In this document: positions 1 to 64,000 of the stretch, piece after piece
Position numbering within the stretch: the first letter of the stretch is position 1
How the letters are laid out: the number at the start of each line of letters is the position of its first letter
Assembly: GCA_023525915.1 (NCBI GenBank)
Contig: CP026659.1
Location: forward strand, 62,001 to 126,000
Source: Acetispira formosa (nom. nud.)
GTDB lineage: Bacteria; Desulfobacterota; Desulfarculia; Adiutricales; Adiutricaceae
DNA: 64,000 nucleotides
Reading direction: 5' to 3'
Program-made: the position numbers and the translations under genes
Notes under the pieces: generated by a model
The model's input: only the letters and a program-made list of their open reading frames with translations
Told to the model about the DNA's origin: nothing
Database searches by the model: none

Positions 1-1459
1 CCCCGTGGCCGTAAATGCCGTCCACCAGGCGCACGCCGCCGCTCTGGAAATCGCCGTAAATGCTCGCCGACACCGCTTCAGCCGTGACCCCGATGGTCAG
101 GTTGTTGTCCGGGCCGGTGACGGTTATCTGGCCGTTGGTCAACAGCGGCGAACTGAAAATCAGAGTGCTGTCGTCCCCGGTCCAGCTATGCAGGGCGGCC
201 ATATCAGCCAGCAATTGACCGGCCTGCGAGGCTTTGGTTATGGGCGTGACACCAGCACTAATACTATTGATGTTGCTGATAAGGGCGGTATCGGCCCCAG
301 CCCTGGCCCCGATCACATACAGGTTGTTGTAAGTACCGCCGAACGTAACGTCGCCGCCGCCGGTTTTTTCGAAAGTCAGCGGCGTGCCTGACGAAGCGTC
401 CAGAACCTGAAGAGTGTCGAAGCTGTAAAATGCCAGAGAATCAGGCGCGGAAGGCGTACCGCCGGTGGTAGTATTATAGATAGTGTATGAGGTGCCGGTG
501 GCGATGGTTGTGGGGGAGAAAATACCCAGGGCCGACTGTGTTCCGAAGTCCGTTCCGTCTTGCGAAAGGTCGGGGCCTATGACACTGAAGACGCGATCCA
601 GCGCGCCCGCGTCACTGGTGCCGATGGAGGTGAGGCTGTTTGCGTAAAGCTCCAGAGAACCCTGGAAATCGCCCATGTAAATCTGGCGGATAGTTTTGTC
701 GTATCCCCACCCGCCGAAATTGGCTCTGGCTGTGCCGGTACCCAGGTTGGCGTTGTTTTTGACGATGAAAGTGGTGGTATTGTTATCATCGGCCGTGCCG
801 TTTGCCGCGCGGGACTTTCCGCCGCCGCCGCCGGAGAAAAGACTGATATCGATATTGTTTGCACCAGTGGCCTGGATGCTGTTGACGGTGAAATCAGCCC
901 CTATTACGTTAATAGAGCCATTGATATTGGTGGCCGTGATGTTTTCAGCGCTGAAGCTGCCGTTTGCCACATCCAGAAAGCCAGACGGATTTGAGCCTGT
1001 CGCGTTGCTGTCGGCAAAGTTGACGTTTCTGATGGTGCCGCTGTTTTCACTCCGGTCATTGCCTGAAAGGCCAAGGGACAGGCCGCTGTTGTCGGCGACA
1101 TTGAGGTTTTCAACCGCCTGGCCGTTCGCTGTTACCAATTCGCCGCCGTTGCCGGCCAAATTCAGGCCGCCGTCAATGGCCAGGGTATTGACCGCCGCGC
1201 CGCCCGTGGCTTCAATCACCACGTTGGAAACCGTTAACGTTTGGGCGGTGGCGTCCAGGGTCACCGTGCCGTTGGTTGGGGTGACGTTGTTCAGAACGCC
1301 CTGTTTGTCCGGCCCGTCGACCGTGCCGCTGCCGACGGTGACGGTGGAAGTGCCATTGCCGCCGATGGTGACGTTATCGGCCAGGGCGGCGGAGGCCGCC
1401 CCGGTGGTGAAAATGGCGGCCAAAGCCAGAGCCAGGCCCGCTTTCTTTTTTAAACGCAT
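1..1459 (-). CDS. Autotransporter-like protein, N-terminal part (cut by window edge)
   Basis: This reading frame runs open from the ATG at 1459 to the window edge (at least 486 residues). It begins with a Sec signal peptide: basic MRLKKKAGLA, a hydrophobic stretch, then cleavage near ASAALA. A good SD (AAGGAG) lies 7-8 nt before the ATG. The mature part is rich in G, N, T, S and D with repeated short beta-strand patterns, as in the passenger of type V secreted proteins. It aligns along its whole visible length with the complete protein encoded at 2356-4989. Shared blocks include IRQIYMGDF, the SALGIFSP region and LTNGxITVTGPD, so the missing C-terminus is expected to be a beta-barrel. It is probably an adhesin or surface protein. 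Passenger substrate and role cannot be read from the sequence. Confidence 0.8.
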   Translation of the reverse strand, partial: MRLKKKAGLALALAAIFTTGAASAALADNVTIGGNGTSTVTVGSGTVDGPDKQGVLNNVTPTNGTVTLDATAQTLTVSNVVIEATGGAAVNTLAIDGGLNLAGNGGELVTANGQAVENLNVADNSGLSLGLSGNDRSENSGTIRNVNFADSNATGSNPSGFLDVANGSFSAENITATNINGSINVIGADFTVNSIQATGANNIDISLFSGGGGGKSRAANGTADDNNTTTFIVKNNANLGTGTARANFGGWGYDKTIRQIYMGDFQGSLELYANSLTSIGTSDAGALDRVFSVIGPDLSQDGTDFGTQSALGIFSPTTIATGTSYTIYNTTTGGTPSAPDSLAFYSFDTLQVLDASSGTPLTFEKTGGGDVTFGGTYNNLYVIGARAGADTALISNINSISAGVTPITKASQAGQLLADMAALHSWTGDDSTLIFSSPLLTNGQITVTGPDNNLTIGVTAEAVSASIYGDFQSGGVRLVDGIYGHG

Positions 1460-1525
1460 GATGGTTTTCTCCTTGTTATGTTTTCAGGAAGCTTTCGCTT
1501 CCCGTTGCGCTGTCCGCGCGTTAAT

Positions 1526-1595
1526 GATCTTTACCGGCGTACGTTCAACATGCCTTCAACAAACGGCCGACAGTGCGCGAGCGTGAACATTTAAC
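1526..1595 (+). repeat. Dispersed ~65-bp repeat, copy A
   Basis: Begins GATCTTTACCGGCGTACG and contains CAACATGCCTTCAACA followed by a CAGTGCG block. The same order of blocks recurs at 22613 and twice at 37145-37290. Confidence 0.65.
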
Positions 1596-1599
1596 AATG

Positions 1600-1671
1600 G
1601 TTTAATGAACGATAACACGCACGGATTAAAGCCTGTTGAAGGCATGGGGGACGTGCGCCCGTAAAAAGATC
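1600..1671 (-). repeat. Dispersed ~65-bp repeat, copy B (inverted)
   Basis: Read on the minus strand it gives GATCTTTTTACGGGCGCACG followed by CATGCCTTCAACAGGC. It faces copy A, so the pair makes a large imperfect inverted repeat upstream of the first autotransporter gene. Confidence 0.55.
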
Positions 1672-1981
1672 GTTTACCGGCATAAAAAAGCCATGAAGAG
1701 CATTTCACTTTCATGGTTTTTTTGAAGGGCCACGGCTCCACCCTGAACCTGAGGCTGGCACAGGTTCGTAAGTTATTTTTGCTAAAGTGACGGTGGGTAA
1801 TGTTTACTGGCACTTGTTCCTGTTTTCTCGCGGCCCGCTTTTTTAAATACATGTAAGTGGTTGTTATTATAGCAAACTGATCCCATCACAATGACACCAA
1901 GACAACACCTAAAGGACACCAGTAAATAAAAAAATGATTAAAAAGATACTTTTAGGGAGAAAAAGACGCGCGGATAAAATT

Positions 1982-2017
1982 AAACAGCCGCACGGCAAGC
2001 TTGCCGTGCGGCTGTTT
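1982..2017. terminator. Perfect 18-bp palindrome, probable bidirectional terminator
   Basis: The arm AAACAGCCGCACGGCAAG is followed immediately by its exact complement. It lies about 340 bp downstream of the end of the 877-aa autotransporter gene and is followed by T-rich sequence on both strands. Confidence 0.5.
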
Positions 2018-2047
2018 CTTCATTGAAAATTGGGGATGCGTGTGGCC

Positions 2048-2135
2048 GCCGAAATCGGGGAATTGTTTTTGTCATGGCTCCGTTCCGGAAGTCGCGAGTC
2101 ACGGAGCCATGACAAAAACAATTCCCCGCTTCCGG
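2048..2135. repeat. Long hairpin element H1 (conserved-core family)
   Basis: Inner arms GGGGAATTGTTTTTGTCATG and its complement are perfect. The core around 2081-2100 (TTCCGGAAGTCGCGAGTCAC) is a diverged version of the core shared by the elements at 8271, 14162, 14299, 16919 and 17182. The outer arms are imperfect. Confidence 0.7.
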
Positions 2136-2355
2136 CTACTGCTGGGGCCAAATCAGCTTTCCAGCCCCGCCCACAAACGGCCGATCAGGCAGCCGGAGGG
2201 AGATTATTCTTCAAACCACATCCGCTTCAGCGGCAGGTTCCCCGTTGAGGGGGGCGGCTCTTAATACGATGATGGCCGCCATAACCCTCAATCGGGGAAA
2301 CCGCACCCTAGACGAAGGATGCGTGAGCATCCGTGGGTCCAGGGCTATGCCCTGG

Positions 2356-4989
2356 CTAGAATTCGAAGCGGAGCATGCCGCTGAAGCCGTGGCTGGTGGT
2401 GTCGCCGGAAGCCTGGAGGTTGTAATCCAAGCCCAGGCTCAGGCCGTTCGCCGCCGCCGCCTTGATTCCCAAGGTGCCGTTAAAGACGGCCTTGTCGATC
2501 ACGTCCGCGCTCATGGTGCCCCGCGCGCCCGTCCCGAACACGCGGGCCGTGGTGTCCACTTCTGTGTCGCCAAAGCTGAAAATCGCGCCAAGGTCGGCTT
2601 TCGGGGTTATGGTCCAGCCCCCTTCCGTCAGGTAGGACTGGCTCAGGGTCAGGCCCACCGGCACAGACCAGACATTCTGCCGCTCCGATTCTATGCTGAA
2701 GACCTTGCCCAGGCCCCCGCCAGCTTTCACGTCGTAATCATCGGTTTTCAGGCTCGTGTAGCGAAGGCCCAAGTGCGGCATCAGCTTCATTGATTCAAGC
2801 TCAATCAGGTATTCCCCGGTCAGGCCCACCGTAAACGCTTTCGCGTCCACATCGGCTTTCAGGCGGCCCAGCTCGTAGGCCGCGGGCAGTTTCTGGGTGA
2901 TGTCGTTGGAGCTGGAGGTGTAGCCCAGATCGGCCGTCAGGCCCCAGGCTCCGAAGGTGTAGGAGCCAAAGAGGCTCAGGCCCCAGAAGTCGAAATCGTT
3001 GTCAGTCTTGTAGAAATCGCCCTGCGATTCGCTGTCGCCGCCGCCTATGTTCAGGCCCAGGCCCAGGCGCAGGCTTTCGCCCACGTTGTAATCCAGGCCC
3101 AGCACCACGCCGCCGAAATCAGCGTCGTAGCCGGTTTTGAAGTGGCCCGCCGACATGCCGTCCACATCCACGCTCCGGTAATAGGGATTGACCCATATGC
3201 CAAAACCGCCCGGCTCCGAACCGGCGGCCGTGGCCAGCATATCACCCATCATGGAATATTTCGCGCCGATCACGTCGCCCATGACGTTGGCGAAGGTGTT
3301 CAAAAGGCCCGGAGCGCCGCCGGAGACGGCCATCTGGGCCGCGCCTTCGATGGTTTTGGCCGCGTCACCAGGGGTGGTATACGAATTGTCAGTGGCCCGC
3401 GAGACGAGCTGCACGCCCGCGCTGTAGCCGGTTATGCTCCCGGCGGCGTTGAAGAGGCGGCCCATATCGCTGTTGGCCGAGCCGCCATAAAGGCCGTCGA
3501 CCAGCCGTGCGCCGCCGCTCTGGAAATTGCCGTAAACGCTGCCCGCCGAGAGCGCTTCAGCCGTGACCCCGATGGTCAGGTGGTCATCCGGCCCGGTGAC
3601 GGTGATCCGGCCGTTGGTCAACAGCGGCGAACTGAAAAACAGAGTGCCGTCTTTTCCGTCCCAGGTCCAGTTGTTGAGCGCCGCCATATCGGACAGAAAT
3701 TGATCGACCGGGATCTTAGTCCTAATTGTGGTATCGGTCGATTCAATATACTCAGCATAACGAATAGTCTTGATATTACTGATGAGGGCGGTGTTGGCCC
3801 CGGCCCTGGCCCCGATCACATACAGGCTGTTGTCACGGGCTTGCATGTCGACGTTTTTATTGCTGTAGCTGAACTCAACGACGCCGCCGGCAGCCGCTTC
3901 GAAAGTCAGCGGCACGCCGGAGGAGGCGTCCAGAACCAGAAGGCTGTTGTCGCTATAAATGGCCAGAGTATCAATGTCCGAATCCAGGCCGTACTTATCA
4001 ATACCAGAGATAGAGTAAGAGGCGTCGACGGCGATGGTTTGGGGGGAGAAAATGCCCAGGGCCGACAAGAATCCGCCGTCGGTTCCGGTTTTCGAAAGGC
4101 CCACGCCCAAGGAATCGAAGATGCGGTCCAGCGCGTTCACCTCACTTGTGCCGATGGTGGTGAGGGAGTTTTCAGTAAGAATCATGGAACCTTTGAAATC
4201 GCCCATATAGATCTGCCGGATGGCGTTGTTGCCTCCCCAACCTTTGGCTTCGGTATAGGTAGAGCCGTAACCAAGATCGGCATTATTTTTGACGATGAAA
4301 GTAATATAGTCATCCTTTGCTTCGGACTTAAGCTCGATTTCAATACGGTGGTTTTCATCAGCCTGAATGCTGTTGACAGTGAAATCGGCGTTAGATACGG
4401 AGATCCTGCCATTGCCGTTGACGGCGGTGACGTTTTCAGCGCTGAAGACGCCGTTAATCACATCCAAATAGCTATCACTCCGAGGCGCCCGAAAAATTAT
4501 GCCCGACGATGGGGGCGGAGCGCCAAAGTTGACATTTCTAATGGCGCCGCTCTGTTCACTGCGATCAACATTTCTATAGCCAAGCCTCAGCCCGCTTTTA
4601 TCGCCAAGGTTTATATTCTCAACCGCCTGGCCGCCGGCCGTGATCAATTCACCGCCGTTTCCGGCCAATCCCAGTGTGCCGTTTACGCCTGTAATGAGCA
4701 GACTATTTACATCCGCGCCGCTATTGGCTTCTATCACCAAGTTGGAATACCACAGCTCAACGCTGGAGTTATTTACGAGATCAAGAGTAACTGAGCCGTT
4801 ATCGGGGCGCACGTTGGTCAGACGGACCTGTTTGTCCGGCTCGTCCCTCGACCAGCGATCGGGGGTGACGATGGAAGAACCGTCGCCATTGATGGTGACA
4901 TAATCGGCGGCCAGGACAGCGGAGGCCGGGCCGCCGGTGAAAATGGCGGCCAGAGCCAGGGCCAGGCCCGCCTTATTTTTTAAACGCAT
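2356..4989 (-). CDS. Autotransporter protein with C-terminal beta-barrel domain
   Basis: Encodes 877 aa from the ATG at 4989. A longer frame continues upstream, but this ATG has an AAAGGAG SD and starts a clear signal peptide (MRLKNKAGLALALAAIF, cleavage near AVLAA). Residues about 30-560 form a G/N/S/T/D-rich repetitive passenger. Roughly the last 270 residues look like an autotransporter beta-barrel (PF03797-like), with alternating amphipathic strands such as GIWVNPYYR, LGLDYNVG and GLSLFGSYTFG and the terminal LRFEF expected for BAM recognition. The final Phe is a hallmark of outer-membrane barrels. It is a tandem paralogue of the gene at 1-1459 in the same orientation. Both have their own SD and are separated by terminator-like palindromes, so they are probably transcribed separately. 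Passenger function is unknown. Confidence 0.88.
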   Translation of the reverse strand: MRLKNKAGLALALAAIFTGGPASAVLAADYVTINGDGSSIVTPDRWSRDEPDKQVRLTNVRPDNGSVTLDLVNNSSVELWYSNLVIEANSGADVNSLLITGVNGTLGLAGNGGELITAGGQAVENINLGDKSGLRLGYRNVDRSEQSGAIRNVNFGAPPPSSGIIFRAPRSDSYLDVINGVFSAENVTAVNGNGRISVSNADFTVNSIQADENHRIEIELKSEAKDDYITFIVKNNADLGYGSTYTEAKGWGGNNAIRQIYMGDFKGSMILTENSLTTIGTSEVNALDRIFDSLGVGLSKTGTDGGFLSALGIFSPQTIAVDASYSISGIDKYGLDSDIDTLAIYSDNSLLVLDASSGVPLTFEAAAGGVVEFSYSNKNVDMQARDNSLYVIGARAGANTALISNIKTIRYAEYIESTDTTIRTKIPVDQFLSDMAALNNWTWDGKDGTLFFSSPLLTNGRITVTGPDDHLTIGVTAEALSAGSVYGNFQSGGARLVDGLYGGSANSDMGRLFNAAGSITGYSAGVQLVSRATDNSYTTPGDAAKTIEGAAQMAVSGGAPGLLNTFANVMGDVIGAKYSMMGDMLATAAGSEPGGFGIWVNPYYRSVDVDGMSAGHFKTGYDADFGGVVLGLDYNVGESLRLGLGLNIGGGDSESQGDFYKTDNDFDFWGLSLFGSYTFGAWGLTADLGYTSSSNDITQKLPAAYELGRLKADVDAKAFTVGLTGEYLIELESMKLMPHLGLRYTSLKTDDYDVKAGGGLGKVFSIESERQNVWSVPVGLTLSQSYLTEGGWTITPKADLGAIFSFGDTEVDTTARVFGTGARGTMSADVIDKAVFNGTLGIKAAAANGLSLGLDYNLQASGDTTSHGFSGMLRFEF

Positions 4990-5163
4990 GATTTTCTCCT
5001 TTTTCAGGAAAGCTCTATTGACGCGTTGACGCCGAGCGGCCGCTTGATGTTCTCTGCTCAATCTCTTAAAAAGATTGCCGTTATTATAACAGAGTCACAC
5101 CGCCAAACAACACCAAAAGATCATCAAAACAGCGGGATAAAGTTTTTAAAGGTAAATTGGCCG

Positions 5164-5973
5164 TCAGGCCGGGGCGAGAAGCCGTCTTAAAAAATCCTCA
5201 TAGGTATGCTGGCCGGAAATGACGTAATCAAGGCTGACGGCGCGGCCGAACTCGCTGTTTATAGCCGCCAGGGCCTCTTTTAAGGCGGCCAGGCCCCCCT
5301 GGCTGTGAAAAACCGCCTCCAGGCGGTCGCCGGGGATGAAAGCGGCTTCCGGCCAATCCAGCTTTTCCGCCAGCAACCGGCCCGCCCGGTCCCGCGCCGC
5401 CAGAAGCGCCGCCTCCGGCGGCCACTGGTCCGGCCAGGTTTTCGGCCGGAGGGCCAGGGCGGTCCGCAAACGCCAGTGCTCAACATGATCCCAGCCGCCG
5501 GGCATGCGCCGCTTTAAGGCGGCCCACCATGATTGTTTATAGTGTCCCGGCCTCAGCTTCAGCGGCTCCCATTGGTGGGCCGCGCCTTCCAGATCCGCCT
5601 CCGGCGCGGCCAGTTCCAGCCAGGATTTCAAAAATTCGCCGTAATTCAGGCGGACGCTCTTCAGGGCCAGCTCATCGGGCAGATCCACCCCGAAAATTTC
5701 CTCCATCGCCAAAATGAATTCCACTAAATCAATGCTGTCGGCCCCCTCGCACAAGAGGGCGATTACGCTGTCGCCCGGCACAAAAAAAACGTTGGGCCAG
5801 CCGCCGCAATTGTAGACCATCAACAGCGGCCCCATCCGGTCGCGGGCCTGGATGAGGCGGGGGTTGTCCGGCCACTGGGCCGCCCATTCAGCGGGACGCG
5901 CGGCTCGCTCTTCCATAATGGAGACCAGATCATTATAGGCTGTTCTCGTGGTCAATGGTTTCCAGATATCCAT
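5164..5973 (-). CDS. Tandem acyl-carrier-like domain protein
   Basis: A 269-aa protein made of two related halves. Both halves contain a W..QWP motif, an ARDR.G.LL helix, an F(I/V)PGD turn and a final Y..FL..(W)L(L) helix. In the first half the turn is followed by GADSIDLVEFILAMEEIFG (Ser80). This closely matches the phosphopantetheine-attachment helix of acyl carrier proteins, where the Ser of D-S carries the prosthetic group. The second half keeps the fold pattern (LAALKEALAAINSEFG) but lacks the DS, so it is probably a degenerate, unmodified copy. It starts 21 bp after the nuclease gene at 5995 with a strong SD (AAGGAAGGGGG), suggesting one operon. The role is unknown: it could carry an acyl group or only use the fold. 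No ketosynthase or ligase partner is visible here. Confidence 0.6.
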   Translation of the reverse strand: MDIWKPLTTRTAYNDLVSIMEERAARPAEWAAQWPDNPRLIQARDRMGPLLMVYNCGGWPNVFFVPGDSVIALLCEGADSIDLVEFILAMEEIFGVDLPDELALKSVRLNYGEFLKSWLELAAPEADLEGAAHQWEPLKLRPGHYKQSWWAALKRRMPGGWDHVEHWRLRTALALRPKTWPDQWPPEAALLAARDRAGRLLAEKLDWPEAAFIPGDRLEAVFHSQGGLAALKEALAAINSEFGRAVSLDYVISGQHTYEDFLRRLLAPA

Positions 5974-5994
5974 AGCGGCCCCCTTCCTTGTCGG

Positions 5995-7020
5995 TTATTC
6001 CGGCTCGGGCGCATTGGCGGCCAGTTGGCGGAATTCACGCAGTTTGCGTTCCAGAATCGTTTTATCGATGAGCTTGAGGTTGTATTCGGCCACCATGGTG
6101 GGCGAGAGACTGCGGCTCATGGCGTATTCAACCACTTCGTCGTCTTTGGCGGCGCAGAGGATTACGCCGATGCTGGGGTTTTCATTGGGCTTTTTGTAAT
6201 CGCGATCCAGGGCTTCCAGGTAGAAATTCATTTTGCCCAGATATTCAGGCTCAAAGCGCCCTATTTTCAATTCAAAGGCCACCAGGCACGATAGGCCCCG
6301 GTGATAGAAGAGCAGATCGATAAAATAATCGGAGGCCCCGACTTCAAGGCGGTATTCCTCGCCGACGAAGCTGAAATCACGGCCGAATTCGAGCACGAAA
6401 TTTTTCAGATTGCCGATCACGGCCCGTTTGAGGTCGCTTTCTGAATAGAGATCGGGAAGGTTCAGAAATTCCAGCACATAGCTGTCCAGAAACGGGGATT
6501 CGCCCTCCCCCGCCCTGGCGGCGGTGGCCGTGATTTCCGGCGGGAGGGCCTGGGCTGAGAGCATACAGCGTTCATAATAGCCGCTTCTGATCTGGCGTTC
6601 CAATTCGCGTTTGCTATAACGCTCGCGGGCGCAGAGATTGAGATAGAATTCCTTTTCTTCCATGTCTTTGGTGCCGGAGAGAATGGCCAGATGACAGGAC
6701 CAACTAATTTGTGTCACCAGTGGAGACACATTTTTATTGTCTTTGTATGTCTCATAAAATTGCTTCATGCGGTAGAGGCCGCGACGGCCCCAGCCTTTCA
6801 GTTCCGGGTAGGCTTTGGCGATGTGGCGGGCGGTTTCGTCGATAAAAGCGTCGCCCCACCCGGCTTTGGCGCTTTCGCGGCTGAGGTGGTCGCCCACCTG
6901 CCAATAGAGACGCACCAGCTCGGTATTGACCTTCTGGAGAGTACGCCGCCGAGTCTCATCAATCAGGGCAATGATTGATGAGGCCAGGGGGGTGGCTGTA
7001 TGTTGAAGTTCAGATGACAT
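5995..7020 (-). CDS. YhcG-like PD-(D/E)XK nuclease (DUF1016 family)
   Basis: A 341-aa protein. The N-terminal half (about 10-170) matches the DUF1016/YhcG N-terminal domain: a long helix with TLQKVNTELVRLYWQVGDHL, then GWG...ARHIAKAYPELKGWGRRGLYRMKQFY and SWSCHLAIL. The C-terminal half carries a PD-(D/E)XK nuclease core: F.FVGEEYRLEVG, DYFIDLLFYHR with the metal-binding Asp, then LVAFELKIG as the E-x-K strand, and KPNENPSIGVILCAAKDDEVVEYA. Members of this family are DNA nucleases, often near mobile elements, restriction systems or Holliday-junction-type activities, with biological roles still uncertain. SD GAGGCGG precedes the ATG. It is the first gene of an operon with the acyl-carrier-like protein. 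Confidence 0.85.
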   Translation of the reverse strand: MSSELQHTATPLASSIIALIDETRRRTLQKVNTELVRLYWQVGDHLSRESAKAGWGDAFIDETARHIAKAYPELKGWGRRGLYRMKQFYETYKDNKNVSPLVTQISWSCHLAILSGTKDMEEKEFYLNLCARERYSKRELERQIRSGYYERCMLSAQALPPEITATAARAGEGESPFLDSYVLEFLNLPDLYSESDLKRAVIGNLKNFVLEFGRDFSFVGEEYRLEVGASDYFIDLLFYHRGLSCLVAFELKIGRFEPEYLGKMNFYLEALDRDYKKPNENPSIGVILCAAKDDEVVEYAMSRSLSPTMVAEYNLKLIDKTILERKLREFRQLAANAPEPE

Positions 7021-7546
7021 GTCCGCCTCGGGCGATTTGGAGTCGCATGCCTGTAATATACACTTTTTTCTGACTATTTTAAACCGGGGGCGGATGGTTC
7101 GGGAAGTGGCGGGCGATATTATAGAATAATTATATTATATTATAATAAAATGATTATATGGTTTAAAAACAGCCGGATTTTTCCAGACCCCATATTATTC
7201 TATACTGTTGCAGTTTAGAGGAGACTAGAAAAGCAAAATAAATATGGTAAATCAATTAAAAAACATATTTACATACACAATATTAGTTTGTAAACGAACT
7301 AACGAATTATTCCAAAAAATATTTGTATTTTGTCTAACGTAATTATGTTATTTCATTTAACAAGCAAAATTAACTATTTTTTCAAACTTTTATGATTGTA
7401 ATTTCAAGTATTGCTTTTAAAAATAGTTCTTATCTATATAGGTGATCAAAAAGACCTTCTACAATCACAAAAAACACAGCCAAAAAGCGCATTTACGCCA
7501 ACTGCTATGGCCTTCGCCGTTTTGTATGGAGAGAGAAGAGGCATGG

Positions 7547-7579
7547 CAATCATTATATGGTAAAACCATATAATGATTG
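7547..7579. repeat. AT-rich perfect inverted repeat (14-bp arms, 5-nt loop)
   Basis: Arm CAATCATTATATGG, loop TAAAA, then the exact complement. It shares CCATATAATNATT with the palindromes at 9919 and 11032. It could be an operator. Confidence 0.6.
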
Positions 7580-7950
7580 TCACATAGAGTTATTGTGTGG
7601 TTATGGCCGGACGGCCATGTGATTGAGGACTGGGCCTGACAGGCCCACCAAAGGGCTCCGCCCTCTGGACTCCGGCTGGGGGAGGGCCCACGCGGGCCCT
7701 GCCCCAGACCCCACCCGCGCCAGGGGGGCGGAGCCCCCTGGACCCCCAAGAGGTCAGGGTCGGCTTAAACATTCTTTTTCCCGCATCGCCGCAACTCGCT
7801 TCGAGTACGAAGCTCAGACAAGCGGCGACGCTTCATACTGGGTCAGCATCAGGGGCGATAGGTGGCTTCACATTGGATAGGTTCATTTTGCTATAGGTGG
7901 CCGCGTCGGATGATTGTTGCCCCACGTATGTTCGGCTTAATACTTTTTCC

Positions 7951-8230
7951 CCTCAAAGGCCTTTTCCAGCGCTGCAACGCATGAGGCTCTGCCGCCTACA
8001 GTTGAAAGAAGCAAGGCCCGCTCCCCTTAAAGGCCCTTTCCAGTGAAGTAACGCACATAACTCTGCCGCCTACAGTTAAAAGAAGCAGGGCCCGCTCCCC
8101 TTAAAGGCCCTTTCCAGTGAAGTAACGCACATAACTCTGCCGCCTACAGTTAAAAGAAGCAGGGCCCGCTCCCCTTAAAGGCCCTTTCCAGTGAAGAAAC
8201 GCACGTCACTCTGCTGCCTACAGTTGAAAG
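7951..8230 (+). repeat. 74-bp tandem repeat, about 3.7 copies
   Basis: CTCCCCTTAAAGGCCC starts at 8021, 8095 and 8169, an exact 74-bp period. The central copies are nearly identical and the first and last are diverged. Each carries CTCTGCCGCCTACAGTT. There is no open frame across the units and no spacer diversity, so this is a simple minisatellite rather than a CRISPR. Confidence 0.85.
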
Positions 8231-8270
8231 GTTGCGACGGCAGCAATTGGATGTCGTGGCTGAGTGGGAG

Positions 8271-8357
8271 CCGGAAGCGGGGGATTGTTTTTGGCCCGGC
8301 TCCGTGACTAAAGACCCCCGGAACGGAGCCGGGCCAAAAACAATCCCCCGCTTCCGG
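8271..8357. repeat. Long hairpin element H2 (conserved-core family)
   Basis: The outer arm CCGGAAGCGGGGGATTG continues as TTTTTGGCCCGGCTCCG and is perfectly matched by the other side. The loop carries GTGACTAAAGACCCCCGGAA, the core in reverse orientation relative to the element at 14162. Confidence 0.8.
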
Positions 8358-8396
8358 CGGGTCAATTCTTCGTCAATTTATAATATATCAAAGGAA

Positions 8397-8604
8397 TCAA
8401 AGGGGCGGCTTTACCCGCTCTTGACGTTTCTGAATACGGGCGGAGATTTCATCAAATGTTGCATCACCATGCGGCTTCTCTCGCTCGGCAGTATAATCAC
8501 CGCTTCCGCTTTCAAACTGACGCAGAAAATTTATGGCTCCCACCGTTCCCAGGCCCTCAACCAGAACCCGGAAACCCTGTTTTCGTATTGTACGCGTTTG
8601 TCAT
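8397..8604 (-). pseudogene. Remnant of a PIN-associated small antitoxin-like gene
   Basis: The minus strand from 8590 to the stop at 8397 encodes a peptide closely similar to the intact 71-aa product at 11897-12112 (shared VLVEGLGTVGAINFLRQFES and SGDYTAEREK). Near the ATG at 8604, about 8 nt are missing relative to the intact copy. This puts the start codon out of frame with the rest and leads to an early stop. The sequence just upstream (8625-8650) matches the sequence that precedes the PIN gene at 12541-12570, so the PIN toxin gene itself seems to have been deleted from this copy. Confidence 0.7.
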
Positions 8605-8679
8605 ATAATACCGCCGCCCATCTAATTAATTAAATTACTCCAAAGGATAAAGTGATAAATAATGTGAAGTGAAACTAAC

Positions 8680-8709
8680 GGCGTGCTCCAGCAATTGCTG
8701 GAGCACGCC
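8680..8709. terminator. Perfect 15-bp palindrome, terminator candidate
   Basis: GGCGTGCTCCAGCAA followed directly by its complement, 14 bp beyond the stop of the DUF4424-like gene. The following minus-strand sequence is only weakly T-rich. Confidence 0.5.
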
Positions 8710-8723
8710 GGATTGAGGCTCAA

Positions 8724-9803
8724 TTAATTCGCAAAGCCGACATTGCGAAAAGACATGATCACCAAAGGCTTGTCGAAAAAAATATCGCGGGCCGTGACCT
8801 TCATTTCCGGGGTTCCACGGTGGACCTGCCCGCGCAGATTCATCATGATTACATTTTCAGGCTCAATAGCGGTGGCGTATCGGTTGTCTTCGTTTTTGTC
8901 GTCTTCCATTGTCACCTCAAAAGTGAATTCGCCGATTGGCTCGCTCCAGGGCAAATCCTCCTGCCCCAGCGGCACCCGGTACCAGCCGATCATGCAATGG
9001 CCGGGTTCGCCGGTCCTGAATTCGGGCATGACTTCCTCAAACTTCAGGCCCGCCGCACTGAAAAGCTCCGATAAATCAGCATAGCCCGCCGTGCTCAAAG
9101 TATGGGCGCTTTGATCGGCCGTGTCCTTCTCAAAGCCGTCGCCGCCGGGGTTGGAGAGATAGGTGTAGCTGATAGTCGTCTCCTGTCCGGCCGGAAAAAC
9201 CTGCTCCCACCAATAGGTGTTCAGGGTGCTCCAGCCAGGGAAGCACATATAGCCCTCCTCACCTTCCAGCGACGGCGGCTCCTGGGACTGACAGACCCCC
9301 TCATCATGCAGACGGCGGAAAAGCTCCAGCTCGCCCTCCGTAGTCAGGCGGCGTTCCATAGGCCCGCCGTCCGCGCCCTGCTGGGTCAACTGCGGGTCCA
9401 GACCGGCGGCCCTCAAATCCTGGGTCACTTCCCGGCCTTTATAAAAAGATCTCGCCCGCCGGTTGTATTCCAGCGGTTCGCCGTTAACTTCCACTTTCAA
9501 TTCCCGGTATGAAGCGTCGGAATACCAGGTGCCGCCGAAGTGCTCCTCCATCTCCTTGGGCGGCAGACGAAAATCCATCGCCGTCATCCAGTCGCGCCCA
9601 TAGGTGTTGAGTATGGTGTAGCTCACCGTGGTCTGGCGGGGACTGAGTTTGACCTGAACGGCCACCGGCCTCAGAAAGGGCGGCGGATTGAAGCGGAGCT
9701 TGGGGCCGGGGAGGTCGGCGGTGCCGCCGCAGGCCTCGCCAGGCGCGGCCGACATCAGGCACGGGAGAAGAAGCAGCAAAACTTTGCTAAATAATTTCAA
9801 CAT
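8724..9803 (-). CDS. Secreted DUF4424-like protein
   Basis: A 359-aa protein with an N-terminal signal peptide (MLKLFSKVLLLLLPCLMSA, cleavage before PGEACGG; a lipoprotein Cys is possible but the lipobox is poor). The rest resembles the DUF4424 family of exported proteins. Features include paired beta-strand segments (VQVKLSPRQTTVSYTILN), a FRLPPK-type turn and a central YWWEQVFPAGQETTISYTY, which matches the conserved Y.WEQ.FPAG motif. No catalytic residues are evident and the family has no established function. It is followed by a palindromic terminator and preceded by AT-rich DNA. It appears to be a single-gene transcript. Confidence 0.65.
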   Translation of the reverse strand: MLKLFSKVLLLLLPCLMSAAPGEACGGTADLPGPKLRFNPPPFLRPVAVQVKLSPRQTTVSYTILNTYGRDWMTAMDFRLPPKEMEEHFGGTWYSDASYRELKVEVNGEPLEYNRRARSFYKGREVTQDLRAAGLDPQLTQQGADGGPMERRLTTEGELELFRRLHDEGVCQSQEPPSLEGEEGYMCFPGWSTLNTYWWEQVFPAGQETTISYTYLSNPGGDGFEKDTADQSAHTLSTAGYADLSELFSAAGLKFEEVMPEFRTGEPGHCMIGWYRVPLGQEDLPWSEPIGEFTFEVTMEDDKNEDNRYATAIEPENVIMMNLRGQVHRGTPEMKVTARDIFFDKPLVIMSFRNVGFAN

Positions 9804-9918
9804 ATTAAATCCAGATAGAGCGGCGTGGGCCGTAATTTGTTTGAAAGCTATAATTTAACCTAACACAAATGCGACAAAGCGGTCCATAGCCTGGCCAAGT
9901 GTTATTTTTGCCAGACCG
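9804..9918. other. Short AT-rich intergenic stretch before the RNA module
   Basis: Separates the DUF4424-like gene (transcribed leftward) from the RNA module (transcribed rightward). Promoters for the former are likely here but no confident hexamers are seen. Confidence 0.4.
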
Positions 9919-9955
9919 CCATATAATAATTTTATATTATAAAATTATTATATGG
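9919..9955. repeat. Perfect AT-rich palindrome upstream of the RNA array
   Basis: 18-bp arms (CCATATAATAATTTTATA and complement) around a single T. The paralogous position before the single RNA unit has a similar palindrome at 11032-11082. It is placed about 60 bp before a promoter, which suggests a regulator-binding site. Confidence 0.65.
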
Positions 9956-10012
9956 TTTTATGGTTCTATAATTCAAACCGCCCGCCCCACTTTCTGCTCC
10001 CCCTTCATTACC

Positions 10013-10041
10013 TTGACATTTATTTATGGGCGTGATTTACT
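10013..10041 (+). promoter_or_regulatory. Sigma70-type promoter of the RNA array
   Basis: TTGACA (10013-10018), 17-nt spacer, TTTACT (10036-10041) preceded by an extended -10 TGA. The same promoter, with the same spacing, stands before the single unit at 11136-11164. Transcription should begin near 10048. Confidence 0.7.
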
Positions 10042-10047
10042 TTTGAT

Positions 10048-10990
10048 TGGGAATTTAGACGCCCACCGTGAGTCTTTCCACACAAAAGTGCCACCTAAAT
10101 CATGCTGTTCACCGCAAGGTGCGCGGTTAGTCCGGGTGTGGGCTGAATACAATACTCTTCGGAGGAATAGGTCTACGGCCGTACGGGGTCGCTAGAAACA
10201 CCCGGCCATTATTTTAATGGCCCTTACTTAATTTTTGAGACCGAACACACCAAAAGATAATGACTTAGAAATTGCGCGGTTAGTCCGGGTGTGGGCTGAA
10301 TACAATACTCTTCGGAGGAATAGGTCTACGGCCGTACGGGGTCGCTAGAAACACCCGGCCATTATTTTAATGCCTCTTACTTAATTTTTGAGACCGAACA
10401 CGCCAAAAGATGATGACTTAGAAGGTGCGCGGTTAGTCCGGGTGTGGGCTGAATACAATACTCTTCGGAGGAATAGGTCTACGGCCTACATGGGGTCGCT
10501 AGAAACACCCGGCCATTATTTCAATGGCCCTTACTTAATTTCTGAGGCCGAACACGCCAAAAGATAATGACTTAGAAATTGCGCGGTTAGTCCGGGTGCG
10601 GGCTGAATACAATACTCTTCGGAGGAATAGGTCTACGGCCGTTCGGGGTCGCTGCAAACACCCGGCCATTATTTTAATGGCCCTTACTTAATTTTTGAGA
10701 CCGAACACACCAAAAGATAATGACTTAGAATTTGCGCGGTTAGTCCGGGTGCGGGCTGAATACAATACTCTTCGGAGGAATAGGTCTACGGCCTACATGG
10801 GGTCGCTGCAAACGCCCGGCCATTATTTTAATGGCCCTTACTTAATTTTTGAGGCCGAACACGCCAAAAGATAATGACTTAGAAATTGCGCGGTTAGTCC
10901 GGGTGCGGGCTGAATACAATACTCTTCGGAGGAATAGGTCTACGGCCGTTCGGGGTCGCTTCTAACACCCGGCCATTATTTTAATGGCCT
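10048..10990 (+). ncRNA. Candidate structured RNA: six tandem units of 153-154 nt
   Basis: Units start (GCGCGGTTAG) at 10121, 10274, 10427, 10581, 10734 and 10888. A 5' leader contains the hairpin CACC-GCAA-GGTG (10110-10121), a GNRA tetraloop. Each unit can form P1 CCGGGTG with CACCCGG, enclosing two arms. The first is P2 TGGGC/GTCTA, capped by P3 CTC-TTCG-GAG (a UUCG tetraloop). The second is P4 CGGCC/GGTCG, with a loop that differs between units (GTACGG, TACATGG, GTTCGG). A hairpin P5, GGCCATTA-TTT-TAATGGCC, follows and shares GG with the end of P1. No open frame spans the units. The structure was found by eye. Between-unit changes fall in loops or keep pairing (a U-G for U-A pair in P1 of unit 5). 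It matches no RNA family I recognise. Whether it is one long RNA or several short ones is unknown. Confidence 0.65.
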
Positions 10991-11031
10991 CCAGTTTATA
11001 TTTCCTGGATAAACTCAAACATTAGCGCCAT
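10991..11031. other. Degenerate end of the array module
   Basis: After the sixth unit, TCCAG and CTGGA can pair around 10990-11015. This resembles the SD hairpin after the seventh unit, but no ATG frame follows, so a downstream gene may have been lost here. Confidence 0.35.
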
Positions 11032-11082
11032 AAAGCCATATAACCATTTTATACTGATATTATAAAATGATTATATGGCTTT
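11032..11082. repeat. AT-rich palindrome upstream of the single RNA unit
   Basis: 22-bp arms starting AAAGCCATATAA with one mismatch and a 7-nt centre. It is paralogous in sequence and position to the palindrome at 9919-9955. Confidence 0.65.
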
Positions 11083-11135
11083 ATGATTTTATAATTAAAT
11101 CTGTCCACCCCACATCCTGCTCCCCCTTCATTATC

Positions 11136-11164
11136 TTGACATTTATTTACGGGCGTGATTTACT
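11136..11164 (+). promoter_or_regulatory. Sigma70-type promoter of the single RNA unit and 149-aa gene
   Basis: TTGACA (11136-11141), 17-nt spacer, TTTACT (11159-11164) with TGA extended -10. Nearly identical to the promoter at 10013-10041. Confidence 0.7.
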
Positions 11165-11170
11165 TTCGAT

Positions 11171-11371
11171 GGGTATTTAGAAGTGCCCGCCCCCGTGGAC
11201 CCCACCATGTGAGAGTTCCACCTGATTCATGCTGTTCACCGAAAGGTGCGCGGCAGGGTCGGGTGTGGACTAAATACAATACTCTTCGGAGAAATAGGTC
11301 CACGGCCTGCATGGGGTCGCTTCTAAACACCCGGCCATTATTTTAATGGCCTCCAAATCTATTCTGGAGGC
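11171..11371 (+). ncRNA. Single diverged RNA unit as leader of the 149-aa gene
   Basis: The unit core is 11248-11351 and the start of the RNA is inferred from the promoter. The upstream hairpin is CACC-GAAA-GGTG (11237-11248), again GNRA. P2 here is TGGAC (11266-11270) with GTCCA (11298-11302). Compared with the array, two G-U pairs became G-C and A-U, which are compensatory changes. P1 is 11259-11266 with 11327-11334, and P4 is 11303-11307 with 11315-11319. P5 (11333-11340 with 11344-11351) shares GG with P1 and GCC with a third hairpin, GCCTCCA (11349-11355) with TGGAGGC (11365-11371), which buries the SD of the next gene. P1, P5 and the SD hairpin are therefore mutually competing, as in a riboswitch or protein-responsive leader. 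Confidence 0.6.
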
Positions 11372-11377
11372 GTTTAC

Positions 11378-11827
11378 ATGCCCGAGTTTGAAGCGAAAGC
11401 CCTATTTCTTATCGATCGTCAACGTGCCACGGAACTCACTGCCCGCCTTGAATCAAGGTGCGAACGCTTAAACATTCACTACGACATCTACAAACACAAC
11501 TATAAAGAGTTCACCGATTATGCTCGTCAGATCATTTTTTTGGTGGAGAATCTGGACCCTAAATCCGAGCTGTACCGCCGCCTCTCCAAAGATGATAATT
11601 TAGAGAAAATAATCAAAATCATCGATAGCTATACACAGAAGGAACTCCGCCAGTTCACCGTCATGCGCCATCACAACCAGCAGGCCATTGATTTTTGCCA
11701 CGCCCTGGCGCGTTATCTCACGCAGGATTGGCAAGACATTGAAAAGGAAATGACTGAACTTGAAATCAATAACGCTGAATTATTGAGCAAAAGAAAAAAA
11801 AAGACTGTTCGGAGGAAAAAGGCCTGA
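11378..11827 (+). CDS. 149-aa helical protein with basic tail, next to the RNA unit
   Basis: I do not recognise this family. The protein is predicted to be almost entirely helical: long charged helices around residues 12-55 (RQRATELTARLESRCERL), 60-95 and 95-135. It ends in a strongly basic tail (KRKKKTVRRKKA) suited to nucleic-acid binding. There are no signal peptide, membrane segments or obvious catalytic motifs. The ATG lies 7 nt after GGAGG, and that SD is inside a 7-bp hairpin of the leader, so translation is probably controlled by the RNA unit. A 3'-end fragment of a second copy of this gene (the DIEREMTELEINNA part) survives at 13285-13376. I infer an RNA-binding partner or effector of the RNA units. 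A toxin of a type III-like toxin-antitoxin pair is possible but it does not look like ToxN/AbiQ. Confidence 0.6.
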   Translation: MPEFEAKALFLIDRQRATELTARLESRCERLNIHYDIYKHNYKEFTDYARQIIFLVENLDPKSELYRRLSKDDNLEKIIKIIDSYTQKELRQFTVMRHHNQQAIDFCHALARYLTQDWQDIEKEMTELEINNAELLSKRKKKTVRRKKA

Positions 11828-11896
11828 GGCTTATGTGGAATCGCCGCGGCTTGGGGCTAAAAACCCCAAGCGCAAAGCTAAAATGGTGGAAGGAAG

Positions 11897-12112
11897 TCAA
11901 AGCGTCGGCTTTACCCGCTCTTGACGCTTCTGAATACGGGCGGCAATGTCATCAATCGTCACATCACCGTGCAGCTTTTCACGCTCGGCGGTGTAATCAC
12001 CGCTTCCGCTTTCAAACTGGCGCAGAAAGTTTATAGCTCCCACCGTTCCCAATCCCTCAACCAGAACCCGGAACCCCTGTTCCCGTATTGTATTAAAACT
12101 CGCATTTATCAT
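11897..12112 (-). CDS. Small PIN-associated antitoxin-like protein
   Basis: A 71-aa protein starting MINASFNTIREQGFRVLVEG and containing FLRQFESGSGDYTAERE, then DDIAARIQKRQE. Proteins of this type (MINxxFNTIREaG..aL.e.LG..g...FL.QFe.G.GDYT.ER) are typically encoded next to PIN-domain toxins of VapC type, and it is presumably the cognate antitoxin or accessory. The ATG lies inside the last 20 nt of the decayed PIN gene, so translation was coupled. Since the toxin is broken, this gene may be a relict that can still be expressed. A second, damaged copy lies at 8397-8604. Confidence 0.65.
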   Translation of the reverse strand: MINASFNTIREQGFRVLVEGLGTVGAINFLRQFESGSGDYTAEREKLHGDVTIDDIAARIQKRQERVKPTL

Positions 12113-12540
12113 ATAACACCTCCGCTAACCATAATAGGGGGTTTCTTACATTTATGGTTGTATCAGACCGCTGGGCCGCATTGACAAGTTTGCGGTCCGT
12201 AGTGAGGAAAACATCAATATTCCCCGCTTCCGCGCTCGCCAAGTGGAGCGCATCATAAGCCTTGAAAAGTGTTCAAGCTCTTTAGCCCGTGTAATAACTC
12301 CGGCGTTCAGATCAATGTGCCGCTTCGCGGCCTGATACAGTATCATGACTTTTTGTTTTTTACCAAGGTTCGGGGTGTTGTCAATTTCATCAAACAGAAC
12401 GCTGCTGACGCAAAATTCCCATTCGCCGCTTTCACATCTGTCGATTATTGATATAACCGCTTCCGCCTCCATCCGCACTGCGTCATCGCTCAAGTCATCA
12501 AACGGACGATTAAGGCAACAGCTTCAAGGTATATTTTCAT
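12093..12540 (-). pseudogene. PIN-domain toxin gene with two frameshifts
   Basis: Read on the minus strand from the ATG at 12540, the frame gives MKIYLEA. One base is then missing and the frame continues as CCLNRPFDDLSDDAVRMEAE, through SSVLFDEI and ELEHF. A second shift near 12270 (a run of T) leads to KAYDALHLASAEAG and the LTTDRKLVN region, ending at TAA 12093. These are the hallmarks of a PIN-domain RNase of about 148 aa (N-terminal Asp strand, NRPFDD, DALHLA, TTDRKL). The first acidic residue is E rather than the usual D. An AGAAGGGG SD remains. Two independent shifts argue for true decay rather than one sequencing error. Confidence 0.75.
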
Positions 12541-12672
12541 AGCGCAGACCCCTTCTAATTAACTAGGTTACTCCAAGCACTGCGAAAACACAATTGGTAT
12601 ATGAATTGCTCGCTTTGAGGTGGATAACGGCCGCACGGCATTTTTTTCCACCATAAACAGGCGAGGTGAACT

Positions 12673-13275
12673 ATGGCGGTATCCGGGAGCTATCTATCCA
12701 GCATCTACAATTCCTCCGCGCTGGACGCGGTCGGCAGGGCGGTGAAAACCAGGCAGGAGGCCACTGATTCCTTTATGCTGGCTGAAGAGCCGGAAGAGGC
12801 CGCCTCTGTAGGTGGAAAGGCGGGGATGGATGTGCAAAGTTTTGCCAATTCCTCCGCCAATGCGGTGGATTGGAGCGATCCGGCCGTTAAGCGTGAGATA
12901 CTTAGAATGTGCCTTCCGCCGATGGTGACCAACATCATCAGCACGGGTTGCTATTCCACGGAAACGTCGGCCGATCGCGGCAGTCTGGACCGGCTGGCCA
13001 CCAAGTATTTTGAGGAAGTGAAGGAGGAATACGGCTGTTCGGATGATTATATGCCCTATATGCCGGGCCTCTCTGAATTCGATGCGGACATTGAAGCGGC
13101 CATGAAACGCGCCCTCTATGACAAGGTTGAGGCCGATCCGGAAGCCGAACGGCTGACTCTGGCCATCGGCGGAATCTGGCCGCCGCCAGATAAGCTGAAT
13201 CTGGACACCATGACCTATGGCCCCGGCGCGCCCCACACCGGAGCCACCCCCTGGAACCGCCCGAGAATGTTATAA
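12673..13275 (+). CDS. Unknown 200-aa acidic protein, tandem copy 1
   Basis: I do not recognise the family. The product is acidic and soluble (no signal peptide or membrane segment) and starts MAVSGSYLSSIYNSSALDAV. A conserved central part, YFEEVKEEYGCSDDYMPY, is followed by ERL..AIGG.WPPPD.LNL and MTYGPGAP near the end. It has two Cys in the middle and a variable linker at residues 45-70. SD GGCGAGGTG is 6 nt before ATG. The leader contains GGTGGATAAC...TTTCCACC, which can form a hairpin. The next gene is a paralogue with almost the same leader, so the whole leader-plus-gene unit was duplicated. Confidence 0.65.
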   Translation: MAVSGSYLSSIYNSSALDAVGRAVKTRQEATDSFMLAEEPEEAASVGGKAGMDVQSFANSSANAVDWSDPAVKREILRMCLPPMVTNIISTGCYSTETSADRGSLDRLATKYFEEVKEEYGCSDDYMPYMPGLSEFDADIEAAMKRALYDKVEADPEAERLTLAIGGIWPPPDKLNLDTMTYGPGAPHTGATPWNRPRML

Positions 13276-13284
13276 TTATGCCGG

Positions 13285-13376
13285 GCTTGGAAAGACATTG
13301 AGAGGGAAATGACTGAACTTGAAATCAATAACGCTGATTCACTGAGCCAAAGCCGGAAAAACTGTTTGGAGGCGTA
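13285..13376 (+). pseudogene. 3'-end fragment of a second 149-aa gene
   Basis: The DNA encodes DIEREMTELEINNAD and continues in frame to a TAA at 13374-13376 that also ends a remnant tail. It matches the end of the gene at 11378-11827 at nucleotide level over about 90 bp. There is no 5' part, so a rearrangement joined this tail to the end of the first 200-aa gene. Confidence 0.7.
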
Positions 13377-13484
13377 AGAAGGTTCAGGGCTGAACAGTCC
13401 GCTTCTTGGTATGCGAATTGCTCGCTTTAAGGTGGATAACAGCCGCACGGCATTTTTTTCCACCATAAACAGGCGAGGTGAACT

Positions 13485-14099
13485 ATGGCGGTATCCGGGA
13501 GCTATCTATCCAGCATCTACAATTCCTCCGCGCTGGACGCGGTCGGCAAGGCGGTTAAAATCAGGCAGGAGGCCACTGATTCCTTTATGCTGACCGAAGA
13601 GCCGGAAGAGGCGAACCTCACTGGCGAAAACCCTGAAAAAGGCATTTCCTGGGCCGAATTTCTGGAACTTGGCGATTCCTACACCGGCCCCTTGGATTGG
13701 CGTGACCCGGAAGTCAAGCGCCAGTGGGTTAAAATGGGCCAGCCGCCGATGGTGGCCAACGCCACCGGCACAGGCTGCTATTCCAAATCCACGGCGGCCG
13801 ATCGCGGCAGTCTGGAGCAACTGGTCGCCAAGTATTTTGAGGAAGTGAAAGAGGAATACGGCTGTTCGGATGACTATATGCCCTATGCGCCGGGCCTGCC
13901 TGAATTCGACGCGGCAATTGAGTCCAGTATGAAACGCGCCCTCTATGACAAGCTGGAGGCCGATCCTGAAGCCGAACGCCTGACCCGCGCCATTGGCGGA
14001 GTCTGGCCGCCGCCCGACAGGCTGAATCTGGAAACCATGACCTATGGCCCCGGCGCGCCCGTCAACAGAGACACCGCCTGGAGCCGCCCGCGAATATAA
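13485..14099 (+). CDS. Unknown 204-aa acidic protein, tandem copy 2
   Basis: A paralogue of the gene at 12673. The first 40 and last 110 residues are nearly identical (ADRGSLEQLVAKYFEEVKEE, YDKLEADPEAERLTRAIGG). Residues about 44-75 differ completely (ENPEKGISWAEFLELGDSY against a shorter stretch). The SD and about 70 bp of leader are shared with copy 1. The conserved termini with a swapped middle suggest either relaxed selection on a linker or a variable recognition part. No function can be assigned. Confidence 0.65.
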   Translation: MAVSGSYLSSIYNSSALDAVGKAVKIRQEATDSFMLTEEPEEANLTGENPEKGISWAEFLELGDSYTGPLDWRDPEVKRQWVKMGQPPMVANATGTGCYSKSTAADRGSLEQLVAKYFEEVKEEYGCSDDYMPYAPGLPEFDAAIESSMKRALYDKLEADPEAERLTRAIGGVWPPPDRLNLETMTYGPGAPVNRDTAWSRPRI

Positions 14100-14161
14100 C
14101 TATGTTGGCTTGAAACCGGCCGCTCTCAGCCTGTCTCAGTTTGCCGGGACAGCGGTTGGCC

Positions 14162-14246
14162 GCCGCCCTGGGGAAATGTTTTTGCCCGTCTCCGTTCCGG
14201 GGGTCTTTAGTCACGGAGACGGGCAAAAACATTTCCCCAGGGCGGC
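14162..14246. repeat. Long hairpin element H3 (conserved-core family)
   Basis: The arm GCCGCCCTGGGGAAATGTTT continues to CCGTCTCCG and is perfectly complemented. The loop holds TTCCGGGGGTCTTTAGTCAC. It lies 60 bp after the second 200-aa gene. Confidence 0.8.
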
Positions 14247-14298
14247 TGTCTGGTCGTCTTATTGTGGGGGCCGGAATGCGGGCATAACCCCAGCGGGA

Positions 14299-14380
14299 GA
14301 CGGAAGGCGGGAGTTTTGTCCCGTCTCCGTGACTAAAGACCCCCCGGAACGGAGACGGGACAAAACTCCCGCCTTCCGTC
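14299..14380. repeat. Long hairpin element H4 (conserved-core family)
   Basis: The arm GACGGAAGGCGGGAGTTTTG continues to CCCGTCTCCG and is perfectly complemented. The core is in the opposite orientation to H3, 53 bp away. Confidence 0.8.
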
Positions 14381-14466
14381 GGCCAAAGGGAATCACGCGC
14401 ATTTAAAAATTGCCTTGGTCACTACATGGATCAAGGAAGTTCGCGCAGTGCATAATGGGCGGGAGC

Positions 14467-15084
14467 ATGGATAATTCAATTACCGATAATAATGGAACGA
14501 AGGACGAACCGGCCACGCGCGACTTGTCGCCGTTTAAACCTTATGTCGCCACCAGCTACGGTGAAATGGAAATAATCGGCTGCGCCCTGAAACTGGCCGG
14601 AACAAGATCAGGTCTGCAATCTGTGCCTATAGTTCTGTGCTTGGCCGTGTTGCCCGTTTTATTCTTTGCCCTGACAGTGGCCCAGCATTGGCAGTGGATA
14701 GCGGCTTTGCTGGCCAGCATTCTGGTGGGCTGGCGGGCGGTCGTGGCCACCCCTAAAATACCGGTTTGGTGTGATTTTGAAAAAAAGGCGGTCATCCAAG
14801 GTCAAACCAGCGTTCCCTTTTCAGAATTTTCAGCCCGGGACTGGCTGCCGAAACCCGACATTTTGTATGGGAGTGTGATGAGCTGCGCTCCGGCAATCAC
14901 GCGGTTGCGGCTGAAAGCCTGCGAAGATCTTCCGGGGGCCAGCGTGATTGTGGACGGCGAGGATGATGGTGAGGAAGAAGCCCTGGAGCTGCAAAAACTT
15001 TTGACTGCCTACATTGAAAATGTGCGCGACGGCAAGTGGCGGATTGTGCCGATGGAAGGGAAGAAAGCCCGGCCCGGCAGCTAG
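14467..15084 (+). CDS. Two-TM membrane protein of unknown function
   Basis: 205 aa from the ATG at 14467. An upstream in-frame ATG at 14410 lacks an SD, while GGGAG precedes this one. Residues about 50-95 form two adjacent hydrophobic segments (VPIVLCLAVLPVLFFALTV and IAALLASILVGWRAVVA), so the protein is probably anchored with both ends on one side. The C-terminal part is soluble and mixed alpha/beta with the acidic stretch DGEDDGEEEALELQ, resembling bacterial PH-like membrane proteins only in layout. A strong terminator follows at 15106. Function unknown. Confidence 0.6.
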   Translation: MDNSITDNNGTKDEPATRDLSPFKPYVATSYGEMEIIGCALKLAGTRSGLQSVPIVLCLAVLPVLFFALTVAQHWQWIAALLASILVGWRAVVATPKIPVWCDFEKKAVIQGQTSVPFSEFSARDWLPKPDILYGSVMSCAPAITRLRLKACEDLPGASVIVDGEDDGEEEALELQKLLTAYIENVRDGKWRIVPMEGKKARPGS

Positions 15085-15105
15085 CAATGTACGCGGTGTG
15101 GCGGA

Positions 15106-15141
15106 AAAAAAAGGGGGACCGGCGAGTCCCCCCTTTTTTTG
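15106..15141 (+). terminator. Rho-independent terminator
   Basis: A-tract, stem AAGGGGGAC against GTCCCCCCTT, then seven Ts. Its symmetry makes it usable on either strand. It lies 20 bp after the membrane-protein gene. Confidence 0.85.
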
Positions 15142-16252
15142 CCTAAAACAGATGTTCAGGCTGTGGGCGCTCTCGTTGGCCGAGAGGGTCGTCTCCATAG
15201 GCGGCGGAGAAGCTCCAGTTTTCCGTGGGCCCCCTCCAGGGCGATCACACGTTTGAGGGGAGGCACGTCTTATGTCCTTTACTGGTGTTTAAATAGAATG
15301 GGGCGTATTGGATGGACGGCATATCGTCAGCTCTCGCGCCCGTCAGTGACGCCGGTCCGTGGCCGGACAAAAAGTGCGATTTCGGCCCGGTGGGAGTCCT
15401 GGCTTCAAAACCAGCCGCCATTCCATATTCAGCTAAATACTTGACCAATAACCTAAAAACCGGCAATCCCCCTTTTGAGGGATATGGTCAACTAGTTGAT
15501 TTTTAACAATAAATATAAAACGCCATTTCAACTCTTTTATAAGCCCGCCGGAAACCCCATTCAATCATCAGGGCCTCTCGACCAGCGGCCCCGAATTTTT
15601 GAAGCGATTGAGGGTGCGGATTTGATCTTAGGAAAATAGTTTCCGCAAAATGTCTCTAATTTTTCCTTTAAACCGGCGGAATATCCTCCGCTCGCCTGAT
15701 ATCGACTAATATTTCATCCATAGGCTTGTTTTCAAACAATATTCCGGCCGCAAATCTCCCCGGAAAATCTGAGAAAATACTTTCGTAAAAGCTTTTAATA
15801 TACTATAATGTTGTCATACAAAATGTCAGGCGGATATTAAGGGGTCCGCCGATAAAATAAAGACGGTCTCTTCGCCTTTGGCCAGCCACCAAAAGCGGAA
15901 AGTCCGAAATTCGGAGCATTTTCAGGCTGATGAGCGACGGCCGCCTTGCTCCTCCCCTCCCTTTTCTTTGGTGATTCCAGCCTTGCCGCCAGAGCCTGTA
16001 CCCTAGGTTCAGGTCGGCCGACCTCCATCCTCCGCCTTATTATTCCCGGCCCCCTTCGCCAGGCCGCGCCCTCCGCGCCGCTGCCGGCGCTGTATTGTCA
16101 ATCGTTTATTGATGATTATCGTAAGGTTGTTGGCAAACTCCGTCTTTAAACGGGGCTGCCGGCCCGGCCCGCCCGTTGGCCGCTGATGGTTCCGCCGACC
16201 CCGTCGGCCGCGTTCAGCGTCTCTGACCGGAGTCAGGCTGAAAGGAATAATA
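15142..16252. other. Gene-free region of about 1.1 kb
   Basis: No frame has an RBS plus a recognisable product. 15500-15830 is AT-rich with possible promoters, and the rest is GC-rich and may be decayed coding DNA. Nothing else is supported. Confidence 0.5.
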
Positions 16253-16915
16253 ATGAAGTTTAAGAAAAAATATAGCTATCCCCTGGAGCTGGTGCACGAC
16301 ATGATAAAAGGCAAGTGGGTCGCCCCCATCATGTGGCGGCTGCATGATGGCGGAGCGGCCAGCCTCACGGAATTGGAGAAAAATATTGAAGGGGTCAGTC
16401 AGAAGGTTCTGATTCAGAACCTCAAAGATCTGGTTGATTGTGAAATAATTGATAAAAAACACTGTAAGGGCAGTCCGAACCGCATGGAATATTCCCTGAC
16501 CATGATCCGCGGCGCGCCCATTCTGGAGGCCATGCGCATCATGAAGCGCATAGGCCAGGAAAATTTTGGCGAGACCGAGCGCCCCCTGGAGACAGTGCGC
16601 GACCTGATTAAAGGCAAGTGGAAAACCGTGATCCTATGGCACTTGCGCAAAGGCCCGGCGTCCCTCTCCAGCCTGGAAAAATCCTTCCAAAGCATAACCC
16701 AAAAAGTGCTGATGGAGCAGCTCAAAGACCTTGTGGACAATGAGCTGGTGGCCAAAAAGACTTTCCCCGGCTACCCGTTGCGGGTGGAATATTCCCTCAC
16801 GCCCGATCGCGGCGCGCCGCTCTTGGAGGCTATGCGAATAATGCAGCGCGTAGGCCTCCAGGCCTTCAAGGACAGCGGCCAGGAAGACACCGTTATAAAT
16901 ATGGAACCGCATTGA
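16253..16915 (+). CDS. Double HxlR-type winged-helix regulator
   Basis: 220 aa consisting of two complete HxlR-like winged-helix domains in one chain (about 8-100 and 110-205). Each has (L)V.D.IKGKW...I.WHL...PASL..LE....ISQKVL.(Q/E)LKDLVD..(L/I)..K....P.R.EYSLT..GAPILEAM. The halves are clearly homologous to each other. HxlR proteins normally bind DNA as homodimers of about 110-aa chains, so this fusion should act as a built-in dimer or bind two sites. The N-terminal Cys used by redox-sensing members (CPV) is absent in both halves (YPL and RPL). SD AAAGGA lies 6 nt before the ATG. No target gene is adjacent; a hairpin element follows the stop. Confidence 0.8.
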   Translation: MKFKKKYSYPLELVHDMIKGKWVAPIMWRLHDGGAASLTELEKNIEGVSQKVLIQNLKDLVDCEIIDKKHCKGSPNRMEYSLTMIRGAPILEAMRIMKRIGQENFGETERPLETVRDLIKGKWKTVILWHLRKGPASLSSLEKSFQSITQKVLMEQLKDLVDNELVAKKTFPGYPLRVEYSLTPDRGAPLLEAMRIMQRVGLQAFKDSGQEDTVINMEPH

Positions 16916-16918
16916 CCC

Positions 16919-17142
16919 GCCGGAAGCCGGAAGTTTTGTCCCGGCTCCGTTCCGGGGGTCTTTAGAAGTCATTTCATAAATATCTTTTTGCTCCCTGGCG
17001 TCGTTGCTCAGTCTTTTTAATGCTCAAAATATGTCGTATATTCCTGCGCTTAAAAAGCCTTCGCGCCTAGCCAGGAAACAAAAATCTTATTTATGAAATG
17101 ACTTCTAGTCACGGAGCCGGGACAAAACTTCCGGCTTCCGGC
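16919..17142. repeat. Long hairpin element H5, split by a MITE
   Basis: The left part, 16919-16964, carries the arm GCCGGAAGCCGGAAGTTTTG and the core TTCCGGGGGTCTTTA. The right part, 17106-17142, completes the core (TAGTCAC) and the complementary arm. The 141-bp MITE at 16965-17105 sits in the core. Without it and one TA, the element matches H3 in form. Confidence 0.85.
16965..17105 (+). mobile_element. 141-bp MITE, copy 1 (inserted in H5)
   Basis: Terminal inverted repeats GAAGTCATTTCATAAAT, flanked by TA on both sides (16963-16964 and 17106-17107), as for IS630/Tc1-mariner elements. The interior is itself nearly palindromic (GCTCCCTGGCGTCGTTG against CGCGCCTAGCCAGGAAAC) and has no frame. 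Confidence 0.85.
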
Positions 17143-17181
17143 TCCCACTCGACCTGGCCCCCGGTTGCGGCCGACCAGGCA

Positions 17182-17265
17182 GCCGCCGGGAGAAATGTTT
17201 TGGCAATGGTCCCGTGACTAAGACCCCCGGAACGGGACCATTGCCAAAACATTTCTCCCGGCGGC
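17182..17265. repeat. Long hairpin element H6 (conserved-core family)
   Basis: The arm GCCGCCGGGAGAAATGTTTT continues to GGCAATGGTCCCG and is perfectly complemented. The core reads GTGACTAAGACCCCCGGAAC, one A shorter than the others. Confidence 0.8.
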
Positions 17266-17773
17266 GGTCACCCGCTTTTCCGTAAATTCAAAATTGACCG
17301 CGCAGCGGGTCAAGGGACTCCACCCCCCTCCCGGCGGGGACAGACCCGGCCTCTTCACTCTGGGCCACATAGGCGAAGTTTCTACATTTTTAGGCGCGGT
17401 CCGCATTTTTCCACTGAATAATTATTTTTTATCAAACCTTCGTTTATTTTACGTTTTTTGGATAACGATTTGATTTAGTTTCGCATTTCGAGAACTTTCA
17501 GGCTAAATTATTACTATACTTACCAAAAAGTGGGTAATGTACAATTGTCAATGATTCGGATATGATCGGTGTACCGTAAGGTGAACCTAAAGCAATTTGA
17601 ATTTCTGACGTATTTCCACCACAGATATAACTAAAATAGTTGTTAATGTGACTCGGCGTCACAATCTACGCGTCCGCGCGGCTGGCGTCTGAGCAAACGA
17701 CCGTTTCAAGGAATTATTCTGGTCTGGTGGGATTACGGCTGTAGTCTTTTTTGAATAAAAAGCAGGAGGAATG
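17266..17773. other. Intergenic region before the AraC gene
   Basis: AT-rich from 17400. A possible -10 (TATACT, around 17514) is seen without a clear -35. No gene supported. Confidence 0.4.
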
Positions 17774-18751
17774 ATGCGAAAAACCATGGTATGCCCATTG
17801 ACGCGGAGCGGGTTGAAGCAGCGGTTCGGCGGCCCGCCGGACATGCCCTTTGTAAAGGTGAAGAATCATGACGGGCTGGACGCCTGTGAAAATTACGCCC
17901 ATCACGCCCTGACCATAGGGCTGGTGATCCAGGGCAGCGGACGCCTCATGTGCGGGCGCGGCGAGCGGCAGATGGTGAAAGGCGATATTTTTCTGATTGA
18001 AAGCCTGAAAATGTGGAACCTGATAGCCGATGGGGATGGAGTCTTTTGCATTTTGCTCCAGATAGAGCCGGATTGGTGCGTCAAGCAGGCCAATCCGCTC
18101 AATTGCGGACGGATGAATTTTGAGTTCAGGAAAAGAGTGGTTCGTTCGCCGCAGAAGTTCGCGGCCCTGGTGCGGGCGGTGGAAGCCATCTGCTGTGATC
18201 ATCCCTATGACGGGGAGGAGTTTGGCTGGACGGTGGGCGCGCTGATGAATGACAACGGGCATTTTTACCGTTTGTCGGATGATTTTTACCCCGTCTACCA
18301 GAAGGTGCGCCGGGCCAGGGAGATCATGCTGGAGCGGATGGAATTTCCGCTAAAAGTATCGGAGCTGGCCGAAGTGGTGGAATTGGGGCGGGAGATGTTT
18401 ATCCGTTCGTTCCAGAAGCTGGTGGGGGTCTCGCCGGGGCTGTATCAGCATTGCCTCCGGCAGCTGGAGGCCCGCCGCCTGTTGAAAGACGGGCGGAGCA
18501 TAGCGGAAGTGGCCCTGGCCACCGGCTATAGCGACCAGAGCCATTTTCACAAGACTTTCAGCCGCTTTTTCAACATGACGCCGCGCCAGTCCAGCCTGTG
18601 CACGCCCGGATTGGCCGAGACCGATATGCTGAAAGGGATCAATCCGCTGGATTATGTGGATTGCCCGCATGACGCGGAGGCGGAAATCCCCGATGATTTC
18701 TTTGTAGAGCCATCGGAAGGTAAACTGACGCGGCCTTCGGCCGTGCGATAA
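17774..18751 (+). CDS. AraC-family transcriptional regulator
   Basis: 325 aa. Two ATGs are adjacent (17771 and 17774). The second is preferred because AGGAGG would be only 1 nt from the first. The N-terminal part (30-140) is cupin-like (VIQGSGRLMCGRGERQMVKGD, then FLIESLKMWNLI), the usual AraC ligand-binding layout. The C-terminal part (about 180-275) has the two helix-turn-helix motifs. HTH1 is LKVSELAEVVELGREMFIRS. HTH2 is RSIAEVALATGYSDQSHFHK, with FSRFFNMTPRQ as the family signature. A tail of about 50 acidic residues follows. Ligand and targets are unknown; there is no neighbouring operon in the same direction. Confidence 0.9.
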   Translation: MRKTMVCPLTRSGLKQRFGGPPDMPFVKVKNHDGLDACENYAHHALTIGLVIQGSGRLMCGRGERQMVKGDIFLIESLKMWNLIADGDGVFCILLQIEPDWCVKQANPLNCGRMNFEFRKRVVRSPQKFAALVRAVEAICCDHPYDGEEFGWTVGALMNDNGHFYRLSDDFYPVYQKVRRAREIMLERMEFPLKVSELAEVVELGREMFIRSFQKLVGVSPGLYQHCLRQLEARRLLKDGRSIAEVALATGYSDQSHFHKTFSRFFNMTPRQSSLCTPGLAETDMLKGINPLDYVDCPHDAEAEIPDDFFVEPSEGKLTRPSAVR

Positions 18752-18767
18752 GAGGGCCGGCCGGCCC

Positions 18768-18874
18768 AAAGGCTCCGTTCCCCCCGCTGTCCCAGCGGAT
18801 GGAGGAAGAAGCCGGGAATGGCATGCCATTCCCGGCTCCTCCCCCATCCGTGCGGAGGGGCGGAGCCTTTTCTA
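18768..18874 (+). terminator. Nested hairpin terminator after the AraC gene
   Basis: Outer stem AAAGGCTCCG (18768) with CGGAGCCTTT (18861), a middle stem CGGATGGAGGA with TCCTCCCCCATCCG, and an inner perfect palindrome AGCCGGGAATGGC with its complement (18810-18837). T-rich sequence follows. It is unusually large for a terminator. Confidence 0.65.
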
Positions 18875-18993
18875 TATTATACGCCGCCTTTTCTTCACAT
18901 CTCCAGCTCCCCAGCCATCCGCCCGTTAAAGACAGCCATCAGCGATGACGCGTCAATTGCCTCTCCCTTAAAATTTCAATCAAACAGCGGCTG

Positions 18994-19095
18994 GAAGCCA
19001 TTTCATAAATTATTCGTTTCCTGGCCGGGCGGGAAGATTTTTAAGCGCGTCAATATTTGACATGTTTCGAGCATTAAAAAGACACGCGACGCCTT
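18994..19095 (-). mobile_element. Decayed, truncated MITE copy
   Basis: Starts GAAGCCATTTCATAAAT and continues with blocks of the 141-bp family (TTTCCTGGC, TTTTTAAGCG, TTTCGAGCATTAAAAAG) in the orientation of the copy at 31701. The right terminal repeat is missing. Confidence 0.6.
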
Positions 19096-19110
19096 TGCCC
19101 TTCAAAGCCG

Positions 19111-19138
19111 TTGACATATATAACAGATGCGGTATACT
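19111..19138 (+). promoter_or_regulatory. Promoter of the parA operon
   Basis: TTGACA, 16-nt spacer, TATACT. About 108 bp before the parA start; the interval is AT-rich and repetitive, allowing autoregulation by the partition proteins. Confidence 0.7.
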
Positions 19139-19245
19139 GATAAAAGTGTTTAACCATTTTATAGTTAAATACTATCACAATATACCACTATAACATCAAA
19201 ACCATAGAACCATAAAATATCACACACCCGCGGAGCGGCACCACT

Positions 19246-19848
19246 ATGGCTAAAAAAGTCCTCTTCTATAACGCCAAAGGCGGACAGGGCAAAACCACCC
19301 TGGCCGTCAATTACACCATCTTCTCACATTCCGCCTTCTATACCAACGAATACAAAGTCGGAACCGAAGATCTTTATAAAGATAAAATAACCCAGGGCAA
19401 ACATCCCGAACGATTCAACGTTATCACCAAAGATGATCAGAAACTGGCTATAGCTGATAAATCCGTCTTCGATTTCGGCGGCTCCCTGGACGGCCGTATA
19501 CCAGCCGTGGCCAGGGCTTCCGATCTGTGCGTCATCCCTATCCACTATCAATCAAAAGCCGAACTCCGCCCGCTCTTCATCATGCTGTCAGCCATAGCCG
19601 AGTTCAATAAAAATATCCTCATCGTCATCAATAATACTGAAAGCGTCTTTACCGACAGCCTTCTCGAAGGGCTGGCCTCGGAAACTAAATACCCGATCAA
19701 AGTCGTTCGCCACTCCTCCTTTATGACCTATCTGGCCAACGACGGCCTGACCCCCTTCGAACTTGACATTAAAGGGGCCCCAAAAAAGGCCCTCACCAAT
19801 ATCCAGAACCAGCTTTCCGACCTGTTTAACTTTATACAAAAATATTGA
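19246..19848 (+). CDS. parA: ParA-like partition ATPase
   Basis: A 200-aa single-domain ATPase. The N-terminal VLFYNAKGGQGKTTLAVNY is a deviant Walker A motif (KGGxGKTT) of the ParA/MinD group. KSVFDFGGSLDGR takes the place of the Walker A' Asp strand, and LCVIPIHYQS and ILIVINNTES are the later core strands. It is short and has no N-terminal helix-turn-helix, like plasmid type Ib ParA proteins. It is the first gene after a strong promoter and is followed 20 bp later by a small gene in the ParB/centromere-binder position. Role: DNA segregation of the replicon, acting on the nucleoid. SD GCGGAG precedes the ATG. Confidence 0.85.
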   Translation: MAKKVLFYNAKGGQGKTTLAVNYTIFSHSAFYTNEYKVGTEDLYKDKITQGKHPERFNVITKDDQKLAIADKSVFDFGGSLDGRIPAVARASDLCVIPIHYQSKAELRPLFIMLSAIAEFNKNILIVINNTESVFTDSLLEGLASETKYPIKVVRHSSFMTYLANDGLTPFELDIKGAPKKALTNIQNQLSDLFNFIQKY

Positions 19849-19868
19849 CCCGATCTGGAGTAAACCCA

Positions 19869-20159
19869 ATGCCCAAAGCCATCAGCCCAAAATCCTTCAA
19901 AGACGCCAAAAAGGAAGTCACTGAAATAATCTTCGATTCCTCCGCCGCCGCGCCGGGTCCGCCATCGCCGGCCCCGGCTAAAAGCAAAGGGGCCAATAAA
20001 GATGTGCAGATAGCTTTCTACCTCACCCGCGAAGACAGCGCCAAGCTCAACATCATCCACGCCCGCCTTCAGGCCGAGACCGGCCAGGCCATCAGCCGGG
20101 CCGACCGGGTGCGAAACCTGGTGCTGGCTTTCATTGAGGATCACAGGGACATGCTGTAA
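19869..20159 (+). CDS. Small ParA-partner candidate (ribbon-helix-helix-like)
   Basis: 96 aa from the ATG at 19869, preceded by CTGGAG. The N-terminal half is Pro/Ala/Lys-rich and probably disordered. The C-terminal half has one strand (DVQIAFYLT) and two helices (REDSAKLNIIHARLQAET and SRADRVRNLVLAFIEDH), the pattern of ribbon-helix-helix centromere binders that accompany short ParA proteins. By position and layout it is the likely ParB-equivalent and autorepressor. The palindrome at 20161-20199 directly after it is a candidate binding site. Confidence 0.65.
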   Translation: MPKAISPKSFKDAKKEVTEIIFDSSAAAPGPPSPAPAKSKGANKDVQIAFYLTREDSAKLNIIHARLQAETGQAISRADRVRNLVLAFIEDHRDML

Positions 20160-20160
20160 C

Positions 20161-20199
20161 AAGTATAGAATTATTTTACCATAAAATAATTCTATACTT
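20161..20199. promoter_or_regulatory. Perfect AT-rich palindrome, candidate operator or terminator
   Basis: 18-bp arms (AAGTATAGAATTATTTTA and complement) with a 3-nt centre, directly after the partner gene stop. It resembles in style the palindromes at 7547, 9919, 11032 and 29456. Confidence 0.5.
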
Positions 20200-20256
20200 A
20201 TATCATTATATATTAAAATTATTATGCACCTGAACCACTTGGACGGTTAAATATCA

Positions 20257-21090
20257 ATGATTACTAAGAAAAATACCAGCGATGACCCCGGCCTTTTCGA
20301 CGGTCTGGAGCAGCACGCCAGCCCCACGCCCCCTCCGCCCAAGCCGCGCTCCCCGCGCCGCCCCCAAAAACCAGACGGCCACGAAGTCGGCCGCCTGATG
20401 ATCCGCGACCTTATCGCCGTCCACGAACGGGTGGCCGGCCGCAATTCCGGCGGCCTGTTGTCCCTGGAGGAGCGTTCGGCTCTGGTCAATTCCCTTTCCA
20501 GCGCCAAGGACGTCGTCAAATATAATGAGATGCGCAATATCCATGACTACCTGGTGCGGGCCTCCATTATGTACAAGCTCTATTATAAATCGGCGGAAAC
20601 GGAATTCTGGCAGCTTCTGCGGATCCTGGAAAAGCTCGATGAAGGTCTTGACCGCGAAATCGACGGCATCGAGCCGGCCGGTACGGCGGCGCAAAAATTC
20701 CTTGGCCAGACCGGCGAATTCAGCCTGCATATAAAGGCTTACAAGTTTTTCCTCAAGGAAGGTTTTGTGATGCAGGAAGCGGTGGCCATGATCGGCCGCT
20801 TCATCGGCGTCCTTGACGTCGTCAAGCTGGTGGAGCCTGAACAGATGCTGCCTAACCGAAAGGATAACACCATACACATTAACGGGCTTATGACCTCCAT
20901 TCCGCCTAAAATGCCCGATGGCAAATTGAAGGAAAAAGTCTTCGCCTGTCTCACCCCCATCATTGAGGAAACCCTCAAACCTTCCGGAGCGGCCATTGAA
21001 ACAGCCTCCGACCTGGTCAATTTCACCACCGTTCAAGGCTATGAAGAAGGAATTTACGCCATACTGCGGGGAGACGGAGATAATGGCTGA
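20257..21090 (+). CDS. Unknown 277-aa protein of the replicon
   Basis: I do not recognise the family. A Pro-rich basic N-terminus (about 22-45: PTPPPPKPRSPRRPQ) precedes an all-helical body with a LMIRDLIAVHERVAG helix, LSLEERSALVNSLSSAKDVV and a Lys/Glu-rich segment. Its stop overlaps the start of the rep-like gene by 8 nt (ATGGCTGA), so the two are translationally coupled. It probably works in replication or maintenance of the same replicon. Codon use is similar to its neighbours. Confidence 0.6.
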   Translation: MITKKNTSDDPGLFDGLEQHASPTPPPPKPRSPRRPQKPDGHEVGRLMIRDLIAVHERVAGRNSGGLLSLEERSALVNSLSSAKDVVKYNEMRNIHDYLVRASIMYKLYYKSAETEFWQLLRILEKLDEGLDREIDGIEPAGTAAQKFLGQTGEFSLHIKAYKFFLKEGFVMQEAVAMIGRFIGVLDVVKLVEPEQMLPNRKDNTIHINGLMTSIPPKMPDGKLKEKVFACLTPIIEETLKPSGAAIETASDLVNFTTVQGYEEGIYAILRGDGDNG

Positions 21091-22066
21091 AAAACCGAAA
21101 AAACGCCCTGATTCACTCCAGGGCCAGGTGGCCGGGCACTTTCTGCCTCAGCCGCCCATAAGCCCATCATATTTTTCCATGCTTCAGGGGCCGGGCACAA
21201 ACAAGCTGACCCAGATAACCTTGAAGCGCAAGCAGCCGCCGGTCGATCCCATCACCGGTACGGCCACCATTAATTACGGCAATTTAACCGTAGCCATAGA
21301 AAACTTCATGAAACTGGCCTCCGGCGGCCCCCGGGTATCCACCTACAAGCTCTTCGATCTCTGCGCCATAGCCCTGACCCAGCTCAACAGCTATCGGACC
21401 ACGGCGGAGCCCAAAACCGTGGTGGTCATCAGCCTGGACGATTACATGGAACATTTTGGCATCCCCATGACCAAACCCAGCCGGGACAAGGCCCGCCGCC
21501 GCGTCAAAGAAGACCTGGATTTCCTTTTCAACATGTCCATGAGCTGGCAGGAGGGGGCGGGCGAACATGCTCGCGATTACAAAACCCGTATAATTTCAGC
21601 CCGCGAGATTCAGAACAGCAAGATTTACGTTGAATTCTCCCTGGGCATGGCCACCTATCTCACCAACGCCTACATCATGCCGTACCCCTCAGCCCTTTTT
21701 AAGACCGACGACCGCATACCCAGCGCCTATCATATCGGGAAAAAGCTGGCCCTGCACTTTTCCATGACAAACAATCAGAAGAAGGGCACGGCCAATCTCA
21801 TCTCCGTCAAATCTCTTCTGGACGCGGCCCCGGACATTCCTTCCTATAAAGATGTGATGGAGAAGGACCGCCACCTGTCACAGCGTATAATCACGCCGTT
21901 TGAAAAAGCCCTCAACTCTCTGCCGGCCTTTCTGGCTGAATGGAGATATGTCGGCCCAAAGGGCGTACCTTTGAGCAACGACCAGAAGGAAAATTTTGAT
22001 TACTCGGTCTTCATAGAATGCTATATCCAGTTTGAACTGGTTTCAGCCCCGCAGCTGCCTGGCTGA
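21083..22066 (+). CDS. Replication initiator candidate (Rep)
   Basis: 327 aa from the ATG at 21083, which overlaps the previous stop; a longer frame upstream lies inside the previous gene. The middle of the protein has a winged-helix-like order: VSTYKLFDLCAIALTQLNSY, then VISLDDYMEHFGIP, a basic helix SRDKARRRVKEDLDFLFNM, and later a second block (SAYHIGKKLALHFSM, then ANLISVKSLLDAAPDIPSYK). This fits plasmid Rep proteins with two winged helices, which bind iterons. Support comes mostly from context: ParA plus partner upstream and an iteron array at 27787-28445. Membership of a named Rep family is not certain. Confidence 0.65.
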   Translation: MAEKPKKRPDSLQGQVAGHFLPQPPISPSYFSMLQGPGTNKLTQITLKRKQPPVDPITGTATINYGNLTVAIENFMKLASGGPRVSTYKLFDLCAIALTQLNSYRTTAEPKTVVVISLDDYMEHFGIPMTKPSRDKARRRVKEDLDFLFNMSMSWQEGAGEHARDYKTRIISAREIQNSKIYVEFSLGMATYLTNAYIMPYPSALFKTDDRIPSAYHIGKKLALHFSMTNNQKKGTANLISVKSLLDAAPDIPSYKDVMEKDRHLSQRIITPFEKALNSLPAFLAEWRYVGPKGVPLSNDQKENFDYSVFIECYIQFELVSAPQLPG

Positions 22067-22276
22067 GAAAAGATATGAGACAGTGAACTATAAAGCGGGT
22101 CTGATTTTTCAAAGTTCAATTGACTAAAACCAAAGCCATATAAATAAAATCAGAGGTTATTGCCTGAACCATTTACCAAGGCAATCATAATATTCGAAGT
22201 TCCTGCCGCTCAGGTGATGATCAAGACATGGTCATATCACCGTCTTGCGCCTTTCAATAATCACGAAGCATAAAAC

Positions 22277-22310
22277 AAACCAGGTTAGTAAAAACCTGGT
22301 TTTTTATTTT
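22277..22310 (+). terminator. Rho-independent terminator after rep
   Basis: AAACCAGG, loop TTAGTAAAAA, CCTGGTTTTTTATTTT. Confidence 0.75.
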
Positions 22311-22612
22311 ACCCCACACATTTATCCCTTTCGCTTTAAAGCCCTCACCCCCCCTGATTTCACCCACATAAAATATATATTATGTTCTTCAAGACATAGT
22401 TTAAAAAAAGTTTTTCTAAACATTATTTGCCTATCATGGTGTCCTTTTGGTTTCATTTGGATGATATAAGTATCAGAATTTTAAAAAATACATATTTTGA
22501 CCAATTATGCTTCAGGCAAATCTACTGTAATCTCATCCTAAAGCATGTGAACTGCATGGCCTGAAACAGTCACCAGACAGCAACATAAATAAACGGCGCG
22601 CATCCGGGAACT

Positions 22613-22676
22613 GATCTTTTACCGGCGCACGGTCAACCAGCCCTCAACAAGAGGCGGACAGTGCGTGTCAGTGTAT
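22613..22676 (+). repeat. Dispersed ~65-bp repeat, copy C
   Basis: GATCTTTTACCGGCGCACGG, then CAACCAGCCCTCAACA and CAGTGCGTGTCAGTG. It lies about 60 bp before the frameshifted LuxR-like gene. Confidence 0.65.
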
Positions 22677-22733
22677 GGGAATCTTTTGTGATCGGCTTTC
22701 CCTGCCTGTGTCATTCGCCGCAATGGGAGAGTT

Positions 22734-23133
22734 ATGAAAAACGTAAGCGCCGGAGAGAAAAAGATCATTGAGTTGTTGGTAAAAGGTTTTAGTGACAAAA
22801 GAAATAGCCGAACACCTTTTCATCAGCCCTAAAACGGTTTCGCGTCACCTGGCCAATCTCAGGCGCCGTTATGGGGTGGCCAGCGCCCCCGCCCTGGTCA
22901 GCCTTTTTTACCCGGAACCAGGCGGCCGCCTTAAACTCACCCCGCGTGAGGCGGCCGTTTTTGAACTGATAAGGTCCGGGCTCGGCAGCTTGCATATCGC
23001 CCGGGAACTAGGCGTCAGTTTCACCACTGTGCGCCGCCACCGCGAAAACATGCTGCTGAAAAACGAATGCACCACCATCCGCCAATTGATGGCCCTGTTC
23101 ATCAGCGGCGAGCGGCCTCCCGGGCCGCAATAA
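22734..23133 (+). pseudogene. LuxR-type double HTH regulator with a frameshift
   Basis: Starting at ATG 22734 (SD GGGAGA) the frame reads MKNVSAGEKKIIELLVKGFSDK. An AAAA run at 22797-22800 then has one base too many, and the next frame continues KEIAEHLFISPKTVSRHLAN, a textbook LuxR/GerE helix-turn-helix. A second such domain follows (LTPREAAVFELIRSGLGSLH, ARELGVSFTTVRRHRENML). With one A removed the product would be about 132 aa with two tandem HTH domains and no sensor domain. It may be a pseudogene, a sequencing error or a phase-variable tract. It stands 18 bp upstream of the DUF2589 cluster, so it is its likely regulator. Confidence 0.65.
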
Positions 23134-23151
23134 TATCAAGGAGCTTAGAAA

Positions 23152-23796
23152 ATGCCGGAAGTCCCCTCCTTCAATAAACTGGTCATGGCCATATCCAGAT
23201 CAGTCCTGGAAGCCCAGGAAAAAATCGAGGCCGCCCAGTTGGCCAACCTGATGAGCTATTTCCGGCGGAAACCGGGCCGGAAGGGTTTTTTCCCCATTGC
23301 CATGAAAGTCAACCTGCCTTCCCTGCGCCCGGAAGCTCCGGCCGGAAGCACCGATTCCTATCAGGTGCCCTATTTGTCGGTCGTGCCTTACAGTTCCCTG
23401 CGCATAAAGCAGATGGATGTTGATTTCGATGTCAGCTTCAACGCCCTTAACGTTGAAACCGACGGCGGCGACGGCGATGAAGGGCCGCCGGAGACGGCCG
23501 ACGAAGCCGGCCAGCCTTCAGACAGCCTGCCCAACCTGGCCATTGATCTTGGAGGCACCCGCAAGAGCGGCTCCTTTATGGCCCATGTCCATTTGAGCCT
23601 CGAAGGCGTGGACATGCCCGACGGCGCGGCCCGCCTGATAAACGAATTGATCAAGACTAACCAGGTCTATGAAACTTCGCTGCCGCCGGAGGGCGAAGAG
23701 CCGGAGCCGGGAGGCCCAGAGGGGCCCGGGCCGAACGGCGACGAGCCGGGAGGGGGAGGGGATGAACCCCGCCGCTCCCGGCGGCGGCGAAGGTAA
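23152..23796 (+). CDS. DUF2589-like protein 1
   Basis: 214 aa. Helices at the start (VMAISRSVLEAQEKIEAAQLANLMSYF) lead to the DUF2589 core: VPYLSVVPYSSLRIKQMDVDFDVSF, matching the family pattern of a (I/V)P.L..(V/I)..P.LRI....VDF strand pair. A second strand region follows (SGSFMAHVHLSLEGVDMPDG). The C-terminus is a Gly/Pro/Glu-rich tail ending in a run of Arg (RRSRRRRR). It has no signal peptide. The function of DUF2589 is not established. SD AAGGAG lies 7-8 nt before the ATG. It is the first intact gene of a cluster that runs to 27681. Confidence 0.7.
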   Translation: MPEVPSFNKLVMAISRSVLEAQEKIEAAQLANLMSYFRRKPGRKGFFPIAMKVNLPSLRPEAPAGSTDSYQVPYLSVVPYSSLRIKQMDVDFDVSFNALNVETDGGDGDEGPPETADEAGQPSDSLPNLAIDLGGTRKSGSFMAHVHLSLEGVDMPDGAARLINELIKTNQVYETSLPPEGEEPEPGGPEGPGPNGDEPGGGGDEPRRSRRRRR

Positions 23797-23907
23797 GGCG
23801 GCGGCCTCCTCGGATTCCCTGGAGTGAGGCCGCCGCCGCCATGACAGCGCGCGGCGGGAGCGGCCCCTTCGTGAGCCCTCCGCGATCACTTGGAGCGCGG
23901 GCTTGAT

Positions 23908-23935
23908 AGATGTTCCGTCCGCGGACGGAACATCT
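23908..23935. repeat. Perfect 14-bp palindrome between the DUF2589 genes
   Basis: AGATGTTCCGTCCG and complement with no loop. It stands 87 bp before the second DUF2589 gene and may be an operator or attenuator; no T-tract follows. Confidence 0.55.
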
Positions 23936-24021
23936 GAAACATCAAGGTTAAGCGGCCGCGGCCCGTCTGGGCGGCGATAAGCGAAAACCAATATCAAACC
24001 CTAAAAATATGAGAGGTAAAT

Positions 24022-24789
24022 ATGCCTAACGAATTAGTGTCAATGGGTGATCAGTTTAAAGGTCTGCCCATGGAGGATCTCATCGGCGGCCCCCTGAACG
24101 CGGCCTGCAACGCCCAGATCAAGCTGGCCAACTCCACCGCCGATTTCATCAAAACCGTGGGCTTTCTGGCCGACAAGGACGGGAACATGGGCGATGCCCG
24201 CATGGCCAAGTTCCAGTATACCAAAATGGTGCAGAATCCCGACGGCAGCGTAACGCCCTATAACGCGGAAATCAACGTGCCGATGCTGGCCGTGGTCAAG
24301 ATCCCGTGTCTGTCGGTGAAAAAAGTGGATATAACTTTCGATATGGAAGTGAAATCCTCCTTCAGCGAAAAATCTTCGCAGAAGACCTCCGGCTCTTTGA
24401 AAGCCCAGGCCAAGTTCGGGATCGGGCTCTTCAGCGGCACGGTCAACATTTCCGGCTCGATCAGCAGCCACAAGGAAAACACCCGCAGTTCCGACAACTC
24501 GGCCAAATACCATGTTCAGGTGCTGGCCGAAGACGAAGGCATCCCGGAGGGGCTCTCGCGGGTGCTGGATATGCTCCAGTCCGCCACCGAGCCCATTCTG
24601 CTCAACTCCAAGGGCGAGGCCCTGGACGGCAATGGCAAGAAACTGACCGCTCCCATACCCAACGTCTATGACAAAAAGGGCGAACCGTACAGGCTGGCCG
24701 AAAAGCCCATTGAAAGGCCGGAGAAAAAGGCCAACTCCACCGACAGCGGCGGCGGCAGCGGCGGCGGAAGCGGCGGCGGCGGCGAATAA
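24022..24789 (+). CDS. DUF2589 protein 2
   Basis: 255 aa. It begins with an amphipathic region (LIGGPLNAACNAQIKLANST), then the clear DUF2589 core INVPMLAVVKIPCLSVKKVD followed by ITFDMEVKSSFSEKSSQKTS, the family signature. Next come a beta-rich segment (GIGLFSGTVNISGSISSHKE), a helix (LSRVLDMLQSATEPILL) and a Gly/Ser tail (SGGGSGGGSGGGGE). It is paralogous in core to the gene at 23152. No signal peptide. SD GAGAGG lies before the ATG. The paired DUF2589 proteins with differing low-complexity tails suggest subunits of a complex; this is inference. Confidence 0.8.
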   Translation: MPNELVSMGDQFKGLPMEDLIGGPLNAACNAQIKLANSTADFIKTVGFLADKDGNMGDARMAKFQYTKMVQNPDGSVTPYNAEINVPMLAVVKIPCLSVKKVDITFDMEVKSSFSEKSSQKTSGSLKAQAKFGIGLFSGTVNISGSISSHKENTRSSDNSAKYHVQVLAEDEGIPEGLSRVLDMLQSATEPILLNSKGEALDGNGKKLTAPIPNVYDKKGEPYRLAEKPIERPEKKANSTDSGGGSGGGSGGGGE

Positions 24790-24968
24790 GGCCGGTTAGA
24801 GCGGCACGGCGGCCGCGAAGCCCAGCCGGGTTCAACCGGGGCCGCCGCCCAGAGAGGGGCTGACCATTCAGCCCGGCGCCTCAATCACAGCACACGCGAG
24901 CCCGCGCCCAAGCCGCCTGCCGTTTACAGCGGGCGGAGACGGTATCGGTGTGCCCGGGAGCAAGAAAA

Positions 24969-25232
24969 ATGAGTCAGCCCACTTTTGATTTAAGCTCAAT
25001 ACGTTACGTCCACCGTATGGTGGTCGGAACATCCAATCCCAACAACCCCGCCAGTGAAGAGGAAGTCAGCGTCCAGATGGAGCTTCTCAACCGCTGCCTT
25101 AACGAAGTGCCGCGCGGCTCCATTCTGGGCCTGGAGAAAAACTTCAGCCTCTTCAATCTTGGCGAGCACCAGGTGGTTTTGCAGTGGATGGTCTATCACA
25201 TCGGTTTCACCCGCAAGCCCGGCTGGCTGTGA
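24969..25232 (+). CDS. Unknown 87-aa protein of the DUF2589 cluster
   Basis: Start at 24969 chosen for the GGGAG SD; the frame is open upstream. It contains IRYVHRMVVGTSNP, an acidic helix SEEEVSVQMELLNRCLNEVP and a hydrophobic C-terminal part (HQVVLQWMVYHIGFTRKPGW). No recognised family. It is separated by 8 bp from the next gene and is probably cotranscribed. Confidence 0.55.
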   Translation: MSQPTFDLSSIRYVHRMVVGTSNPNNPASEEEVSVQMELLNRCLNEVPRGSILGLEKNFSLFNLGEHQVVLQWMVYHIGFTRKPGWL

Positions 25233-25240
25233 GGTGAACC

Positions 25241-25663
25241 ATGAGCCCGGCCCGCCAGTTATCAGAAGAAGCTGAACTGCTCAACCGGTTGACGGCCCTG
25301 GTGGGCAGCGTCAACACCCGGCTTGACAGCAGGTGGCGGGCCCGGCTGGGCCATCTGGGCGGCCTTTGCGGGGCCTGGGTTTCGCCCGGCCTCAGCGGGC
25401 GCGGCGGCCCTTTCATAGCCGAATTGACCGTGACCATCGATGGCTATGAGCCGCTGAAAATGAAATCCGTCTTCAGCCGGAAAAAACCTGAACCAGACGC
25501 CCGGCCCGTTTTAAGGCTGGGGCCGCCGGGATTATGGCGGCGGCTGATGAGGCTTTACCGCCCCTGCCGCCTCACGTTTCAAATCACCAATCAACACGGC
25601 CGCCCGGTCGGCCGTCTAATCATCGCCGCCCCAAAAGAGGCGGCCGAAGGAGACAAGTTATGA
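25241..25663 (+). CDS. Unknown 140-aa protein of the DUF2589 cluster
   Basis: Contains a helical N-terminus (LSEEAELLNRLTALVGSVNT) and a beta-rich, strongly basic C-terminal part (FIAELTVTIDGYEPLKMKSV, then RPCRLTFQITNQHGRPVGRL). The strand pattern recalls DUF2589-like beta domains but identity is not convincing. SD GAGGTG. Its stop overlaps the next start (ATGA), so the genes are coupled. Confidence 0.5.
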   Translation: MSPARQLSEEAELLNRLTALVGSVNTRLDSRWRARLGHLGGLCGAWVSPGLSGRGGPFIAELTVTIDGYEPLKMKSVFSRKKPEPDARPVLRLGPPGLWRRLMRLYRPCRLTFQITNQHGRPVGRLIIAAPKEAAEGDKL

Positions 25664-26094
25664 AAAGGATAATCTCAGCTTTCTCAGCTTTTATGCTGAC
25701 CGTTTTCTTTATGCTGGCCGCCGGCGACTATGCCATGGGTCAAAGTGCATGTGTGAAGAACACGATTGAAGCCCATAACAATAACAAGCAAGTATATGAA
25801 AAATATTTGAGTCAGCTTACAGCTATTCATATTATTTGCGGTGATGCTAATGGAGGTGGGCACAAGAAACAATTTCCAGGTACTTGGTCAATAGAGGAGA
25901 TATTGGATTTTATTGTGGACACTGTCAAATACAAAAGTCATTACAGAAAGCCGCACTTAAAGTCACCGGACACAAAAGATGTGATTATGTACTATGATTC
26001 GCTTCCTGGTACATACAACAATCTGATGATTGTACTTGAAAAATATAAAGACCATATAATCACCGCGTACCCGTTCGAATCTAAGAAGAAATGA
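25660..26094 (+). CDS. Exported protein of unknown function (144 aa)
   Basis: Start 25660 overlaps the previous stop; an earlier frame start lies inside the previous gene. There is a clear signal peptide (MKRIISAFSAFMLTVFFMLA, cleavage after GDYAMGQ/S). The mature part has three Cys-free helical segments and two Cys (ACVKN and IICGD) that could form a disulfide. It is AT-richer than the genes before it, from about 25750 on, which hints at a separate origin. No recognised family. Confidence 0.6.
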   Translation: MKRIISAFSAFMLTVFFMLAAGDYAMGQSACVKNTIEAHNNNKQVYEKYLSQLTAIHIICGDANGGGHKKQFPGTWSIEEILDFIVDTVKYKSHYRKPHLKSPDTKDVIMYYDSLPGTYNNLMIVLEKYKDHIITAYPFESKKK

Positions 26095-26131
26095 AGTACC
26101 AACCGGCTTTTAAGTAGATTAAGGAGGTATT

Positions 26132-26416
26132 ATGCGATTGAAAAATATTATGTGCACTTTAGCACTGGCTGTTCTGATTGCGTTTCCCGGAACCGTCCTG
26201 GCTGAAAAAAAACCGGACGTCACCCACAACGACAAACCGGACGTCATTTACGACGCCGCCCCCGGAGCCGGTAAACCCGCTGGCTGGTGTTACTTGCGCA
26301 ATGGCTGCAAGCAGCCCTTCATCGACGCCGACAGCCGCGCCGGTTGCATTAACAAAGGCGGGCAGAGCTGGAAAACCCCGGACGGACACTGTGAATCCGA
26401 TATCGGCGGTGAATAA
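26132..26416 (+). CDS. Small exported Cys-containing protein (94 aa)
   Basis: Signal peptide MRLKNIMCTLALAVLIAFPG with cleavage after VLAE or VLA. The mature part of about 70 aa has four Cys (GWCYLRNGCKQP, AGCINKGG, GHCESD) that suggest two disulfides, and a repeated KPDV. SD AAGGAGG is strong. Possibly an effector, inhibitor or envelope protein; unrecognised. Confidence 0.6.
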   Translation: MRLKNIMCTLALAVLIAFPGTVLAEKKPDVTHNDKPDVIYDAAPGAGKPAGWCYLRNGCKQPFIDADSRAGCINKGGQSWKTPDGHCESDIGGE

Positions 26417-26492
26417 AACCGCGCGGACTGTAAAGTAAATCAACTATTTTGACCCAGCGGTCAAAATGTGGAACAAAGGACAGGAGTTTATT

Positions 26493-26759
26493 ATGCCATG
26501 GAAAGTAAACGTGACGAAAAAGGCCCTGAAAGGTTTTGAGGAATTGATAGCTAACAAATCCACACAGGGGGAAGCAGAAGCTTTAACTACATTTATCAAG
26601 CGGGTTGAAGGCGGTGAAACTCCCTATGCCGCCGCCGATTGCAAAAAACTTTCGGATGGAAGCTTTGAAATATATCTGGGCAGCAAGAACAGAGCGACTT
26701 TCATTGTGGATAAAAAAAATCAAGAAATTACCGTGACACAGGTTGGCGGACATACCTGA
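26493..26759 (+). CDS. Small RelE/ParE-fold-like protein (88 aa)
   Basis: ATG at 26493 with SD CAGGAG. The layout is a first strand (WKVNVTKKALKGFEEL), two helices, then KKLSDGSFEIYLGSKNRATF, a strand (IVDKKNQEITVTQVGGHT) and the end. This resembles RelE/ParE-type toxins, which keep K.L.....(E/R)...G..R..(Y/F) and a final VG.(R/H). The catalytic set of RelE is not complete and no antitoxin gene is adjacent, so it may be a non-toxic homologue or chance similarity. Lies between the small exported protein and the muramidase. Confidence 0.45.
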   Translation: MPWKVNVTKKALKGFEELIANKSTQGEAEALTTFIKRVEGGETPYAAADCKKLSDGSFEIYLGSKNRATFIVDKKNQEITVTQVGGHT

Positions 26760-26831
26760 TAACGCCTCTGTCGGCGGCACAACCGGCCGCGCTCCGCACC
26801 GGACGCGGCCGATAAATACCGGAGATAAATT

Positions 26832-27434
26832 ATGACCAATACCAAAATAACCTGGGAAGAGCTGGCCGCCGCCGCGGGCAGGCTCGGGATAGAACCCTGC
26901 GCCATGAAAGCGGTCTATGAAGTGGAATCATCGGGCGACGGCTTTCTGGCCTCCGGCCGCCCCAAGATTCTGTTCGAAGGGCACGTCTTCTGGAAGGAAC
27001 TGGAAAAGCGCGGGCTGAACCCGACTCCGCTGTCGCGCACTCACCCTAATATCATTTATCAGAAATGGACCAAAATCCATTACAGCGGCAATGGCGAAAA
27101 GGAATATGACCGCTTGGGCGAAGCCCTGACCATCAATGAAGAGGCGGCCCTCTGCTCGGCCTCCTGGGGCGCTTTTCAGATAATGGGCTTCAACCACAAG
27201 GTCTGTGGATACGAAACCGTGCATGCATTTGTGGAAGCGCAGAGGCAGGGCGCGGCCGCCCAACTGGAGGCCTTTTGCGGATTCATAAAATCCAACAATC
27301 TGGTGCGCCATCTGGCGGCGAGGAACTGGGGGGCCTTCGCCAAGGGCTATAACGGGCCAGGCTATATGGAAAACAAGTATGACCTGCACCTGATGGAGGC
27401 TTACAGCCGCTGCGCGCGTGAGCACAAGGGATGA
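26832..27434 (+). CDS. N-acetylmuramidase (DUF3380/PF11860-like)
   Basis: 200 aa. The sequence follows the N-acetylmuramidase domain along its length: ITWEELAAAAGRLGIEPCAM, then KAVYEVESSGDGFL with the expected catalytic Glu in EVESSG. Next are RPKILFEGHVFWK, a YDRLGEALTINEEAAL helix and CSASWGAFQIMGFNHKVCGY, which is the conserved S.SWG.FQIMG.N motif, and lastly NWGAFAKGYNGPGY. It cleaves peptidoglycan glycan strands. There is no signal peptide, as in phage endolysins and secretion-system hydrolases. SD GGAGATAA. Its position after the DUF2589 cluster suggests lysis, wall passage or an injection-like function. Confidence 0.85.
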   Translation: MTNTKITWEELAAAAGRLGIEPCAMKAVYEVESSGDGFLASGRPKILFEGHVFWKELEKRGLNPTPLSRTHPNIIYQKWTKIHYSGNGEKEYDRLGEALTINEEAALCSASWGAFQIMGFNHKVCGYETVHAFVEAQRQGAAAQLEAFCGFIKSNNLVRHLAARNWGAFAKGYNGPGYMENKYDLHLMEAYSRCAREHKG

Positions 27435-27438
27435 GGCC

Positions 27439-27681
27439 ATGACCTTGTTGAGAAGGGATGGGATGATGAGTAACTACGATTATGAACTCAGCGTTCTCTT
27501 AAGCGAGGCCGCCGATGATCTGGAACAGAACCTGGATATGAAACTCACGGACACTATTCATGACTGCATTTATTACGGCCAGTATAAAATGGCCTATGAA
27601 CTGATGGCGGAAAGCTGCCGGGAAGCCGGTCTTGAACCTGGTTTAAATCTTGCCGAGGCCGGGCGGAGACTCCGGCCATGA
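27439..27681 (+). CDS. Small acidic protein after the muramidase (80 aa)
   Basis: The likely start is ATG 27439 (GATGAGG SD); ATG 27466 with AAGGGATGGG is also possible. Acidic and helical: YDYELSVLLSEAADDLEQNL, then LTDTIHDCIYYGQYKMAYEL. Its place directly after the muramidase stop, with only 4 bp, suggests an immunity or regulatory partner, but nothing in the sequence proves this. Confidence 0.5.
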   Translation: MTLLRRDGMMSNYDYELSVLLSEAADDLEQNLDMKLTDTIHDCIYYGQYKMAYELMAESCREAGLEPGLNLAEAGRRLRP

Positions 27682-27786
27682 AACCGGCAGCCGGTTAAAA
27701 GGTTGCCGGAGGGGCAAATAACCGCTCACTGGATAGATGTTTAAAAAAGGCGGAGAGACGATTATCTCCGCCTTGGCTCGCTATGC

Positions 27787-28445
27787 AAAAAGCATACTAT
27801 CTCATTCGCTCAATATCATGTATTTTAGATAAAATTTAACCCATATAATGTATAAGTAAAAAATTGACCTATAATAAGAAATGGAAAAAAGCATACTGTT
27901 CCATTCACAGATAGACGGCTTCAGCCTCTATTCCATTATAAAAACACTTTTCATAGCGTTTATGTACTATAAAAGCATACTGTTCCATTCACTAATTGAA
28001 ATGGAGGCGCATATCCGCGAAATTCGCCCCAAAGAATCGTTTTAAAAAAATACCATAAATTCATACTATTATATATTGAGTACAAATACGGCCATTAAAA
28101 CATCCTTCCTGCCGCATATCACCAGCACCAAGAAATTAAAAGCTTATAAATATTCATTGAATGGCATACCATTGTGTTCACAAGACCGCTATTTGGGTTA
28201 TGTTGGAAAAAAGCATACTGTTTCATTCACTGATACTCCTGAAAAAAGACAGAGCCGGAACAGCATACTGTTCTGTTCACAGAAAAATCGGCAAATCAAA
28301 GAGACTGTGGAAAAAAGCATACTGTTTCATTCACTGACCAAAGCTCAACGGAATAAAAAGCCTACTGTTTCATTCGCAAAAGCATACTATTGCATTCGCA
28401 GAAGCATACTGTAACATGCGCAAAAGCGTACCATCCCGTTCACAC
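27787..28445 (+). other. Iteron array, candidate replication origin
   Basis: Ten direct repeats of the type AAAAAGCATACTGTTTCATT plus CAC(T/A)GA. They start near 27787, 27885, 27971, 28207, 28259, 28311, 28355, 28378, 28401 and 28421. All point the same way. The last four are packed at 20-23 bp spacing and the earlier ones are spread among AT-rich DNA (28020-28080 is especially AT-rich and could melt). This is typical of an iteron-controlled plasmid origin bound by a Rep protein, for which the product at 21083 is the candidate. No confident DnaA box was seen. Confidence 0.75.
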
Positions 28446-28532
28446 GCCTCACTATAAGTATTTGAAATAATTACATGAAATCCGCATAAAAAACCTCAAT
28501 ACTTTTAAAACGTTTAAAACGTTTTAAGAAGA

Positions 28533-28564
28533 GGGGGCCGGCTTTTTAAGAGCCGCCCCCCTTT
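28533..28564 (+). terminator. GC-rich hairpin with short T-tract
   Basis: GGGGGCCGGCT against AGCCGCCCCCC with one bulge, then TTTG. It closes the iteron region. Confidence 0.45.
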
Positions 28565-28852
28565 GTCAGAAAAAGAAGCGTGTTATCAGCCTATCAAGCT
28601 GTTCAATTATTTAACTCAACCGCATATTGGTCTGCCCTGACTAAAACGTTTAGAGAGGCTTTCAGGGCCGTCTGTGTTACTTTTAAAGAATTAGGTCTGC
28701 TGCGGATTGGCTTTTCATTCCCCCTTTTGCCTGGATCTTGCGGCGCCGGCTGCAACGGCGCCGCGGATTTCCCTGTGCCGAGAACCATCTTCTGAAGCCG
28801 GTGTATGTCAGCTATACTATTTCAACACTGTTATTGCGGCAGGATTTCCATT

Positions 28853-29080
28853 ATGGCATTCAGTCTGCCGCCAAAAGAGCGGGATTGTAATAGCGGCAAT
28901 TGGCGCCACGACGTCTCATATAATGAACTGACCCCGGAAGTGGACGATCAGTGGCGACTGGAATATCACAATCGGGCCTGGAGCTTCAATTGGGGCAGGC
29001 AAGTGAGCCTGGAACCGGAGGCCAGGCCTGGAGCTCATTGGACTACACGGGGCTCCAAAACCGCGCCGTCTGACGGCTGA
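28853..29080 (+). CDS. Small uncertain ORF (75 aa)
   Basis: ATG 28853 follows AGGA by about 8 nt. The product MAFSLPPKERDCNSGNWRHD and onward is Trp-rich (four W) with no recognised family and ends abruptly in low-complexity residues. Composition is compatible with a truncated gene. It may not be expressed. Confidence 0.25.
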   Translation: MAFSLPPKERDCNSGNWRHDVSYNELTPEVDDQWRLEYHNRAWSFNWGRQVSLEPEARPGAHWTTRGSKTAPSDG

Positions 29081-29286
29081 ATATAAATTTACCATTTTAC
29101 GCACTGAAAATTATACTAAGGAGAGCGGGCTTGACGATAAATTAGGTTTTTAGATAATGTGGCTGTTATTACTTGTGCTTTTGGATAAATACCCTTAAAA
29201 TCATTCCAATCGGACTGACAGGGATAAAATACCGCGGCAAGATAATTGTTGAAGGCTTATGATATCCGTCCGCGTAATGTTGTTTA

Positions 29287-29427
29287 GAAGTCATTTCATA
29301 AATATCTTTTTGCTCCCTGGCGTCGTTGCTCAGCCTTTTTAATGCTCGAAATATGTCGTATATTCCTGCGCTTAAAAAGCCTTCGCGCCTAGCCAGGAAA
29401 CAAAAATCTTATTTATGAAATGACTTC
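29287..29427 (+). mobile_element. 141-bp MITE, copy 2 (upstream of pglB)
   Basis: GAAGTCATTTCATAAAT termini, TA on both flanks (29285-29286, 29428-29429), same orientation as copy 1. Nearly identical to it over the whole length. Confidence 0.88.
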
Positions 29428-29455
29428 TAGCAGTTATGTTAATTATTGATATAGA

Positions 29456-29504
29456 CATATAATTATAAACCCACATAATCATTTTATGATTTTATAATTA
29501 TATG
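29456..29504. promoter_or_regulatory. AT-rich palindrome over the pglB start region
   Basis: CATATAATTATAA (29456-29468) pairs with TTATAATTATATG (29492-29504), with an inner partial palindrome ATAATCATTTTATGAT. The right arm ends 12 nt before the chosen pglB start, next to its SD, so a bound protein could block translation or transcription. Confidence 0.5.
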
Positions 29505-29516
29505 GGGAGTTTTCTG

Positions 29517-31556
29517 ATGCTCCATTGGGCGAAAAGCACGAAAATACAGCAAAACGCCGGGCCATTGTGGTCATGGATACTGGTTGGCCTTCTTGGGGCG
29601 GCCATAGGATGGTGTTTGGCGGGACAGACTATTATCAAGGCGGGCGGGTTTGAGCCGGGAGCCTGGCCGGAAGCCTGGCGTTATGCTGATACCGGTCTTC
29701 CGATGATATCGTCGGCTGATGGTTTTTACTTTATGGAGCAGGCCAACAGGCTGCTGGAAGGCGGCGTTGGCCGGGCAGATAATTTTTCAAGATTTACGGC
29801 CGCATTGGCAAGAATATCATCACAACCAGTCGAAATAGTTGCCTTTTATACCTCACTACTGTTTCATCTGGCACTGGGCCTTTTGGCTGTGGCCTGGGGG
29901 CGGTTGTTAAATGGCGGCCGCTTTTCAACCTTTCTGGCCTGTGTTGCGGCGGGCCTGATGCCCGCGTGGCTGGAGCGTGCCGGGCCGAGCCGTTTTGATA
30001 CGGATTTGCCGATACTTTTGTTCTGGCAGGTCGGTTTGTTTTTTTTGGTAAAAGCGTCTTTGTGCTTAAAAAAGGGCAGTCCAGGTGTCGTGAACCTGGT
30101 TTTGGCTCTTCTCTCGTTTATTATTATGGGCTGGTTTTGGAAAAGCGGGCTGGGCTTTGCGGCCGGCTCTCTTCTGGTCTGGGCCTTTCTATTCACGCCA
30201 TATCGGTTTTTCAGCTTTAAAGCACGTCTGGCTACCGGAGCGGTTTTGCTTGCTTGGCTGTCCGCATTGGTTATATTGCCGCCGGAACAAGCGCCGGCTC
30301 CGACCTCTTTACTGATTTGGATAAGTGATCATTTCACTTTGGCTTTTGGTGGACGCGCTGAACTGTTTTATAGCTCCATAAAAGAACTTTATCCCCTCAG
30401 CTTTGCCGAACTGATGGAAAAGACCGGCGGCAGTCTGTGGGGCGGATTGGCGTTTATGGCGGCCGCTGCGTTGGCGGTATGGAAACTTCCTCCGCTGCGC
30501 CTGCCGGTGCTGCTTGGGTTTATTTGTATTTTTGCCGGACTGAGGTCTAATCGTCTGGTTTATCTCGGGCTGTTCCCTTTGGCCTTGTCGGCCGGTTTTC
30601 TGCCGGCCGTTCTTTCAAATCTGATTGCCGGGCGCTCAATAGCCAGACGGCTGTATTGGGCGGCTGGTGCGGGCCTATGGGCCGTCATGATGTATAGCTG
30701 CGTAGTGTGGGGCGCCTCCCGTGATCTGGACATCCGCTGGGAAGGAGCACACGATCGTCTGGTGGAAGAGCTTAGGCAAGAGACCGGAGCGGAGACTGCC
30801 GGTCTTTGGAACTGGTGGGACGACGGTTATTTTCTGGCTGCGCGAACCAAGGGCATGAAGCCGCTGTTTGATGGCGGTAACCAGACTCACACAATGGCCT
30901 ACATAGCCGCTCACCCTTTTATGATGGATGACCGGCGCGCGGCGGCTCGCTGGATGCGCTTCTTCGCCATAAGAGGGGAAGCCGGGCTGGAACCGTTGAG
31001 AAGAGTGTGGGGGCGGAACGAGGCTTGGGATAAACTTGAGACAGTTCTAAAAGTGGAAAGCCCGGAAGAGGCGGCTGAATACTTGGCTGAAATTCCTGGT
31101 GGAGTGGATTGGGTTTTTCCGCCGGGCCGGGTCTATTGGTATATGCCCGGGTATTTTGTCAAAATATCCAATTGGTGGATAGCGCTGGGCCTGTCAAGAG
31201 AGCCTGATAAAAATCTGGTCAAGCCTCATATAGAGAAGATAGAGCGCGACAAGTTTTTTTATGACGCAGAAAAGAAGTCTCTTACCATAACCCAGGATCT
31301 ATGGGACCGGGGCTATAAAAATTTCGGGATGGTGTTTAACACCGGAGTCAGCCCGCTGTCGCCGCCCTGGCCTTCAGGCGGATCTCCATATATAATATTT
31401 TCCGACAATAACCATCGCAATGCCTACATAACCGATGAACTGGGCATTAGAAGCCTGCCGCTGTATATGCTGGTCCCCGGCGGTCAGACCCCGCCGAATT
31501 TCAGGCCTTTGGCCGTGGATTACGATTGGGGCGGGGTTTGGGAAATTCTGCCGTGA
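29517..31556 (+). CDS. pglB: PglB/STT3-type oligosaccharyltransferase
   Basis: 679 aa. Start 29517 is chosen because GGGGAG lies 7 nt before it; an ATG at 29502 overlaps the palindrome. About 11-13 membrane segments occupy residues 1-400. Family motifs are all visible. The first is SADGFYFM, with Asp68 as the N-terminal acidic motif. The second is SRFDTDLP (Asp161, Asp163), matching the second DxD loop. The third is SSIKELYP with Glu290 in the position of the external-loop TIxE Glu. The fourth is NWWDDGYF (433-437), the WWDxG acceptor-binding motif, at the start of the periplasmic domain. The enzyme transfers lipid-linked oligosaccharide to Asn in N-x-S/T sequons of exported proteins. The surrounding glycan genes could build the donor. 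It is flanked by MITE copies in opposite orientation. Confidence 0.88.
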   Translation: MLHWAKSTKIQQNAGPLWSWILVGLLGAAIGWCLAGQTIIKAGGFEPGAWPEAWRYADTGLPMISSADGFYFMEQANRLLEGGVGRADNFSRFTAALARISSQPVEIVAFYTSLLFHLALGLLAVAWGRLLNGGRFSTFLACVAAGLMPAWLERAGPSRFDTDLPILLFWQVGLFFLVKASLCLKKGSPGVVNLVLALLSFIIMGWFWKSGLGFAAGSLLVWAFLFTPYRFFSFKARLATGAVLLAWLSALVILPPEQAPAPTSLLIWISDHFTLAFGGRAELFYSSIKELYPLSFAELMEKTGGSLWGGLAFMAAAALAVWKLPPLRLPVLLGFICIFAGLRSNRLVYLGLFPLALSAGFLPAVLSNLIAGRSIARRLYWAAGAGLWAVMMYSCVVWGASRDLDIRWEGAHDRLVEELRQETGAETAGLWNWWDDGYFLAARTKGMKPLFDGGNQTHTMAYIAAHPFMMDDRRAAARWMRFFAIRGEAGLEPLRRVWGRNEAWDKLETVLKVESPEEAAEYLAEIPGGVDWVFPPGRVYWYMPGYFVKISNWWIALGLSREPDKNLVKPHIEKIERDKFFYDAEKKSLTITQDLWDRGYKNFGMVFNTGVSPLSPPWPSGGSPYIIFSDNNHRNAYITDELGIRSLPLYMLVPGGQTPPNFRPLAVDYDWGGVWEILP

Positions 31557-31683
31557 GCGCGGAGCTTGGAAAAACCCTTTTGGCGCGCCCGATAAATTCG
31601 GGAAAGCCATTTTTATCAGACTGCCCGACCTACGATGGGCGTTTAAACGAGCGGCATATATAAGCGCAGCCGCACCAGATTTA

Positions 31684-31967
31684 GAGCTTGTTCGTAAATA
31701 GAAGTCATTTCATAAATAAGATTTTTGGTTCCTGGCTAGGCGCGAAGACTTTTTAAGCGGAGGAATATACGACATATTTCGAGCATTAAAAAGGCTCCCG
31801 CAACGACGCAGGGAGCAAAAAGATATTTATGAAATGACTTCTAGTGATTTTGCCCTTTGGCGTTGTTGCTCCTGGTTTTTTAATGCTCGAAATATTACTA
31901 TATTACTCCGCTTAAAAAACACTCGCGCCTAGCCAGAGAACAGAATCCCTTATTTACGAACAAGCTC
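31684..31967. mobile_element. Second MITE type, 141 bp, interrupted by a 141-bp MITE
   Basis: Termini GAGCTTGTTCGTAAATA and complement. The left flank is TA; the right flank is TTA. Removing the inner copy (31701-31841) and one TA restores a 141-bp element whose interior (GATTTTGCCCTTTGGCG, TTTTTTAATGCTCGAAAT) is related to, but diverged from, the GAAGTC type. Confidence 0.8.
31701..31841 (-). mobile_element. 141-bp MITE, copy 3 (inside another MITE)
   Basis: GAAGTC/GACTTC termini, TA at 31699-31700 and 31842-31843. Orientation is opposite to copies 1 and 2. Confidence 0.88.
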
Positions 31968-32057
31968 TTAATTTATGTTCGGCGGGCTCAAGGACTGGCG
32001 CGGAATCGCCGTGCGTTATGATCACCGCGCCCACACTTTCTTGGTATTGCCTTTTCT

Positions 32058-34151
32058 TTAATTGACGGATATTGATTTTATACCCATGGCCAGTTTGCGG
32101 GTATCCCCGCTCAATTCAAGGTCTATTGGCGCGGTCGCATCTGGAAAGTAAAAATCAATTTTTATCAGTTCCGCGAATGATTCCGCCTTGTAAACGGAGT
32201 CAGGAATATTTATTTCAAACACATTTTCGGCCGTTGTCGTGAATGTGAAAGTATGTTCGCCATTTATAGTTATATAAATGTTCTGGCTGGGATGGGCCGG
32301 TCCGACAAACGATATTGCTTCAATCACAATTTTTTCAGGCCGGCCGCCTTTCAACGGCAGGATGATGCTTGCTTTTTCTCCGTCCGACCAGGTTCCCCAT
32401 GATTCAGGGGAAGACCAGCCGGATATCAGATATGGCAGCCCCAGGCCTTGTTTATTTGTCGGCATATACTTATTGGCCGAAACTGGAGGCAATATGGCGT
32501 CAAATTTTACTTCAATGCCGGCGGGTTGGCCGAGTTGCCGCCAGTTGGGGGCTATTACAAAAAAACCGTCTATTTCAGCAAATAAGTCTGTTGTTGAATT
32601 AAGGTTGAGCAAAGCCTTGGGATTACAAGCTTCATTCACTATATGAAGAGAATCTTCATCAAACCGTCCGGTGTCGAACCAGACCTGCCATTGCCCCATC
32701 CAGGCTTTATGGGCCGAGGAATTAACACGGGCCAGATAGGCGGAATCAGTGGCCATTCTGTGAGTTGCGGCATATGCGGCTATTTCTTTGCTGGGTCGCC
32801 CTCCGCAAACATTGCGCACCTTGGCGTATTTTTGCGCCGCCAGTTCCCAAAAGGGATCTTTGAATGGCGTATTCCATGCCGAACCGGGGTCAATCATCAT
32901 ATTGTTCCTGATACGACCCCAAACCGCATGAGTATCGGCCGTTTGAATGAAAATAGCCAATGCTAGAAGCGGTATGGCCGCGCGTTTTTCATAGCCCCGC
33001 GCAACGAGGTATATAGCTGAAAGAACCAGCAGATAAAATGCCGGCCAGAACATCCGGCCGGAACTACGAAAGATACCGGCCTGTTTAATAATTATATCCG
33101 GTAATGTAAAGTTGAGCTGAGCTTTGCCAAGGTTTATATTATTGGTCACGGCAAAGGCGGTGATAAAAACCATTAAGATTATTAATGGATAATTATTTTT
33201 TACTTTATGCATTATCTTGCGGGTGCATTCGAAAAATACAGGCAAAGCACAGGCCCAAAGGAATATTACGCCCAGCCCCAGATAATTGAAGCCTTCATAG
33301 TTTCCGCCGTTTTCAGGAATGTCCTTTATAACATAAGACCATCCGCTTGGATCGATCAGGGATAAGATATTCATGGCGTAAAGGCCATATCCTCCAGAAG
33401 CAGCACTATCTCCAATGGTAAAATAACCGGCTTGCCAACAGAAAAATCCAGTGGTTAAAATGATCAATACCAATTCAAGGCCAGCCTCTTTGGCGGACAT
33501 ATTGTTATTGATTTTCTTTGTGATAAGATCTGTTATCCATATTGCCGCATTTATCGCCAACAGATAAGCGTGGACCAGGGCCGTCGCGCCTAAAATTGTA
33601 ATCCAGGCCAGCTTTCTTCGTTCTGATCCGGGTTTGAAATACATATATAACGAAGCCATAATCAGAAAATGGCTGGTTAGGCTCAGATGTCCTTGAAGAC
33701 GCCATATCATCGGCGGGGAGAAGACCAGAAGTAAAGTGCCTAAAAAACGGATGGCCGAGTTTTCGGTGATTAAAGATAATATTTTCCACGAGAAAAAAGC
33801 CTGCAGTATGAAACAGAGCAAAAGCCAGATCCCTAAATACTGGAAAGGCTCCGGCAGCAAGGGTGAAAAAGGTTTAAATATAAAAGCCATCAAGGGAATG
33901 GAATCACTGAAAATAATGGAGTTGCTGATTTCAAGCCCATAATTCGGATTTAGCCCGATAGGGAAAGACCAGCTCGAATATCGAAAAAAGCTCCATCCCA
34001 GATAATGGGTCCAGGGATCCCCGCCATTAAGCCAGGCTATATTCTTGGGGTTTAATATCCGGGGGCCAACCACTAAAAAAAAACTTGCCGCACCAATTAT
34101 AAGCGGGCAGAGTAAACTGAGAATATCTTTATTGTATTTAAATTTTTTCAT
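32058..34151 (-). CDS. GT-C membrane glycosyltransferase, DUF6311-like (GtrC-like)
   Basis: 697 aa with about 11-12 membrane segments in the first 420 residues and a periplasmic C-terminal domain. The N-terminal loop NGGDPWTHYLGWSFFRYSSW holds the acidic residue expected for GT-C enzymes that use polyprenyl-phosphate sugars. ISNSIIFSDSIPLMAFIFKP and the PPMIWRLQGHLSLTSHFL helix match the DUF6311 family. The last 120 residues (SSPESWGTWSDGEKASI, TINGEHTFTFTT, MGIKSISVN) are a beta-rich domain shared with the protein at 44941. It is the last gene of a four-gene operon with overlapping ends (ATGA with gtrA). In that context it is the transfer enzyme of a GtrABC-type glycan modification system. 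Confidence 0.75.
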   Translation of the reverse strand: MKKFKYNKDILSLLCPLIIGAASFFLVVGPRILNPKNIAWLNGGDPWTHYLGWSFFRYSSWSFPIGLNPNYGLEISNSIIFSDSIPLMAFIFKPFSPLLPEPFQYLGIWLLLCFILQAFFSWKILSLITENSAIRFLGTLLLVFSPPMIWRLQGHLSLTSHFLIMASLYMYFKPGSERRKLAWITILGATALVHAYLLAINAAIWITDLITKKINNNMSAKEAGLELVLIILTTGFFCWQAGYFTIGDSAASGGYGLYAMNILSLIDPSGWSYVIKDIPENGGNYEGFNYLGLGVIFLWACALPVFFECTRKIMHKVKNNYPLIILMVFITAFAVTNNINLGKAQLNFTLPDIIIKQAGIFRSSGRMFWPAFYLLVLSAIYLVARGYEKRAAIPLLALAIFIQTADTHAVWGRIRNNMMIDPGSAWNTPFKDPFWELAAQKYAKVRNVCGGRPSKEIAAYAATHRMATDSAYLARVNSSAHKAWMGQWQVWFDTGRFDEDSLHIVNEACNPKALLNLNSTTDLFAEIDGFFVIAPNWRQLGQPAGIEVKFDAILPPVSANKYMPTNKQGLGLPYLISGWSSPESWGTWSDGEKASIILPLKGGRPEKIVIEAISFVGPAHPSQNIYITINGEHTFTFTTTAENVFEINIPDSVYKAESFAELIKIDFYFPDATAPIDLELSGDTRKLAMGIKSISVN

Positions 34152-34579
34152 AGCGAATCTTTCTCCGGCGCTTTATATCTGAATCCCCAAAAACGGCTGA
34201 AGATGAAAGTTATCACAGGAACAGCCGATGCCGATATGATGGTGGAAACAAGAGGCGACAGGCGGCCGGAATTTAGAATGGCGGTTAAAATTAGTGTATT
34301 GACAATAAAGGCGCTGACTGAAATTAATAAAAATCTGCGCATGGCTTTTTTGGGGTTGCCGGGCGATTGAAATGTCCAGATATAGTTTCCAGTGAAGGAT
34401 ATTCCAAAAGCACTGCAGAAGGCTATGGCATTGGCTGATAGGGCCGGCAGCAAGGTGTTGGACAGCAGAAAGAAAACAACCAGCATGTGAACCATCGTCG
34501 CGGTTATTCCGACCAGGCTGAATCGGGAGGCGATAATAGCTTCATTTAAAATTCTTTTTATAATTTTATGATCAAACAT
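34148..34579 (-). CDS. gtrA: GtrA-family membrane protein
   Basis: 143 aa with four membrane helices: SRFSLVGITATMVHMLVVFF, then LSANAIAFCSAFGISFTGNY, LLISVSAFIVNTLILTAIL and VVSTIISASAVPVITFIFSR. It ends FWGFRYK, the usual GtrA layout with the conserved FxxN-Y and F.(R/S)..(V/F)F. It is thought to help move polyprenyl-phosphate sugar across the inner membrane. It overlaps the methyltransferase gene (8 nt) and the GT-C gene (4 nt). Confidence 0.88.
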   Translation of the reverse strand: MFDHKIIKRILNEAIIASRFSLVGITATMVHMLVVFFLLSNTLLPALSANAIAFCSAFGISFTGNYIWTFQSPGNPKKAMRRFLLISVSAFIVNTLILTAILNSGRLSPLVSTIISASAVPVITFIFSRFWGFRYKAPEKDSL

Positions 34580-35288
34580 ACTGAGCCAGGCAGAATGCTG
34601 TAAGGCCGGCCAGGCGGTTATGTTTCATTATGCCGGCTTCCGCCCGCGACAGCGCGGCGAGCGAGCCGTTGATGAGGGGATGATGCATCTTCAGCTGTGA
34701 TCGCGGCGGCTGTCTTTTATCGCCGAACAGTTTTCCCATCATCCTTATGGAGGCCGCAAGCGGAAAGACGGCCCCGAAATAATACGCGCCGCTTTTTAAG
34801 GTCAAGCCGGCCCGTTCAGTGACTTTCTCAATTTCATTCAGCGTATACCTGCGCTTATGTTCCAGAAAAACATCATGCCCGCTCCATAAAAAATTGAAGG
34901 CCGGCACTGAAATCAGGAAAAAAGCGCCCTTGGGCACTTTGGCGGCATAATCTTTTAATAAAGCCACATCATCGTCAACATGCTCCAGGACATCCATGAG
35001 CAGGACCACTTCGGCTTTTACTGAATCAACTGACTTCCTGAAATGGATAGGGTTGCCGTCGGCCATTTCGTCAAAATCTTTTTCATAACTGATATCGACG
35101 CACCAGGCTTCTTTGGCCCTCGATTCATACAGCAGATATTTTGAAAAAAAACCTGAACCGGCGCCTATATCCAGAATAGTCTTACCGTTTACGGGACCCA
35201 GAAGCTCGGTCATGGCCCTGGCCTTTGAACGGTAATACCAGTGATTGGAAATACCTTGCCCTAAAATATCAGTTTCTTTAAGATCCAT
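34572..35288 (-). CDS. Class I SAM-dependent methyltransferase
   Basis: 238 aa. Start 35288 (GGGA SD) or 35306 are both possible; the longer open frame lies inside gtrB and is not credible. GKTILDIGAGSGFFSKYLL is motif I for S-adenosylmethionine, CVDISYEKDF is motif II, VVLLMDVLEHVDDDVALLKD is motif III/IV and FLISVPAFNFLWSGHD follows. The C-terminus has a hydrophobic stretch (YFGAVFPLAASIRMMGKLFG) that may attach it to the membrane. It probably methylates a sugar or lipid-linked intermediate of the gtr pathway. It overlaps both neighbours, so it is translated from the same operon. Confidence 0.8.
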   Translation of the reverse strand: MDLKETDILGQGISNHWYYRSKARAMTELLGPVNGKTILDIGAGSGFFSKYLLYESRAKEAWCVDISYEKDFDEMADGNPIHFRKSVDSVKAEVVLLMDVLEHVDDDVALLKDYAAKVPKGAFFLISVPAFNFLWSGHDVFLEHKRRYTLNEIEKVTERAGLTLKSGAYYFGAVFPLAASIRMMGKLFGDKRQPPRSQLKMHHPLINGSLAALSRAEAGIMKHNRLAGLTAFCLAQYV

Positions 35289-36246
35289 TTTTTCCCGAAC
35301 GTTCATATGTGCGCCGAACCAGATATATCGGACGCCGCTTAGATTCAATATAGGTTCTGCCCAGATATTCTCCAATAACCCCGATGCCGACCAGCTGAAG
35401 CCCACCGAGAAAAGATACCAATATAATAATCGATGCATATCCGGGAACGTCAACTCCGTAAAGCAAGACCTTGATGACGACAAACATGGCAAAAGCGAAT
35501 GAGACCAGGGATACGCCCAGACCAATATAAGTCCATATCCGAAGCAGACTGGTGGAAAAGCTTGTTATGCCTTCAAGCGCGAAATTCCACAGTTTCCAGC
35601 CATTGAATTTGGATTGGCCGGCTGATCTTTCAGGTCTGGTGTAATCAACATAAGCGGTGCGGAACCCGACCCAGGCGAACAGTCCCTTCATGAACCGGCG
35701 TGATTCCGGAAGCTGCTGGAACGTTTCCACAACGCAGCGGTCCATCAAACGAAAATCTCCGACATTTTTGGGAAGTTTGGGATGCGCCATAATATTATGT
35801 ACATTATAAAACCAGTTGGCGGAAACGCGTTTGGCCCAGGAATCGGAATCTCTGTTTGTTCGCCTTCCCACAACGACCTCATAGCCTTCTTTCCACTTGG
35901 CCGCCATTTCCAGAATAAGTTCCGGGGGATCCTGCAGGTCGACATCAATGGGAATAACCGCGTCGCCTTTGGCTGCGTCCAGCCCGGCTGTAAGCGCCGC
36001 TTCTTTACCGAAGTTGCGGCTAAGATCGATAATTTTTACACGTGAATCGTTTTCTTGTATTGCTAAAAGAGAGCCCAGGGTCTCGTCCGTGCTTCCGTCA
36101 TTGATAAAAATCAGCTCAATTTCAATAAAAGGGTCAGCCTCAAAGACTTTGGTCACTTTGTCAATAAATAGCCCAACAGCGTCAGCCTCGTTGAAAACAG
36201 GAATTATCAGCGACAGGCAAGTCTTTTTATTTTCAGAGAATTGCAT
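35278..36246 (-). CDS. gtrB: GtrB-like polyprenyl-phosphate glycosyltransferase (GT2)
   Basis: 322 aa. A GT2 fold at residues 10-230: LIIPVFNEADAVG, LIFINDGSTDETL, NFGKEAALTAGLDAA, PIDVDLQDPPELI (the DxD-like DxDLQDPP of this family), VVVGRRTNRDSDS and FNGWKLWNFALEGITSFS. Two C-terminal membrane helices follow (WTYIGLGVSLVSFAFAMFVV and IIILVSFLGGLQLVGIGVIG), then GEYLGRTYIESKRRP. These proteins make undecaprenyl-phosphate sugar at the inner membrane. It is the first gene of the minus-strand operon, preceded by a 344-bp intergenic region with its promoter. Confidence 0.9.
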   Translation of the reverse strand: MQFSENKKTCLSLIIPVFNEADAVGLFIDKVTKVFEADPFIEIELIFINDGSTDETLGSLLAIQENDSRVKIIDLSRNFGKEAALTAGLDAAKGDAVIPIDVDLQDPPELILEMAAKWKEGYEVVVGRRTNRDSDSWAKRVSANWFYNVHNIMAHPKLPKNVGDFRLMDRCVVETFQQLPESRRFMKGLFAWVGFRTAYVDYTRPERSAGQSKFNGWKLWNFALEGITSFSTSLLRIWTYIGLGVSLVSFAFAMFVVIKVLLYGVDVPGYASIIILVSFLGGLQLVGIGVIGEYLGRTYIESKRRPIYLVRRTYERSGKNGS

Positions 36247-36590
36247 GACAACTCAGCCTTTTATTAAAGGTTCAGCCAAATTATTAGGGGTAAAAACACT
36301 CTGGAACAACAGAGCTTGGCATACATCGCATTTCCGGCTCAGCCTGTGATTTAGCTGAAATCTATATATTACAAATATTTAAAAAATTATGTGTATTACC
36401 ATATTCCTGGAAGGTGTTGTTTTACGCTCGTTGAGAGATTACTCCAAAGCCATACTTTCAGTCAATATAAATATGCACTAAAAGTGTCGGATATTGAATA
36501 CTGTAAGTATATATTTATTAATAAATAAGAGACCTTAAGATGGTTTCTTTATGATTTTTCATGTATTACAATTAAGCAAAGAGAGAATAT
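36247..36590. other. Divergent intergenic region between gtrB and the XRE gene
   Basis: AT-rich 344 bp with promoters expected on both strands; no confident hexamer pairs or repeats were seen. Confidence 0.45.
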
Positions 36591-37034
36591 ATGGAAAGCA
36601 TTGACGAAGTTTTTAGAATATCTTTAAAAATCTGCCTTAAACCTTGGGGCGCCAAAAGTCGATTGGCCCGTGATGCCGGAATTTCTTCTTCTTATGTCTG
36701 GAAGTTGTTAAATGGAAGCAAATACGGCACCGATGAGACCCGACGTAAAATAGCCGCCGCTCTAGGTTTTCCCGGAGCGCAGTATGAAAAATTTCTGGAT
36801 CTGGGGCGCTATGAACTCGGGTTGCTGAATGAAAGGATGTTTGAGTCAACCCACTCTGAGGCTGATAAATGGAAAAAAAAATACTACGCTAAGGTCGAGG
36901 AGTTCCAAGCCGCCACCACGGCACTTTTAAAGGCTTTGGCTGATGCCCAGGATAGAATAACCAGTCTTGAAGAAAAGGGGAGGGGCGGCTCTGGATCAGA
37001 AAGTTACACTTCAAGAAAAAAATTTACGCCTTAA
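36591..37034 (+). CDS. Small HTH regulator with coiled coil
   Basis: 147 aa. Residues 18-60 form an XRE/Cro-like helix-turn-helix: PWGAKSRLARDAGISSSYVW, KLLNGSKYGTDETRRKIAAA, LGFPGAQYEKFL. The second half is a long charged helix (ADKWKKKYYAKVEEFQAATT, then LLKALADAQDRITSLEEK) that looks like a coiled coil for dimerisation. An SD-like AGAGAG precedes the ATG. It is divergent from the gtr operon and may regulate it; the dispersed repeats after it are other possible targets. Confidence 0.75.
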   Translation: MESIDEVFRISLKICLKPWGAKSRLARDAGISSSYVWKLLNGSKYGTDETRRKIAAALGFPGAQYEKFLDLGRYELGLLNERMFESTHSEADKWKKKYYAKVEEFQAATTALLKALADAQDRITSLEEKGRGGSGSESYTSRKKFTP

Positions 37035-37144
37035 ACCTTTCCACTGGCTTGCTCCATATATGCACCGCGTGTCGGAAAATCTTCCGCGCGTTTGTGCCGG
37101 CTGATTTGTAATCCCGTCCATATTGGCCCCCCATACTACAAAGT

Positions 37145-37208
37145 CATCTTTTACCGGCGCACGATCAACATGCCTTCAACAAGCGATCGTCAGTGCGAAC
37201 CGGTGTAC
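37145..37208 (+). repeat. Dispersed ~65-bp repeat, copy D
   Basis: CATCTTTTACCGGCGCACGA, then CAACATGCCTTCAACA and CAGTGCGAACCGGTG, ending ATAAAACGATC, the junction to copy E. Confidence 0.7.
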
Positions 37209-37215
37209 ATAAAAC

Positions 37216-37290
37216 GATCTTTTACCGGAGTGCGGTCAACATGCCGTCAACAGGCGGCAGGTAGTTCGTGTCAGTGTTCATAAAACGATC
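37216..37290 (+). repeat. Dispersed ~65-bp repeat, copy E
   Basis: GATCTTTTACCGGAGTGCGG, then CAACATGCCGTCAACA and TTCGTGTCAGTG, again followed by ATAAAACGATC. Directly repeated with copy D at about 70 bp. Confidence 0.7.
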
Positions 37291-37504
37291 ATTTCTTATA
37301 TCCTTCGGTTTGTATGAAGATGCTTGCATCAAATACGGCCCTCGGATATATTTAGGTGCCAGTCAATAATACTGACAGCTTCCGTGATATGAGGTATACT
37401 TCAAAAATTAAGAAATTTCGATATATGCAGTCGCAATTTTTTTAGCTTTGGCATGTTTTATTTCTGGTGTTTATTATAATACCCTATGCAGTGAGGACTA
37501 TTTA

Positions 37505-38248
37505 TTGTCAGAGACCAACGCCGAGCCCCAGGAGCACGGGCCGGAGATAGCCGCTAACAAGGTGGCTGTTATTATTCCGGCCCGTGACGAGGTTCTTACC
37601 ATAGCCGACATTGTTGCCCGCACCAGGGCTTATGGTTATCATGTTCTGGTTGTTGACGATGCCAGCGGCGACGGCACGGCTATGGCCGCTTACAAGGCCG
37701 GGGCTGAGGTGCTGGTTCTTAAGGTTCAGCGCGGCAATCTTCGGGCTATCCAGGCCGGAATGGGCTGGATGCTGGAGCATCGGCGGCTGAAGCCGCAATG
37801 GCTGGTGACCATTGACGCCGACGGGCAGCACGCGCCTGAAGATATCGCCGGCCTTCTGGACTTGGCCGGCCGTAAACCTGATACGGTCGTTATCGGTTCC
37901 TGTCCTGAACGTTCAAGCTGGATGCGTCAGATGGTCTGGGCTTTCTTCCGTCGTCTGTCGGGCCTTAAGGTTCATGATATGACTTCAGGGTTCAAGGCTT
38001 ATTCCATACGGGCCGCTTCAGTTATGTGCGGAACCAGGGCTTATGGGCTGGCCTATCAGGATGTGCCCACACTTCTTTTGCTGAAAAGGGAGGGTTTCAA
38101 TATTGAAGAAACCGCCGTCAGCATGGTTCCGCGTCGTGCGGGCATAAGCCGGGTCTTCTCATCCTGGGGAAAGGTTGCCTTATATATGAGCAATGTCACC
38201 TGGCAGTGTTTCATGCACAGGCTGAAGGTGCTGGCTGGAATCAAATGA
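37505..38248 (+). CDS. GT2 family glycosyltransferase
   Basis: 247 aa from a TTG start at 37505, which has GAGGA 7 nt upstream. The ATG at 37448 lies before a TATAAT at 37475, so it is probably not used. GT2 motifs: AVIIPARDEVLTIADIVART, HVLVVDDASGDGTA, LVTIDADGQHAPEDI (DAD with DGQH), then DMTSGFKAYSIRAASVM and QDVPTLLLLKREGFNIEE. No C-terminal membrane helices, so it is a cytoplasmic enzyme, like dolichol-phosphate-mannose synthases lacking an anchor. It overlaps the next start by 4 nt and begins the export-linked operon. Confidence 0.85.
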   Translation: MSETNAEPQEHGPEIAANKVAVIIPARDEVLTIADIVARTRAYGYHVLVVDDASGDGTAMAAYKAGAEVLVLKVQRGNLRAIQAGMGWMLEHRRLKPQWLVTIDADGQHAPEDIAGLLDLAGRKPDTVVIGSCPERSSWMRQMVWAFFRRLSGLKVHDMTSGFKAYSIRAASVMCGTRAYGLAYQDVPTLLLLKREGFNIEETAVSMVPRRAGISRVFSSWGKVALYMSNVTWQCFMHRLKVLAGIK

Positions 38249-39414
38249 ATATCGTTCATGTGGCCAAGTTTTTTCCCCCTGAACGCGGAGGAATGGAAAG
38301 TTTCGTCCACGATCTGGCCGAAGGCCAGGCCGCGGCGGGGCATAATGTACTGGTGCTGGCCCACGCGGAAACGGTTCCGGCCGATACGGTCGAATACCGA
38401 CCCCGTCTGACGGTCAAGCGTTGCCGGGTCGTGTTCAGGGGGGGGCGCGGATACGCCCCGGTGGCTCCGGCCCTGCTTTGGGAGATTTTGAGGGGTTTCA
38501 GAAGGTTTGGACCGGATATCATACACCTGCATTGCCCGAACGTGGCCGAGGCGCCTGTGGCTGTTTTTCCGCCTTCGGCCCCATTGGTCATACAATGGCA
38601 GTCTGATGTCGTCTTTCCTGAAGAATTTGCGCCGCCGGCCTGGCAGAAGGCTGTCTGGCGAAAAATTGAAAGGGCGCTTCTGAGCCGGGCCGCGCTGGTG
38701 GCGGTTGCCTCTCCTGATTATCTTCAAGCCAGTGAGCCGCTTTCACATTTCAGGGATAAATGCCGGATAGTGCCGCTGTTCAGGCCGGCCGAGGCGGAGC
38801 CGCGAAAACCGGGGCCGGCTGCCAGGTGGCTTATGGGGCGGCCGAAGGGCCGCCGGGTGCTGTCGGTAGGCCGTCTTTCTCATTACAAAGGTTATCCCGT
38901 GCTGCTTGAGGCGGCGGCCATGGCGGAGGATTTATCGGTTTGTATAATCGGTGAAGGTGAGGAGCGTGAACGCCTTGAGCTGATGATCAAACGTCTTGGG
39001 CTTTCAGGGCGCGTGCTGCTGGCCGGGGCGGTTGATGACGGCGACCGGGAGGCGGCTCTTTCAGAGGCCGACCTGTTCTGTCTGCCTTCCATTGATCGCA
39101 GTGAAGCTTTTGGCATCAGTCTTTTGGAGGCCATGAGAGCGGGGCTGCCGTGCGTGGCCACACGCCTGTCCGGCAGCGGAGTCCCTTTTGTCGTCAGTCA
39201 CGGCCAGACCGGCCTTTTGGCGGCGCCGCATGACGCCGGCTCCCTTGCCGCCGCCCTGACCGCCGTTTTGGATGATCCTTCGGCCTCTAACGAGTTCGGG
39301 GTGGCCGGCAGGAAACGTTTTCTGGAAAAATTCGTTCCGGAAAAGGTTCTGTCTGATGTTGATTCACTATATAATGAAGCGCTGGCCGGCCGGCCAGTCG
39401 GGAGATTCAGATGA
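38245..39414 (+). CDS. GT4 family glycosyltransferase
   Basis: 389 aa from the ATG at 38245. The N-terminal Rossmann domain starts NIVHVAKFFPPERGGMESFV, typical of GT4. The C-terminal domain has RRVLSVGRLSHYKGYPVLLE, then VCIIGEGEERERLELM, VLLAGAVDDGDREAAL and the E-x7-E motif in RSEAFGISLLEAMRAGLPCV. A retaining enzyme that adds a sugar from a nucleotide donor at the cytoplasmic face. Ends overlap both neighbours (ATGA), so it is tightly coupled in the operon. Confidence 0.88.
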   Translation: MNIVHVAKFFPPERGGMESFVHDLAEGQAAAGHNVLVLAHAETVPADTVEYRPRLTVKRCRVVFRGGRGYAPVAPALLWEILRGFRRFGPDIIHLHCPNVAEAPVAVFPPSAPLVIQWQSDVVFPEEFAPPAWQKAVWRKIERALLSRAALVAVASPDYLQASEPLSHFRDKCRIVPLFRPAEAEPRKPGPAARWLMGRPKGRRVLSVGRLSHYKGYPVLLEAAAMAEDLSVCIIGEGEERERLELMIKRLGLSGRVLLAGAVDDGDREAALSEADLFCLPSIDRSEAFGISLLEAMRAGLPCVATRLSGSGVPFVVSHGQTGLLAAPHDAGSLAAALTAVLDDPSASNEFGVAGRKRFLEKFVPEKVLSDVDSLYNEALAGRPVGRFR

Positions 39415-40193
39415 ATGTCAGAAAAATTCTCTGCGCCTGGGACGCGCTTATATTTCATGCGGCCTGCTCTTTCAGGGCCGAACTTTCGCGGTATTATCTG
39501 CATTTTGTCTGGTGGCTTTTAGATCCGATTCTGACCCTTGCCACCCTGTATGTGGTGTTCGGGATATTTCTGGCCTCACCCCAGCCGAATTTTACGCTTT
39601 TTCTGCTCACTGGAATAGTGGTCTGGCAATGGTTCGCCAACACCGTCACCAATGCCACCAACAGCATATTCGGTTCCATGCGCATGTTTCAACAGTTCAA
39701 AGTATATCCGGTGCATTTTCCGCTCTGTGTTTTTCTTCAGGATCTGACCAAATATGTGCCGGTACTGATGGTATTTTTTCTGTGTGTCGCTATTTTCGGG
39801 CCGGTACCGGTTTCCCCGGTCTGGCTTGGCATAATTCCGGTTATGGCCGTGGAAGGTCTGTGCGTTCTCGGTTTTTCCATCATGGTTGCCTCCCTGGTCC
39901 CTTTTTTACCGGACTTGGCCAAGGCCGTGCCGATCGTCATAAATATGCTGTTTTTCGCCAGCGGCATTTTTTATGATATTCAGACGGCCATCCTCCCCAA
40001 ACATCAGGCCATTATTTATGCCAACCCCAACGCTGTCTGCATAACCGCCATGCGTGACATCCTCATCAATGGCCGCCAGCCCGATTGGGTCATGCTGGGA
40101 ACCGCCGCTGCCATCGGTCTGGGCGCTTTGATTCTGGGGCTGATCATGGTCACCAAATTCAGAAGAGTTTATCCGAGGCTTATATCACAATGA
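39411..40193 (+). CDS. wzm: ABC-2 polysaccharide exporter, membrane subunit (Wzm-like)
   Basis: 260 aa with six membrane segments. RYYLHFVWWLLDPILTLATL, VTNATNSIFGSMRMFQQFKV and YPVHFPLCVFLQDLTKYVPV fit the ABC-2 type O-antigen/teichoic-acid permease family. The C-terminus has INMLFFASGIFYDIQTAILP and YANPNAVCITAMRDILINGR, the family's conserved NP....... R..L motif. It forms the channel for lipid-linked glycan together with the ATPase encoded next. Confidence 0.88.
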   Translation: MNVRKILCAWDALIFHAACSFRAELSRYYLHFVWWLLDPILTLATLYVVFGIFLASPQPNFTLFLLTGIVVWQWFANTVTNATNSIFGSMRMFQQFKVYPVHFPLCVFLQDLTKYVPVLMVFFLCVAIFGPVPVSPVWLGIIPVMAVEGLCVLGFSIMVASLVPFLPDLAKAVPIVINMLFFASGIFYDIQTAILPKHQAIIYANPNAVCITAMRDILINGRQPDWVMLGTAAAIGLGALILGLIMVTKFRRVYPRLISQ

Positions 40194-40930
40194 CCATATT
40201 TAAAATAACATGCCAGGAAGTGGGGTGTCGCTACACCATCAGGCAGGGCCATCTGTTCAGCGGTCATCACGATGCGCTGCGTGATGTGACATTCAACCTG
40301 ACCGACGGAGAGCGGCTGGGCATCATAGGGATGAACGGAGCCGGCAAATCCACGCTTCTGCGCCTTTTGGCCGGAGTTCTGCACCCTACCTCCGGACGGA
40401 TAATTCGCGAAGGCAACCCGAATTGTTCGCTCCTGAGCCTCAGCAACCAGTGGTACCCCGACCTTAGCGGGCGCGACAACGCCATCCTGGCCTGTCTTCT
40501 GGCCGGCATGCGGCGCAGCGCGGCCGAAGCCAGGGTGGAGACTATGCGGGAATTTTCCGAACTGGGCCGCTGGATGGATTTACCGGTGCGCACCTATTCA
40601 ACAGGTATGGCTCTGCGTCTGGCCCTGGCCGCCGCTCTTCAGGTTCAGCCCGACGTGCTTTTGCTGGATGAAACTCTGGGAGTGGGAGATGCCGTGTTCC
40701 AGCAGAAGGCCGCGGCGGCTATTATGGACACAGTGGAAAGAGCCAGAAGCCTGGTTCTGGTTTCGCATGACATAAATTCCATTATCTCGCTGTGTGACAG
40801 AATACTGTGGCTGGAGGACGGAAGGGTCAGAGCGGACGGCCCAACTGAGGAAATTGCGGCTTCCTATGCGGCCTGGGTGGCGGCCGACCGGGAAGTTAGG
40901 GCTGTTTTCAGTGAAATGGACGGGGCCTGA
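40190..40930 (+). CDS. wzt: ABC polysaccharide exporter, ATPase subunit (Wzt-like)
   Basis: 246 aa from the ATG at 40190, which overlaps the permease stop. Walker A GMNGAGKSTLLR, signature region YSTGMALRLALAAAL, Walker B VLLLDETLGVGDAVF and the H-loop LVLVSHDINSII. The VGD after Walker B is typical of Wzt/TagH. It ends shortly after the ATPase fold, without the C-terminal carbohydrate-binding domain of O-antigen Wzt proteins that recognise capped chains. That suggests either a different substrate-recognition mode or export without a chain-end cap. Confidence 0.9.
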   Translation: MTIFKITCQEVGCRYTIRQGHLFSGHHDALRDVTFNLTDGERLGIIGMNGAGKSTLLRLLAGVLHPTSGRIIREGNPNCSLLSLSNQWYPDLSGRDNAILACLLAGMRRSAAEARVETMREFSELGRWMDLPVRTYSTGMALRLALAAALQVQPDVLLLDETLGVGDAVFQQKAAAAIMDTVERARSLVLVSHDINSIISLCDRILWLEDGRVRADGPTEEIAASYAAWVAADREVRAVFSEMDGA

Positions 40931-42117
40931 TGCTCCGGACCATTCTGAACATAGAGCCGGTAATCTACCCTCTCACCGGCATCGGCCGCTACACCTATGA
41001 GCTGGCCCGCGCCCTCATGGAGCATGAGGATATGGAGGAGTTGATTATGTGGCGGGGATTCGGACGGGTCCCGGTGCTGCCTTCGCTGGAATCCATCACC
41101 GTATCGCCGGAATCGGCCGCCTCCAGGGCCGGGTTTGTGGAAAAAGCCATCGCCGCCGCCCGACGCAGGGCAGTTAAAAATCATCTGGCTGTGCGCACCG
41201 TTCTGGGGTTGAAAAAGATGCTGGGGGCTGTAAGCTCCGCTCGTTTCAAAGGGGCTGTTTACCACGGCCCCAACTTCTGCCTTCCCCTGCATGACGGCCC
41301 TAAAGTGGTGACTTTCCATGATCTCTCTGTTCTGGTGGTCCCGCAGTATCATCCCGACAGCCGGGTCAGGGCTATGGAACCGGTTCTGAAGGAAGCCGCC
41401 GGGCGGACTGATCTGATAATAACCATCTCTGAATACGGTCGGCGAGAGGTTATCGATGTTCTGGGGTTTCCGCCGGAAAAGGTGCTGACGACACACCTGG
41501 CCGCGTCTGATTCGTTTCAGCCGCTTGATGATGAAATTCTGGCGCCGTCGCTGAAACCGCTTGGCTTACGGCCCGGGGGCTACACCCTCTTTACCGGGAC
41601 GCTGGAGCCGCGCAAAAACATTGAAGTGCTGCTGAAGGCCTATGAAGGTTTGCCTGACCGGCTGCGCCGACGTTTTCCCCTGGTGGTGGCCGGGCATGAG
41701 GGCTGGAAAAGTGAAGAACTCCACCAACGCCTGGATAAGCTTTCCGGTTGCGGCTGGCTGATAAAGGCGGGCTATATTGACTCGTCGGTGCTTCCGCGTC
41801 TTATGGCCGGGGCGGCGATATTTCTTTTCCCCTCCATGTATGAAGGTTTCGGGCTTCCTCCGCTGGAGGCCATGCAATGCGGCGTACCCACTATAGTTTC
41901 CGACCGCGCTTCGCTCCCGGAAGTGGTCGGTCAGGCCGCACCCTGCCTTCCTCCGCTCGATGCGGACATGTGGCGCGAATGGATAATGCGTGTTCTGGAA
42001 GACCAGGCTCTGGCGCGGCGAATGTCGGATGACGGGCTGGCCCGGGCCGCCGAGTTTTCGTGGCGGCGCTGCGCTGACAGGACCGTGGCCGCCTACCGGC
42101 TGGCCGCCGGGCTGTGA
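40930..42117 (+). CDS. GT4 family glycosyltransferase (mannosyltransferase-like)
   Basis: 395 aa. [20 protein letters not shown] opens the donor/acceptor domain. [20 protein letters not shown] and [20 protein letters not shown], then [20 protein letters not shown] are typical of the WbaZ/MtfA-like GT4 group. [20 protein letters not shown] and [20 protein letters not shown] (E-x7-E) complete the C-terminal domain. Its start shares one base with the stop of wzt. Likely adds mannose or a related sugar, consistent with GDP-mannose genes in the locus. Confidence 0.88.
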
Positions 42118-42140
42118 ACAGGCCTGAAAGGAGTGAGAAG

Positions 42141-43517
42141 GTGAAGCTGGATTGCTTTAAAGCCTATGATGTCAGAGGGCGTCTCGGAGAAGGGCTCAAT
42201 GGTGAAATAGCCTGGAGAATAGGGCGGGCCTATGGCGAGGTCCTGGGCCCGAAAACCGTGGCTGTTGGCGGCGACGCCCGCCTTTCCAGCCCTGAACTCA
42301 AAGCCGCGGTGGCCGAAGGTTTGGCTGAGAGCGGGGCGGAAGTTCTGGATCTTGGCCTCACCGGTACCGAGGAGATCTATCACGCCGTGTTCAGTCAGTC
42401 GCTGGATGGGGGAATAGAAGTGACCGGCAGCCACAATCCGGCTGACGAGAACGGCTTGAAAATGGTCAAAAGCCAGTCGCGGCCCATCAGCGGCGACAGC
42501 GGGCTGAACGATATCAAGCTCTTGGCCGAATCAGGCCGGTTCAGCCGCTCCGCTTCCGGCGGCCAGGTGCGTCCGGCTTCTTTCAAAGAAGAATATGTGG
42601 AACACCTGCTTGGATATGCGGCGCCTGATAAACTGCCGCCCCTGCGCATCGTGGCCAACCCCGGCAATGGCGCGGCCGGTCCGGTGATGTTGCTGCTGGA
42701 GCGGCGGTTAAAGGATTTGGGCGCGCCACTGGAATTCGTTTATGTGGACAGCGAGCCGGACGGCTCTTTCCCCAACGGTCTGCCAAATCCGCTGTTGCCG
42801 GAAAAAAGGGAGAGAACCGCATCGGCCGTCCGTGAAAACAGGGCTGATCTGGGCTTGGCCTGGGACGGAGATTTTGACCGCTGTTTCTTTTTTGATGAAC
42901 ATGGGAACTTTATTGAGGGCTACTATCTGGTTGGTCTTCTGGCCGCCTCTTTTCTAGCCGGACATCCGGGCGCCTCGATAATCCACGATCCCCGTCTTAT
43001 TTGGAATACGGTGGATATCGTTGAAAAGGCCGGTGGCCGTGCGGTGGTCTCCAAGACCGGGCATGCTTTCATTAAAGAGCGCATGCGGCTGGAAAAGGCT
43101 GTCTATGGCGGAGAGATGAGCGCTCACCATTATTTTTCCAAATTTTCCTTTTGTGACAGCGGCATGATCCCCTGGCTTCTGGTGATGGAAGTGATGGGGC
43201 GGGAAAATGCCTCACTGGGAGAACTGGTGAGCGGCCGTCAGGCCCTGTTTCCCTGCAGCGGCGAAATAAACTACAAAGTGGCCGACCAAGCCGGGCTTTT
43301 ATCCGAAGTGGAATCCGTTTATTGCAAAAAAGCCGGTCGCGTCGATTATATTGACGGTTTTAGCGCCGAGATGCCGGACTGGCGTTTCAATATACGCACT
43401 TCCAATACCGAGCCGCTGGTCCGCCTTAACCTTGAAACACGCGGGCAAAAAGATATGGTGGCCGATAAGGTCTCAGAGCTGGAAAAGATAATTACACCTT
43501 ATTTAGTTGGAATTTGA
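42141..43517 (+). CDS. manB: Phosphomannomutase/phosphoglucomutase
   Basis: 458 aa from GTG 42141, preceded by AAAGGAG at 7 nt; a GTG at 42114 overlaps the previous stop but lacks an SD. CFKAYDVRGRLGEGLNGEIA begins domain 1. VTGSHNPADENGLKMV holds the phosphoserine (TGSHNP), LAWDGDFDRCFFFDEHGNF the metal loop (DGDxDR), GGEMSAHHYF the sugar-binding loop and FNIRTSNTEPLVRLNLET the phosphate-binding loop. It interconverts 6-P and 1-P of mannose (and glucose) and feeds ManC at 57879. A degraded copy of its 3' end survives at 44640. Confidence 0.9.
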   Translation: MKLDCFKAYDVRGRLGEGLNGEIAWRIGRAYGEVLGPKTVAVGGDARLSSPELKAAVAEGLAESGAEVLDLGLTGTEEIYHAVFSQSLDGGIEVTGSHNPADENGLKMVKSQSRPISGDSGLNDIKLLAESGRFSRSASGGQVRPASFKEEYVEHLLGYAAPDKLPPLRIVANPGNGAAGPVMLLLERRLKDLGAPLEFVYVDSEPDGSFPNGLPNPLLPEKRERTASAVRENRADLGLAWDGDFDRCFFFDEHGNFIEGYYLVGLLAASFLAGHPGASIIHDPRLIWNTVDIVEKAGGRAVVSKTGHAFIKERMRLEKAVYGGEMSAHHYFSKFSFCDSGMIPWLLVMEVMGRENASLGELVSGRQALFPCSGEINYKVADQAGLLSEVESVYCKKAGRVDYIDGFSAEMPDWRFNIRTSNTEPLVRLNLETRGQKDMVADKVSELEKIITPYLVGI

Positions 43518-43576
43518 CCTGTCGTTTTTGAAAATGCTGACGGCTGATCCGGCTGTAGTGAAAGGATTGCCCACTA

Positions 43577-44584
43577 ATGTTTTTGGACAGGAAAGTTGTC
43601 AGAGAAGATATCCTGGCCGCCTATGAGCTTATTTTGGGGAGGCAGGCGCAAGCGGAGGATGAAGCTATCTTTAGCGGCTGGGTCGGTGAGATGTCTTTGC
43701 GCGATCTGCGCGATGGTTTTCTGAGAAGTGATGAATTTATCAGTATTTATTCCCGGCTGGCCGGCGCGGAGATAAGACAGGCCCTTCGGTGCCGTATGCT
43801 GGGTGATGATATGTATGAGCCGCCGCAGGTCCAGTGGCGGGCGTCTGAAGAGCAATTGGAAAAACTTCTGAAACACTCGGAAGAAGTCTGGAGTTCCTAT
43901 GGTGAAGATGAGGCATATTGGTCGGTTCGCACCTTGCCTCAATATGCCGGACGAAATCTAACCAAGGAAATTCTGGATGAGTTTTATTTCTCCGGTGAGA
44001 TGAGCGTTAAAAAACTGGAGCTGGCGTTACGCAGGTGTAACGAATGGGAAAATGTGCAACAGAAACGATGTCTTGATTTCGGCTGCGGAGTCGGGCGGAT
44101 GACTGTGCATCTGTCCAGGATTTTCAGCACAGTCACCGGGATGGATATTTCGCGGGGACATCTGAAGCTGGCCGCTGAAATCATGCGGAAATCGCAGATA
44201 AGCAATGTGGAGTTGCGCAAAGTATCAAAACTCGAAGACCTTAAAACATCCGGCAGCTTTGATCTGATATACAGCCTGATCGTTCTGCAACACAACCCCC
44301 CGCCGGTCATAGCCAGGGTTATAGACACATTTTTTAAAATTCTGAATCCCGGTGGAGTGGCCGTTTTTCAGGTGCCTGTCAGACAAAGCAATTATACGTT
44401 TGTGATTGACGACTATCTGGAACGGATGAATGAAATAAATGAGATGGAAATGCATATCATCCCGCAGAATGCCATTTTTGAAATAGCCGGACAAAACAAT
44501 TGTTTCGTCTGCGAAGTGCAGGGTGACACACTAACCGAGGCAGCTACTATGGCTTCTTATACCTTTGTTTTTAAGAAAGGCTGA
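43577..44584 (+). CDS. Methyltransferase with N-terminal DUF4214-like domain
   Basis: 335 aa. Residues 5-60 (REDILAAYELILGRQAQAED, then LRDLRDGFLRSDEFISIY) match the small helical DUF4214-type domain often joined to glycan-modifying enzymes. The methyltransferase core is at about 150-290: RCLDFGCGVGRMTVHLSRIF (motif I), VTGMDISRGHLKLAAEI, FDLIYSLIVLQHNPPPVIAR and LNPGGVAVFQVPV. Probably methylates a glycan intermediate, or caps chain ends for the Wzm/Wzt exporter, though no kinase domain as in WbdD is present. Separate transcript or long operon; 59 bp from manB. Confidence 0.8.
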   Translation: MFLDRKVVREDILAAYELILGRQAQAEDEAIFSGWVGEMSLRDLRDGFLRSDEFISIYSRLAGAEIRQALRCRMLGDDMYEPPQVQWRASEEQLEKLLKHSEEVWSSYGEDEAYWSVRTLPQYAGRNLTKEILDEFYFSGEMSVKKLELALRRCNEWENVQQKRCLDFGCGVGRMTVHLSRIFSTVTGMDISRGHLKLAAEIMRKSQISNVELRKVSKLEDLKTSGSFDLIYSLIVLQHNPPPVIARVIDTFFKILNPGGVAVFQVPVRQSNYTFVIDDYLERMNEINEMEMHIIPQNAIFEIAGQNNCFVCEVQGDTLTEAATMASYTFVFKKG

Positions 44585-44940
44585 ATGGGGGATGAAGATA
44601 CATTGACGCCAATGCCCGCGTAATTATAAGCCGGAGCGGTATGTTGACGGTCTGAATGCGGAAGCGTATAATTGGCGTTTCAAAATATCCGCTCCTCCAA
44701 CGCAGAGCCGCCGGCTGACTTGAATCTGAGACCACAGGGCCCCAAAAACAATGGCAGGCAAGGTTTTAGAGCGGGAAATTCGGGCCGGTCTTATCTGGCC
44801 GGTTTAAAAAGTCCAACGATTATATTTCAGATACATAATTCAAGGCCGCGCTTTTAAACGCGGCGGTATTTTAACCGGAACCGCTTTATTTGCATCGGCC
44901 GCTGTAGCGGAATATGAAGACGTATTAAGGGAGCAGCACT
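44585..44940. other. Intergenic region with a phosphomannomutase remnant
   Basis: Holds the fragment at 44640-44790. The rest (44791-44940) is AT-rich with a hairpin AAGGCCGCGCTTTTAAACGC region near 44840 and a short SD before the next gene. Confidence 0.55.
44640..44790 (+). pseudogene. Remnant of a phosphomannomutase 3' end
   Basis: One frame gives YVDGLNAEAYNWRFKI, matching YIDGFSAEMPDWRFNI of the gene at 42141. After a frameshift another frame gives SNAEPPADLNLRPQGPKNN, matching SNTEPLVRLNLETRGQKDM. Only the C-terminal 45-50 codons remain, so this is a decayed duplicate. Confidence 0.75.
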
Positions 44941-46953
44941 ATGCGCCGGATATCTCAACCTTCTTACATAGCCATAGCGGCGCTGCTTTGGGGGCTTTTT
45001 ATAACATTTTATCAAACCATGCGGACCGGCTTCAGCATGTTGCCCGGCGACAATGGCGATGGAAGGTTTAATCATTATATCCTGGAACATGGCTGGCAAT
45101 GGATAAGCGGCAATCCCCTGCATTCGGAATTCTGGAACGCGCCGTTTTTTTATCCGACAGAAAACGTTATGGCCTATTCCGACATACTTCTGGGAACAGC
45201 GCCCATATACTGGTTCAATCGTCTTGTCGGTTTTAATGTTTTTTCGTCTTTCCAGCTCTGGCTGGCAGCTTTGTGCATACTGAATTTTTCGTCTTTTTAC
45301 CTGCTCTTGCGCAGGATATTCAATTTTTCGCAAATACCCTCGGCTTCGGGCGCCTTTCTGTTCGCTTTCTGTGCGCCGCGGATCTTCAAGTTCGGTCATA
45401 TACAGATGGCCGCGGCCTTTTTTTCTGTTTTTTTCATCTACTTTATCTGTAAATTTTACCAGTCTCATAAAGACGGCAGCGGAAACGCGCCGGTGTTCTT
45501 ATCCGCGGCCGCGGCCTGTCTGGTGCTGCAGTTGTATGCCGGCTTTTATCTGGGCTGGTTCCTTGTTTTCGGGGTTTCAGTTTTTTTTCCTGTCACTGTT
45601 CTGTTCCCGGGTTCCAGAAAAGTGGTGTTTGACGTCATACGCCTCCGGTATCCATCTTTGCTGATCTGCGCCATACTTTCAGCCGCGGCTTTATATCCGA
45701 TGGCCTCTCATTATCTGGAGGCGCAGGGCGCCGTGGGGAGCAGATCGTTCGGCGAGGTGGCCAGTATGATGCCCCGGCTCGAGAGCTGGTTCAATGGTCC
45801 TTCTTTTATATACAGGCGTCTGCGGGATTTCAGCCTGCCGATGAGCCATGAACATTTAATCGGCATCGGTTTTTTCTCCCTGATAACTTGCATTGTCGGG
45901 CTTTATTTCACATTTAAGCGTAATATCTGGGGCAAATGCCTGGTTGTCACGGCCTTCATAGTCTTTTTTTTACCGCTGTGGATTATGAACGGCGTTATCT
46001 GGAGAGTAATCTGGGAGATCTATCCCGGCGCTTCAGCCATCCGGGCCCTGGTTCGCATTTTTTACTTTCTGCTAATCGCCCTGTCCATCGGTTTTGCCGC
46101 GGCTTCCCAACGCCGGGGCTTTTTAGGGCAGTGCTTTCTGGCCGCTGTTTTGATTGCTGAATCTTTTATGTGGGGTATTTTCGTCTATGACCGGGACAGA
46201 GCCCAGACCCTGGTTGCGGAAATAGCGGAGCACGCTGAAAAGTTTGACGGCCCGTTTCTGCTCCTGTCAGGCGCGCCAGACCTTGAATCGGCCAACTATA
46301 TGAACGGACTGGATGCCATGTGGGCCTCTCTGATGGCCGACCGTCCGACAATAAACGGATATTCCGGCTGGGCTCCGCGCGACTATAGGGATATTAATGA
46401 AATTTCATTTGACAGCCCCATTGACTCCGCCGGTTATCTGGATTCCATAAATGGCCAGATCTTGATTATTCAGAACAGCGGCGGAGTGATAAGAAGCCGG
46501 ACATGGGAGCCGGCCCAGCTCCCTGCCGATCTGGATAAATCATATGAAGAAATAACAATCGTCTTTAATGACCGCACGCCTGATCATGAAGCTGTCAGGA
46601 AAATATACGGCCTGTTCCCGCCTGAAGGCTGGGGCCGGTGGTCCGCGGAGAAGAAAGTCGGTTTTTCTTTCTGGCGCCCTCTGCCGTCTTCTTTCAGGCT
46701 GCGTCTGACATTACAGGGCTTTGGCCCCAACATTGGAAGAGAGACTGCCTTGCGGATAGGGGAGACGCAATACAGGTTTGTCATTCCCGGGAATATGGAA
46801 GACGTTGTTTTGAATGTGGAAAATCCGACGCGTGAATCCAGGTTTGAAATAGACGTTCCCGAGCCGGTCTCACCGTTGAAGTTGTCTGTCAGTGAAGATT
46901 CCAGGCCGCTGGGTATCGGTTTCGTCAATCTTAGTATTGTGCCCAATGATTAA
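44941..46953 (+). CDS. GT-C membrane glycosyltransferase with beta-rich C-terminal domain
   Basis: 670 aa with about 11 membrane segments in residues 10-430. The first periplasmic loop has LPGDNGDGRFNHYILEHGWQ, with the acidic residues expected of a GT-C active site. The C-terminal 120 residues (GWGRWSAEKKVGFSFW, LRLTLQGFGPNIGRETALRI, GIGFVNLSIVPND) share their pattern with the C-terminus of the DUF6311-like protein at 32058. So both may bind the same acceptor with this domain. Expected role: transfer of a sugar from a polyprenyl-phosphate donor at the outer face of the inner membrane. SD GGGAG before ATG. Confidence 0.75.
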   Translation: MRRISQPSYIAIAALLWGLFITFYQTMRTGFSMLPGDNGDGRFNHYILEHGWQWISGNPLHSEFWNAPFFYPTENVMAYSDILLGTAPIYWFNRLVGFNVFSSFQLWLAALCILNFSSFYLLLRRIFNFSQIPSASGAFLFAFCAPRIFKFGHIQMAAAFFSVFFIYFICKFYQSHKDGSGNAPVFLSAAAACLVLQLYAGFYLGWFLVFGVSVFFPVTVLFPGSRKVVFDVIRLRYPSLLICAILSAAALYPMASHYLEAQGAVGSRSFGEVASMMPRLESWFNGPSFIYRRLRDFSLPMSHEHLIGIGFFSLITCIVGLYFTFKRNIWGKCLVVTAFIVFFLPLWIMNGVIWRVIWEIYPGASAIRALVRIFYFLLIALSIGFAAASQRRGFLGQCFLAAVLIAESFMWGIFVYDRDRAQTLVAEIAEHAEKFDGPFLLLSGAPDLESANYMNGLDAMWASLMADRPTINGYSGWAPRDYRDINEISFDSPIDSAGYLDSINGQILIIQNSGGVIRSRTWEPAQLPADLDKSYEEITIVFNDRTPDHEAVRKIYGLFPPEGWGRWSAEKKVGFSFWRPLPSSFRLRLTLQGFGPNIGRETALRIGETQYRFVIPGNMEDVVLNVENPTRESRFEIDVPEPVSPLKLSVSEDSRPLGIGFVNLSIVPND

Positions 46954-46960
46954 GGCAAGG

Positions 46961-47055
46961 GACTGTCCGTAAATAGTGATTTGGCCTTCTGGGCTTCGTT
47001 AACCGTTAAAAGTGCTCGCACCAAGCCAGAGAAAATGCTTTATTTGCAATCATAA
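46961..47055. mobile_element. Decayed MITE fragment of the second type
   Basis: GTCCGTAAATAGTGATTTGG matches the left end of the restored element at 31684. TTAAAAGTGCTCG and GCCAGAGAA match inner parts. Shortened and diverged. Confidence 0.6.
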
Positions 47056-47131
47056 ACCGTGCCGCAATCGGCGCGAGCTATATTTTTCTGATTACGACGG
47101 GTGAATATTTAAAATAAGGTGGTATGCTGCT

Positions 47132-48208
47132 GTGAAGACTATTTCTTTAATTATCCCATGTTACAACGAAGAAGAGACACTGGCAGGCTGTGTTGAGAGA
47201 GTGCTGCATTTAAAAGACGATGGGCACATGAATCTGGAAATAGTGATTGTTGATGACTGTTCCACTGATGACAGCCTCCGGATTGCCAAAGAGCTGGCAG
47301 AGCGTCATCCGGAGATAAAAATCTGCAAACACGACGTCAATCAGGGAAAGGGCGCGGCCCTGCGCACCGGTTTTCTTGAAGCTACCGGCGACTTTGTCGG
47401 TATTCAGGACGCGGATCTGGAATATGACCCGATGGATTACAAAAAGCTTGTCAAACCCCTGGATGAAGGCAAGGCCGATGTGGTCTACGGATCACGCTAT
47501 CTGCGGCCGGAGACCAGACGGGTTCTCTATTTCTGGCATACTCAGATGAACAGGTTTTTGACGTTCTGTTCCAATGCGTTCACCGATCTGGGCATAACCG
47601 ACATGGAAACCTGCTATAAACTTTTCTCGCGGGAGGTTATTCAGAAGATCGCCCCCAAACTGAAGGAAAATCGCTTTGGTTTCGAGCCGGAGATAACGGC
47701 CCTCATATCAGAAGAGAGATGTCGGGTCTATGAGTGCGCCATTTCATATAACCCGAGAACTTTCGAGGAAGGCAAGAAAATCGGCTGGAAGGATGGAGTC
47801 AGAGCCCTTTACTGTATTTTCCATTACGGCGCCCACAATGCTCCCCTGCCGGTGCATTTGCTGATATATTTCTTTATCGGGGCTATTTCGGCTGTTGTCA
47901 ACATCACTACTTTCGCCTTAATTTTCGGGCCGGTAGGCCTGATGCCCGCCACTATCATAGCCTTTGTCGTCGCCGCCGCCTGTAATTATCTTTTGTGCAT
48001 AACCCTTCTTTTCAAGCACCTGGTTCGATGGCGGCTGGGAAGTGAACTTGGTGTGTATTTTGTCGGCGTTTTTGCTCTATGGGGTTTCGATTACGCTGTG
48101 ACCGCCGGCCTCATCGGGGTGGGGGTCGGGGCTGTCCTGGCCAAAAGTGTTTCTTCGGCCGTGGGATTTGTCGCCAATTATCTTTTTAGAAAGTATATGG
48201 TTTTCTGA
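47132..48208 (+). CDS. GT2 glycosyltransferase fused to a GtrA domain
   Basis: 358 aa from GTG 47132 (AAGGTGG upstream). The GT2 part, residues 1-235: [66 protein letters not shown] and DVVYGSRYL, then [14 protein letters not shown]. The GtrA part, residues 245-358, has four helices ([60 protein letters not shown]) and ends FLFRKYMVF-like. So the polyprenyl-phosphate sugar synthase and its putative flippase are in one chain. It starts an operon with uxs and ugd (overlap TGATG). Confidence 0.88.
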
Positions 48209-49161
48209 TGAAAAAGGTTCTGGTAACCGGCGGCGGCGGCTTTCTGGGTTCACATTTGTGTCAGAGGCTGATAAACGACGGACATACGGTCTTCTGTCTC
48301 GACAATTTTATTACCGGCTCTGAGGCGAATATAGAGCATCTGGCGGATGACGGGCGGTTCCATCTGCTCAAGCAGGACGTCATTGATAAGATCTATATGG
48401 AAGTTGACGAAATCTATAACCTGGCCTGTCCGGCCAGTCCTCCACACTATCAGGCCGATCCGGTACGCACCATAAAAACCTCCTTTCTTGGGGCGCTGAA
48501 TATGCTGGAACTTGCCAAACAAGTCAAAGGGAAAATCTTTCATGCCTCCACTTCCGAGGTGTATGGCGATCCCGACGTTCACCCTCAACCGGAAAGCTAT
48601 TGGGGTCATGTAAACCCCATCGGCATAAGAGCTTGTTATGACGAGGGAAAGCGCGGGGCTGAAACGCTCTGTTTCGATTTCCATAGACAGTATGGCGTCA
48701 AAATAAAGGTGGGGCGCATTTTTAACACTTATGGCCCCAATATGGACCCGCATGACGGGCGGGTTGTCAGTAATTTCATTGTTCAGGCGCTTTCAGGCCA
48801 GGCGCTGACTGTTTACGGAAACGGCGGGCAGACCAGAAGTTTTTGTTATTGTGATGACCTTATTGAGGCTTTTGTCAGAATGATGAATTCTCCGGACGAC
48901 ATTACCGGGCCGTTTAATCTTGGCAATCCCGAGGAATTCACGATTTTGGAACTGGCTGAGAGAATAAGGGGTATCCTTGGGAGCAATTGCTCCATAGTCT
49001 TCAAGCCTTTACCCCAGGATGATCCCCGGCAGCGTCGTCCTGATATCTCTCTGGCCTCAGAGCATCTGGGCTGGCGGCCTCAGGTCCGTCTGGAAGAGGG
49101 GTTGAAAATGACCATAGAATATTTTGACAGGCTTTTATCAAAACAGGGCGGGAATATATGA
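48208..49161 (+). CDS. uxs: UDP-glucuronate decarboxylase (UDP-xylose synthase)
   Basis: 317 aa, extended short-chain dehydrogenase. [20 protein letters not shown] is the NAD-binding glycine motif, [15 protein letters not shown] follows, then [20 protein letters not shown], which is diagnostic of [23 protein letters not shown] and [20 protein letters not shown] supply the Ser/Tyr-x3-Lys triad (YDEGK), and [17 protein letters not shown] completes the family pattern. It converts UDP-glucuronate to UDP-xylose in the cytoplasm. The next gene makes UDP-glucuronate; both ends overlap neighbours, so supply is coupled. Confidence 0.92.
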
Positions 49162-50477
49162 AGATTTCAGTGATAGGCGCGGGATATGTCGGGCTGGTTT
49201 GCGCGGCCGGTTTCGCGGAAATGGGCAATCAGGTTGTTTGCGTGGATTCAGACGAGGCCAAGGTGGCCAGGCTCCGGCAGGGTGAGATTCCCATTTATGA
49301 GCCTGGTTTGGAAGAGATGGTGCTGAGGAACGTTGACCAGAACGGACTTTCCTTTACAGTTTCGCTGAAAGAAGCTCTGGAAGTTACCGATATCTGTTTC
49401 ATCGCTGTGGGAACGCCGATGGATGAAGATGGGCAGGCCGATATGTCTCATGTGCTGGCCGCGGCTGAAGATATCGGCAGGTATATGGTCAGGTCAATGT
49501 ACATTGTCGATAAATCGACGGTCCCGGTCGGCACGGCGGCCAGGGTGAAGGCCGCCATATATCGGCAACTGGCCGCTCGCGGGGTGGATTACAGCGCCGA
49601 AGTCATTTCCAATCCTGAATTCTTAAAAGAAGGCGCGGCCATCCTGGACTTTATGAAGCCGGATCGCATCGTTGTCGGCGCGGATAGTGAAAACTGCCGG
49701 AGTATAATGCGGGAACTGTATGCTCCCTTTGTCCGCAACCGCGATGTCTTGATGTTCATGGACACCATGTCGGCTGAAATGACCAAATACGCCGCCAACG
49801 CCATGCTGGCCACCAAGATATCTTTCATCAATGAAATCGCCAATATCTGTGAACAATTGGGTGCGGACGTAAACAAGGTGCGGGAAGGCATCGGCAGCGA
49901 TACCAGAATCGGCTACAGTTTCATTTATCCAGGCTGCGGATACGGTGGGAGTTGTTTTCCCAAAGATGTGGAAGCTTTGATTTTTATGGCCGAAAACAAC
50001 GGATATGAGCCTTCTTTGTTGAGATCGGTCAAAGACGTCAACAACCGGCAGAAAGAAATTCTGGTTAAAAAGGCCGTCAAACGCTTCGGCGCTGAAATGC
50101 GGGGCCTGACTTTTGCTGTCTGGGGCCTGGCCTTCAAGCCCGGCACCGATGATATGAGGGAGGCCCCTTCACTGACCATAATCAACAGCCTGATTAATTG
50201 CGGCGCCAAAATCAGGGCCTACGATCCCCAGGCAATCAAGATGGCGGACTTTTACTTCAAGGGACATGAAGCAATAGAATATTTCGACAGCAAGTATGAG
50301 GCTCTCCGGGATGCCGATGGTTTGTTTCTGATAACTGAATGGAAAGAGTTTTCCAGCCCGGATTTCCTGGAAATGAAAAAATCGCTGAGGCAGCCGGTTA
50401 TTTTCGATGGGCGGAATCAATATGAAAAGCATAAAATGCGGGAACATGGTTTCGAATATTTTTCAATAGGGGCTTGA
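49158..50477 (+). CDS. ugd: UDP-glucose 6-dehydrogenase
   Basis: 439 aa. [20 protein letters not shown] (NAD motif), [26 protein letters not shown], then [20 protein letters not shown] and [37 protein letters not shown] carries the catalytic Cys (GSCFPKD), and [15 protein letters not shown] the C-terminal domain motif. It oxidises UDP-glucose twice to UDP-glucuronate. Its start overlaps the uxs stop. The leader ORF of the first phase-variable gene follows within 3 bp. Confidence 0.94.
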
Positions 50478-50480
50478 ATA

Positions 50481-50860
<380 letters not shown>

Positions 50861-50861
<1 letters not shown>

Positions 50862-52885
50862 TGTCGTTATTTAATCTTAATCATCAGTCTGGTGAGAAGA
50901 GGTATATTCCGTTTCTGGCGTTAATATCAACCTTAACCCTAATTTTTATGCTGTTCATATATCCGCCTTTCAGAGCGGCGTCTATTTTTTCTATAGATGA
51001 AAATGTCTTCCCTACCGGCGGTTTCCATAGAATGCCCATTGCTGAAAAACCTGTAACATATATTGATGCAACAAATAATATGTTTGTGGACAGATCAATA
51101 ACGCCCGGGAATTTTTTTTCACCAAGAACAACGATATTTTCATCGAGAATTGATGGAGATCGTTTCCAGGGTGAATTTGTATCTCCCTGGTATCCAACGT
51201 CTTCTGCGGGTATGGGCGCTGAATTGCTGGTTGGAGGATGGATAAACAGAAATCCAGATCTTCATTTATATCTGGAGATAGACGATGATGGAGTCTTTCA
51301 TAGTAAACGATACGAAGGCAAGGTACCCGGGCCCGGCACTAGAATTTGGAGAATCGGCGATCTTGGTTCTGAAGGGCAGCGCTACAGAATTGTAGCTAAG
51401 GACTTGAGCAGCGCTTCGTTCAGCTGGCTTTCCGTTTCCTTGCCGCAGAGTGAGAAAAATAGTTGGGATGTGGGCTGGATACCGTTTACGGTAATCATCG
51501 TCTCTGTAATTTGTCTGCTGATTTGTATTTATTATAGTGTGAAAAAAATTCACAAACTTTTAATTTTTGTAGTTCTTATTACATGTTATACATTTTGTGC
51601 TCTTTACCCGGCCCAACGGGACGCCTCTATAATTTCAGATGGAGCGGGCTATTATGTCTATTTGACCGCCGCATTCATTGACAACGATTTATCTTTAAAA
51701 ACCAGAAAAGAGAAACATAATTATCCCACTACATTTTTACATTACTATCCCGAAACTGATAAATATAACGTGGCTTACACTTGTGGTTTGCCCATCCTGC
51801 AACTGCCTTTTTTCTTCTCTGCTTACGCCTTATCCACAATTGTTGATTCCCCTCTGTTCCCGGTCAACGGGTATTCATATTATTTCCAAGTGTTTGTAAA
51901 CCTGGCCAGCCTTTTCTATTTACTGGCCGGACTCATATTTCTATATAAAATTTTACGAAAATTTGTTGATGATTTTGACGCAACCTTAATAACAGCTATC
52001 ATTTTGTTCGGAACGAACCTGTTCTCCTATGCGGCTATTGACGCTTCGTTTACCCATGTATATTCTTTCACCCTGATAGCCTTGTTTGTTCTGCTCACTA
52101 CTCATTTTTACGAGACGGACAGCAGCAGCCGGAGGTGGGCCTTAAGTATCGCAATAGGCGCTTTATTGGGCATTATTGCTATGTTAAGGACTGTAAATAT
52201 AATTATAGTATTTTTCTTTATATTTTATGGATTCTGGAAAATCTCTGATTTTAAAGCCGGACTAAAAACCTATTTTTGGCACTATCTGGCGGCCGCGTTG
52301 ACATCTGTTGTATTTTTTCTTCCACAAATGCTGTATTGGCGCTATACTGCCGGTTCATTCCTTATTAATTCATATGGAGACACCAGCCTCCTTTTTAGCT
52401 GGACGTCTCCCTTTGTTAAAGAGGTATTGTTCAGTATAAAGAATGGCCTTTTATTTTGGACGCCAATATGGATACTGGCTCCCGTGGGACTTTTCTTTAT
52501 TTGCAGATATGATAAAAAATGGTTTTTCCCGCTGACGGCGGTTCTGCTGATACATCTGTATATAACCTCAAGCTGGACCTGTTGGTGGTATGGTGGTGGT
52601 TTCGGCATGCGGCCATTCATTGACATATTGCCGGTATTGGCAATATGTTTGGCTGGGCTGATCAAGTTTTTAAAGGCGCGCGGGATGCGTAATGCCTACA
52701 AGGCGCTCATGGCCGGGGTATTAATATCAGGTCTCAGGAATGTCATCCTTATGCTTGGATTTTGGTTTGGGACTAATTCAATGTCGGAGGAAATCGAAAT
52801 CTGGGAGCAAACCAGGCAAACCTATAGCCACTTTTGGCCAAATTTTATTCAGTTTATACAGAATGCTGAATTCCCGATTTTTTAA
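50861..52885 (+). CDS. GT-C membrane glycosyltransferase, phase-variable copy 1
   Basis: 674 aa. An N-terminal membrane anchor (YIPFLALISTLTLIFMLFIY) is followed by a periplasmic beta-rich part (60-200: GEFVSPWYPTSSAGMGAELL, LHLYLEIDDDG). About ten membrane helices follow. ISDGAGYYVYLTAAF (around 260) is the conserved SDG.(G)Y..Y(L) GT-C motif. Later helices include FAIDASFTHVYSF-like, RTVNIIIVFFFIFYGF and SWTCWWYGGGFGMRPFIDIL. It likely transfers sugar from a lipid donor in the periplasm. It has its own SD (GGGAGG) but starts inside the leader stop, so expression may depend on the CT tract. Paralogue at 53344. Confidence 0.75.
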
Positions 52886-52953
52886 CGAGATGTTTTTAAA
52901 GTTATTTTGCGGAATTTATCAGGTTCGAATGTTTTCACAATGGGAGTTATTAC

Positions 52954-53172
<219 letters not shown>

Positions 53173-53343
53173 TTTTTCTTATAGATATCGGCTGCCGGCG
53201 GGTTCCGCATCATTATATGCGGGGCTTCGCCGCCGGCGTTCCCTTCTCCCATACCCTTCCAATTTCAGCAGAAACAACCCCACTCACCAGAAGAAATGGC
53301 CCGACGTTAACGCTTTGCTTAACCAGAGCGGGAGCCAAAGCTG

Positions 53344-55269
53344 ATGTCGTTATTTAATCTTAATCATCAGTCTGGTGAGAAGAGGTATATTCCGTTTCTG
53401 GCGTTAATATCAACCTTAACCCTCATTTTTATGCTGTTTTTATATCCGCCCTTTCCAATTGCCGCGGCGTTTGCCCCTGTTTTTGAGGATGGTGTGGAGC
53501 CTGGCGCAATGTTTAAAATCAGTTCCGTTGGGCCGGAACCTGTATTTACTTCCAGAATAAACGGCGACGCTTTTCAGGGACAGATGATTTCTCCCTGGTA
53601 TCCGGCGGACACGGCAATGGAATTAAAAGTCGGCGGCTGGATTAACAGCAATCCCGACCTCCATTTATATTTGGAGATAGATGATAACGGAGCCGTCCGC
53701 AACAAAAGATATGAAGGAGAAACTCCCGGCCACAGCAATACCAATATATGGAAGATAGCAAATCTGAGTTCCGAGGGCCAACGCTACCGAATCGTCGCCA
53801 AAGATCTCAGCAGCGCTCCATGCGGATGGTTCTCCGTTTCATTGCCAAAGACGGCAAAAAGCGGAATGCCATATATAATCGTGACAATGTCGGCCCTTGG
53901 CTTGGCGGTTTGCTTTTTTCTCAGCCGGCGGCTTTTTACAAAATTTCTCATTGTAGTCGTATTGGCCGCGCTTTTTACCTTCAAAGGTTATTATCCGGGC
54001 AACCAGGCCGATGTTGTCCGCTCTGACGGGGTGGGATATTACGCCTATTTAACAATGATATTTTTAGACAAGGATTTGTCTTTCAAGACCAGGCTGGAGA
54101 AGAATGATCATCCGAAGACCCATAACCACGCTTTTTATTATCCGGAGACAGATAAGTACAGCGTGGTCTATACCGGCGGTCTGGCGGTGTTGCAGCTTCC
54201 ATTTTTTGGCTCGGCTTGTGCCCTCTCGGCGCTTATTGACTCACCATTGTTTCCGCTGACCGGCTATTCGTATTATTTTTATTGCTTTGTCAATCTGGCT
54301 GGTTTGTTTTATTTATTGGCCGGTTTGATAATCCAGTATAAGTTATTGCGAAAATTTGTAGATGATTTTAACGCGACTTTAATTTCAACCGTCATTCTGT
54401 TCGGAACTAATTTGTTTTCCTACGCGGTTGCGGATGCCTCGTTGACCCATGTATATTCCTTCAGCCTTATTTCCCTGTTTATCCTGCTTACCACTCATTT
54501 TTATGATACTGAAAGCCGTAGCCGGAGGTGGGCCATAAGTGTTGCCATTGGCGCCTTGTTAGGAATTATCGCCATGGTGAGGACGGTAAATGTCATTATA
54601 GTATTTTTCTTTCTCCTTTATGGCGTCTGGAGGTTTTCTGATTTAAAAACCAGCCTGAAAACCTATTTTTGGCACTATCTGGCGGCCGCATTGGCCTCCG
54701 TTGCCTTTTTTCTTCCGCAAATGTTGTATTGGCGCTATACAGCTGGTTCATTTCTCATTAATTCATATGGCGACACCGGAATCCTTTTCAATTGGACATC
54801 GCCGTTTGTGAAAGAGGTTCTGTTCAGTATCAATAATGGCCTCCTGTTTTGGACGCCGATATGGATACTGGCTCCCTTGGGACTTTATTTTATTGGCCGA
54901 TATGATAAGAGATGGCTTTACCCGCTGACAGCGGTTCTGCTGATACATCTGTATATAACCTCAAGCTGGTCCTGTTGGTGGTACGGATGTTCTTTCGGCA
55001 AGCGCCCATTTGTCGATGTGTTGGCCATATTGGCGATATGCCTGGCCGCCATTATCAAATTTTTAAAAGAGCGCCGGATGATCAGGACTTATCATGCGCT
55101 GATGGCTGCATTTCTGATATCAGGTGCCAGAAACATCATATTAATGTTCGGATTCTGGTTCATGACATACAGATGTGACAATGCCGCGCCAGGTGAAATC
55201 ATGGGGACATATGCCCTCTTCTTCTCGAATCTGGCGCGATTTATACAAAATACCGGATTTTTGCCTTAG
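53344..55269 (+). CDS. GT-C membrane glycosyltransferase, phase-variable copy 2
   Basis: 641 aa, a paralogue of the protein at 50861. The first 30 codons are almost identical at DNA level, the periplasmic part is diverged and shorter, and the membrane part is strongly similar. VRSDGVGYYAYLTMIF is the GT-C acidic motif; SWSCWWYGCSFGKRPFVDVL and LLFWTPIWILAPLGLYFIGR match copy 1. The TAG stop uses the first base of MITE copy 4, so the element sits at the very end of the gene and may have shortened it slightly. SD GGGAG. Its leader frame is currently closed, which may lower expression. Confidence 0.75.
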   Translation: MSLFNLNHQSGEKRYIPFLALISTLTLIFMLFLYPPFPIAAAFAPVFEDGVEPGAMFKISSVGPEPVFTSRINGDAFQGQMISPWYPADTAMELKVGGWINSNPDLHLYLEIDDNGAVRNKRYEGETPGHSNTNIWKIANLSSEGQRYRIVAKDLSSAPCGWFSVSLPKTAKSGMPYIIVTMSALGLAVCFFLSRRLFTKFLIVVVLAALFTFKGYYPGNQADVVRSDGVGYYAYLTMIFLDKDLSFKTRLEKNDHPKTHNHAFYYPETDKYSVVYTGGLAVLQLPFFGSACALSALIDSPLFPLTGYSYYFYCFVNLAGLFYLLAGLIIQYKLLRKFVDDFNATLISTVILFGTNLFSYAVADASLTHVYSFSLISLFILLTTHFYDTESRSRRWAISVAIGALLGIIAMVRTVNVIIVFFFLLYGVWRFSDLKTSLKTYFWHYLAAALASVAFFLPQMLYWRYTAGSFLINSYGDTGILFNWTSPFVKEVLFSINNGLLFWTPIWILAPLGLYFIGRYDKRWLYPLTAVLLIHLYITSSWSCWWYGCSFGKRPFVDVLAILAICLAAIIKFLKERRMIRTYHALMAAFLISGARNIILMFGFWFMTYRCDNAAPGEIMGTYALFFSNLARFIQNTGFLP

Positions 55270-55409
55270 AAGTCATTTCATAAATAAGATTTTTGTTTTC
55301 TGGCTAGGCGCGAAGACTTTTTAAGCGGAGGAATATACGACATATTTCGAGCATTAAAAAGGCTGAGCAACGACGCCAGGGAGCAAAAAGATATTTATGA
55401 AATGACTTC
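55269..55409 (-). mobile_element. 141-bp MITE, copy 4 (at the end of a GT-C gene)
   Basis: GAAGTC/GACTTC termini, orientation as copy 3. The left flank is TA (55267-55268); the right flank is TTA, one base off a perfect TA duplication. Confidence 0.85.
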
Positions 55410-55422
55410 TTAATCATCTTCA

Positions 55423-55464
55423 GCCTCGCCGGATAAACCGCGGTTCTGGCGAGGCGGTTTTTTA
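55423..55464 (+). terminator. Rho-independent terminator
   Basis: GCCTCGCC against GGCGAGGC with inner palindrome AACCGCGGTT, then GGTTTTTTATT. Confidence 0.8.
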
Positions 55465-55517
55465 TTCACGCCATAACTTTATCTGTCCGGTTCTTATTAC
55501 ATTTCAACGTAAATTAA

Positions 55518-55555
55518 AAGCCTCCAAGGTTCAGCCGCGGAGGCTTGATATTTTT
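55518..55555 (+). terminator. Second hairpin terminator
   Basis: AAGCCTCC against GGAGGCTT, loop of 13 nt, then GATATTTTT. Confidence 0.65.
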
Positions 55556-55567
55556 ATGTGAAAGCAT

Positions 55568-55654
55568 ATGAAGCTTGCAAGTATTGTCATCACTGTAGTA
55601 TTATTTCTCATTACTTATTTTTTGTTACTTATTAACTTTTTAATGTTGATGTGA
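55568..55654 (+). CDS. Possible 28-aa single-TM peptide
   Basis: MKLASIVITVVLFLITYFLL followed by LINFLMLM: one membrane helix from end to end. No good SD. It is adjacent to a second such ORF. Could be a type I toxin-like peptide, or chance in AT-rich DNA. Confidence 0.3.
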   Translation: MKLASIVITVVLFLITYFLLLINFLMLM

Positions 55655-55662
55655 TTATATTC

Positions 55663-55761
55663 ATGCCGTTGTTGCGGGAGACTTTATTACAGTTGATGGC
55701 TTTTGGTATCCTTCTAATAATGATTTCTATATTGATTGGATACTGTTTTGCTACTTACTAA
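55663..55761 (+). CDS. Possible 32-aa single-TM peptide (holin-like toxin style)
   Basis: MPLLRETLLQLMAFGILLIM then ISILIGYCFATY. The (L)..LM.(A/S)FG.L(I)..(I)..L(I) pattern recalls small holin-like or TxpA-type toxins. No antisense RNA promoter was confirmed. Confidence 0.3.
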   Translation: MPLLRETLLQLMAFGILLIMISILIGYCFATY

Positions 55762-56173
55762 ACCAACTGTAATTGACATATCATTGTCTTTCTATATACT
55801 GTAAAAATATCACCAGCATGGCAGACTATGAAATATAAGTCTAATGGTGGAGTTTTCATCCGGTGGGGCATGAAAGATCAGCGTGTTGATTGATGATCTT
55901 TCTACCCAGCCGGGTAGCTTGAAGACTGTCTGGTCAGGGAACGGTGATGATTTTTTGATGCGTTGATCATGCCCGCATGTGGCGCGGGCTGAAGTTCCGT
56001 ATCGTGTTATTTTCATATTATAAACATCGTCAAAAATTTAAGCCTTTTAGACGGGCTGTGTCTGTATTTTTGCGCTGTCATTTGTGTGTCGATAGGTTGC
56101 TGGCCCTGGTTTGTGAGCGATTGATTGTTGAAAGCCGGAGAAGTGATTCACCGGCTTTGTGCGGAGGTTTCTT

Positions 56174-57760
56174 TTGGTTCATTGGAAGTCGGAAAAGATT
56201 ACTGTTGGCCTCTTTTTCATAATATATCTGTTAATGGGGATTGCAATTCATGCTGATTACGGCATTTCGTGGGATGAGCTCACTCAAAGACTCCATGGGC
56301 CTATTAATCATAAATATATAGGTGAGAAAATCGCTCCGTTCCTGCTTACGGGTGAGACTGCGGAGGCTCTTGATCTCTACAAATGGTATGATAGAGACTA
56401 TGGCGTGGCCTCTGAAATTGTTTTCTACGGTCTGGAGCGGGCTTTCAATATTGATGGAGATATGAATATTTATATCTTCAGGCATTTATTGACCTTTTTA
56501 TGCGCATTCGCCGGAGTTTTAGCCTTGTATGCGGCAGCCAAGAATACTTATGGCGATTATCGTATCGGTTTAATTGCCGCATTAATGATGATTCTGTCGC
56601 CCAGAATGTTTGCTGAATCGTTTTATAATTCAAAAGATATTATCTTCATGTCTTCCTGCGCTATTGTCATATATGCAATAGTCAAATATTCATTGGATGG
56701 GAGACTTGTTTCAGCCTTTTTATGCGGCCTGTTCACAGCGGTGTCAATCGATCTGAGAATAATGGGAATCATGTTCATTCCCATATTTTGTGTGGCTTCT
56801 ATTGGTCTATTCTTGCGAAAGCAGGTGTCGATCAAGCGTCTGTGCCTCAATTCGCTCATATATATTGTAATCTCATCAGCATTTATTTACTTTTTATTTC
56901 CTTTTTTATGGGAGCATCCGATAGATAATTTTATATATAGTTTTAATAATATGAAAAACTTCCGTTTCACGGGACCAACCCATTATTTGGGAATGTTTCA
57001 TAAATGTATGGAGCTGCCCTGGCATTATATACCAGTGTGGGTTCTGATAACGACCCCTCTGGCCTATTCCGCATTGATGATTATCGGTACTTTTGTGATA
57101 TTCGGGCAGTTAGCAAAAAACATTTTCGGCTTTTTTAAAGATCAAAAGCTGCTGCTTGATCTGATCTTTTTATCATTGGTCCTCTGCCCGGTCGCCGCCG
57201 TCATCATTCTGTCTTCGGTTTTATACGACGGCTGGAGACAGATGTATTTCATTTATCCGGCCTTTATTCTTGTGGCAATAAAAGGTTTTGTTTTTCTGTT
57301 GAATTCAACTAAAATGGTCAGATATTCAGCTATGGCTGTTGTCGCTTTTAGTTTCATGTGGAATGCCGCCTGGATTTTTAATGCCCATCCTCTGCAAAAT
57401 GTCTATTTTAACGTCCTGGCAGGAAAGGACTGGCGAAACAACTTTGAAGTGGATTATTGGGGATTGGCCAATAGAGAGGCCATACAATATATTCTGGACA
57501 ACGATCCCGGTTCCACTATTACCTTAAAAGCCGTCAGCGGCGCCAACTTACATGTTTCAGTGTTGATTTTTCCTCAGAAAGACCGGGAAAGAATTGTTTT
57601 GGCGGGCCCGAACGAGGATGCTCGGTATCTGCTCACCAATTATCGCAACTGGGAGGATTGTGATAAAGGCGACGCCGAATATCTCAAGAGCCATGATCTT
57701 TTTTATGAGAAAACGATTGATGGGGAGATAATACTCAGGATATTCAAGCGCCGGGATTAA
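56174..57760 (+). CDS. GT-C/PMT-like membrane protein
   Basis: 528 aa from TTG 56174, which has GGAGG 6 nt upstream; a GTG at 56159 has no SD. About 11 membrane helices. The first periplasmic loop reads HADYGISWDELTQRLHGPIN, with Asp and Glu at the position of the GT39/PMT catalytic acid (DE motif WDE). FRHLLTFLCAFAGVLALYAA, IGLIAALMMILSPRMFAESF and NSKDIIFMSSCAIVIYAIVK follow the PMT_2/GT39 helix order. The C-terminal soluble part (LAGKDWRNNFEVDYWGLANR) is also typical. Probable lipid-donor glycosyltransferase of the inner membrane. It is transcribed after two terminators, so from its own promoter. Confidence 0.7.
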   Translation: MVHWKSEKITVGLFFIIYLLMGIAIHADYGISWDELTQRLHGPINHKYIGEKIAPFLLTGETAEALDLYKWYDRDYGVASEIVFYGLERAFNIDGDMNIYIFRHLLTFLCAFAGVLALYAAAKNTYGDYRIGLIAALMMILSPRMFAESFYNSKDIIFMSSCAIVIYAIVKYSLDGRLVSAFLCGLFTAVSIDLRIMGIMFIPIFCVASIGLFLRKQVSIKRLCLNSLIYIVISSAFIYFLFPFLWEHPIDNFIYSFNNMKNFRFTGPTHYLGMFHKCMELPWHYIPVWVLITTPLAYSALMIIGTFVIFGQLAKNIFGFFKDQKLLLDLIFLSLVLCPVAAVIILSSVLYDGWRQMYFIYPAFILVAIKGFVFLLNSTKMVRYSAMAVVAFSFMWNAAWIFNAHPLQNVYFNVLAGKDWRNNFEVDYWGLANREAIQYILDNDPGSTITLKAVSGANLHVSVLIFPQKDRERIVLAGPNEDARYLLTNYRNWEDCDKGDAEYLKSHDLFYEKTIDGEIILRIFKRRD

Positions 57761-57878
57761 AGCGGCGGCTGAACCTGATTTCAGGCCTGATGACTGTATC
57801 AGTTTAAATTGTCGGCGTGATGCGCCCTGGTTTTGATTCGGCAGGAATTTTTTCTATGATAACGTTCTGTGAGGTTAT

Positions 57879-59309
57879 ATGATAAGCGTTGTTTTATGCG
57901 GGGGCGCCGGTTCCCGCCTGTGGCCGGTGTCGCGCGAACTTCACCCCAAGCCCTTCCTTCGGCTGCCTGACGGACACAGCCTCATCCAGAAAGCCTTTAT
58001 CCATGCGGCTTCGTTGCCGCATATGCAGGAAATTTTGACAGTCACCAACAGGGATTTGCACTTTAAGGCAATCGAAGAATTTAAAAACAGCGGTGTGTCA
58101 GTACCGTCTTCATACATACTGGAACCCTTCGGCCGCAATACCGCTCCGGCCATTGCCGCCGCCGCGTTCGAGGTGAAGAGGCGCTTCGGCGGCGATACCC
58201 CCATGTTGATCCTGGCGGCGGATCATCTTATTTCAAAGCCGGATAATTTTTCGCAGGCCGTGGCCGAAGCAGTGGAACTGGCTGCGGACGGAAAGATAGT
58301 CGCGCTCGGAATTCAGCCGACCGGGCCTGAATGCGGCTTCGGTTATATTGAAGCTGAAGGTCGCCGGGTGTTGAGATTCGTGGAAAAGCCGGATCCCGGA
58401 ACGGCTCTGGAATATTTTGAATCAGGAAAGTTTTTCTGGAATGCCGGTATTTTCTGTTTCAAGGCGGACACGGTTCTGTCTGAACTGGCAATCTACAACA
58501 GTGATCTTGCGGTTGATATGGAAAAGTGTCTTGAGCGGTCCAGGGCCGGCGCCTGCCATGATGACGTTGTCGAGCTTGACGGACAGACATTCTCCACGGT
58601 GAAAGACATTTCCATAGACTATGCCGTCATGGAGAGAACCGATAAGGCCGCTGTGGTGCCCTGCGATATCGGCTGGAGCGATATCGGTTCGTGGACGGTT
58701 CTGTGTTCCCTGAACGAAGCCGATCTGGACGGAAATCATGTCTTTATGGCTGAAGGAGGGGCTTCGGTTCTACAACAGACCCAAAACTGCGATATCCATG
58801 GCGGCGGCCGTCTGGTGGCTGCTTTAGGCCTGGAAAATATACTCATAGTCGATACGCCTGATGCTCTTTTGGTGGCCGATAAGAAGAATGTTCAGGAGGT
58901 GAAGTCAATTTATAACCGCCTGAAAAAATCCGGCAATGAAACTTACAGACATCATCGCACTGTATATCGGCCATGGGGTTCATATACACTTCTGGAGACC
59001 GGACCGCGTTTTAAAATAAAGAGACTGGAGATAAAGCCGGGCGGCGCCATCTCACTTCAGCTCCACCATCATCGCAGCGAGCATTGGATCGTTGTCAGCG
59101 GAATGGCGGAAGTGTTCTGTAATGACGAAACACGTTTCATTAACACCAACGAATCAATTTATATAAGAGCCGGCCACAAACATAGGGTGAGCAATAACGG
59201 GCTTATTGATCTGGTGATAATAGAAGTGCAGAGCGGAGATTATCTCGGAGAGGACGACATTGTCAGATTTGAAGACAAGTATGGCCGGCCTGTCATGGAT
59301 AAAGGTTGA
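57879..59309 (+). CDS. manC: Mannose-1-phosphate guanylyltransferase / mannose-6-phosphate isomerase
   Basis: 476 aa. VVLCGGAGSRLWPVSRELHP KPFL holds the nucleotidyltransferase motif, FGRNTAPAIAAAAFE is the next, GFGYIEAEGRRVLRFVEKPD is the sugar-phosphate site (FVEKP) and WNAGIFCFKADTVL follows. Residues about 365-470 form the PMI type II cupin: RPWGSYTLLETGPRFKIKRL, then PGGAISLQLHHHRSEHWIVV with the metal-binding QxHxHR-like part. The bifunctional enzyme makes GDP-mannose and feeds gmd directly downstream. SD GAGG. Confidence 0.94.
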   Translation: MISVVLCGGAGSRLWPVSRELHPKPFLRLPDGHSLIQKAFIHAASLPHMQEILTVTNRDLHFKAIEEFKNSGVSVPSSYILEPFGRNTAPAIAAAAFEVKRRFGGDTPMLILAADHLISKPDNFSQAVAEAVELAADGKIVALGIQPTGPECGFGYIEAEGRRVLRFVEKPDPGTALEYFESGKFFWNAGIFCFKADTVLSELAIYNSDLAVDMEKCLERSRAGACHDDVVELDGQTFSTVKDISIDYAVMERTDKAAVVPCDIGWSDIGSWTVLCSLNEADLDGNHVFMAEGGASVLQQTQNCDIHGGGRLVAALGLENILIVDTPDALLVADKKNVQEVKSIYNRLKKSGNETYRHHRTVYRPWGSYTLLETGPRFKIKRLEIKPGGAISLQLHHHRSEHWIVVSGMAEVFCNDETRFINTNESIYIRAGHKHRVSNNGLIDLVIIEVQSGDYLGEDDIVRFEDKYGRPVMDKG

Positions 59310-59346
59310 GCCTCACGGGGCGTGGATATGATATGGAGATTATTTT

Positions 59347-60378
59347 ATGGTAAAAAAGGTTGTGGTCACAGGCGTGACCGGACAGGACGGAGCCTATCTC
59401 GCGTCACTGCTTCTGGAAAAGGGCTATCAGGTTTTCGGCACCTACAGGCGCAGCAGTTCCGTCAACTTCTGGCGTCTTGAATATTTGAGGATCTTGAATC
59501 ATCCTTCTCTGGAGTTGGTGGAATATGATCTCACTGATTTATCTTCAGCCCTGCGTCTGATAGAAAAGGCCGGGCCGGATGAGGTTTACAATCTGGCGGC
59601 CCAGAGCTTCGTTGGTGTTTCCTTTGATCAGCCTTTATCAACCGGGGAAATAACCGGCATGGGGCCGGTGCATCTCCTGGAAGCCGTAAGGCAGGTTAAG
59701 CCCGATACGCGTTTCTATCAGGCCTCCACTTCGGAAATGTTCGGCAAAGTGCAGAGTGTGCCGCAGAATGAAGAAACCGCCTTCTATCCCCGCAGCCCTT
59801 ATGGGGTGGCCAAGCTCTATGCTCATTGGATGACTGTGAACTACCGTGAAAGTTATGGAATCTTCGGTTGCAGCGGTATTCTGTTCAACCATGAATCACC
59901 CTTGCGCGGCTTGGAATTCGTGACCCGCAAAGTAACTGACGGGGTGGCCCGTATAAAATTCGGGCTTCAGGAGCACCTGGAACTGGGCAACATGTCGGCC
60001 AGACGTGACTGGGGTTATGCCCGGGAATATGTGGAAGGCATGTGGCTGATGCTTCAGGCCCCGGAACCTGATACCTATGTGCTGGCCACCGGACGGACGG
60101 AAACCGTGCGTGATTTTGTGGCCATGGCCTTCAAGGCGGCTGATATAGAGATTGTCTGGCGCGGTGAAGGTGAACGGGAAGAGGGAGTCTGCCGTGAAAC
60201 CGGGCGGGTTCTGGTGCGGGTAAATCCAAAGTTTTACCGGCCGGCGGAAGTCGAACTTTTGGTCGGCGACGCCTCAAAGGCTGAAAAAAAACTAGGCTGG
60301 AGATCGGAAGCAACACTTGAGGAGCTTTGCCGCATGATGGTTGAAGCAGACCTTAAACGCATCGCTTCTTTGGCCTGA
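59347..60378 (+). CDS. gmd: GDP-mannose 4,6-dehydratase
   Basis: 343 aa. [20 protein letters not shown] (NADP motif GxxGxxG with the GQDG of Gmd), [39 protein letters not shown], then the catalytic [11 protein letters not shown] and [20 protein letters not shown] (Tyr-x3-Lys). [20 protein letters not shown] and [20 protein letters not shown] are Gmd-specific. It makes GDP-4-keto-6-deoxymannose, the precursor of GDP-rhamnose, GDP-fucose or an aminosugar. No reductase or epimerase for the next step is in the window. It lies 37 bp after manC, likely in the same operon. Confidence 0.94.
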
Positions 60379-60400
60379 TATACAGACGCAGGGAGGGGTA

Positions 60401-61450
60401 ATGAAAATCGTCATAACTACGGTTCAGGTGCCTTTTGTAACCGGCGGAGCTGAAAGCCATGCTCTGAACCTGAGAAATGCGCTGACTGAACGCGGGCATG
60501 AGGCGGAAATAGTCACCATGCCCTGTATTTTTACTCCAATAGAGGAAATAGAGGATAATATTGTCGTCTCCAGGCTGCTGAATATAACCAACACCTGGGG
60601 GCATCCGGTTGATTTATGTATCGGCCTGAAATTTCCAGCTTATTATATGAAGCATCCGAATAAGGTTTTATGGATTCTTCATCAGCACAGATCCGCTTAT
60701 GAACTCTTCGATACCCCCTATAGCGATATAGGCGACAATCCGGCCGGAAGGAGTGTTCGCAGTATTATTTATCGCGCTGACAACGTCTATCTTTCCGAAG
60801 CCAAAAAGATATACGCCAATTCACGAAATGTCTCCAGCCGTTTGATGAAATATAACGGAATTGACTCAACGCCCCTGTATCATCCCTGCCCGGATATGGA
60901 ATCGTTTCAGATTGGGGAATATGGTGATTATATTCTCATGCCGAGCCGGATAAACGTCACCAAACGGCAGTTTCTGGCCATAGAAGCCATGGCCATGACC
61001 AAAAGTGACATAAAGCTGTGTATTGTCGGCAGGGCTGAAAGCGACACTCTTTACCATAAAATGATGGATATGATTAAGAGACTGAATTTATCTAAAAGAG
61101 TTATATATAAAAATTTTGTATCTCAGGAAGAGAAGCTGTCCCTCTATGCCAATGCCAGGGCTGTGCTGTTCATTCCCTTTGATGAGGATTATGGATATAT
61201 TTCCCTGGAAGCCATGAGCGCGGGCAAGGCCCTAATAACAGCATCAGACAGCGGTGGCCCATTGGAATTCGTCGTTCCGGGCAAAACCGGCCTGATTGCC
61301 GCTCCGACGCCTTCCGGGGTGGCCAAGGCCATGGATGTGCTGGGAGAATCTGAATCAGAGGCCAGACGGATGGGGACGGCGGCCAGGCAGTATCTGGACA
61401 GCCTTGAGATCACTTGGGATAATGTTGTGGAAAAATTGGTGAATGTATGA
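60401..61450 (+). CDS. GT4 family glycosyltransferase
   Basis: 349 aa from the ATG at 60401 (GGGAGG SD); the longer frame starts inside gmd. IVITTVQVPFVTGGAESHAL and VSRLLNITNTWGHPVDLCIG mark the N-terminal domain. YILMPSRINVTKRQFLAIEA, KLCIVGRAESDTLYHKMMDM and IPFDEDYGYISLEAMSAGKA (E-x7-E region) mark the C-terminal domain. It resembles the first half of the protein at 62666, notably the (Y)ILHQHRSAYELFDTPYS region and DEDYGYI/DEDLGLI. So these two are likely related enzymes acting on neighbouring linkages. Confidence 0.85.
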   Translation: MKIVITTVQVPFVTGGAESHALNLRNALTERGHEAEIVTMPCIFTPIEEIEDNIVVSRLLNITNTWGHPVDLCIGLKFPAYYMKHPNKVLWILHQHRSAYELFDTPYSDIGDNPAGRSVRSIIYRADNVYLSEAKKIYANSRNVSSRLMKYNGIDSTPLYHPCPDMESFQIGEYGDYILMPSRINVTKRQFLAIEAMAMTKSDIKLCIVGRAESDTLYHKMMDMIKRLNLSKRVIYKNFVSQEEKLSLYANARAVLFIPFDEDYGYISLEAMSAGKALITASDSGGPLEFVVPGKTGLIAAPTPSGVAKAMDVLGESESEARRMGTAARQYLDSLEITWDNVVEKLVNV

Positions 61451-62652
61451 GCCAGATATTAGGTAAGATAACCAATATATTGAATGATCTTCACACTGGT
61501 CCCTCATTTCCTGATAACGTGAAGATTTCGAATGCCTCGCAGGTGGTGGAAGTTTTCCTCAATACCGATGACCAATCAGGAGCCGAAAAAAAAAGCGAGG
61601 CCGGTGACGGCACACTGGGCTTCGGCTTTGATATGAAGGAACTGGAATTTTGCCAGGAACTGACCAACGCGACCTGTAGTGTGGAATATTACAGGCCCCT
61701 TCTCTATGCTTACAAATCTGTCGCCCCGTTTATAATATTCGTCGGCAAGGTGCTCCGACGGGTTATGGGGTATTTTTTGGTGCCGGTCTTTGGTGATCAG
61801 AACAAGTTCAACAGCGCCGCGACCGCTTCCATTAATGCTCTGGTTAACAACAGCCGGGTCAGTCTCAGTTTTATGGAATATACACAGCCGCGCTTGGAAA
61901 GCATGGAACAGATGCAATCCCGAATCGAGGCGCTGGAAGAGGCGCTGAGTGATTTACCGGGTTCAGCCGGGCGGCCTGAACCGATTTCATGCCATGAGGC
62001 GGACGGCCTGATCGATTCGGCTGATGACATGGCCTGGAAGGGCCGCGTTGATTCGCCCGATGAACTTGTAAAACACTTTGAAGGCAGGGAAAATGTTCTC
62101 GGTTTCCGTTGCGGCACGGGAACGTTTTTGGAGAAATTAAAGGCATCCGAGGTCAACGCCGTTGGTGTGGACAGGTCTGCGGAATTCACAGATTATTGCA
62201 AACTGAAGGGATTGTCCGTCGTGCAGGCCGAACCGGGCCGATATCTCGAACGGCAGGGGGAAGAATCTCTGGATGGGATTTTTACCGACAAACTCATCGA
62301 GCATATCATTATCGAACGCCTGCCGTCTTTTTTCGGCAGTGCCTACAGGGCCTTGAAGCCAGGCGCTCCTCTGGTGGCCCGTACTATCGACCCGGCGGCG
62401 GCCCACATTTATCTGAATGCGGAAGGCATTGACATCGGCCGGCTTAAGCCGGCCCATCCGAAAGCCATTGAGCACCTATTGTGCGATATAGGTTTTAGAC
62501 AGGTTGACCTTTATCAGTGCCGGGTGGAAACGGGCGATGAGTCTTCGATTGGGCACGATCTTGAACAAGTGGCCGACCCCGTTCGCCTGCTCAGGAAAAT
62601 GTCCGACTCGCTTTATAAATACAGGAATTACGTCATAGTCGCCCGGAAATGA
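61447..62652 (+). CDS. Methyltransferase-like protein with N-terminal helical extension
   Basis: 401 aa. The first about 210 residues are helical with a hydrophobic patch (SVAPFIIFVGKVLRRVMGYF) and a coiled-coil stretch (LESMEQMQSRIEALEEALSD). The C-terminal part follows the SAM methyltransferase order: ENVLGFRCGTGTFLEKLKAS (motif I), VNAVGVDRSAEFTDYCKLKG, LSVVQAEPGRYLERQ, GIFTDKLIEHIIIERLPSFF and YRALKPGAPLVARTIDP. The usual D-L-GCGxG of motif I reads G-F-RCGTG, so cofactor binding may be altered. It overlaps both neighbours (ATGA upstream). Layout resembles enzymes that methylate or regulate O-glycan chains. Confidence 0.75.
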   Translation: MSQILGKITNILNDLHTGPSFPDNVKISNASQVVEVFLNTDDQSGAEKKSEAGDGTLGFGFDMKELEFCQELTNATCSVEYYRPLLYAYKSVAPFIIFVGKVLRRVMGYFLVPVFGDQNKFNSAATASINALVNNSRVSLSFMEYTQPRLESMEQMQSRIEALEEALSDLPGSAGRPEPISCHEADGLIDSADDMAWKGRVDSPDELVKHFEGRENVLGFRCGTGTFLEKLKASEVNAVGVDRSAEFTDYCKLKGLSVVQAEPGRYLERQGEESLDGIFTDKLIEHIIIERLPSFFGSAYRALKPGAPLVARTIDPAAAHIYLNAEGIDIGRLKPAHPKAIEHLLCDIGFRQVDLYQCRVETGDESSIGHDLEQVADPVRLLRKMSDSLYKYRNYVIVARK

Positions 62653-62665
62653 GAAGGTGGTCCAG

Positions 62666-64000
62666 ATGAAAATAGCTGTTTTAGCGCCGAGTCCAGTGCC
62701 GTTCGTTATTGGCGGAGTCGAGAATATGGCTTGGAGCCTGTGCGACACGATCAATAAAAAAACGGATCATATTGCCGAACTGGTCAAGGTCGTATCCAAA
62801 GAGAGCGGATTTTGGGAACTTATCGACAGTTATCAAAGATTTGATCAGCTGGATCTTGATCATTTCGATCTGGTCATCACGATGAAGTATCCCGGCTGGA
62901 TGATCAATCATGACAATGTGCTGTGTTATACCTGCCATTGCCTGCGCGGCCTGTATGATACATACAACGCGGATGCTCTGCCGCTGAAGCCTAAGCCGGG
63001 CAACCCCTATATTGACAGGGTTCTTAAATATATAAGAGGCAATCCTCAGCCGGCCAGCCTGAACCGTTTCTTCAGCCTGATGGAGTTGATCAAGGTTCAT
63101 CAGGATGATATTCCATCGGAATATTTTAATTTTCCTGGTCCTTTTATTCGCGAACTGGTGCACTTCATGGATCAGGCGGCCCTGTCACGTCCTGGAGTTA
63201 AAAAGTTTTGCGCCATTTCTGAGACCGTGAAAGCCAGAAAAGAGTATTTTCCTCCAAAAGCCGAAGTTACGGCCATACATCTTCCGCCCCCGGAGAAGAA
63301 TTGCCGGTGCGGTAAGTTTCAGCATATTTTTATGGTAAGCAGGCTCGATCCGCCCAAACGCATAGATATGCTGATAAAAGCTATGGGTTTGGTTAAAAGT
63401 GACGTCAAGCTTTACATCGCCGGAACAGGCCCCCAGGAAAAGCAGCTGAGGCAGCTGGCTGCCGGTGATGAGCGTATAGAGTTTCTGGGGTTCGTCAGTG
63501 ATGAAGAGGTTGAAAACTATTATGCCGATTCCCTGGTAGTGCCGTATTTCCCATATGACGAAGATCTGGGGTTGATCACCCTGGAAGCGATGATGCATAA
63601 AAAGCCTGTGATTACAACTGAAGACGCCGGAGGACCGACCGAGTTTGTCATCAATGGCGAAACAGGTTATTGCACGCCCTTTGAGGCCGGGGCCATTGCG
63701 GAGAAAATAGATTATCTGGCCGCCAATCCTCAGGAAGCCAGACGCATGGGTGAAAAGGCCTGTGAGAAGGTCCGGGCGATTACCTGGCAACGGACAGTTG
63801 AAGAACTTCTTAAAGATGTGCCCGGGCGCGGCCGCAAAAATACGGACAGGAAAAAGCTGACGGTGGTCACGACCTACAATGTGTATCCTCCTAAAGGCGG
63901 CGGGCAGTCAAGGGTGTATAACTTATACAAGTGTCTGGCCGATGATTATGACATCGAGATAGTTTCACTGATGGCTGGGGACCCCGACTTGCCATCCGTG
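62666..64000 (+). CDS. GT4 glycosyltransferase, probably a double-domain fusion (cut by window edge)
   Basis: Open from ATG 62666 (SD AAGGTGG) to the window end, 445 codons visible. A complete GT4 module is present at residues 1-385: IAVLAPSPVPFVIGGVENMA, KYPGWMINHDNVLCYTCHCL, HIFMVSRLDPPKRIDMLIKA, KLYIAGTGPQEKQLRQLAAG and FPYDEDLGLITLEAMMHKKP. After a short basic linker, RKKLTVVTTYNVYPPKGGGQ SRVYNLYK begins a second GT4 N-terminal domain. So a two-enzyme fusion is likely. Such proteins add two successive sugars. It is the last gene of the run from manC. Confidence 0.82.
   Translation, partial: MKIAVLAPSPVPFVIGGVENMAWSLCDTINKKTDHIAELVKVVSKESGFWELIDSYQRFDQLDLDHFDLVITMKYPGWMINHDNVLCYTCHCLRGLYDTYNADALPLKPKPGNPYIDRVLKYIRGNPQPASLNRFFSLMELIKVHQDDIPSEYFNFPGPFIRELVHFMDQAALSRPGVKKFCAISETVKARKEYFPPKAEVTAIHLPPPEKNCRCGKFQHIFMVSRLDPPKRIDMLIKAMGLVKSDVKLYIAGTGPQEKQLRQLAAGDERIEFLGFVSDEEVENYYADSLVVPYFPYDEDLGLITLEAMMHKKPVITTEDAGGPTEFVINGETGYCTPFEAGAIAEKIDYLAANPQEARRMGEKACEKVRAITWQRTVEELLKDVPGRGRKNTDRKKLTVVTTYNVYPPKGGGQSRVYNLYKCLADDYDIEIVSLMAGDPDLPSV

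Follow-up and report, generated by a model that had tools for sequence, protein, structure and literature searches.

Each RNA unit in the window (the whole 64,000-nucleotide stretch of DNA analysed here) is best explained, at a probability of roughly three in four, as an sRNA-Xcc1-type antisense RNA with the mode of action known from C4, the repressor of phages P1 and P7. Its helices P1 and P4 and a tetraloop-capped P2/P3 arm, joined in a three-way junction, would present two arms, b' in the P4 loop and a' in the joining strand J4/1, which would pair with a matching target made of a site a followed by a site b, namely a1/b1 in the RNA's own leader and, in most phage members, a2/b2. The RNA would be cut out of its transcript and block ribosome binding on an antirepressor-type gene, in cis and in trans, the arms thereby setting the specificity of immunity, and the a1/b1 leader may act as a decoy or counter-regulator. 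Unit 7 would be a cassette controlling a 149-aa gene that has its Shine–Dalgarno (SD) sequence in a hairpin of its own instead of an a2/b2 site, and the array of six units would have arisen from a duplication of the cassette, with loss of the gene and amplification of the RNA. The complementarity, the layout and the gene association of the family are evident from the compared sequences given below; we infer that the RNAs are transcribed, are processed and act as repressors, and likewise how the array is used.

The six-unit array and its promoter

The six units, 153–154 bp each, occupy 10120–10991, and every one holds one three-way-junction RNA of 77–78 nt. Tandem Repeats Finder, run on the window, places the array at 10120–10989 with a period of 153, 5.7 copies and 93% matches; repeat finding and reading of the sequence thus bear out the tandem array of structured units that the initial annotation had described. 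The promoter and the leader hairpin reported there are present as well. The promoter (10013–10041, recognised from the sequence and from paralog promoters) consists of TTGACA (10013–10018), a 17-bp spacer and TG-A-TTTACT (10036–10041), with the extended -10 TGATTTACT, and a near-identical promoter precedes the other promoter-linked copies of the RNA in the same genome. It was not called by a generic promoter scan, because the rule of the scan demands an A at the second position of the -10 element. The GNRA hairpin CACC-GCAA-GGTG lies in the array leader at 10110–10121, before unit 1, and the leader of unit 7 has the GAAA version. All features given here with window coordinates for the array and for unit 7 lie on the forward (+) strand.

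The units were scored with R1, a covariance model built from 14 copies, and with RF02221, the Rfam model of sRNA-Xcc1. Unit 1 (10132–10208; R1 95.3 bits, RF02221 42.2 bits) carries b' CCGTACGGGG and a' CTAGAAA, and unit 2 (10285–10361; 95.3 and 42.2 bits) has the same arms. Unit 3 (10438–10515; 91.9 and 39.5 bits) joins b' CCTACATGGGG to a' CTAGAAA, unit 4 (10592–10668; 93.8 and 45.0 bits) joins CCGTTCGGGG to CTGCAAA, unit 5 (10745–10822; 88.3 and 40.4 bits) has CCTACATGGGG with CTGCAAA, and unit 6 (10899–10975; 94.5 and 47.0 bits) has CCGTTCGGGG with CTTCTAA. Unit 1 is followed at 10204–10222 by the hairpin P5 (GGCCATTATTTTAATGGCC), as are the other units; its first two G double as the end of the P1 helix, and its 3' strand is altered in unit 2.

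Relationship to sRNA-Xcc1 and conservation of the fold

At the gathering threshold, Rfam gave no match for the window units, which suggested an orphan RNA, and the initial annotation had seen no recognised family. That reading was overturned by a permissive covariance search, in which all seven units match RF02221 with 39.5–47.0 bits (E 1e-6 to 6e-5) over the full length of the model (positions 1–87 of 87 in all seven, comprising P1, the two-part arm, P4 and J4/1). Since these scores fall below the gathering cut-off of 53 bits while paralogs from the same genome pass it (L037 with 62.3, L029 with 57.5 and L016 with 53.4 bits), the window units are, by model score, divergent relatives of sRNA-Xcc1, a branch outside membership by Rfam's cut-off rule. 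Also above the cut-off are L051 (79 bits), L044 and the phage contigs L060 and L061, so that these copies range overall from 53 to 79 bits. The window RNAs share with RF02221 the three-way junction and the conserved AAUAnAAnACC...GGAAUA arm, and they differ in scoring under the cut-off and in forming a tandem array of 153-bp units.

sRNA-Xcc1 is known from Xanthomonas as an sRNA whose targets were predicted in bulk and whose transcript was mapped at 88 nt (PMC2996969). It has also been found upstream of symE in integrons, where the regulation is unexplained (PMC12444791), and in Xylella, where five copies cluster at a spacing of about 380 bp and hundreds of predicted targets are listed (PMC12189769). 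No paired target sites are described for it in the accessible literature on the family.

P1 (CCGGGTG/CACCCGG), the UUCG-capped P2/P3 arm and P4 with its variable loop are found in every unit. Folded alone, a unit is only mildly better than its shuffles (z about -1 to -2). Among 68 distinct related RNAs, mostly from phage contigs, 92% of the helix cells are paired, two-sided changes occur in 17 of 20 pairs, compensating cells number 242 against 72 in shuffles, and sliding the partner by one base lowers the pairing to about 55%; among 37 distinct RNAs of this genome and its relatives, 95% of the pair cells are paired, all of these counts leaning towards the model to which both alignments were fitted. 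Comparison of the two sets therefore upholds the earlier claim that the three-helix junction keeps pairing while its loops vary. The loop that was said to change from unit to unit is indeed variable and corresponds to the antisense arm b' in P4; the second arm, a' in J4/1, had been missed.

Proposed antisense arms and their complementary sites in the leader

In promoter-linked copies, the leader opens with a hairpin whose loop has its reverse complement in J4/1 (a', about 7 nt); a few to 30 nt past this a site lies a leader segment that has its reverse complement in the P4 loop (b'). The arm sequences vary from locus to locus, and the complementarity to the RNA's own leader is kept. All 12 promoter-linked copies in this genome have an ordered a-then-b site upstream, counted when at least 12 bases were matched. 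So do 15 of the 16 copies from relatives and, among 75 distinct phage arm pairs, 64; these pairs are related by descent and hence not fully independent. The corresponding controls with mismatched pairs gave 23 of 2095 (this genome), 7 of 1582 (relatives) and 71 of 6816 (phages), or about 1%. The summed duplex energy is -21.9 kcal/mol with the cognate leader vs -14.2 kcal/mol with non-cognate ones, and by this measure the RNA's own leader ranks first in nine of the 12 cases and second in the other three. The a' and b' columns are also the most variable of the RNA in this genome and its relatives (1.3–1.4 bits vs 0.4–0.5 in helix P1).

In this genome, no ordered site accompanies the six array units, three copies that lie behind genes, or a weak match that follows the gene of L034. 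Unit 1 does have a leader, but its own a' and b' do not match it.

Variation of the arms within the array

Ten columns of the RNA core vary between the array units, and eight of them lie in a' or b' (Fisher p = 5e-6), giving three versions of a', three of b' and five combinations in the six units. A scaffold that stays nearly constant while both arms change would fit an increased dose of RNA combined with a target specificity that is new or relaxed. For unit 6, two leaders allow pairing in the right order (7+5 nt), that of unit 7 and that of locus C3:38047. For units 1–5, neither the window nor the tested loci of this genome yielded an ordered a/b target, and one whole-genome pattern for targets of the array arms returned only the array's own reverse strand and chance-level matches.

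The array arms may have diversified for new targets or may be drifting. The array may be a functionless tandem duplication in decay, amplified by slippage and with arms that drift without a target; we consider this possible, though unlikely. It would account for the want of ordered targets for units 1–5 and for the loss of the gene from the array cassette, and the copies behind genes in L013, L014 and L015 likewise have no ordered target that could be found. Against it speak the intact promoter and the near-invariant core with three versions of each arm (p = 5e-6), a pattern for which drift alone is insufficient unless the scaffold is selected or was recently homogenised.

A multi-specific bank of antisense immunity against several phages or mobile elements, aimed at their antirepressor or regulator genes, in which one transcript would be processed into several C4-type RNAs with a constant scaffold and mixed-and-matched arms, is a more doubtful proposition still. 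As an antisense RNA of the proposed kind, the array multiplies its scaffold and concentrates variation in the targeting arms, which would make it relevant to superinfection immunity and of interest as a modular antisense design occurring in nature.

The linkers of the array (window 10230–10270 and others) contain CCGAAC and TTAGAA, complementary to b' and a' of unit 6; they were rejected as a target, the order b-a being wrong for the a-b target of the C4 type.

Second complementary sites and presumed regulated genes in phages

Behind the RNA, 51 of 75 phage arm pairs have a second ordered a..b site, against 40 of 6816 mismatched pairs. The end of b2 lies at a median of 9 nt before the start codon, in 45 of 47 cases b2 lies across or next to an SD-like sequence, and the phage gene behind the RNA usually starts 40–60 nt past it. 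The 79 downstream proteins include 24 with P22_AR, 15 with Bro-N, 12 with Rha, eight with KilA-N, three with ORF6N, three with a CI-repressor HTH and one with AntA; behind the RNA of phage contig L060 stands an AntA gene. In the window's genome, three loci (L016, L037 and L039) carry upstream and downstream sites together with a Rha-family gene, which is truncated in L037.

Single elements illustrate the same arrangement. In the Sulfuricystis plasmid pSTJ2, the loop of the leader hairpin holds CTCGTAA with CTGCAAG beside it, and the arms of the RNA are TTACGAG and CTTGCAG. The leader of Pasteurella phage Pmp3 holds CTCAAAA and CCAAAAA, and TCAAAA and CCAAAAA occur again just before the start codon of the next gene, which is annotated as the anti-repressor Ant. 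Leaders of the phage type have a terminator-like hairpin with a U-run.

Comparison with C4 and other leader RNAs

C4 (RF01695; c4-a1b1, RF03163) of phages P1 and P7 has the same layout of promoter, a1, b1, RNA, a2, b2 at the ribosome-binding site (RBS) and a regulator or antirepressor gene. The phage P1 record annotates, in this order, a promoter, a1, b1, C4, a2, b2 (repression of icd ant translation), icd and ant, and Rfam scores 68.8 bits for C4 and 51 bits for c4-a1b1 on the locus. Both C4 and the sRNA-Xcc1 type are closed by a stem, have an arm capped by a tetraloop, and carry b' in the loop of a hairpin and a' in a joining strand; C4 differs in its longer closing stem and in having no AAUAnAA/GGAAUA internal loop, and the Adiutrix-type copies studied here differ from it in having no a2/b2. 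C4 is processed by RNase P, its b' covers the RBS and its a' gives specificity (PMC5320573).

The sRNA-Xcc1 type appears, from this layout and pairing, to work like C4, and its membership of the C4 family is unsupported, as no similarity in sequence or by covariance model was detected. R1 gives no real match on c4 of phage P1, RF02221 gives none on the P1 locus, and the C4 model (RF01695) finds nothing in 9900–11900 at E up to 10 nor in the paralogs at E up to 0.1. The Rfam tables place C4 in clan CL00128 and RF02221 in none. A limited literature search found no paper that links sRNA-Xcc1 to C4, and a co-mention lists both as separate RNAs.

The C4-like Group 1 sRNAs of Acinetobacter baumannii also form many C4-type paralogs per genome, which vary mainly in a', are expressed and seem to be processed (PMC5320573). 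These dispersed RNAs match the C4 model, whereas the window RNAs are of the sRNA-Xcc1 type, have identifiable cognate targets in their leaders and include six units head-to-tail. IsrK of Salmonella Gifsy-1 (RF01394) is comparable in being a leader RNA that carries a terminator and precedes an antirepressor mRNA, and the isrK model weakly matches the a1/b1 region of phage P1 (35 bits). It differs in acting in trans to activate translation (PMC4825925), and the window leaders, for their part, have a GNRA hairpin and no U-run.

The two-arm reading of the C4 type was adopted over a pseudoknot, a self-assembling RNA or a guide RNA because of the second target at the RBS and the layout of phage P1, and the last two of these were dropped on the same grounds. 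The a/b pairs could instead be intramolecular pseudoknots of one long cis-acting leader, riboswitch-like or an attenuator, since a1/b1 share a transcript with the RNA in almost every promoter-linked copy, some copies in genome G005 (e.g. L055 and L056) keep a1/b1 with no clear gene behind, and the pairing of a 7-nt hairpin loop with J4/1 is compatible with a kissing fold. This seems improbable, as a pure leader pseudoknot would have no need of the second site that the phage arms match over the RBS (51/75), the C4 RNA of phage P1 shares the layout and is known to act in trans as an antisense RNA (PMC5320573, PMC8546580), and the array and the copies at the 3' side of genes occur with no leader of their own.

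We regard it as equally improbable that the array is not a set of repressors and serves as a sponge or decoy titrating another RNA or a hypothetical scaffold-binding protein. The several identical scaffolds in one presumed transcript would suit such a role, and J4/1 of units 1–3 (GCTAGAAAC) is the exact reverse complement of a' GTTTCTAGC of the RNA at C1:261668 (L037); the IsrK leader of Salmonella, moreover, acts in trans and activates an antirepressor (PMC4825925). However, b' of units 1–3 has no matching partner in L037.

Two-arm antisense repression of the next gene would give sRNA-Xcc1, so far treated as an orphan trans-acting sRNA tied to plant virulence, a simple mechanism in common with C4 of phage P1. 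Its regulated genes would mostly be phage antirepressors, with targets readable from sequence alone, and one scaffold is apparently in use across phages, plasmids and chromosomal cassettes.

The unit 7 cassette and the 149-aa gene

The cassette of unit 7 runs in the order promoter, a1, b1, GNRA hairpin, RNA, P5, SD-hiding hairpin and gene. Its promoter (11136–11164; TTGACA, 17 bp, extended -10 TTTACT) was recognised from the sequence and from the paralog promoters. The a1 site TTTAGAAG (11176–11183) lies in the 5' hairpin of the leader and is an 8-nt perfect complement of the J4/1 of unit 7, and the b1 region CCCCACCATG (11200–11209) complements the P4 loop in two 5-nt blocks; at locus L013 on the same contig, the b1 match is 8 nt long (CCCAAACG). 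The GNRA hairpin CACC-GAAA-GGTG follows at 11237–11248, and then the RNA at 11259–11337 (R1 87.9 bits, RF02221 45.9 bits), with b' CCTGCATGGGG and a' CTTCTAAA.

Behind it, a hairpin GCCTCC...GGAGGC (11349–11371), similar in several chromosomal paralogs, can hide the downstream SD and sits where the phage members have a2/b2. The presumed regulated gene (11378–11827) encodes a predicted helical protein of 149 aa, and a 75%-identical copy stands behind the same RNA at C3:38162. AlphaFold predicts an all-helical structure (pLDDT 81); family searches gave no convincing family and fold searches of the model no match, and the close homologs are confined to this genome among 37 of its family. Neither unit 7 nor the array has a2/b2, as is also the case for several chromosomal cassettes of this genome. 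With a2/b2 absent and the SD in its own hairpin, unit 7 may act on the gene through translation or, via the leader, through the fate of the transcript.

The initial annotation had compared the tandem RNA next to a small basic protein with two layouts, and that of a multi-unit regulatory RNA is supported, the array being a conserved, structured RNA of several units behind a promoter. The other, a type III toxin–antitoxin system in which repeated antitoxin RNA units precede a toxin gene, would suit tandem structured RNA behind a promoter with such a protein adjoining and is nonetheless very improbable, given that the gene is part of the cassette of unit 7, which has one unit only and a promoter of its own, that its product, predicted to be all-helical, has no match to a toxin family or fold, unlike the beta-barrel nucleases of the ToxN type, and that homologous RNAs precede phage regulator genes.

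Distribution of the RNA

R1 finds the RNA at 22 places in the window's own genome (about 20 copies by our tally), including further copies on the chromosome, and in eight of 60 genomes, the own genome included; the named relatives are Candidatus Adiutrix assemblies, to which the host is thus probably closely related. In contigs fetched by a pattern for the conserved arm, it finds about 135 places, nearly all of them in phages, of which several are Stx-converting. One pattern match, L059, was discarded as the full motif is missing and the match falls in the chance range. A BLAST search of a plasmid collection with the RNA gave few matches, because the RNA is short and divergent.

A second, shorter tandem case was observed on a phage contig, where two RNA units stand 7 nt apart before a gene (L189:7366–7521). 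The same-contig locus C3:38047 (L013) has one RNA on each side of the 75%-identical gene copy, and a second copy stands directly behind the gene at L013:2683–2759, L014:1501–1579 and L015:1715–1791; in L013 and L014, this 3' copy has the b' loop core of the copy before the gene and a different a'. Read by eye, five loci of G005 (L043, L053, L055, L056 and L058) are RNA cassettes with no clear protein gene, followed by a short, seemingly conserved frame (like VATLH..R.CYR.SKIRF) and a terminator-like hairpin. The cassette gene at L031:1151–1450 encodes a Cro/C1-type HTH protein (HTH_3, E 5e-13), the N-terminal start of which resembles that of the helical proteins. The gene at L034:1628–2080 is close to that of L014 and has ATA in place of its ATG start, by which the L034 cassette is probably inactive.

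Surroundings of the cassettes in the window

A long AT-rich inverted repeat (CCATATAATAATTTT...AAAATTATTATATGG or similar) precedes each cassette, at 9922–9957 and 11035–11085, about 50–60 bp upstream of the two cassette promoters. Farther downstream, two tandem paralogous genes of about 200 aa, both starting MAVSGSYLSSIYNSSALDAVG, occupy 12673–13275 and 13485–14099, the first of them with no Pfam match. Between them, 13276–13365 holds a remnant of the 3' part of the 149-aa gene (30 aa, 60% identity), which suggests that the region has been shuffled. Another tandem array, with a 74-bp period and 3.8 copies, was found by Tandem Repeats Finder at 7948–8230.
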